From Treponema sp. (lineage in GTDB: Bacteria; Spirochaetota; Spirochaetia; Treponematales; Breznakiellaceae): DNA of 6,155 nt. The first letter of the stretch is position 1, and the number at the start of each line of letters is the position of its first letter. Position numbers and translations under genes: made by a program. Below, one piece after another: positions 1 to 6,155 of this stretch. The DNA is taken from NCBI GenBank assembly GCA_009786675.1, contig WQRP01000094.1, forward strand, positions 1 to 6,155, read 5' to 3'. Under the pieces are notes generated by a model. The model was not told the DNA's origin. It was given only the letters and a program-made list of their open reading frames with translations, and did no database searches.

Positions 1-279
1 ATCAAGGTTTTGATGAAGGGGCGGATGTTCTGGACGAGAGCCTTGGCCTCCACCTTGGTCGGCCAGCTTTTAGACAGTCTGGTTTTTGTGACGGTCGCGA
101 CGGTTCTGGGCGTGTTCCGCTGGGAGTCGTTTCTTAGCCTTGTGCTGACCAACTATATCCTGAAGTGCGTTATCGAAACGGCGGCGTTGCCCGGCACATC
201 CACGTTCGTGCGCTTCCTAAAAAAGCGCGAGGGCGTGGACGTGTACGATATTGGGGTAAAGTACAACCCTTTTAGATAG
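1..279 (+). CDS. yhhQ: Queuosine precursor transporter, YhhQ/COG1738 family, 3' part only
   Basis: The 5' end lies outside the window: the frame is open from base 1 and reads IKVLMKGRMFWTRALAST, and the TAG stop is at 277-279. Only the last 92 residues are present, in a family usually a little over 200 residues long, so the TTG/ATG codons at 10-15 are internal. Two hydrophobic stretches are visible: STLVGQLLDSLVFVTVATVLG, and SLVLTNYILKCVIETAALPGT followed by a basic FVRFLKKREG. The run W-x-R-x(3)-S-T-x(2)-G-Q-x(2)-D-S and the ending D-V-Y-D-x-G-x-x-Y-N-P-F are what I recognise from the YhhQ (DUF165, vitamin-uptake-like) integral membrane proteins. These import queuosine precursors such as preQ0 or preQ1 for tRNA modification. 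Family assignment is good; the exact substrate is inferred. It converges on the purC-like gene, with only 10 bases between the two stops. Confidence 0.85.
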   Translation: MKVLMKGRMFWTRALASTLVGQLLDSLVFVTVATVLGVFRWESFLSLVLTNYILKCVIETAALPGTSTFVRFLKKREGVDVYDIGVKYNPFR

Positions 280-289
280 ACGGCGGGTT

Positions 290-970
290 TCAGCTTCCCA
301 GAAGAACGGCGGGTAAATCCAGCGGTTGGATATACTCGCCGTTTTTGTACGCCCGCATGTTGCCGCCGGAAATCTCGTCCACAAGGGTTATCCTGCCGCC
401 GACGCGCCCGAACTCCAGCTTTATGTCGTACAGTTCCACGTCTTTCTTGGCAAGCTCGTCCCTTACAACCCGGGTTATCTTTTGGGTTAGTCCCTTGATG
501 GTCTCGTACTCATCGGCGGTGGCCACCCCCAGCATTTCCAGCGCGTCCTTCGTGATGGGCGGATCCTCGCGGTGGTCGTCCTTCAGCGTGACCTCGACGA
601 AGTAGTCCAGCGGCTGGCCTTCCTTGCAGTAGTCGCCGTATCGCCTCAAGAAGCTTCCGGTTACTTTAAGCCGGCATATAAGCTCCATTCCCTTGCCGAA
701 CAGCCCGGCGGGCTTGACGACCATCTGCGCCTTTTCGGAATCCGCAGAAACAAAGTGCGTGGGAATCCCCGCCGCCTCAATATTCCTGAAAAAGAATTCG
801 GTAAGCCTGACCCCCGCCCTGCTGACACCGGCAATTGAAAGGCCAACCTGGTTCGCGCCTGGATCGAACACGCCGTTCGCCCCGGTAACGTCGTCCTTAA
901 ACTGCAACAGGTAGTTGCCGTCGGCAAGCTCGAAAACGTCTTTTGTCTTACCCTTATATACCAGCTTCAT
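290..970 (-). CDS. purC: PurC-family SAICAR synthetase (phosphoribosylaminoimidazole-succinocarboxamide synthase), divergent subfamily
   Basis: A 226-residue cytoplasmic protein, close to the usual PurC length of about 235. SAICAR synthetase joins CAIR and aspartate with ATP in de novo purine synthesis. Visible family marks are the N-terminal nucleotide-binding strand with KGKTKDVFE (residues 6-14), FKDDVTG (24-30), the basic segment LICRLKVTGSFLRRYG (97-112), a DDxxxDPP segment (131-138) and LYDIKLEFGR...ITLVDEISGG (180-203). The place where typical PurC has DEISPDT/S-CR-x-WD reads DEISGGNMRAYKNG here, so this belongs to an atypical branch. I recall similar proteins annotated as PurC in clostridia, but could not check. 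The ATG at 968-970 is the first start in frame and gives a normal N terminus. Its Shine-Dalgarno is weak (GGGGG, about 12 bases upstream). It is the last gene of the ddl-psd-pssA run, after a gap of 73 bases. Confidence 0.85.
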   Translation of the reverse strand: MKLVYKGKTKDVFELADGNYLLQFKDDVTGANGVFDPGANQVGLSIAGVSRAGVRLTEFFFRNIEAAGIPTHFVSADSEKAQMVVKPAGLFGKGMELICRLKVTGSFLRRYGDYCKEGQPLDYFVEVTLKDDHREDPPITKDALEMLGVATADEYETIKGLTQKITRVVRDELAKKDVELYDIKLEFGRVGGRITLVDEISGGNMRAYKNGEYIQPLDLPAVLLGS

Positions 971-988
971 TAAAGTCCAGCCCCCGTT

Positions 989-1026
989 GGCTTAGTCTAC
1001 ACGGAAAGCCAGCCGCTCCGCAAGCC
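989..1026 (-). other. Possible stem-loop in the pssA-purC gap
   Basis: Within the 73-base gap, GGCTT (989-993) is complementary to AAGCC (1022-1026), and inside it CGGA (1002-1005) pairs with TCCG (1017-1020). The RNA could form a two-tier hairpin just before the purC-like start. There is no T tract on either side, so it does not look like an intrinsic terminator. It might be an mRNA processing or pausing site, or chance pairing in GC-rich DNA. No convincing promoter was seen in the gap. Confidence 0.25.
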
Positions 1027-1043
1027 GCGTGCAGTTCCCCCCA

Positions 1044-1982
1044 TCAAATCCCACTGCCCAGATTCCTCTCCCACGATCTCTCCCTTTCCTGCCCTTTCCT
1101 TTTCCGCGAGAACGCCTGAACAAAAAGCCAACGTATGACCCCGTACAGCACGAAGACGCTGAAACCCAGGGCCATCGTAAGCTGGATGTTCCAGATCATC
1201 AGGGGAAGCACGAACAGGATTAACAGGAAAGTGGAAAATCTTTTTTTGCCGCTAAGGATGCGGTTCAGAACGTGCGGATAGGGAATGCGGGTAACCATAA
1301 GAAGCCCAGCCAGCAAGGTGACAAAGGGGAGTATCCAGATGATCGCCACCGAAAACCCATCGACAAGCGCGTCCCAGCGGCTAATCCTTGGCAAAAAGTC
1401 CTGCTGGAAAACGACGATGCTTACGATGACACCCGCGGCGGGGGGGGACGGCAGACCGGCGAAGCCCAAGTGCGTGTCGTCGTTCTTGCTTTCGACGTTG
1501 AACCGCGCCAGGCGTATAATCGCGCACATGACGTACACTATTGCTACCAGGTACACGACCCTTTCGGATATCACGTAGCTCGCGAAGGTCAGCTGATGGG
1601 AATACGCCTCGACCAGTTGCAGCATCAGAAACGCCGGGGCCACGCCAAAGGTGATGACATCGCAAAGGCTGTCAAGCTGCGCGCCGAAGCTGGAGGTGGT
1701 CTTGCTTATCCTGGCGATATGTCCGTCTAGCATGTCGGCGACCATGCCCAGGAAGATCATGTAGCCGGCCAGGGCGAAAAACGAAATGTTGGTTTCCGGC
1801 AAGAGATCGAGTTCCCATGCGGTGCCCATTCCACGGCTTGCAAAAAAGATGGCGGTAAAGCCGCACATGCCGTTCACCAAGGTAACCAGCGATGGCAACA
1901 CGGCGATGTGCTTCAGCTTCCTTCTTTTTCTTCTTTGACCCCTGGCTCTCAAGGGTAGCCTTCGTTGGTTTATCGGCCGCAT
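1044..1982 (-). CDS. pssA: CDP-diacylglycerol--serine O-phosphatidyltransferase (phosphatidylserine synthase)
   Basis: A 312-residue integral membrane enzyme that makes phosphatidylserine from CDP-diacylglycerol and serine, the first committed step to phosphatidylethanolamine. The complete CDP-alcohol phosphotransferase signature is present with exact spacing: D83, D86-G87, A90-R91, G100, D104 and D108 (D-x2-D-G-x2-A-R-x8-G-x3-D-x3-D), which binds the metal and CDP. RLARFNV (157-163) and GFAGLPSPPAA (173-183) are typical of the PssA branch rather than of PgsA. Hydrophobic segments lie near 31-49, 66-86, 134-156, 180-195, 211-230, 250-268 and 270-288. The N terminus is unusually basic (many Arg/Lys in residues 7-24), and so is the C-terminal tail (FSRKRKGQERERSWERN), fitting cytoplasmic tails. 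The ATG is separated by a single base from the psd stop (TAA-A-ATG), indicating translational coupling with psd; the only SD-like bases are AGG, about 6 upstream. Confidence 0.95.
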   Translation of the reverse strand: MRPINQRRLPLRARGQRRKRRKLKHIAVLPSLVTLVNGMCGFTAIFFASRGMGTAWELDLLPETNISFFALAGYMIFLGMVADMLDGHIARISKTTSSFGAQLDSLCDVITFGVAPAFLMLQLVEAYSHQLTFASYVISERVVYLVAIVYVMCAIIRLARFNVESKNDDTHLGFAGLPSPPAAGVIVSIVVFQQDFLPRISRWDALVDGFSVAIIWILPFVTLLAGLLMVTRIPYPHVLNRILSGKKRFSTFLLILFVLPLMIWNIQLTMALGFSVFVLYGVIRWLFVQAFSRKRKGQERERSWERNLGSGI

Positions 1983-1983
1983 T

Positions 1984-2676
1984 TTATACCTGTTTATACA
2001 CGACTAGGGGGCTAAGACCGGCGTTTACCTTGTCGCCGATTTTTACGGCGATGTCATACCGCTCCGAAATTCCCCCTCCCCCCAGGGGGACATACAGTTC
2101 CGTTCTGGAACCGAATTTGATCATGCCGAACTTTTCGCCCTGGGCATACTCCGCTCCCAGCGTGGCCTTGCAGACGATGTGGCGGGCTATGGCCCCACTT
2201 ACCTGCCTTACCAGAAGCCTGTCGCGCGGTTCCGTAAGCCTGGTCATCAGCACCTCGTTCGATTCGTTGACCTGGCCTGAGTCCTTGGCCATGGCGTTTT
2301 TGAATTTCCCCTTTTTGTAGGTTACCGCATCGACGCGAGCCGAACAGGGCATACGGTTTACATGGACGTTAAAAATGCTAAGGAACATCCCTATTCGCAG
2401 GGCTTTACCGCCAAGCCCGGGATGCTCCGTTTCCACGATGTCGGTTATCGTCCCGTCGGCCGGTGAAAGCAGGACAAGCTCGTCCAGGGGGATTTCCCGT
2501 TTGGGATCGCGGAAAAACGCCAGCATCCAAACCAGTACCAGGGCAAGGACAATGGTAAGCAGGACAAGCGGGATGCCCGGGGGAACAAAAACGAGAAGCG
2601 CGACCGTCAACGCCAGGGTAAGGGCGGGATACACCAGAACCTGCGGCAGGCCGTATCTCGTTATGGGTATATGCAT
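1984..2676 (-). CDS. psd: Phosphatidylserine decarboxylase proenzyme, short (PSD-A) type
   Basis: A 230-residue protein that decarboxylates phosphatidylserine to phosphatidylethanolamine, using a pyruvoyl group made by self-cleavage. The cleavage motif is FGS at 188-190 in GMIKFGSRTELYVP: the chain should be cut between G189 and S190, giving a beta chain of about 189 residues and an alpha chain of about 41. Other family marks are SPADG (71-75) and FNVHVNRMP (102-110), containing H105. A hydrophobic stretch, roughly residues 14-55, should anchor it to the inner face of the membrane. The length and the FGS motif fit the short PSD-A class rather than the roughly 300-residue E. coli type with LGST. 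It sits 29 bases after ddl and 1 base before pssA, its partner enzyme. The chosen ATG gives an N terminus (MHIPITRYG) typical of the class, although no clear SD precedes it. Confidence 0.95.
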   Translation of the reverse strand: MHIPITRYGLPQVLVYPALTLALTVALLVFVPPGIPLVLLTIVLALVLVWMLAFFRDPKREIPLDELVLLSPADGTITDIVETEHPGLGGKALRIGMFLSIFNVHVNRMPCSARVDAVTYKKGKFKNAMAKDSGQVNESNEVLMTRLTEPRDRLLVRQVSGAIARHIVCKATLGAEYAQGEKFGMIKFGSRTELYVPLGGGGISERYDIAVKIGDKVNAGLSPLVVYKQV

Positions 2677-2705
2677 GGGTACATTCTAGCCTAAGCCGGG
2701 ATGTT

Positions 2706-3803
2706 TTACCATACGGAAGCCCGGTCGGTTTTTAGACCCCGCTCTTTCTCGTGCCTTTCAATCGCCAGGGCGATAAGCCGGCCGATAAGCTCGGTGTAGC
2801 CGATTCCGCTGGCCTCCCAGAGTTTTGGGTACATGCTTATTTTCGTAAAGCCGGGCATTGTGTTGATTTCGTTGATCAGCACCTCGCCGTCCTCGCGCAG
2901 GAAAAAGTCCACCCTGGCAAGCCCCTCGCAGCCAAGAACCCGGAACGCCTTTACGGAAAGAGCCCGGATCCGCCCGGCGGTCTCGTCGTCCAGCCTGGCG
3001 GGGATCTCCAGCGCGGCGCCGTTCTCGTCAAGGTACTTCGCGTCGTAGGAGTAAAAGTCGTGGCTTGGGACAACCTCGCCGGGGATCGAGGCGGAGGGGT
3101 TTTCATTGCCCAGGACGGCGCACTCGATCTCGCGGCCCCGGACGTACTCCTCCACTATTAGCTTCGTGTCGTACTGGAAGGCCTCTTTAATCGCGGCGGA
3201 AAACCCGGCCGCGTCGCGAGCCTTGCTTATCCCCACGGAGGATCCCATGTTCGCCGGCTTGACAAAAACGGGGCTGCCCAGCGCGGCCTCTACCTCGGCG
3301 AAAGGGGGCGGGGTTTCATGCGACCGGAGGCAAAGGAACCTGCCGATGGGAATGCCGGCATCCCGAAAAAGCCGCTTCATAACGTCCTTGTCCATGCCGA
3401 CGGCTGATCCCAGCACCCCGGAACCGACAAAGGGAATATCGGCCAGTTTCAGAAGGCCCTGCACCGTGCCGTCCTCCCCGAAGGGGCCGTGTAGTATAGG
3501 GAAGACAACGTCCAGTTTCTGTTGGGGCAGTTGTTTTCCAAGCACGGAATCGACGGGAAGGCCGTACAGCGTGCCCTCCTTTTCGGGGATCAGGGCCACA
3601 GTCTCTCCCGAATTCAGCAACGAAATGGAATCGCCGGCCAGCCGCCACTCCCCGCTTTTCTCTATGCCGATAAGCACCGGCTCGAAACTGTTCCTGTCGA
3701 TGGCATCGTAGACGTTCCTGGCGGACTGCAGCGAAACCTCGTGTTCCGCCGACTTGCCGCCAAAGAGAATCCCCACCCGTGTTTTTTTGTTACCCGGAAG
3801 CAT
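2706..3803 (-). CDS. ddl: D-alanine--D-alanine ligase
   Basis: A 365-residue cytoplasmic ATP-grasp enzyme that makes the D-Ala-D-Ala dipeptide of peptidoglycan precursors. Domains in order: an N-terminal region with LFGGKSAEHEVSLQSARNVY (13-32), including the catalytic Glu of the HEVS motif; FPILHGPFGEDGTVQGLL (101-118); a central ATP-grasp part with VFVKPANMGSSVGISKA (179-195) and LIVEEYVRGREIECAV (215-230); the omega loop HDFYSYDAKY (248-257); and the C-terminal metal/ATP site RVDFF...EVLINEINTMPGFT (297-320). The YSYDAKY loop is the form seen in D-Ala-D-Ala ligases, not in the VanA-type D-Ala-D-Lac enzymes, so the vancomycin-sensitive dipeptide is expected. Length is normal for the DdlA-like class. 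Met1 is the only sensible start, because the beta strand with the Gly-rich loop begins by residue 9. It heads the ddl-psd-pssA-purC run and has its own promoter candidate. Confidence 0.96.
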   Translation of the reverse strand: MLPGNKKTRVGILFGGKSAEHEVSLQSARNVYDAIDRNSFEPVLIGIEKSGEWRLAGDSISLLNSGETVALIPEKEGTLYGLPVDSVLGKQLPQQKLDVVFPILHGPFGEDGTVQGLLKLADIPFVGSGVLGSAVGMDKDVMKRLFRDAGIPIGRFLCLRSHETPPPFAEVEAALGSPVFVKPANMGSSVGISKARDAAGFSAAIKEAFQYDTKLIVEEYVRGREIECAVLGNENPSASIPGEVVPSHDFYSYDAKYLDENGAALEIPARLDDETAGRIRALSVKAFRVLGCEGLARVDFFLREDGEVLINEINTMPGFTKISMYPKLWEASGIGYTELIGRLIALAIERHEKERGLKTDRASVW

Positions 3804-3809
3804 CTCTTA

Positions 3810-3838
3810 TGTATACAGGTATTTTGGGTTCAGGTAAA
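3810..3838 (-). promoter_or_regulatory. Candidate sigma70-type promoter of ddl
   Basis: Reading the minus strand, TTTACC (3833-3838) is followed after exactly 17 bases by TATACA (3810-3815). Each box matches 4 of 6 consensus bases. The expected start point, 6-8 bases past the -10 box, falls on or next to the A of the ddl ATG (3803). Either the transcript is leaderless or the true promoter is elsewhere. It lies downstream of both terminators described here, so ddl would start a transcription unit of its own. Confidence 0.5.
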
Positions 3839-3843
3839 GGGTT

Positions 3844-3853
3844 GTCCCGGGAC
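3844..3853. promoter_or_regulatory. Perfect palindrome upstream of the ddl promoter, possible operator
   Basis: GTCCCGGGAC reads the same on both strands over 10 bases and lies 5 bases upstream of the candidate -35 box of ddl, between that box and the T tract of the terminator. Its symmetry and position would suit a dimeric regulator. In a GC-rich genome a 10-base palindrome can also occur by chance, and no regulator is known from this window. Confidence 0.3.
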
Positions 3854-3856
3854 GCG

Positions 3857-3895
3857 AAAAAAAACCCTTCCAAAACCAGCCTGGTCTTGGAAGGG
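3857..3895 (-). terminator. Strong rho-independent terminator (second of a tandem pair)
   Basis: On the minus strand, CCCTTCCAA (3895-3887) pairs perfectly with TTGGAAGGG (3873-3865). Between them ACCA (3885-3882) can pair with TGGT (3878-3875), extending the stem to about 13 bp with one mismatch and a 3-base loop. Eight consecutive T residues follow (3864-3857), the classical intrinsic terminator form. On the plus strand the hairpin is followed only by GCTTTACTT, so the minus strand is the intended direction. It would stop transcripts from the small RNA upstream before they reach ddl. Confidence 0.9.
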
Positions 3896-3908
3896 CTTTA
3901 CTTGAATT

Positions 3909-3948
3909 AAAAACCCCTTGGGAAAAGGAGGTGAGGAAACCCAAGGGG
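3909..3948 (-). terminator. Rho-independent terminator with anti-Shine-Dalgarno loop (3' end of the small RNA)
   Basis: On the minus strand, CCCCTTGGG (3948-3940) pairs perfectly over 9 bases with CCCAAGGGG (3922-3914), followed by TTTTT (3913-3909) and then AATT. The loop is long (17 bases, 3939-3923) and reads TTTCCTCACCTCCTTTT. It contains TCACCTCCTTT, identical to the conserved 3' tail of 16S rRNA. A terminator needs only a short loop, so the long pyrimidine-rich loop suggests a second role in base pairing with ribosome binding sites. Confidence 0.8.
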
Positions 3949-4047
3949 CCGTCTTACGAAACAATGCTGAAAAACCAAAGCTGCTACACTGTAGATGACT
4001 TGCTTAGGCTAGCGTTGTATGTCTCATCTGTGTTGTTCCGTCAGACT
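3909..4047 (-). ncRNA. Predicted structured small RNA with an exposed anti-SD loop, no family recognised
   Basis: No plausible protein gene fits this stretch, but the minus strand shows a full RNA-gene layout. The promoter described at 4054-4082 predicts a start at about 4047/4046. There, GTCTGACGGAACAA (4046-4033) pairs with TTGTTTCGTAAGAC (3964-3951): 13 of 14 positions pair, with one G-A mismatch and one G-T wobble. Inside, CCTAAGC (4008-4002) pairs with GCTTTGG (3981-3975) with one mismatch, enclosing CTAC/GTAG (3994-3984). Two bases after the closing stem comes the terminator hairpin, whose 17-base loop matches the 16S rRNA tail. Expected length is about 138 nt, or about 190 nt with read-through to the second terminator. 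The layout is observed; the idea that the loop pairs with Shine-Dalgarno regions of target mRNAs is inference. It is not recognisable as tmRNA, SRP RNA, RNase P RNA or 6S RNA. Confidence 0.7.
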
Positions 4048-4053
4048 AGTAAC

Positions 4054-4082
4054 AATATACTAAATCCACCCTGGCTATTCAA
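4054..4082 (-). promoter_or_regulatory. Sigma70-type promoter of the predicted small RNA
   Basis: On the minus strand, TTGAAT (4082-4077) and TATATT (4059-4054) are separated by exactly 17 bases. They match the consensus at 4 of 6 and 5 of 6 positions. The start point expected about 7 bases after the -10 box coincides with the first base of the long closing stem of the RNA, an independent agreement that raises confidence. Confidence 0.7.
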
Positions 4083-4086
4083 GTAC

Positions 4087-4106
4087 CCTGGGTGCAAAAG
4101 CCCAGG
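4087..4106. promoter_or_regulatory. Inverted repeat next to the small RNA -35 box
   Basis: CCTGGG (4087-4092) and CCCAGG (4101-4106) form a perfect 6-base inverted repeat with an 8-base spacer. It ends 4 bases upstream of the -35 box of the minus-strand promoter. It could be an operator controlling the small RNA. No T tract follows on the minus strand (GTACTTGAAT), so it is not a terminator in that direction. Confidence 0.35.
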
Positions 4107-4323
4107 CAAAAGCAAAAAATCTTTTGGCTTTTAGGGTTTTGTACCAATTGTTTTTCGGCCAAAGCCGGGTTTTTCGCAACTTTTCGGACGATTTCAGCCT
4201 TTGGCGACGCGCGCAAAACCCCGGGCTGCCAATTTGCGGGGGCAACCCTAAAAACTGTCAACGGGAGGCGAAATACGCCGATATTGAAATGGGAGGCTAT
4301 GACTTAAATGGGGGATTTGCGTT
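4107..4323. other. Upstream region of ftsK, AT-rich patches and short hairpins, no gene recognised
   Basis: These bases separate the divergent small RNA and ftsK and should hold the ftsK promoter, but I see no box pair with good spacing. Visible items: AAAAG (4108-4112) and CTTTT (4121-4125) followed by GGCTTTT; three spaced copies of TTTTCG-type motifs (4151-4158, 4170-4176, 4181-4187); CGGC-CAAA-GCCG (4156-4167); GGGCTGCC (4223-4230) pairing with GGCAACCC (4241-4248), 7 of 8; and GGCG-AAATA-CGCC (4267-4279). Short frames here have no support as proteins. A structured 5' leader for ftsK is possible. Confidence 0.4.
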
Positions 4324-4332
4324 TTGCAATAC

Positions 4333-6155
4333 ATGGATGTTTTTACCCGCGCTTCGGATTTTTTTCTAAAGATTGGTGGACTGTGGAACAGGTTCCTTTA
4401 CGACATAAGGGGAAGCGAAAAGTTTAAGTACCGAGTGGCGGGAATTGCCGCGGCGGCCGTATTGGGGATTTTTTCCCTTGTGATGGGGTTCTCGCTTCTG
4501 GGGGCGGTGTTCGGGATGAGGGCCTTCAACCCGGTTCTGGGGATGTTTTTCTCCCACTCCTACGGAATCCTGGCCTTCTTTGTCCCGGCGTACCTTGGAT
4601 ACGCCGCCTACATTCTGCTGGATCCCCGCTGGCGACCCGAGAAGATATTCACCCTGAACACGTCGGTCGTTCCCTTTATGACGCTGGGCGTCGGGTTCAT
4701 TCTTATGCGCGACTTTGACGGCCTTTCCCAGGAACGTTCCTTCCTATACCTTGTGGGAAGGACCGGGTTCGGCATAATAATAGTCCTGCTGACCTTTATG
4801 CAGGTGGTGGGTCTGCAGGCGTTAAGGAACAGACTGTTTCCCCAGGCCAGGACGCACGGAAAAAGAAGGGTCTGGCGGCTGCGCGAACAGGGGCCCTTTC
4901 TGCCCCCGCCCAAGAACGAATTCGCGGACGCATCCGCGCAGAAAACCGAGTCCACGGAAACGTGCATCGACTCGTCGGCTATCGGGGAATGGATTCACGC
5001 CATAGAGATCGAGGCGGAAGAGCCGGTAACCTACAGCCGGGAAGACGGCGAGGTGGAAACGATCGAGCTTGACCTGCCGATGAAACCCCGCATCCCTCTC
5101 GCCCTGGAGTACCTGGGGGACACGAGCTGGGAAACCAAAACCCTGAACGAGGCAAGGGTCGAAATGGACGAGAGGACGGCGGATGCCGAGGACGACGAGC
5201 CGCTCCCCTGCCACGATCGGGACGACAATGCCCCGGAAAACGACTTCGCGGCAAGCGTCGAACGCGCCCTTGAGGAAGCCGAGGCAGCGGCGGCGGTCCA
5301 CGGGGAACGGTTGCAGAAAAGCGCGGCCATCGAACCGCCAACGGAACTACCAACGGAACCTCCGGCAAAACCGTCGCCGAGATCACCGGCGGGGTCGCCC
5401 GCGCCTTCGCCAAGAAGGACATACGGCGTTCCCCTGGAAATACTTAACCAGTACCCCGACGGCGAGTACTGGGTAATCGACCAGGCGACGCGGGACGCGG
5501 CAATGACGCTGAAGGAGACGCTGGAGGAGTTCAGGATACAGGCGGAGGTCACCGGGATTCGAAAGGGCCCGGTGGTAACGATGTTCGAGATCCTGCCGGC
5601 GGCCGGGGTAAAGCTTTCCCGCATCGTCAACCTGCAGGACAACATCGCCCTGCGCCTTGCCGCGTCGTCGGTGCGTATAGTCGCGCCGATCCCCGGGAAA
5701 CACGCGGTGGGGATAGAGGTGCCCAACGCGAAGCGTAACATCGTCTCGTTCCGGGAAATCATCGAGTGGGAGATGCAGCGCGAGGGCAAGCGGCCGGAGA
5801 TCCCGGTTGTGATGGGCAAGGACATAGGCGGCGAGGCGCAGACCATAGACCTGACCCAGACGCCGCACCTCCTGATCGCCGGGGCCACCGGCGCGGGTAA
5901 ATCCGTCTGCGTAAACTCGATGATCCTTTCGATCCTGTACCGTCTGCCGCCGTCCGACTGTCGGCTGATCCTTATCGATCCGAAAATCGTGGAGCTGAAA
6001 CTCTACAACGACATTCCCCACCTTCTGACCCCGGTCATAACCGAGCCGAAGCGGGCGTTCCAGGCTTTGCAGTACTGCATCTTCGAGATGGAGCGGCGCT
6101 ACGCCTGCCTGGACTCGCTGGGGGTGCGGGACATACGCAACTACAACAAGCGCAT
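4333..6155 (+). CDS. ftsK: DNA translocase FtsK/SpoIIIE, N-terminal 607 residues (3' end outside window)
   Basis: A single unbroken frame runs from ATG 4333 to the window end. FtsK is a hexameric ATP-driven DNA pump at the division septum that clears and sorts chromosome ends for XerCD resolution. The N terminus holds four hydrophobic segments (about 34-58, 69-97, 107-125, 138-160). A charged linker rich in Glu, Pro and Ala follows (about 170-360), with EPPTELPTEPP near 334-344. The alpha domain starts at YGVPLEILNQYPDGEYW (364-380) and includes VTGIRKGPVVTMFEI and APIPGKHAVGIEVPN. The motor domain shows Walker A GATGAGKSV (517-525) and Walker B LILIDPK (545-551), then LYNDIPHLLTPVIT. The rest of the motor and any gamma domain (KOPS reader) lie beyond the window. 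The start is uncertain: in-frame TTG 4324 has GGGGG (4310-4314) at a better distance than ATG 4333 and would add MQY. The stop upstream is TGA 4300-4302. Confidence 0.96.
   Translation, partial: MDVFTRASDFFLKIGGLWNRFLYDIRGSEKFKYRVAGIAAAAVLGIFSLVMGFSLLGAVFGMRAFNPVLGMFFSHSYGILAFFVPAYLGYAAYILLDPRWRPEKIFTLNTSVVPFMTLGVGFILMRDFDGLSQERSFLYLVGRTGFGIIIVLLTFMQVVGLQALRNRLFPQARTHGKRRVWRLREQGPFLPPPKNEFADASAQKTESTETCIDSSAIGEWIHAIEIEAEEPVTYSREDGEVETIELDLPMKPRIPLALEYLGDTSWETKTLNEARVEMDERTADAEDDEPLPCHDRDDNAPENDFAASVERALEEAEAAAAVHGERLQKSAAIEPPTELPTEPPAKPSPRSPAGSPAPSPRRTYGVPLEILNQYPDGEYWVIDQATRDAAMTLKETLEEFRIQAEVTGIRKGPVVTMFEILPAAGVKLSRIVNLQDNIALRLAASSVRIVAPIPGKHAVGIEVPNAKRNIVSFREIIEWEMQREGKRPEIPVVMGKDIGGEAQTIDLTQTPHLLIAGATGAGKSVCVNSMILSILYRLPPSDCRLILIDPKIVELKLYNDIPHLLTPVITEPKRAFQALQYCIFEMERRYACLDSLGVRDIRNYNKR

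Follow-up and report, generated by a model that had tools for sequence, protein, structure and literature searches.

A predicted trans-acting small RNA of Spirochaetota with a conserved anti-Shine-Dalgarno terminator loop

On the minus strand of the window, the 6,155-nt stretch of Treponema sp. DNA analyzed here, we identified a predicted small RNA (sRNA) gene whose terminator loop carries a conserved anti-Shine-Dalgarno (anti-SD) sequence. We read it, with a probability of about 0.73, as a free-standing, trans-acting sRNA of the Spirochaetota that would pair through this loop with the Shine-Dalgarno (SD) sequences of mRNAs and lower translation initiation without Hfq. Because the ribosome-like loop is kept in many spirochetes of the Treponema group, the sRNA probably blocks the starts of mRNAs. 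Sequence, predicted structure, promoter layout, the conservation of loop over stem, the change of neighboring genes and the lack of an SD-led ORF on the plus strand were computed, and from these we infer transcription, mRNA pairing and repression. According to the proposed mechanism, the sRNA would be transcribed from its own promoter, and its fold would combine a variable 5′ domain with a terminator hairpin, whose open loop would present the conserved anti-SD ACCUCCUUUU, extending up to UCACCUCCUUU. This loop would pair in trans with the SD of mRNAs, with no involvement of Hfq, and compete with the 16S tail of the 30S subunit for the same SD bases, leaving less translation initiation.

The sRNA gene lies in a divergent gap with ddl on one side and ftsK on the other. 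By Pfam, the minus-strand genes of the window encode a SAICAR synthetase, a CDP-alcohol phosphatidyltransferase, a phosphatidylserine decarboxylase and the D-Ala-D-Ala ligase, and FtsK is encoded on the plus strand. The ligase has 67% identity to its best relative among the 80 loci kept, and its top relatives in that set are mostly titled Treponema sp. or Spirochaetaceae MAGs, with isolate names that we take to indicate a termite-gut origin. Phage records gave no match to the sRNA locus. From the fold and the homologues, the sRNA is predicted to run from about 4047 to 3909 (~139 nt), both ends being estimates. A consensus scan placed a predicted sigma-70-type promoter at 4054-4082 of the minus strand, with a -35 element TTGAAT (4082-4077), a 17-nt spacer and a -10 element TATATT (4059-4054). 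Downstream of it, the 5′ domain (3951-4046) is closed by a helix of 4046-4043/3954-3951 and 4041-4033/3964-3956 around a variable middle. The intrinsic terminator that follows (3909-3950) has an 11-bp stem with arms at 3950-3940 and 3922-3912, a U run 3′ of the stem, and a 17-nt loop, TTTCCTCACCTCCTTTT (3939-3923), which is fully open in the fold and which we presume to be the seed. The 139-nt RNA folds at -43.1 kcal/mol (z -2.75), a value equaled by 1 of 200 shuffles. A further minus-strand hairpin of 18 bp with a 3-nt loop (3861-3899), stronger in the fold than the sRNA terminator hairpin, carries no anti-SD and is followed by eight T; it could possibly serve as a back-up terminator that separates the sRNA from ddl.

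The initial annotation had pointed to a 17-base minus-strand terminator loop whose core equals the 3′ end of 16S rRNA, and this reading held when the loop was compared with the 16S rRNA of relatives of the window's genome. A search covering 17 genomes found the tail in six spirochete genomes, where it reads GGATCACCTCCTTTC in the eight copies inspected; the stretch common to these tails and the loop is therefore TCACCTCCTTT, 11 nt long, at 3924-3934 of the minus strand. The flanking bases differ, with A in the 16S rRNA and C in the loop before the match, and C and T, respectively, after it. The same 11-mer occurred in 108 of 200,000 shuffles of the loop's own letters. The part of the loop that is kept among homologues extends beyond the 16S match into UUUU, and it is exactly complementary to an SD (AAAAGGAGGU).

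Conservation across the nearest family supports the claim that the minus strand holds an sRNA gene with an anti-SD loop under selection. When the window region was compared with 22 genomes by blastn, the hairpin and loop were recovered in 15 genomes (16 places), with 84-94% identity over ~33-51 nt and E values of 9e-9 to 0.002. A covariance model of the hairpin with 46 positions, R1, was then searched in 195 genomes of the nearest family, that of G001. A strong match (best E of 1.9e-11 or lower) was obtained in 135 of them and lacking in the other 60, which are genomes of unstated completeness; at E ≤ 0.01 the number with a match rose to 152, of which 17 had weak matches only (E above 1e-4). 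Most family genomes have one strong copy and six have two (G008, G092, G109, G161, G179, and G184). The core ACCTCCTTTT was present in all 58 family rows, a figure to be read with the selection of these loci in mind, since the loop is part of R1, which thus favors loop-bearing loci, the homologues were found with queries containing the loop, and the filter that parsed the rows required CCTCCTTT or CTCCTTTT. The 58 rows stand for 55 distinct places because of three duplicates (L089/L138, L091/L156, and L084/L166). With a pattern that fixed the common stem and left 8-30 loop bases free, 65 places were found in 64 of the 195 genomes, and 64 of these places have the ACCTCCTTTT anti-SD loop and one has another loop.

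Within the hairpin, conservation is highest in the loop. The 58 rows show eight different loops and thirteen versions of the nine inner stem pairs, and in an alignment of 17 rows (14 distinct) 14 of 17 loop columns were invariant vs. 9 of 20 stem columns. A loop that drifts freely on a preserved stem had been named beforehand as counter-evidence, and what we found was the opposite, with the stem as the changing part. Both sides had changed in 4 of 10 stem pairs of the same alignment, and none of 500 shuffles attained its covariation score, although pair types were no more numerous than in shuffles (446/500). The 5′ domain is poorly conserved and its middle varies widely. Its arms have a mean pairing energy of -15.1 kcal/mol with their own partners, -12.1 when swapped between species and -8.1 when shuffled (52 distinct loci; standard deviations 4.5-4.9), a moderate signal for the closing helix. 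A second conserved motif suspected by eye in this domain, TTTTACAGC, was dropped, as it was present in only 2 of 49 loci. An ORF of at least 15 aa lies inside the 5′ domain in 16 of the 58 rows, and we claim no small peptide because the domain is so poorly conserved.

Nine weak second matches in the family (L168-L176) were left out of the member count; they mostly contain only CTCCTTTT or less, and L171 has CACCTCCTTTT. Six of them (L168, L169, L170, L172, L173, and L176, in G036, G034, G033, G032, G037, and G151) share another hairpin, (A/G)GCTCCCCGGG, with the loop TTTTTCTCCTTTT and relatives of it, and an unpaired CCTCCTT stretch upstream. In L168-L170, judged by eye, a pstB-type gene may end before the hairpin, and these three loci and L172 have a TTGTTACC or TGTTACC stretch upstream. 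These loci possibly represent a second CU-rich RNA or a 3′ UTR.

Transcription from a dedicated promoter is suggested by the homologues more than by the window. The site TTGAAT-17-TATATT proves nothing by itself, since the consensus scan of the window gave 2 sites vs. 2.2 expected. Across the family, 49 of 55 distinct loci have the layout TTGA[ACT]N-17-TAnnnT at a distance of 60-185 nt upstream of the loop; the opposite strand has it in none of the 55, and shuffles in 1.6%. Promoter score alone separates poorly, as all 58 rows score at least 8 and so do ~59% of shuffles. L193 and L206, whose upstream sequence is too short, stand outside this analysis. The possibility that the plus strand, as an SD plus ORF, is the functional one had been raised at the outset; it was rejected, since a start codon 3-14 nt after GGAGG was found in 0 of the 58 family rows, a count that leaves out a GTG overlapping GGAGG, as in the window.

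Matches beyond the family are weaker and differently built. At E ≤ 1e-4, R1 matched in 173 of 390 genomes of the order and 68 of 392 of the phylum, both sets being draws from the larger groups with family members included, and in 0 of 30 other genomes. Of these 30 controls, several of them small, 29 are titled as another phylum and one (L035) is titled only 'bacterium'; 10 of the 30 match at E ≤ 0.01, so weak R1 matches mean little. The order-level loci that were retrieved have stems that differ from those of the family, and their 5′ regions are mostly shorter; ACCTCCTTTT was kept in 18 of 20, L196 and L204 being without it, and L203, which fell outside the hairpin filter, was inspected by eye. 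Visual inspection of 20 phylum-level loci (L250-L269) showed that at least 10 (L250-L252, L255-L257, L264, L265, L267, and L269) carry two anti-SD-like copies, one in the terminator loop and one upstream of the terminator, in a hairpin or single strand.

The targets of such a loop were sought among SD sequences. In a 400-kb sample of one genome, an SD match of at least 5 nt preceded 60% of 243 ORFs vs. 29% in the control, and a match of at least 7 nt preceded 8% vs. 3%. In 400 kb of G147 (L220-L239), AAGGAGGT occurred 7 times vs. 35 for the reversed word, and AAGGAGG 33 times vs. 104, so long SD-like words seem to be avoided in this sample. Across four complete genomes, AAAGGAGGTGA-N0-9-ATG was found 3 times vs. 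2 for the reversed control and AAAGGAGGT-N3-9-ATG 18 times vs. 27, with only G033 exceeding its own control for the latter (10 vs. 4). The initial annotation had proposed a subset of strong-SD genes as the target set; because long SDs are near or below control level, this proposal found no support. Of the 18 strongest-SD sites in the four complete genomes, 16 have an ORF of at least 60 aa, and these ORFs include two solute-binding proteins, two ABC permeases, one sugar MFS transporter and an L-fucose isomerase, a list that is a lead and not a result given four genomes and 27 sites in the reversed control. A search of 20 genomes for the 15-nt loop complement, allowing up to 1 mismatch, returned 27 matches, of which 16 are the sRNA gene itself, and an extended target defined by the full complement was rejected, as the 11 non-self matches compare with 16 for the reversed control. 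Thus, among the SD patterns and loop-complement matches tried, no conserved target was found. For seven of eight model SDs, the computed pairing energies of the loop and of the 16S tail are about the same; against the full loop complement, pairing is stronger for the loop than for the tail (-27.2 vs. -18.1). Hfq (PF17209) was found in 0 of 10 genomes, a set drawn from outside the window's own genome, and in 5 of 14 named control genomes. The sRNA would accordingly act without Hfq, and Hfq-independent action is common among sRNAs of low-GC Gram-positives.

Several other explanations of the locus were considered. As a cis leader or attenuator, the terminator would control read-through into the next gene, and gene order gives this idea some footing: 18 family rows (16 places) and L194 have a gene of an AMP-binding ligase cluster 3′ of the sRNA in the same orientation, and a gene of a rex-type repressor cluster lies 3′ in 10 order-level loci (L189-L193, L199-L202, and L205). 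These flanking genes are the longest non-overlapping ORFs, picked by script, clustered by blastp and not curated, with one representative per cluster named by Pfam. However, 19 of the 53 right neighbors in the family rows face the other way and 34 lie on the same strand (51 places, 19 opposite and 32 same, since the 58 rows are 55 distinct places), and the neighbor differs between lineages. On the 5′ side, 13 rows have an oppositely oriented gene of an AI-2E family transporter cluster, and 12 order-level loci have one of a cluster that resembles phosphoribosyltransferases but falls below the Pfam cut-off. A predicted promoter was found between the sRNA terminator and the next gene for 8 of 10 rex genes (3% of shuffles) and 9 of 19 ligase genes (0.5%), and in the window the second terminator hairpin precedes ddl. 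On neighbor orientation and downstream promoters we reject the cis role, which we judge highly improbable; the varied orientation, the turnover of neighbors and the downstream promoters speak instead for an independent, trans-acting RNA. In L089, L143, L154, L184, and L185, palindromes such as ATGACAT...ATGTCAT adjoin the likely AMP-ligase promoter and are a possible operator.

The 11 nt identical to the 16S tail would also suit a decoy of the 16S 3′ end, in which the loop titrates a factor that recognizes the tail, such as the GTPase Era, an RNase or an initiation protein, with no mRNA pairing. We consider this very unlikely, since GAUCA, the upstream bases that Era presumably needs, is not kept. 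Where GA would precede TCA, family loops carry a C, T or A and in most cases CC or CT; most order-level loops read TTTAACC or TTTACC, and conservation does not stop at the end of the 16S match but goes on into UUUU. The GC stem and the U tail would also fit an ordinary terminator whose pyrimidine-rich loop has no function in trans; this is scarcely credible given that 49 of 55 distinct loci have the dedicated promoter layout, that the loop is kept while the stem changes, and that the 30 other genomes gave no match at E ≤ 1e-4. Alternatively, the partner of the loop could be another RNA (a sponge or sRNA) or the SDs of one or two mRNAs, with the likeness to 16S rRNA as a by-product. The failure to find a broad target class is in line with this idea, yet an exact SD complement kept over much of the phylum would fit many targets better, and we regard a restricted partner as unlikely. 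The preferred reading, a trans-acting sRNA that pairs with SDs, can also be taken further. It is conceivable, if on balance doubtful, that one fixed loop (ACCUCCUUUU) borne on different scaffolds serves the whole phylum as an anti-SD module independent of Hfq. Such a module would compete broadly with the 16S tail, tuning the choice of mRNAs, and may partly explain the scarcity of long SDs. Its scaffolds would be one terminator loop in the Treponema family, rex-adjacent short RNAs in the order, two-copy RNAs elsewhere, and perhaps the post-pstB-like terminators.

Few sRNAs are on record for Spirochaetes, with 6 distinct annotated ones tabulated in the accessible part of a 2022 review (PMC9029176). 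The sRNA described here would be a widely conserved one in a phylum with few known sRNAs, and its sequence allows a directly testable guess at its mode of action. It would be a natural case of an RNA loop imitating the sequence with which the ribosome reads mRNA over 11 nt, in a setting where no Hfq was found (10 genomes), and it lets one ask how a generic anti-SD sRNA gains selectivity, or whether any is needed.

No Rfam 15 family reached its gathering score in any of the 18 loci compared, which were taken from 207 (8 family, 6 order-level and 4 weak second matches). In the window, RF02837 (anti-hemB, 3947-3857, minus strand) was the sole match to Rfam at E values up to 1, and it was rejected at 19.7 bits vs. 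a gathering score of 49.5 (E = 0.39). In the accessible literature on spirochetes and on anti-SD sRNAs, as distinct from subscription papers and supplements, no account of this RNA was found, and 'Shine-Dalgarno' occurs 0 times in the main text of a Borrelia transcriptome paper (PMC10319736). The initial annotation knew of no loop so close to the rRNA tail; this stands in so far as we found no Rfam family or published account, and has to be qualified in that anti-SD loops as such are known, according to the available text of the papers on the alpha-r14 RNAs (PMC10746234; PMC3927594) and on the LhrC terminator loop (PMC4132741).

As described in those texts, the alpha-r14 or 'cuckoo' sRNAs of Rhizobiales (SmelA075, SmelA099, and NfeR1) have an ultraconserved anti-SD, CCUCCUCCC, in each hairpin loop on divergent stems, and are predicted to pair with several mRNAs, in the case of NfeR1 mostly those of ABC transport systems (PMC10746234; PMC3927594). 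The spirochete sRNA is like them in the feature tested, a conserved loop on divergent stems. Unlike them, so far as these accounts go, its loop is TTTCCTCACCTCCTTTT, with the motif ACCUCCUUUU and without CCUCCUCCC; it has a single anti-SD hairpin instead of three or four, as seen in the window and in 17 folded transcripts; and it belongs to a different phylum and differs in sequence. In Listeria, the terminator loop of LhrC (CUCCC and four U) is reported to help bind the SD region of lapB, with mutation and partial compensation, and the available text gives the motif at three sites and five gene copies (PMC4132741). Both RNAs would present a CU-rich terminator loop complementary to the SD, a likeness of mode and not of descent, whereas the spirochete sRNA has one motif site and mostly one strong gene copy, and the sequences are unrelated. 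Anti-SD stretches rich in C and U are likewise described, in the accessible portions of the respective papers, in loops and single strands of the NmsR siblings of Neisseria, which have three stem-loops and act on carbon metabolism (PMC5362039), and in the double-hairpin RNAs of Burkholderia (RF02278), which have a predicted role in carbon metabolism and of which one member attenuates growth when overexpressed (PMC5688073). The spirochete sRNA resembles both in its CU-rich anti-SD mode; they differ from it in having three stem-loops and two hairpins, respectively, and in being beta-proteobacterial, and RF02278 gave no gathering-score match in 18 homologous loci and none in the window up to E = 1. 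Taken with the lack of an Rfam match and of a published account, these anti-SD precedents indicate a new spirochete family that would act in a known mode.
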